19,916 nucleotides of DNA, taken from contig NZ_WJFC01000170.1 of assembly GCF_009725235.1 (NCBI RefSeq), positions 10,001 through 29,916 of the forward strand. Direction: 5' to 3'. This document shows positions 1 through 19,916 of this stretch, piece after piece. The stretch comes from Scytonema sp. UIC 10036. Its GTDB lineage: Bacteria; Cyanobacteriota; Cyanobacteriia; Cyanobacteriales; Nostocaceae. The first letter of the stretch is position 1. Each line of letters opens with the position of its first letter. The notes beneath the pieces are model-generated. The model made no database searches. It saw only the letters and a program-made list of their open reading frames with translations, and had not been told where the DNA came from. The position numbers were made by a program, and so were the translations under genes.

Positions 1-2128
<2,128 letters not shown>

Positions 2129-2137
2129 ACTATTTTT

Positions 2138-2228
2138 GCTCATTGCTAATGGCTAATAGCTCATTGCTAATCGTATGAAACAATTAGCCATTAGCCATTA
2201 GCCATTAGCTCTTAGCTATTAGCTCTTA
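2138..2228 (-). repeat. CATTAGC-type heptamer inverted repeat in the V3 region of the spacer
   Basis: The left part, 2138-2171, contains GCTAATGGCTAATAGC. The right part, 2183-2228, contains tandem TTAGCCA heptamers (three clean copies) followed by degenerate TTAGCTA and TTAGCTC units. The two parts are largely complementary across an 11-nt loop, so the transcript would fold into a long hairpin just upstream of the 23S 5' end. The heptamer differs from the ATTCATA family found in D1 and in the 23S insert. It fits the short tandem repeats typical of heterocystous cyanobacterial genomes. Confidence 0.8.
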
Positions 2229-2243
2229 TCGCGTTTCTATGCA

Positions 2244-2307
2244 GTTTTCAAGGTTCTGGCTGGATTTCTACCCAGCAGTCTTGTCCCAATTCTCTGACAA
2301 GTTGCTG
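2244..2307 (-). promoter_or_regulatory. Box-B-like hairpin and boxA antitermination site
   Basis: On the minus strand CAGCA-a-CTTGTC (in 2273-2307) is followed after a 10-nt loop by GACAAG-ac-TGCTG, giving a stem of 5 plus 6 base pairs, the usual box-B position in cyanobacterial spacers. Next comes GAACCTTGAAAAC (2244-2256), the cyanobacterial boxA-type antiterminator, then ACTGCATAG. Together they should recruit Nus factors and prevent premature termination in the 23S gene. Confidence 0.75.
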
Positions 2308-2356
2308 AATTTCTTCCTCAGATGATTCTTTTGGCTTGACTGCCTTACAATGATGA

Positions 2357-2382
2357 CGAACCAATCATAGTTTGAAAGCCAA
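2357..2382 (-). other. Pre-16S processing stem, 3' half (spacer D2/D3)
   Basis: The plus-strand sequence at 2367-2382 is the exact 16-nt reverse complement of 4091-4106 in the leader. CGAACCAA at 2357-2364 pairs with TTGGTTCG at 4116-4123. CCTCG at 2391-2395 can also pair with CGAGG at 4075-4079. In the primary transcript these halves would bring the two ends of the 16S precursor together as an RNase III-type processing stalk. The complementarity is seen directly. The processing role follows from rRNA operons in general. Confidence 0.75.
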
Positions 2383-2398
2383 TTTTCTTTCCTCGCAC

Positions 2399-2478
2399 GA
2401 CCTGGGATGTCTGAAAATTATGAATTGTGAATTGTAAATTTCATCATTCACCATTTCTCATTCATAATTCAGTTGGTC
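2399..2478 (-). repeat. D1 helix of the spacer carrying ATTCATA-type repeats
   Basis: The clamp of the D1 helix is GACC (minus strand, 2475-2478) pairing with GGTC (2399-2402). Between them AATTATGAAT and ATTCATAATT form a perfect 10-bp inner pair with degenerate heptamers beyond it. The heptamer is the same type as in the 23S insert at 899-966. Confidence 0.65.
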
Positions 2479-2484
2479 TCCCTA

Positions 2485-3973
<1,489 letters not shown>

Positions 3974-3986
3974 GAAGTGTTTCTGC

Positions 3987-4014
3987 TGTAGACACACCAT
4001 ACTGCGTCTCTACA
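3987..4014 (-). repeat. Small hairpin in the rRNA leader containing TTGTAGAGACG
   Basis: On the minus strand TGTAGAGAC and GTGTCTACA pair over 8 of 9 positions, closing about 10 nt. The hairpin ends 13 nt before the 16S 5' end. Its upstream arm is a copy of the TTGTAGAGACG motif that also occurs at 8883-8893 and 9532-9542. Confidence 0.5.
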
Positions 4015-4090
4015 ACATCTTGGCTACTTATTGTTTTTTTGTTTTGGGTTTCTACCCGCAACTTAATTTCTTGACGAGGTTTTAAATTGC

Positions 4091-4123
4091 TTGGCTTTCA
4101 AACTATTGCTTTATCTTGGTTCG
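4091..4123 (-). other. Pre-16S processing stem, 5' half (leader)
   Basis: The plus-strand sequence TTGGCTTTCAAACTAT (4091-4106) is the perfect complement of 2367-2382 in the spacer, and TTGGTTCG (4116-4123) that of 2357-2364. The internal loop is asymmetric, 9 nt here against 2 nt in the spacer. The leader half would pair with the spacer half around the 16S precursor. Confidence 0.75.
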
Positions 4124-4163
4124 GTTGTGTGGGCGCTTTTCTCTCTCGCTTCACACTTTATCC

Positions 4164-4192
4164 AATATAACAACCCGTTCTGGCTTTGTCAA
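4164..4192 (-). promoter_or_regulatory. rRNA operon promoter
   Basis: On the minus strand TTGACA (4187-4192), a 17-nt spacer and TATATT (4164-4169) form a nearly perfect housekeeping-sigma promoter. Transcription would start around 4157, about 180 nt ahead of the 16S gene. No better hexamer pair was found upstream. Confidence 0.88.
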
Positions 4193-4810
4193 GGGGTTCT
4201 GCTGATTTTTTTGGAAGTTTCTGGAGAAATAGCTCAAACCCTTATCAAGTAACAGTTTCAAAGCATTGGCAATTTTTCGGCTTTCAAACTTATCTATAAC
4301 ATTATGTATTGGTTCAGGATGTCAGCTTTGATTTGGCTAGCTGCCACTCCTTTTAGGATAGCTCAAATTTTTCGTGTAGAGTCAAGCTCCTGTTGGAGGG
4401 GCGTTTCTTCCACTAACCAACCCTACCTTTGACTTAAACCATTGTCGGCGATCGTCAACTAAATATTGTATTTTCCAAATTAAGGCTTGATAACTTACAA
4501 AAAGAATTTGCATAAAAAATCGAAATTTTTCTTTAAAATTCACGAAGAGCACTCCTATTTATCTTTTTCAAGTCTTTTATTTCTCCATAAAGGACGTTTT
4601 TAGAGGATTGGTTCATTTTTCTTACCCAAACAGTATTTTGTTATAGTTTTTCATCATTCAGTAGTGTAGAAAATAACTAACTTTTACTAAAATTCAAAAA
4701 AACACTAAGATTTACAAAAATTGCCTAACAATTAAGGCTTTAGGCAAAAACTGAAGTAATAAAACCTCAATTTCTTCTGCCTCTCGCCCCAGGCGCTTTT
4801 TTTTGAGACT
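4193..4810. other. AT-rich intergenic region upstream of the rRNA promoter
   Basis: No gene was found on either strand. The interval contains a partial second copy of the leader/D2 motif at 4279-4317, a strongly AT-rich stretch at about 4480-4760, and an inverted repeat of GGCGCT plus a T-run at 4792-4840. Nothing else could be assigned. Confidence 0.5.
4279..4317 (+). repeat. Partial duplicate of the rRNA leader/D2-D3 motif
   Basis: GGCTTTCAAACT followed 18-20 nt later by TTGGTTC repeats the arrangement at 4093-4123 in the leader and, complemented, at 2357-2380 in the spacer. It lies upstream of the promoter and so outside the predicted transcript. Confidence 0.5.
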
Positions 4811-4840
4811 CTACCAGACATAGGAGTAAAAAAGAGCGCC
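4792..4840. repeat. Inverted repeat GGCGCT(C)TTTTTT
   Basis: GGCGCTTTTTTTT at 4792-4804 and AAAAAAGAGCGCC at 4828-4840 are near-perfect inverted arms around about 23 nt. Either strand gives a GC-containing arm next to a T-run. It could act as a weak terminator, but it overlaps the end of the haemagglutinin-like remnant, so function is uncertain. Confidence 0.35.
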
Positions 4841-5258
4841 GGTGAACTCTAGTGTACCCGCATTAATAGTAATGTTGACCGCATTACCTGTTGAATTAGT
4901 TTTCACAACATTTCTAACCTAGCTGTTCTGGTTCACCTTTACAGTAGCTGTGGAATTTAAGATGACATCTTGTGAAGTTGAACTCACTGCACTCGATCTC
5001 ACTCTCATGCCCGCATAAATCGCTCTCTGCCCAAAAATATTGATATTCCGAGCATCAATTACTACATTTCCCCAATCCTTACTAATAATTTCAACTTTTG
5101 CTTGCTTGACAAGTGATACATCTAATTTCTGTATATTCTCTGAAAAACGTATATTCAAATTATTAGCACTATGCAAAAGCTCTGCTGTTCTCAAGGTGCT
5201 CATTCACCAAGTTTATTTGACCATCTAAAAGCTGGATACTAACAGCATTGAAGCTAAA
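4811..5258 (-). pseudogene. Fragment of a filamentous-haemagglutinin-like beta-helix protein
   Basis: The minus strand encodes beta-strand-repeat sequence of the kind found in large secreted cyanobacterial haemagglutinin-like proteins, such as GNVVIDARNINIFG followed by AIYAGM and DVILNSTATVKVN. An open segment runs from an ATG at 5203 to a TAG at 4919. Past that stop the same frame continues with equally typical sequence (NVVKTNSTGNAVNITINAG, then FTGALFYS) to a TAG at 4811. Upstream, a different frame reads NAVSIQLLDGQINLVNEH from about 5250. A nonsense codon and a frameshift are therefore both visible. There is no signal peptide, secretion domain or C-terminus, so this is a decaying internal fragment. 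Family assignment rests on style of sequence and is moderate. Confidence 0.6.
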
Positions 5259-5268
5259 GTGCAAGACT

Positions 5269-5284
5269 GTTTGCGATCGCAAAC
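5269..5284. repeat. Extended HIP1 palindrome
   Basis: GTTTGCGATCGCAAAC is a perfect 16-bp palindrome centred on the HIP1 octamer GCGATCGC. HIP1 cores recur through the window, for example at 8237, 8362 and 10684, as expected for many cyanobacterial genomes. Confidence 0.7.
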
Positions 5285-5460
5285 GAGCTTCCCTGAACTA
5301 ATACCTTTACAAGTGCCATGTAAGGGTAATGTCAAAGAAAATTGTGTAAAAATCAGACACTTTTGTGTAATGCAACCCCCTAACGGGTGAAATACCAGTT
5401 TTGAGTTTTAAATTTTTCCCCCTCAATGCTGAACTCCTGGTTATAAAAGATGACGCTGGC

Positions 5461-5490
5461 TTGATAAAAGATTACACTGTGGAATATGTT
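5461..5490 (+). promoter_or_regulatory. Candidate promoter of the adenylate cyclase gene
   Basis: TTGATA (5461-5466), an 18-nt spacer and TATGTT (5485-5490) are the best housekeeping-type hexamers in the 320 nt before the gene. They would give an untranslated leader of about 85 nt. The match is partial and unsupported by other evidence. The rest of the interval 5285-5582 contains no recognisable gene. Confidence 0.35.
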
Positions 5491-5582
5491 ATGTTCTGTT
5501 TGTTTGCTTGTAGCAACACTTACATACATTTAATGCCATTGATAAACATCGTTAAAATCAAATTCTATATCAAAAGTCAGTT

Positions 5583-8168
5583 ATGTCAGTTCATCAACGT
5601 GGTTGCGGTGCTACCGCCGATCTAATTATTGGTGTTCCAGATCGCGAAAGCCATGCCATGCAGCGTAATGCTACAGCAGTAGGTGCTCTCGCCAAACGCA
5701 AAGGAACAATCTCTACCTTTCTCGCGCCCTTAACTCAGGATACCTTTAAGCAAGTTGTTACCGAAGTTGAACAAAAACTACGGATCGTCAATCAAACCCT
5801 GTCCATGCTGGATTCTCAGGGATTTGAAACAATTTTGCAAGAAATGTTACACTCCATAACCCTAAAAACCGGGGAGTTATTGGGTGCCGATCGCACGACA
5901 ATTTTTTTACTTGATGAGGAAAAGCAAGAACTGTGGTCTATTGTGGCAGAGACAGAGGGCAATCGCTCCTTAGAAATTCGCATCCCAGCCGATAAAGGTA
6001 TCGCTGGTGAAGTTGCCACTTACAAAAAAGTGGTTAATATTCCTTTTGATTTTTACGACGATCCCCGTTCGTTATTTGCTCAGGAACAGGAAACAAGAAC
6101 AGGCTATCGCACCTACACAATGCTAGCTTTACCACTGGTGAATGAGGAAGGCGAACTTGTCGCAGTTGTACAATTGTTAAATAAATTAAGATCTCCCAAC
6201 AATCCAGATGCACCATTGTCAGAACGTATTGACCTAAAAGGTTTTACAGAAGCTGATAAACAATTATTTCAAGAATTTGCACCTTCTATAAGGCTGATAT
6301 TAGAATCCTCTCGTTCCTTTTACATAGCAACTCAAAAACAAAGAGCGGCAGCCGCCCTCATGAAGGCAGTAAAATCCCTCAGTCAAAGCAGCCTTGACTT
6401 GGAAGATACCCTCAAGCGGGTGATGGCTGAGGCAAAAGAACTTATGAACGCCGATCGCAGTACGTTATGGCTAGTAGACCGTGAAGCTGGACAATTGTGG
6501 ACAAAAATTACCCAGGATGACGGTTCTGCGAAAGAGTTACGAGTACCCATTGGCAAAGGTTTTGCGGGAATAGTTGCTGCAACTGGTAAAACGCTCAATA
6601 TTCCTTTTGACTTATATGACAATCCAGATTCCGAGACAGCCAAACAAATAGACCAACAAAATGGTTATCGTACCTGTAGCTTGCTTTGTATGCCTGTCTT
6701 TAATGCAGATGGAGATTTGATTGGCGTCACCCAGCTAGTGAATAAAAAGAAACCCGGAGATTTTCTCCCCTACAACCATGCTAATTGGCCGAACGCTCCT
6801 GAGTGCTTCCAAGCAAGCTTCGATCGCAATGACGAAGAATTTATGGAAGCGTTTAACATTCAAGCAGGAGTAGCGCTGCAAAATGCCCAATTATTTGCTA
6901 CAGTTAAACAGCAAGAGCAACTACAGCGAGATATCCTCCGCAGTCTTTCCAACGGAGTGATTTCCACTGATAAAGCCGGTCAAATTATTATTGCCAATGA
7001 AAGTGCGAAGCGTTTACTTGGTGTGAACCCAGAAGAACGCTTGGAAGGTAAACTCGTGAGCGAAGTTATCAATATTAAAGAAGGTGATTTTCGCAGGTGG
7101 TGTCAAGCAGCTTTAAACACAGCTGATTTAAAATACCGCGAACAGTACTATCCAGATCGAACGCTGCTGACTCCCAGTGAAGACCAGAACAGTATCAATT
7201 TGTCAATCAATACAATTGCCGATGCCAGCGACGCCAAACAAGTCAGGGGGGCGTTAGTGGTTATGGATGATATCAGTGATGAAAAGCGGCTCAAAAGTAC
7301 TATGTACCGCTATATGACTCAGGAATTAGCGGAAGAATTACTGAAATTAGATGATGCAAAATTGGGAGGCGATCGCAAAGAAGTTTCCATCTTATTTTCT
7401 GATATTCGAGGCTACACCACTCTGACAGAAAATCTAGAAGCAGAGGAAGTAGTCAGTATGCTGAACGAATACTTTGAATCAATGGTAGAGGCAGTTTTTC
7501 AGTACAAAGGCACGCTAGATAAATACATTGGTGATGCCATAATGGCTGTATACGGTTCTCCCTTGCCTTTACACGAACATGCTTGGATGGCAGTACAATC
7601 GTCAATAGAAATGCGCCATCGATTGAAAGAATTTAATGCCCGCCGTCGTTCCACAAACAAACCAACAATTAATATTGGGATTGGGATCAACTCTGATATC
7701 GTCATTAGCGGTAATATTGGTTCGAGCAAACGGATGGAATTTACAGCGATTGGTGATGGCGTCAATCTTGGCTCTCGATTGGAAAGTGTGAGCAAGCAGT
7801 ACGGATGCGATATTATTATCAGTGATAATACTTACGAACCTTGCAAAGAACAAGTATGGGCGCGAGAACTAGATTATATTCGCGTCAAAGGTAGAAATGA
7901 GCCAGTTGCTATCTACGAGCTCGTTGGTTTGCGTTCCGATTCAATTTGCAGTCATCAATTGCAAGCGATCGAACATTATCACCAAGGTCGTCGGTATTAT
8001 ATCAATCGTGACTTTGAGCGTGCCAGAAAAGAATTTGCTAAAGTTTTAAAGATTGACAGCAAAGACACTGCAGCAATGTTACACATACAGCGCTGTCAGC
8101 ACTGGTTACAAAATCCCCCATCCGATAAAAATTGGGATGATGGTGTGTGGACTTTTAAGGAAAAATAA
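5583..8168 (+). CDS. cyaB1: Adenylate cyclase, CyaB1-type (GAF-GAF-PAS-cyclase-TPR)
   Basis: This 861-residue class III adenylate cyclase makes cAMP from ATP. Order of domains: GAF-A (about 75-240), GAF-B (270-440), PAS (445-565), catalytic domain (590-775), and a TPR-like tail (790-845). GAF-B has the NKFDE signature (N387-K388, then F413-x3-D417-E418). GAF-A has NK and F-x3-D but K instead of the last E. The metal-binding aspartates are D607 (FSDIRGYT) and D651 (YIGDAIMAVYG). Purine-specifying residues are K647 and T721 (FTAIGD), and N728/R732 lie in NLGSRLE. Lys plus Thr is the pair known from Anabaena CyaB1, whose length is also near 860. The tandem GAF pair of that protein binds cAMP and activates the enzyme in a positive loop. 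No membrane segment is visible, so it should be cytosolic. The start has no strong Shine-Dalgarno; Met26 is an alternative. The symbol follows the Anabaena paralogue; CyaB2-type cannot be excluded. Confidence 0.93.
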   Translation: MSVHQRGCGATADLIIGVPDRESHAMQRNATAVGALAKRKGTISTFLAPLTQDTFKQVVTEVEQKLRIVNQTLSMLDSQGFETILQEMLHSITLKTGELLGADRTTIFLLDEEKQELWSIVAETEGNRSLEIRIPADKGIAGEVATYKKVVNIPFDFYDDPRSLFAQEQETRTGYRTYTMLALPLVNEEGELVAVVQLLNKLRSPNNPDAPLSERIDLKGFTEADKQLFQEFAPSIRLILESSRSFYIATQKQRAAAALMKAVKSLSQSSLDLEDTLKRVMAEAKELMNADRSTLWLVDREAGQLWTKITQDDGSAKELRVPIGKGFAGIVAATGKTLNIPFDLYDNPDSETAKQIDQQNGYRTCSLLCMPVFNADGDLIGVTQLVNKKKPGDFLPYNHANWPNAPECFQASFDRNDEEFMEAFNIQAGVALQNAQLFATVKQQEQLQRDILRSLSNGVISTDKAGQIIIANESAKRLLGVNPEERLEGKLVSEVINIKEGDFRRWCQAALNTADLKYREQYYPDRTLLTPSEDQNSINLSINTIADASDAKQVRGALVVMDDISDEKRLKSTMYRYMTQELAEELLKLDDAKLGGDRKEVSILFSDIRGYTTLTENLEAEEVVSMLNEYFESMVEAVFQYKGTLDKYIGDAIMAVYGSPLPLHEHAWMAVQSSIEMRHRLKEFNARRRSTNKPTINIGIGINSDIVISGNIGSSKRMEFTAIGDGVNLGSRLESVSKQYGCDIIISDNTYEPCKEQVWARELDYIRVKGRNEPVAIYELVGLRSDSICSHQLQAIEHYHQGRRYYINRDFERARKEFAKVLKIDSKDTAAMLHIQRCQHWLQNPPSDKNWDDGVWTFKEK

Positions 8169-8302
8169 AATTTATTTTGTTTATGGTGCAATCTACTCAG
8201 TTAATTTTGCGGTCATTCGTAGCATTTATTTATGAGCGATCGCAAAAAGTTTTACAAAAACTGTGTGTAAATCTTCGCGCTTGTTTGGTTCTACATTTTC
8301 AT

Positions 8303-8665
8303 TCATCCTTTATCACTTGGTGGACTAATCTCTGTGAGTTCTTGTGCATACCACTTGTGAGCGATCGCAGCAAGCCGATCTAGGACAACAATAAGGTCTT
8401 GGGCTTGTTCAGTTAAACCGTAAGTGACTTGAGGTGGGATAGTTGGCTCATAAGTTCGGTAGATAATTTCTGCCTCCTTAAGCATCCGCAGTCTTTCAGT
8501 CAGAACTTTTGAGGAAATACCTTCTATTTGACGTTTCAAAGCACCAAAGCGAGTTGGCCCATTATTACGTAAAATCCAAAGAATATAGAACGTCCAAGGT
8601 CCACTCAGTATGTTGAACAGAGTAGCTATCGGGCAAGTTACAGTTTCTTTAGATTGATTAGGCAT
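8303..8665 (-). CDS. HxlR-family winged-helix transcriptional regulator
   Basis: This 120-residue protein is a typical full-length HxlR regulator. Its N-terminus has TCPIATLFNILSGPWTFYIL, in which C11 sits at the position used for thiol or quinone sensing in YodB/HxlR-type proteins. The winged helix follows, with FGALKRQIEGISSKVLTERL as recognition region (about residues 40-60), then a wing and a dimerisation helix (about 80-110). Such proteins usually repress a nearby oxidoreductase or detoxification gene and themselves. Here the gene converges on the adenylate cyclase with a 134-bp gap. Its upstream side faces only a broken NHL gene, so the usual target is missing. Three TACT...AGTA inverted repeats lie 28-167 bp upstream of its start. 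Confidence 0.9.
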   Translation of the reverse strand: MPNQSKETVTCPIATLFNILSGPWTFYILWILRNNGPTRFGALKRQIEGISSKVLTERLRMLKEAEIIYRTYEPTIPPQVTYGLTEQAQDLIVVLDRLAAIAHKWYAQELTEISPPSDKG

Positions 8666-8692
8666 AAATAATTCAAAAATCCAGTAAACTTG

Positions 8693-8704
8693 TACTGATT
8701 AGTA
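8693..8704. promoter_or_regulatory. Candidate HxlR operator 1 (TACT-N4-AGTA)
   Basis: TACTGATTAGTA is an inverted repeat 28 bp upstream of the HxlR start codon. TACT/AGTA half-sites are typical of operators bound by YodB/HxlR-type regulators. The position suggests autoregulation. Confidence 0.5.
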
Positions 8705-8776
8705 TCCGAAACGGTATCTACATAAACGTTCTAGACAAAACAGCATTATAATTTAGTTTCTTTGGGGTGTCGCAGT

Positions 8777-8788
8777 TACTTGAAAGTA
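8777..8788. promoter_or_regulatory. Candidate HxlR operator 2 (TACT-N4-AGTA)
   Basis: TACTTGAAAGTA has the same half-sites and spacing as the first candidate operator, about 84 bp further upstream. Confidence 0.4.
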
Positions 8789-8809
8789 GCTACCTTACAT
8801 TCTAAAATA

Positions 8810-8832
8810 GTACTGATAATAACTATTAGTAC
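8810..8832. promoter_or_regulatory. Candidate HxlR operator 3 (long GTACTRATA palindrome)
   Basis: GTACTGATA and TATTAGTAC form 9-nt arms with one mismatch around 5 nt. The outer half-sites equal those of the two sites nearer the gene, but the arms are wider apart. It may be a stronger or dimer-of-dimers site, or the operator of a divergent gene since lost. Confidence 0.45.
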
Positions 8833-8882
8833 AAATTTATCTGCGTCCATCTGCGGTTAATTCAATATCTTGTACCTTACAA

Positions 8883-8902
8883 TTGTAGAGACGCTTCAAA
8901 CA
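8883..8902 (+). repeat. TTGTAGAGACG-type dispersed repeat at the broken end of the NHL gene
   Basis: TTGTAGAGACGCTTCAAAC matches 9532-9550 in 15 or 16 of 19 positions and shares its first 11 bases with the minus strand at 4005-4015. It supplies the stop codon of the truncated NHL protein. Confidence 0.55.
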
Positions 8903-9123
8903 AAGACTGAGACACGATTATTAGCAGAATCGCTGATAAAAATGTTCTTTGTTTCTTCTTGCACATCTATACCTTGAGGTAGAAAAAGATTTCCTCTTTC
9001 AATTCCAGGGCTACCAATACTACGCTCATAGGTTAATGTTGAAGACTTGGCTTGAGTTGCTGTTGCCAAGACCATTAACATTGCACTGACCACAGTCATT
9101 GACAACCTTTTTACCAATTCCAT
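8896..9123 (-). pseudogene. Truncated NHL-repeat secreted protein
   Basis: The start at 9123 has a good Shine-Dalgarno (AGGAG, 9 nt before the ATG). The first 25 residues form a signal peptide: KR near the start, a hydrophobic core and a cleavage site after ATATQA. Residues 36-75 read as the beginning of an NHL beta-propeller: GSPGIERGNLFLPQGIDV, then NIFISDSANNRVSVFV. NHL proteins normally have four to six such blades. Here the frame ends after one, at a TGA lying in a TTGTAGAGACG-type repeat. It is most likely a 5' gene remnant. A small secreted peptide cannot be excluded, since start, RBS and signal peptide remain intact. Confidence 0.65.
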
Positions 9124-9628
9124 AATGTAGGACTCCTGTTTGTGTGACTTTTCGCAATACGAATCTCGATCGCTCGTGCTTACAAACCCATAGCAAGACA
9201 GATCCTTCAGTCTGTGGCTGTGGAGTTTTACTGAATTTGAATATTTTCAGTAATGATGAATACTTTGATAACTACCCTCACCCAGAGGACGTTCGTCAAA
9301 GAGGTCAGGGAAGCATACCTGTTCGCGCAGCGTCTCCGATAGGAGAATTGCATCCTTAACCAGTGTATGCCTAGCGACTTCACGTTTGTGACTTGGTTTA
9401 GGTTTGTTAGGATTTGGAGTTGCAATGACTCAGTAGCGAAAAGTGAAGCAGTGTTAGTAGCTAAAATCTCCTGATTGACGTAAAATCTGGTAGACTTATC
9501 TAAACCCTGCATTACCCATCTTCGCAAAACATTGTAGAGACGTTTTAAACTGTCTTTACAAGGATTTTATGCAATTTAAATGAATTCTGCTCCGATTCGC
9601 GTCAACGTTAGAATCACAGGAATAAATT
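9124..9628. other. Intergenic region with dispersed repeats
   Basis: No convincing gene was found here. The region includes TTCGCGCAGCGTCTCC followed by TAGGAGA (9321-9345), which resembles a dispersed repeat common in Nostocales genomes, and a TTGTAGAGACG-type element at 9532-9550. Short open frames on both strands show no recognisable domain. A promoter for the downstream operon must lie here, but no clear hexamer pair was found. Confidence 0.45.
9532..9550 (+). repeat. TTGTAGAGACG-type dispersed repeat
   Basis: TTGTAGAGACGTTTTAAAC closely matches the element at 8883-8902. It lies about 80 bp ahead of the SDR gene. Confidence 0.5.
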
Positions 9629-10411
9629 ATGAAACTGGAAGGAAAGGTTGCGTTGGTTACAGGTAGCAGCCAGGGTATTGGACAGGCGATCGCAATTCGT
9701 CTGGCACAGGAAGGAGCAAGTATTGTTATCAACTACCGCTCGCATCCTGAAGGGGCAGAAGAAACCTTATCTAAGGTAAAGGCTGCAGGTGGTCAGTGCC
9801 AAATGGTTGATGGATTTACAATCCAGGCAGATACTGGAACAGTCAGCGACGTGCAACGCATGATTGCAGACAGCGTTTCTCACTTCGGCAAGCTGGATAT
9901 TTTGGTGAACAATGCAGGGATTGAAAAGAACGCTGATTTTTGGAATGTGACGGAAGCCGATTATGATGCCGTAATGAACGTAAATCTCAAAGGAGTTTTC
10001 TTTGCCACCCAAGCATTTGTAAAACATCGGCTCGAAATAAAGCAACCGGGCAAGATTATTAACATTAGTTCCGTACACGAAGAATTGCCCTTTCCTCACT
10101 TTACTGCTTACTGTGCCAGCAAAGGTGGATTGAAGATGCTGACTCGTAATTTGGCAGTTGAACTAGCTCCTTATGGTATTACCATCAATAATGTTGCTCC
10201 AGGGGCGATAGAAACTCCCATCAACACTAAACTCTTGAACGATCCAGAAAAGTTGGGAGTACTCCTCAAAAATATTCCCTTAGGACGATTGGGACAACCA
10301 AGAGATGTTGCCTCTATTGTGGCGTTTCTGGCTTCTGCTGAATCGGATTACGTAACAGGAACCACGTTCTTTGTTGATGGTGGATTGCTTTGGAATTATC
10401 AGGAGCAATAG
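9629..10411 (+). CDS. Short-chain dehydrogenase, glucose 1-dehydrogenase-like
   Basis: This 260-residue classical SDR should oxidise a sugar, probably beta-D-glucose to gluconolactone, with NAD(P)+. The cofactor motif TGSSQGIG is at 11-18, NNAG at 94-97, and the catalytic residues are S148, Y161 and K165 (YCASK). The segment [11 protein letters not shown] and the later PGAIETPIN closely resemble Bacillus glucose 1-dehydrogenase, which has almost the same length (261). The C-terminus carries the expected [10 protein letters not shown]. The ATG at 9629 is preceded by AGGAA at a good distance. It is the first gene of a same-strand set of four; the next start follows after 44 bp. Other SDR substrates cannot be excluded. 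Confidence 0.9.
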
Positions 10412-10455
10412 AGGCGAGAGCCTTTTGTAACTTTTATCGAAGGACAGTTCAACTC

Positions 10456-13131
10456 ATGACTCCAGAAGAAATAAGATTGCAGCAGGATCGAGAACGTGTC
10501 GCTTATTGGAAACGTTGGGGACCTTATCTTAGCGAACGGCAGTGGGGTACGGTGCGGGAAGATTACAGTCGCGATGGAACGGCTTGGGATTATTTTCCCC
10601 ACGAGCAAGCTCGATCGCGCATTTACCGTTGGGGTGAAGATGGCATTGCGGGAATTTCTGATAGCCGACAGCGTTTGTGTTTTGCGATCGCTCTTTGGAA
10701 TGGGAACGATCCAATTTTGAAAGAACGCTTGTTTGGACTGACGGGGACGGAAGGCAACCACGGCGAGGATGTAAAAGAGTATTATTTTTATCTCGACAAT
10801 ACTCCCACCCATTCCTACATGAAATGCTTGTATAAGTACCCCCAACAAGCATTTCCCTATTCGCAACTGGTGGAAGAAAATCGGCGCAGAAACAAATTTG
10901 AACAGGAGTTTGAGCTACTCGATACGGGTGTCTTTGAGGAGAACCGCTATTTTGATGTCTTCGTAGAGTATGCTAAAGCAGCACCAGAAGATATTTTGAT
11001 TCAGATTGCGATCGCGAATCGAAGCTCAAAAACCAGTACTCTTCATCTACTGCCAACACTTTGGTTTCGCAACCTCTGGGCTTGGAATCCCAATTTTGAG
11101 CAGCCCTTTATCAAAGTTGTTCAGTCAGACACCAATTTCAGTTTAATTGAAGCCGAGCATTCAACATTGGGAACTCGTTGGCTGTATTGCGAAGCAGGCG
11201 CAGAACTCCTCTTTACGAATAACGAAACCAATTACGAACGATTATTTGGTGTCACCAATAGTTCACCTTATGTTAAAGATGGCATTAACGAATATATAGT
11301 CAACGGGCAGACAGCCGCCGTTAATCCAAATCGCATAGGCACAAAGTTTTCCTCCCACTACACATTATCCATTGCTCCAGGTGAAACTAAAGTGGTGCGC
11401 TTGCGGTTGAGTGATGTGCAAACGCTGACAGATCCATTTGGCGCTGAATTTGACACAATTTTCAAGACTCGTATTGCTGAAGCTAACGAGTTTTACCAGC
11501 GCGTTAATCCTTTCCCCATATCAGAGGATGAGCGCAACATTCAACGACAGGCGTTTGCTGGATTGTTGTGGAGCAAGCAATACTATCACTACGTCGTCCA
11601 TGACTGGCTCAATGGCGATTCCAAACAACCATCACCTCCACCAGAACGGAAAGTAGGGCGCAACCACGAGTGGATTTCTTTGTTTAGCGAAGATATTCTC
11701 TCAATGCCAGATAAGTGGGAATATCCTTGGTTTGCGGCTTGGGATTTGGCGTTTCACCTGATTCCTTTAGCTGCCATAGATCCAGATTTTGCTAAGTTGC
11801 AACTGGATCGCTTGACACGGGAATGGTATATGCAACCTAACGGGCAATTACCTGCTTATGAATGGGCATTTAGTGATGTCAATCCACCCGTACAAGCATG
11901 GGCAGCCATGCGCGTTTATCAAATCGAGCAGAAGTTTTACGGACGAAGAGATCGCTCTTTTTTACAACGCGTTTTTCACAAGCTGTTGCTCAACTTTAAC
12001 TGGTGGGTAAACCGTAAAGATGTGGAAGGTAACAATGTCTTTCAAGGTGGGTTTTTAGGGCTGGACAATATCGGTGTCTTCGATCGCAGCAAGGAACTTC
12101 CCACGGGGGGCTACCTGAATCAGGCAGATGGTACAAGCTGGATGGGGATGTACTGTTTAAATATGCTAGCCATCGCTCTAGAGCTAGCGAAAGACGATCT
12201 GGTTTACGAAGACATTGCCAGCAAGTTCTTTGAGCATTTTCTCTACATTGCTGATGCTATTGATGGCATTGGCAATGCGGATATTTCCTTGTGGGATGAG
12301 GAAGACGGCTTCTACTACGATGTGCTGCGGTTGCCTGACAATCGGCAGTTTGCCTTGAAAGTACGATCTATGGTAGGATTAATACCCCTATTTGCCGTCG
12401 CGGTTTTACAATTAGAAACTTTACACCAGTTCCCTGGGTTCAAACGACGCATGGAATGGTTTATTCGGAACCGTCCCGATCTCAAACAGAATGTTGCGTG
12501 TATGGAAACACCGGGGGTGGGTGCGAGAAGGCTTTTGGCGATCGCCTATCGAAGCAAGCTGCAACGCATACTGCAACGGATGTTTGATGAGAATGAGTTC
12601 TTTGGCACATACGGGATTCGCGCATTGTCAAAGTATCATTTAGAGCATCCCTATACGTTGCGTCAAGGCGAGCACGATTACTGCGTCCGCTACGAACCTG
12701 CGGAATCCACCACAAGTCTATTTGGTGGTAATTCCAACTGGCGCGGTCCCATTTGGTTTCCAGTCAACTACTTAATTCTTGAAGCACTTTGGACATTTCA
12801 TGACTATTTTGGAGATAATTTTAAATTAGAATGTCCCACAGGTTCGGGGCAATATATGACTCTGCGGGAAGTGGCAATCGCACTATCCAAGCGCTTAATT
12901 GCTATCTTTCAACAGGATGCCACAGGTCGCCGTCCGGTATATGGAGGTCTTGAAAAGTTCCAATCCGATCCCCATTGGCGGAATTACATTTTGTTTCATG
13001 AATACTTCCATGGCGATAATGGAGCGGGAATTGGAGCCAGCCATCAAACAGGGTGGACGGGGTTGGTTGCTAGCATGATTCTCCAAATTTCCGAATACCG
13101 ATCGCAGGAGGAGGATGGTGGAAATCTTTAG
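10456..13131 (+). CDS. GH63/MGH1-like glycoside hydrolase (putative glucosidase)
   Basis: This large (891 residues) hydrolase should be cytosolic, as no signal peptide is visible. The C-terminal half has the signature of (alpha/alpha)6-barrel hydrolases of the GH63/mannosylglycerate-hydrolase type. [13 protein letters not shown] segment contains the probable acid D430. [12 protein letters not shown] starts near 762, and [20 protein letters not shown] contains the probable base E849. The N-terminal 400 residues form the usual beta-sandwich. Family members cleave glucose from oligosaccharides or from compatible solutes such as glucosylglycerate; the substrate here is not known. The frame is open from 10390, but that start lies inside the SDR gene and gives an atypical 22-residue extension. 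The ATG at 10456 has GAAGGA 11 nt upstream and begins the conserved [20 protein letters not shown]. It overlaps the aquaporin gene by 17 bp. Confidence 0.88.
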
Positions 13132-13948
13132 GAAGCATTTACCGGAATACTTAATGGAAGCAGCAGAACTGGGAATATTTATGATTTCTGCTGGAGTGTT
13201 TACCTGCATATTTGAGTATCCCGGTTCTCCCATTCATCAGGCAATTTCCAATGGAGATCTCCGGCGATTTTTTATCGGTATAGCTATGGGGTTGACAGCA
13301 GTTGCTCTCATTTATTCTCCATGGGGCAAGCAATCCGGCGCACACATGAATCCGGCTGTCACGCTTACCTTTTATCGCTTGGGGAAAATTAAACGACAGG
13401 ATGCTGTTTTCTACATTCTGTTTCAATGTCTGGGTGGATTGGTTGGTGTATGCTTGGTGGCATTATTGCTGGGGAAAGTGTTCACGCAACCACCTGTGAG
13501 CTATGTTGTTACAGTGCCAGGAACACTGGGTTGGGTTGCGGCTTTGTTGGGTGAACTAGTCATTGCATTTCTCATGATGATGACTGTTTTGCTGACTAGT
13601 AACAATCAAAAACTCAATCGCTTCACAGGGTTATTTGCTGGATTTTTGGTGATGCTTTATGTCTTTTTTGAAGCTCCCCTATCTGGCTTTGGCATGAACC
13701 CCGCTCGCACCTTTGCCTCTGCCTTTCCATCTCAAATTTGGACGGCATTTTGGTTGTATGTTATTGCGCCACCAGTTGGGATGTTGCTGGCATCAACATC
13801 ATATCAATATCTATTTGGACAGCGAGCAGTTAAGTGCGCCAAATTGCATCACGAAAACCACAAACGCTGTATTTTTCGCTGTGGTTACAACCGTAATGGC
13901 AACATTGATTTGAGCGATCGCCTTCCCATTTCAGGAAAAAATTCATGA
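13115..13948 (+). CDS. Aquaporin / MIP-family channel with a Cys/His-rich C-terminal tail
   Basis: This 277-residue membrane channel has both NPA motifs: [10 protein letters not shown] with NPA at 79-81, and [11 protein letters not shown] with NPA at 195-197 followed by the conserved R198. About six hydrophobic segments are seen between residues 15 and 235. It should pass water or small polyols across a membrane; selectivity cannot be read with confidence. The start has a strong AGGAGG three bases upstream and lies inside the end of the glycoside hydrolase gene, indicating translational coupling. Residues 240-258 form an unusual tail with C241, H245, H246, H249, C252 and C256, absent from classical AqpZ. 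The stop overlaps the GMC start by ATGA. Confidence 0.92.
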
Positions 13949-15510
13949 CAACAAACACCCATTATGATGTCATCATCATCGGTACCGGGGCTGGTGGTGG
14001 CACTTTAGCTTATCATCTTGCGCCCAGTGGTAAGAAGATTTTAATTTTGGAAAGAGGTTCGTTTTTGCCGAGGGAAAAGGAAAACTGGAGTGCGCTGGAA
14101 GTATACCAACGAGAGCGATACCATACCCAAGAGCAGTGGTATGACGTGAATAACAAACCCTTCCGTCCTGCAATGAATTACTGGGTTGGTGGTAACACAA
14201 AAGTTTATGGTGCAGCTTTATTGCGATTGCGGGAACGCGATTTTGAGCGGGTAGAACACAAGGACGGTATCTCACCAGAATGGCCGTTGAAATATCATGA
14301 CTTTGAACCGTATTATACTCAGGCAGAGCAGCTTTACGATGTTCGGGGTCAAGCAGGTGTAGATCCTACAGAGCCTTTTAGAACTTCACCTTACCCTTAT
14401 GCTCCAGTACATCACGAACCTCGAATGCAAGAACTGGTGGATTGTCTACAAGGGGCTGGGTTGCATCCGTTTCATTTGCCGTTGGGATTGAAGCTGAATG
14501 AAGTTGATAAAACTCTGGGAAACTGTATTCGTTGCAATACTTGTGATGGCTTTCCTTGTCTGACTCGTGGCAAAGCTGATGCTGATGTGAATTGCGTTCA
14601 GCCCATTCGCCATCATGCAAACATCACTTTACTGACGGAAGCTAGAGTTACTCGATTGCATACGAGTCCTTCTGGTCAAGAAGTTACGCAAGTAGAAGCC
14701 CAAATTAGTGGGGAGCCTCAATTTTTTACAGGCGATATTATTGTGGTTTCTTGCGGTGCTATTAACTCGGCTGCATTGTTATTGCGATCGCACAACGACA
14801 AACATCCCAATGGATTGGCAAATAGTTCCGACCAAGTAGGTCGCAACTTGATGAAGCACGTCTGTATGGCAATGGTACAATTAAATTTAAAAATTAATCC
14901 ATCTGTTTATCAAAAAACAATTGCCATTAGCGATTTTTACTGGGGCGAACCTGACTTTCCCTACCCCATGGGATTGATACAAAATACTGGCAACGTACTA
15001 GCAGATATGTTACCTGCCGAAGTTCCCGCACTGCTAGCTCCATTATTAAAAATGCGACCGGGAGCAGAACTGAAAACTGTTGCCGATCGCACTGTAGGAT
15101 GGTGGTTGCAAACGGAAGATTTACCCGATTCCGAGAATCGCGTGCGGGTGGAGGGCGATCGTCTTTACTTAAACTACAAACCTAATAACCTGGAAGCAGG
15201 CGATCGGTTAGCTAAACGTTGGGTGGGAATTCTTAAGAAGGGCGATCGAGCGGAACATTTAGTTCCTTTCAGTCTTTATCCTCGTAACATGATGCCACTA
15301 CAGTCAGTTGGGCATCAAAATGGGACTTGTCGATTTGGGGAAGATCCAACAACTTCCGTACTGGATATCAATTGTCGTACTCATGACGTTGATAATCTCT
15401 ATGTTGTTGATGGCAGTTTCTTTCCATCTAGTTCTGGTGTTAATCCTACGCTGACTATTATTGCCAATTCATTAAGAGTAGGGGATCTCTTGTTACAACG
15501 ATTGAAGTAA
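13945..15510 (+). CDS. GMC-family FAD-dependent oxidoreductase with a Cys cluster
   Basis: This 521-residue glucose-methanol-choline oxidoreductase has the FAD-binding GTGAGGG at 13-19 followed by the ILERG strand end. Catalytic residues are probably H457 (SVGHQNG) and N500 (SGVNPTLT). The C-terminal VVDGSFFPSSSGVNPTLT is the usual GMC signature. It should oxidise an alcohol group of a sugar or polyol. Residues 194-217 carry C194-x2-C197-x2-C200-x4-C205-x11-C217, in the region where Cys-rich FAD glucose dehydrogenases hold a 3Fe-4S cluster. The enzyme might therefore pass electrons to a carrier instead of O2. There is no Tat or Sec signal. Its ATG overlaps the aquaporin TGA by 4 bp. Confidence 0.92.
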   Translation: MTTNTHYDVIIIGTGAGGGTLAYHLAPSGKKILILERGSFLPREKENWSALEVYQRERYHTQEQWYDVNNKPFRPAMNYWVGGNTKVYGAALLRLRERDFERVEHKDGISPEWPLKYHDFEPYYTQAEQLYDVRGQAGVDPTEPFRTSPYPYAPVHHEPRMQELVDCLQGAGLHPFHLPLGLKLNEVDKTLGNCIRCNTCDGFPCLTRGKADADVNCVQPIRHHANITLLTEARVTRLHTSPSGQEVTQVEAQISGEPQFFTGDIIVVSCGAINSAALLLRSHNDKHPNGLANSSDQVGRNLMKHVCMAMVQLNLKINPSVYQKTIAISDFYWGEPDFPYPMGLIQNTGNVLADMLPAEVPALLAPLLKMRPGAELKTVADRTVGWWLQTEDLPDSENRVRVEGDRLYLNYKPNNLEAGDRLAKRWVGILKKGDRAEHLVPFSLYPRNMMPLQSVGHQNGTCRFGEDPTTSVLDINCRTHDVDNLYVVDGSFFPSSSGVNPTLTIIANSLRVGDLLLQRLK

Positions 15511-15525
15511 TATCTTTAGAACTAG

Positions 15526-15576
15526 GCGTAGATATAACGTCGCACGTCTCTAGTATCAGCTACCTTATATCTACGC
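15526..15576 (+). repeat. Perfect 12-bp inverted repeat downstream of the GMC gene
   Basis: GCGTAGATATAA (15526-15537) and TTATATCTACGC (15565-15576) are exact inverted copies around a 27-nt loop, 15 bp after the GMC stop. There is no T-run, so it is not a classical intrinsic terminator. It could stabilise the operon's 3' end or be the end of a small mobile repeat. Confidence 0.55.
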
Positions 15577-15609
15577 TGTCGTTCCGCACCCAATGAATGA
15601 TTGAGTAAT

Positions 15610-15687
15610 ATGGAAGAGTATTTGAAACCTAGCGAAGTCATCGACTGGCAGCATCCGGAGATTACGAAATCTGATTGCCATGTTTAA
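15610..15687 (+). pseudogene. N-terminal remnant of a transglutaminase-like protein
   Basis: An ATG opens 25 codons reading MEEYLKPSEVIDWQHPEI before diverging and stopping at a TAA. The first 18 residues resemble the conserved N-terminus of cyanobacterial transglutaminase-like cysteine-protease-fold proteins. The catalytic Cys-His-Asp region is entirely missing. It is too short to fold, and is read as the 5' scar of a gene lost at the boundary of the accessory region. The family match is from memory of the motif only. Confidence 0.45.
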
Positions 15688-15786
15688 TCCAATCAGTCAC
15701 ATAGAACTTTTCCCAGATCGAATCTAAATTTATGCTTTTTACTGTTATAACATGAGAGCTTCTACCAAAGGCGTGCATAAATTGAA

Positions 15787-16779
15787 ATGGCTCAGTACAA
15801 ACACGATCGCTTCTTCAAGTTTTATATCCAATCTTTATATAAAACTAAAGGAAAGACTCTACAAAATATCCCAGTCCACAATGATGAGGACCTCGAAATC
15901 GATTTGATGTTTATGGTCGAGGGAGAAAATTCCGGGTGGCTTTCTGAGAATTTAGGTTTATTCGACCAGTTAATGCAAGAACATCCAACAGTGATTATCG
16001 AACATTACAGTTCGTATTTAGAAGAAATGGATATTAATAAATCGATGACTCGCAAAAATCTGTATTGGGATAGAAAGCAGAAAGAACTGGTGGAGAACAC
16101 CAAAGCCAAAACGGAATTAACAAGTTCTCAACCAAGTAAGAAAGAAGCAAAACAACAAATGGAAAATCAAAATCCATTTACGTGGATTCTCACGGTGAAT
16201 TGCAGTGAAAAACTCTTGAATTTGTGTGGCGCTCAAAGAGCAACTGAATTCGGTGTAGGTGTATATCGACTCCCTCGAATTTTTCGGTTGGGAATTGTGA
16301 TTATCACCCAATTGGTTGATAGTCCAGAAACGATGTGGCTAAAAATGTTGGGAGATAAACATTCTGCGACTAGCGCTTTTGAATCAATCAAGCAGCTATC
16401 GCCGGAGCGCAGGGAAAAAAATGATATAATAAGTGCATGTATAAAATACTGTGTTTACTTACGAGAGATACCTACTGATAGTTTAACTCCGGAGGATGAA
16501 GATTTTATGAAAACGATGGCACAAATCGATGCTTGGTATGAGGCTGAAATTAACAAGGCTAAGTTAGAAGGTGAATTTCTAGGTAAGCTAAAAGGTAAGA
16601 TTGAGTCGGCAAGTACTATAATTCGAGCTAAGTTTGGGGCTGAGGTTCTCACGCCACAGATACTCAGTCAACTTGAACAGTTAAGCGATCAACAACTTGA
16701 TAATTTTATAGTACTCATGTTTAATTGGCAACAACCCCTTGAGATGGAGTCATGGCTCTCTGGGAGCGAAAAAGTTTGA
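15787..16779 (+). CDS. Rpn-like (PD-(D/E)XK/DUF4351) protein, full-length copy
   Basis: This 330-residue protein resembles the cyanobacterial branch of recombination-promoting nucleases (Rpn). The N-terminus opens with YKHDRFFKFYIQSL. DEDLEIDLMF (D39) and TVIIEHYSSYL (E72) are spaced like the metal-binding D and E-x-Q of Rpn (VLIEHQS), though the second position is H/Y. A middle domain contains FTWILTVNCSEKLLNLCG and ETMWLKMLG (about 130-190). The C-terminus is DUF4351-like: KLEG-EFLG-KLKG tetrads at 259-270, then ASTIIRAKFGAEVL and LSDQQLDNF. Full-length Rpn proteins are DNA endonucleases with toxic and anti-phage activity. It is preceded by a gene scar and followed by amplified copies of its own 3' part. 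No clear Shine-Dalgarno precedes the start. Catalytic competence is uncertain. Confidence 0.75.
   Translation: MAQYKHDRFFKFYIQSLYKTKGKTLQNIPVHNDEDLEIDLMFMVEGENSGWLSENLGLFDQLMQEHPTVIIEHYSSYLEEMDINKSMTRKNLYWDRKQKELVENTKAKTELTSSQPSKKEAKQQMENQNPFTWILTVNCSEKLLNLCGAQRATEFGVGVYRLPRIFRLGIVIITQLVDSPETMWLKMLGDKHSATSAFESIKQLSPERREKNDIISACIKYCVYLREIPTDSLTPEDEDFMKTMAQIDAWYEAEINKAKLEGEFLGKLKGKIESASTIIRAKFGAEVLTPQILSQLEQLSDQQLDNFIVLMFNWQQPLEMESWLSGSEKV
16422..16430 (+). promoter_or_regulatory. Candidate intragenic extended -10 promoter
   Basis: TGaTATAAT is a perfect extended -10 element inside the Rpn-like coding frame, 76 nt ahead of the internal ATG at 16507. No good -35 is present, as is usual for extended -10 promoters. 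The same element is at 19665-19673 in unit 3. In unit 2 one inserted A changes it to TATAAA. Confidence 0.4.
16491..16509 (+). promoter_or_regulatory. Internal Shine-Dalgarno and start codon in the Rpn-like gene
   Basis: GGAGG (16491-16495) lies 11 nt before an in-frame ATG (16507). It is a stronger site than that of the full gene. All three copies keep it unchanged (18089-18107 and 19734-19752). Confidence 0.55.
16507..16779 (+). CDS. Predicted internal gene product: C-terminal domain (RpnS-like)
   Basis: Translation from the internal ATG would give a 90-residue protein identical to residues 241-330 of the full-length protein: MKTMAQIDAWYEAEINKAK, the tetrads KLEG, EFLG and KLKG, and the DUF4351 end. 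In E. coli, small Rpn C-terminal domains (RpnS) are translated separately from the full-length nuclease (RpnL) and block it, forming a gene-within-gene toxin/antitoxin pair. Their dimer helix carries four-residue repeats of variable number. The internal GGAGG and extended -10 make the same arrangement plausible here. The site is seen in the sequence; separate expression and inhibition are inferred. Confidence 0.5.
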   Translation: MKTMAQIDAWYEAEINKAKLEGEFLGKLKGKIESASTIIRAKFGAEVLTPQILSQLEQLSDQQLDNFIVLMFNWQQPLEMESWLSGSEKV

Positions 16780-16782
16780 ACG

Positions 16783-16814
16783 CTAACCTAAGTGCTTATA
16801 CTCTAAACGGTTAG
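16783..16814 (+). terminator. Weak inverted repeat with downstream T-run after the Rpn-like gene
   Basis: CTAACC (16783-16788) and GGTTAG (16809-16814) pair over 6 bp around a 20-nt loop. A TTTTTT run follows 9 nt later. It is a poor fit to an intrinsic terminator but the only candidate after the gene. It is repeated in unit 2. Confidence 0.3.
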
Positions 16815-16955
16815 AAATTGGACTTTTTTGAATGTTTGAAATTTGAGAGTTGGAATACAGTTGCAAAAAATCTGACTAATGTATACGGCGCTATTCTTAA
16901 TAACAGCAATATGACAATAGCCACTCAAATTTATGCACAGGCGTGACTTTTTCTC

Positions 16956-17192
16956 TCAAGAAACAGCTAACTGTTGAGTGCGATCGCTAGTGGTATCTTT
17001 GAGTCCTATCTGTTGTCCTTGTTCGGAACGAGTTCCTTCAAAGGCTTTACTGTCTTTGAGATCGAAGTGTATGTAATCGGCTCCTTCTCGTTGATTAATT
17101 GCGATCTTTTGCAGTGGTTCGCCAGCAGTTTCCGGTACGCTGACAGTGAAGTAGTATGTTGCACCCCACACATAAACATCCTGGCGTTGCAT
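16956..17192 (-). pseudogene. DUF2808-like protein fragment (unit 1)
   Basis: The minus-strand frame of 78 residues reads VWGATYYFTVSVPETAGEPL, then INQREGADYIHFDLKDSKAFEG. This strongly resembles the conserved core of DUF2808, a family of small exported cyanobacterial proteins of unknown function. The normal signal peptide is absent, and the frame stops at about the middle of the domain after SDRTQQLAVS, where family members continue with a V-rich strand and a GVYLFGVTAFP-type end. It is therefore an internal fragment, not a functional gene. Confidence 0.65.
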
Positions 17193-17221
17193 AATAGAGG
17201 CATGATCTGAGGGATTCTACT

Positions 17222-17291
17222 ATGCATTGTCAGTACTGCAAGTAAAGCTGAGATTAGAAAAAATGCCGTGCGTGTTCTGCACAGCGCTTAG
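17222..17291 (+). pseudogene. Possible remnant of an IS1-type transposase N-terminus (unit 1)
   Basis: An ATG begins MHCQYCK and then hits a stop. The next codons in the same phase, after disruption, read AEIRKNAVRVLHSA. CxxC followed by an IRKNG-like segment is the zinc-finger start of InsA-type IS1 transposases. No inverted repeats or remaining transposase could be found, so this is a short and uncertain scar. Confidence 0.3.
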
Positions 17292-17360
17292 TAAAATCAT
17301 TACCAGGATTGCACGCGGGAATACCATTCGGTTCGGGTAACGCCCTGATTGAGAAACTGG

Positions 17361-17670
17361 CTATGGTTGATGAAAGCGACTAATTAACTCTTCACGAGAT
17401 AGTAAGAGCAGTAAACTAGTATATTCTTCGATGGGTTGTGCTAAAAGTGATGGAATAACATTAATTAACGAGCGCGTCAAGTGTACCAAAGCGAGCCAGC
17501 CAGAGGTTAGCTCTGCTAGCATTATTGTGACTATCCTGCCAGAACATGTTGCCAATGCAACTCCTGTAAAGCGTCGAGTTCCTCCTGCTTCAATGGCTGG
17601 CAAAGTTAAAATTTTAGGTGATATTGTCAGCCCTATTGTGGATGAAGAGGACTGGCAATGTCTGAAATAA
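17361..17670. pseudogene. Unassigned gene fragments on both strands (unit 1)
   Basis: On the minus strand the segment ending at 17361 reads AQPIEEYTSLLLLLSREEL and looks like a natural C-terminus. On the plus strand a 79-codon frame (17431-17670) ends with AGKVKILGDIVSPIVDEEDW and QCLK, which looks like the C-terminus of a small, perhaps antitoxin-like, protein. Neither has a recognisable complete domain or Shine-Dalgarno. I do not recognise the families. They are probably two truncated genes joined tail to tail. Confidence 0.35.
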
Positions 17671-18104
17671 TTGTACAAAGTTACCTTATACAAACCTTAA
17701 TAAGACACAGCTTTAAGTTTTACTTTATTCTAGTTGTCAGAATTTCGTAACAATAGTAAATATCGTCTACCCTTTTTGATACCCTAGGAACTGCAATACA
17801 AGTGAAAAACTCTTGAATTTGTGTGGCGCTCAAAGAGCAACTGAATTCGGTGTAGGTGTATATCGACTCCCTCGAATTTTTCGGTTGGGAATTGTGATTA
17901 TCACCCAATTGGTTGATAGTCCAGAAACGATGTGGCTAAAAATGTTGGGAGATAAACATTCTGCGACTAGCGCTTTTGAATCAATCAAGCAGCTATCGCC
18001 GGAGCGCAGGGAAAAAAATGATATAAATAAGTGTATGTATAAAATACTGTGTTTACTTACGAGAGATACCTGCTGATAGTTTAACTCCGGAGGATGAAGA
18101 TTTT

Positions 18105-18425
18105 ATGAAAACGATGGCACAAATCGAAGCTTGGTATGAAGCTGAAATTAACAAAGCTAGGTTAGAAGGCAAACTAGAAGGCAAACTAGAAGGCAAACTA
18201 GAAGGCAAACTAGAAGGTGAATTTTTAGGTAAGCTAAAAGGTAAGATTGAGTCGGCAAGTACTATAATTCGAGCTAAGTTTGGGGCTGAGGTTCTCACGC
18301 CACAGATACTCAGTCAACTTGAACAGTTAAGCGATCAACAACTTGATAATTTTATAGTACTCATGTTTAATTGGCAACAACCCCTTGAGATGGAGTCATG
18401 GCTCTCTGGGAGCGAAAAAGTTTGA
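18105..18425 (+). CDS. Stand-alone RpnS-like C-terminal domain with KLEG repeats (unit 2)
   Basis: This intact 106-residue frame has its own GGAGG (18089-18093) 11 nt before the ATG. It starts MKTMAQIEAWYEAEINKA, continues with RLEG, four KLEG, EFLG and KLKG, and ends with the same DUF4351-like tail as the full gene (STIIRAKFGAEVL, LSDQQLDNF, WLSGSEKV). The repeats should lengthen a charged helix. Its extended -10 is altered by the inserted A, so its transcription may come from elsewhere. By analogy with RpnS antitoxins of E. coli it could inhibit a full-length Rpn-like nuclease, perhaps one with a matching repeat number. That function is inferred. Confidence 0.55.
   Translation: MKTMAQIEAWYEAEINKARLEGKLEGKLEGKLEGKLEGEFLGKLKGKIESASTIIRAKFGAEVLTPQILSQLEQLSDQQLDNFIVLMFNWQQPLEMESWLSGSEKV
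18171..18218 (+). repeat. 12-bp minisatellite, four units (KLEG)
   Basis: AAACTAGAAGGC is repeated at 18171-18182, 18183-18194, 18195-18206 and 18207-18218 (last base T). A degenerate unit precedes it at 18159-18170. Each unit encodes K-L-E-G in frame. Unit 1 and unit 3 of the amplification lack the expansion. Confidence 0.95.
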
Positions 18426-18601
18426 ACGCTAACCTAAGTGCTTATACTCTAAACGGTTAGAAATTGGACTTTTTTGAATGTTTGAAATTTGAGAGTTGGA
18501 ATACAGTTGCAAAAAATCTGACTAATGTATACGGCGCTATTCTTAATAACAGCAATATGACAATAGCCACTCAAATTTATGCACAGGCGTGACTTTTTCT
18601 C

Positions 18602-18838
18602 TCAAGAAACAGCTAACTGTTGAGTGCGATCGCTAGTGGTATCTTTGAGTCCTATCTGTTGTCCTTGTTCGGAACGAGTTCCTTCAAAGGCTTTACTGTC
18701 TTTGAGATCGAAGTGTATGTAATCGGCTCCTTCTCGTTGATTAATTGCGATCTTTTGCAGTGGTTCGCCAGCAGTTTCCGGTACGCTGACAGTGAAGTAG
18801 TATGTTGCACCCCACACATAAACATCCTGGCGTTGCAT
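18602..18838 (-). pseudogene. DUF2808-like protein fragment (unit 2)
   Basis: This is an exact copy of the DUF2808-like fragment of unit 1, 1646 bp downstream. It is the same truncated core without signal peptide or C-terminal half. Confidence 0.65.
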
Positions 18839-18867
18839 AATAGAGGCATGATCTGAGGGATTCTACT

Positions 18868-18937
18868 ATGCATTGTCAGTACTGCAAGTAAAGCTGAGAT
18901 TAGAAAAAATGCCGTGCGTGTTCTGCACAGCGCTTAG
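18868..18937 (+). pseudogene. Possible IS1-type transposase remnant (unit 2)
   Basis: This is an identical copy of the short CxxC / IRKN remnant in unit 1, with the same in-frame stop. It is equally uncertain. Confidence 0.3.
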
Positions 18938-19006
18938 TAAAATCATTACCAGGATTGCACGCGGGAATACCATTCGGTTCGGGTAACGCCCTGATTGAGA
19001 AACTGG

Positions 19007-19316
19007 CTATGGTTGATGAAAGCGACTAATTAACTCTTCACGAGATAGTAAGAGCAGTAAACTAGTATATTCTTCGATGGGTTGTGCTAAAAGTGATGGA
19101 ATAACATTAATTAACGAGCGCGTCAAGTGTACCAAAGCGAGCCAGCCAGAGGTTAGCTCTGCTAGCATTATTGTGACTATCCTGCCAGAACATGTTGCCA
19201 ATGCAACTCCTGTAAAGCGTCGAGTTCCTCCTGCTTCAATGGCTGGCAAAGTTAAAATTTTAGGTGATATTGTCAGCCCTATTGTGGATGAAGAGGACTG
19301 GCAATGTCTGAAATAA
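19007..19316. pseudogene. Unassigned gene fragments on both strands (unit 2)
   Basis: This is an identical copy of the two opposed fragments in unit 1: a minus-strand C-terminus ending at 19007 and a plus-strand frame at 19077-19316. No family could be recognised. Confidence 0.35.
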
Positions 19317-19446
19317 TTGTACAAAGTTACCTTATACAAACCTTAATAAGACACAGCTTTAAGTTTTACTTTATTCTAGTTGTCAGAATTTCGTAACAAT
19401 AGTAAATATCGTCTACCCTTTTTGATACCCTAGGAACTGCAATACA

Positions 19447-19916
19447 AGTGAAAAACTCTTGAATTTGTGTGGCGCTCAAAGAGCAACTGAATTCGGTGTA
19501 GGTGTATATCGACTCCCTCGAATTTTTCGGTTGGGAATTGTGATTATCACCCAATTGGTTGATAGTCCAGAAACGATGTGGCTAAAAATGTTGGGAGATA
19601 AACATTCTGCGACTAGCGCTTTTGAATCAATCAAGCAGCTATCGCCGGAGCGCAGGGAAAAAAATGATATAATAAGTGCATGTATAAAATACTGTGTTTA
19701 CTTACGAGAGATACCTACTGATAGTTTAACTCCGGAGGATGAAGATTTTATGAAAACGATGGCACAAATCGATGCTTGGTATGAGGCTGAAATTAACAAG
19801 GCTAAGTTAGAAGGTGAATTTCTAGGTAAGCTAAAAGGTAAGATTGAGTCGGCAAGTACTATAATTCGAGCTAAGTTTGGGGCTGAGGTTCTCACGCCAC
19901 AGATACTCAGTCAACT
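19447..19916 (+). pseudogene. Rpn-like gene, 5'-truncated copy (unit 3, cut by window end)
   Basis: This is the start of a third tandem unit. It appears identical to 16204-16673 of unit 1, without the inserted A or the 48-bp expansion of unit 2, so its frame is open to the window end. It has no initiation site for the long form. The extended -10 (19665-19673) and GGAGG (19734-19738) of the internal gene are intact. Confidence 0.8.
19750..19916 (+). CDS. RpnS-like C-terminal domain (unit 3, partial)
   Basis: An in-frame ATG 11 nt after GGAGG opens MKTMAQIDAWYEAEINKAK, the KLEG-EFLG-KLKG tetrads and the start of the DUF4351-like tail before the window ends. The sequence equals that of the internal product in unit 1. 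Separate expression is inferred. Confidence 0.45.
   Translation, partial: MKTMAQIDAWYEAEINKAKLEGEFLGKLKGKIESASTIIRAKFGAEVLTPQILSQ

Follow-up and report, generated by a model that had tools for sequence, protein, structure and literature searches.

A conserved internal start in a cyanobacterial Rpn-like gene: sequence evidence for a candidate intragenic antitoxin

The Rpn proteins of E. coli possess a C-terminal tail that is also translated separately, with a transcription start of its own, and that dimerises via a helix of repeats and blocks the nuclease (PMC10327210). The specificity of the small product (RpnS) towards the full-length protein (RpnL) is set by repeat number, and Rpn genes are also found in arrays, and tails as genes of their own (PMC10327210). 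In E. coli rpnA the internal start comprises AAGGAG, a gap of 6 nt and ATG. A further precedent cited in PMC10327210 is Synechocystis Cas11d, which arises from an internal start inside cas10d, though the main text of that paper contains no word beginning with 'cyanobacter'. Within our partial coverage of the literature, we found no example of a tested intragenic Rpn-type antitoxin from Cyanobacteriota and no paper on the protein family described below.

The gene considered here lies in a 19,916-nucleotide stretch of DNA from Scytonema sp. UIC 10036 (the window). An initial annotation had read it as encoding an Rpn-like toxin with a C-terminal antitoxin, pointing to an extended -10, a GGAGG 11 nt ahead of an in-frame ATG and the tetrads KLEG, EFLG and KLKG in the tail of the internal ORF. 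Direct reading confirms each of these signals (Table 1), with the TG of the extended -10 at 16422-16423 and its TATAAT at 16425-16430, the GGAGG-to-ATG gap at 16496-16506, the ATG at 16507-16509, in frame with the long ORF, and the tetrads at 16561-16596. A short transcript probably starts near 16437, from the internal -10, at which a pattern scan listed no -35/-10 pair. As in the RpnL/RpnS units of E. coli RpnA-E and C. difficile Rpn, a nuclease-like domain is joined to a variable tail with an SD and ATG at the tail, four-residue repeats lie 8-20 residues past the internal Met, genes stand in tandem, tails also occur as separate genes and some tails are assigned to DUF4351 (PMC10327210). Unlike Rpn, the N-terminal half is unmatched by Rpn models and has Y/F where Rpn has Q; a further difference from RpnL/RpnS is a conserved internal -10, seen in one of the two cyanobacterial families tested. 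Judged on sequence, the RpnL/RpnS traits that leave a trace are present here, except for the canonical nuclease signature.

Table 1. Coordinates of the full-length gene, its internal signals and the further copies in the window
Feature	Position	Strand	Evidence or remark
Full-length ORF, RpnL-like, 330 aa	15787..16779	+	365 homologous proteins at E <= 1e-3
Nuclease-like N-terminal domain, residues 1-220	15787..16446	+	AF2, VIA-align, alignment column counts, E. coli Rpn alignment
Extended -10 inside ORF, TGATATAAT	16422..16430	+	TATAAT in 24/28 homologous genes, shuffle mean 4.6
Internal Shine-Dalgarno GGAGG	16491..16495	+	GAGG in 28/28 homologous genes, shuffle mean 13.2
Internal ORF, tail alone, RpnS-like, DUF4351-type, 90 aa	16507..16779	+	Met invariant in 108/108 aligned homologues; AF2 pLDDT 85
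Tetrads KLEG, EFLG, KLKG, long tail helix	16561..16596	+	Direct reading; four-step tail lengths 33/33
Copy 2 of 3' half, without N-terminal domain	17801..18425	+	Frame broken by 1-nt insertion at 18025
GGAGG of copy 2	18089..18093	+	Direct reading
Tail-only ORF of copy 2, 106 aa	18105..18425	+	48 extra nt (18163-18210) = four more tetrads
Copy 3	19447..19916	+	Identical to copy 1 over 470 nt; ends with window; internal ATG 19750

The N-terminal half carries the motifs HDxxFK (residues 6-11), D39, E72-H73-Y74-S75 and R89, of which HDxxFK, D and EHxS are common, by alignment, to the E. coli Rpn proteins and the homologues of the window protein (the window family). D39 is found in 105/105 and E72 in 107/107 non-gap homologues, and position 74 is Y in 97 and F in 10; the RpnA counterparts are D63, E82 and Q84. 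The catalytic D...E-x-Q of Rpn is not reproduced in the window family, Y/F standing in for Q. The AF2 model, compared using VIA-align, looks PD-(D/E)XK-like and, together with the shared HDxxFK, D and EHxS motifs, suggests that this half may have a nuclease-like fold, with Y/F at the place of Q. None of the Rpn models (TIGR01784, PF12784, PF04754) was found in the window protein in searches of Pfam and NCBIfam, and the N-terminal half went unrecognised. TIGR01784 does match 59 of 108 homologues, below cut-off where looked at; in a closer look it matched four of six proteins, every match lying in the tail.

The description of the tail as DUF4351-like holds in that Pfam gives a DUF4351 match in the window protein, but the match lies below cut-off (17.2 of 25 bits); in a relative joined by full-length hhalign, DUF4351 is matched at E 1.7e-25. 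For the window protein, NCBIfam gave nothing above cut-off and PADLOC nothing. On these matches the tail classifies as Rpn-type (a DUF4351 or TIGR01784 tail). Some homologues have another tail, resembling that of TIGR01784, and therefore one N-terminal domain pairs with two tail types. AF2 models the window tail as a helix at 4-43 followed by three short helices (pLDDT 85), and RpnAS (7th0) was absent from the structure hits. Tail length could be counted for the 33 of 45 distinct tails that held the search motif, and in all 33 it steps by four residues; among the 12 uncounted tails, five with a near-variant motif fit the four-residue step by hand count, the rest being of another tail type or truncated.

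To examine the internal start we collected 30 genes, dropped a fragment (L021_m2748) before alignment, codon-aligned the remaining 29 and set aside L082, which lacks codon 241, leaving 28. The null model shuffled codons among synonymous places, gene by gene, in 5000 shuffles. GAGG is found at -16..-5 relative to the internal ATG in 28/28 genes (shuffle maximum 22) and TATAAT at -90..-60 in 24/28 (shuffle maximum 13). In the other four genes Thr replaces Ile214 and the sequence reads GATACAAT. Where codon 214 encodes Ile it is ATA in 25/25 cases, as against 191 of 727 Ile codons in the genes overall. The signal persists on thinning to 20, 11 and 7 genes: in the last set (<75% identical), GAGG is present in 7/7 (P 0.0025), TATAAT in 6/7 and GATAYAAT in 7/7, the last two being reached by 0/2000 shuffles. 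The initial annotation had asked whether GGAGG-N11-ATG is kept beyond what the codons need; this is so of GAGG when set against the shuffles, but the exact word and spacing are not found in every gene: 15/28 have one of four 5-base SD words (shuffle mean 4.8), and GAGG lies one codon later in 6/28.

Synonymous constraint, assessed by column permutation, is strongest across the internal start, at E238-A249 for 10-codon windows (P 0.0012) and at F240-A249 for 8-codon windows (P 0.0016). With shorter windows, the best of 3 codons (P 0.24) and the best of 5 codons (P 0.06) do not reach significance, and nor does the 8-codon window at the -10 of the window family taken alone (P 0.21). In a scan along the gene, the SD excess peaks at codons 240-241 and that of TATAAT at codons 213-214, with smaller peaks elsewhere; SD words are also in excess ahead of codon 194 (20 versus 9.6 expected in 28 genes). 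A further conserved TATAAT is seen at codon 278, in the tail region (16/28 genes versus 2.9 expected). At seven other conserved internal Met codons an SD is found in 0/28 genes each, a weak control given that the shuffled expectation at these positions is itself just 0 to 2.8. On these codon-controlled comparisons, the internal sites are kept beyond coding need. Separate translation of the tail is strongly indicated, and it is very probable that the internal start is used.

A second cyanobacterial family, the A4-type DUF4351 proteins, is encoded in 47 of 60 sampled genomes. These proteins are only ~26% identical to the window family and resemble it in giving a full-length hhalign match (probability 99.8) and in having the same internal Met with an SD ahead of it; they differ in having E-P-F/Y where the window family has E-H-Y and in lacking a conserved -10. 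The 37 loci offered yielded 35 distinct usable genes. The Met at the matching place is invariant (35/35), and a 5-base SD word precedes it in 26/35 genes (shuffle mean 4.2, maximum 11). At codon -4, 19 of 28 Arg are encoded by AGG, compared with 69 of 727 elsewhere, and the 10-codon synonymous constraint peak falls at -2..+8 of the internal Met (P 0.0004). TATAAT ahead of the start is found in 0/35 genes, with a shuffle mean of 8.8; the SD and start are therefore common to both families and the -10 is not, and an internal promoter is not upheld as a general feature. In one genome (G563, C1:7677429-7687123) seven A4-type genes form a tandem array.

Turning to distribution, 120 matches to the full-length ORF were listed, and among these all that carry an organism name are cyanobacterial. 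The window family is present in 15/217 genomes of the family to which Calothrix sp. PCC 7716 belongs (E <= 1e-20) and in 5/388 genomes drawn from the class. The search for tail-only copies used a motif located at the internal Met and would therefore overlook any copy with a break inside the tail. Thirteen distinct copies without a working N-terminal half were found, window copy 2 included. By BLAST, homology starts close to the internal ATG in L060 (-5), L044 (-8) and L025 (-22, by eye about -9), further out in L061 (-74), L003 (-75), L056 (-85), L122 (-110), L015 (-116) and L071 (-121), and furthest out in window copy 2 (-304) and L014 (-423); in L013 and L054 nearly the whole gene is present and stops interrupt its N-terminal half. 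GAGG is retained ahead of the ATG in 10/13, and the tail is open over at least 78 aa in 12/13, that of L060 being 26 aa. The tails of L060 and L055 are broken. The native leader and opening codons of L003 run directly into position -75, and the gene that precedes the tail in L025 has its stop 7 nt upstream of the ATG. The L003 locus (L003:5001-7797) has two full-length genes in array, followed by the tail-only gene with its native leader.

For 10 of the 13 copies dN/dS was computed pairwise, from few changes, giving values to a near intact gene of 0.11 (L003, L044), 0.27 (L122) and 0.30 (L014, L056), and rising to as much as 0.6 against second-nearest genes. L025 gave 0.30 against its neighbour and 0.42 against the nearest gene, L013 has four synonymous changes and no others, and L061 has no changes. 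The changes in window copy 2 are too few to interpret, at five synonymous and one other in the dN/dS computation and three and two counted position by position. Among 32 tail-length database proteins, 14 start at M241 and four at M244, these starts being gene-caller choices.

The initial annotation did not include copies 2 and 3 of the 3' half or the tail-only ORF. Copy 2 starts at codon 140, and its tail is open from its own internal ATG at 18105. Compared across 1597 nt of copy 1, copies 1 and 2 of this 1.6-kb repeat differ by seven substitutions and by insertions of 1 nt and 48 nt. All of these differences are confined to one patch, 16427-16579 (versus 18025-18225), which takes in the internal -10, the SD and the tetrads and has the look of gene conversion or of a chimera in the assembly. 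The window opens within a truncated 23S rRNA gene that has 16S next to it (span 1-3973) and ends in a repeat copy; it may therefore be a contig bounded by repeats, the array being that of the assembled sequence. Among 14 genomes searched, eight gave a match to its 16S, the best being Calothrix sp. PCC 7716 at 92% identity. Neighbours between 5583 and 15510, named by eye, include a GAF/PAS cyclase, an HxlR-type regulator, a short-chain dehydrogenase, a glucosidase-like protein, an aquaporin-like protein and a GMC oxidoreductase.

As to function, the reading of the gene as an Rpn-like toxin with a C-terminal antitoxin gains from the internal start and the tail but not as regards strict Rpn membership: that the gene acts as an Rpn intragenic unit is partly supported by the sequences, and in the strict sense it falls outside the Rpn family. 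We consider it fairly probable that the locus encodes an Rpn-like toxin together with its intragenic antitoxin, a novel variation on E. coli RpnL/RpnS (PMC10327210), and from this we infer nuclease activity, toxicity, neutralisation and a role in defence. The full ORF would give a PD-(D/E)XK-like nuclease whose helical tail is built of four-residue repeats, whilst initiation at 16507 would give the tail alone, using the GGAGG inside the gene and, probably, a short transcript driven by the -10 at 16425. By way of the repeat helix, the free tail would pair with its counterpart in the full-length protein, keeping the nuclease off until infection or stress releases it, with repeat number deciding which tail matches which nuclease. 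If the RpnL/RpnS repeat rule holds, the seven-tetrad tail of copy 2 would mismatch the three-tetrad protein of copy 1.

The same internal start could also yield a working subunit that completes an oligomer, as Cas11d does in cas10d. Conservation of the start is silent on the sign of the effect, and the Synechocystis precedent, cited in PMC10327210, shares a C-terminal product, an internal start and a cyanobacterial host with the present case; we nonetheless think it unlikely, because tail-only copies persist both beside and apart from full-length genes and the variation in repeat number fits the RpnS specificity rule of PMC10327210. Unlike the proposed antitoxin, the small Cas11d product reportedly helps the large one. 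Distinctly improbable is a recombination or gene-conversion hot spot, at which homogenisation would produce low synonymous divergence and clustered break points and the tail-only copies would be debris. The confinement of the differences between window copies 1 and 2 to a single patch, the clustering of some break points near -8 and -75 and the broken tails of L060 and L055 would all fit, but the conserved feature is specifically SD-like and involves an uncommon AGG codon in the A4-type family, and pairwise dN/dS is low in some tail-only copies, notably L003 and L044. That there is no internal product, and that protein-level requirements and codon bias account for the SD-like Glu codons and the Met, is least probable of all: Glu codons do resemble SDs, shuffles alone yield GAGG in 13/28 genes and SDs predict starts only partly in cyanobacteria, but codon-controlled tests in two families stand against it, and the shuffles, the thinning and the second family disfavour codon bias as the source of the SD.

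Returning to the toxin with an intragenic antitoxin, the chances are about even that the window family and the A4 type together form a large superfamily missed by Rpn models, a reservoir of gene-within-gene toxin-antitoxin units in which the internal start is older than the split between the families. New specificities would then come about through changes in repeat number, through exchange of tails and as tail-only antitoxin genes, like that in the window, are shed. The natural three- and seven-tetrad tails at one locus are ready objects for tests of repeat-number specificity, and the finding of the internal start by synonymous constraint alone offers a route to further cases. If the locus does encode such a toxin and antitoxin, the range of intragenic antitoxins would extend to a divergent nuclease-like domain overlooked by current models.
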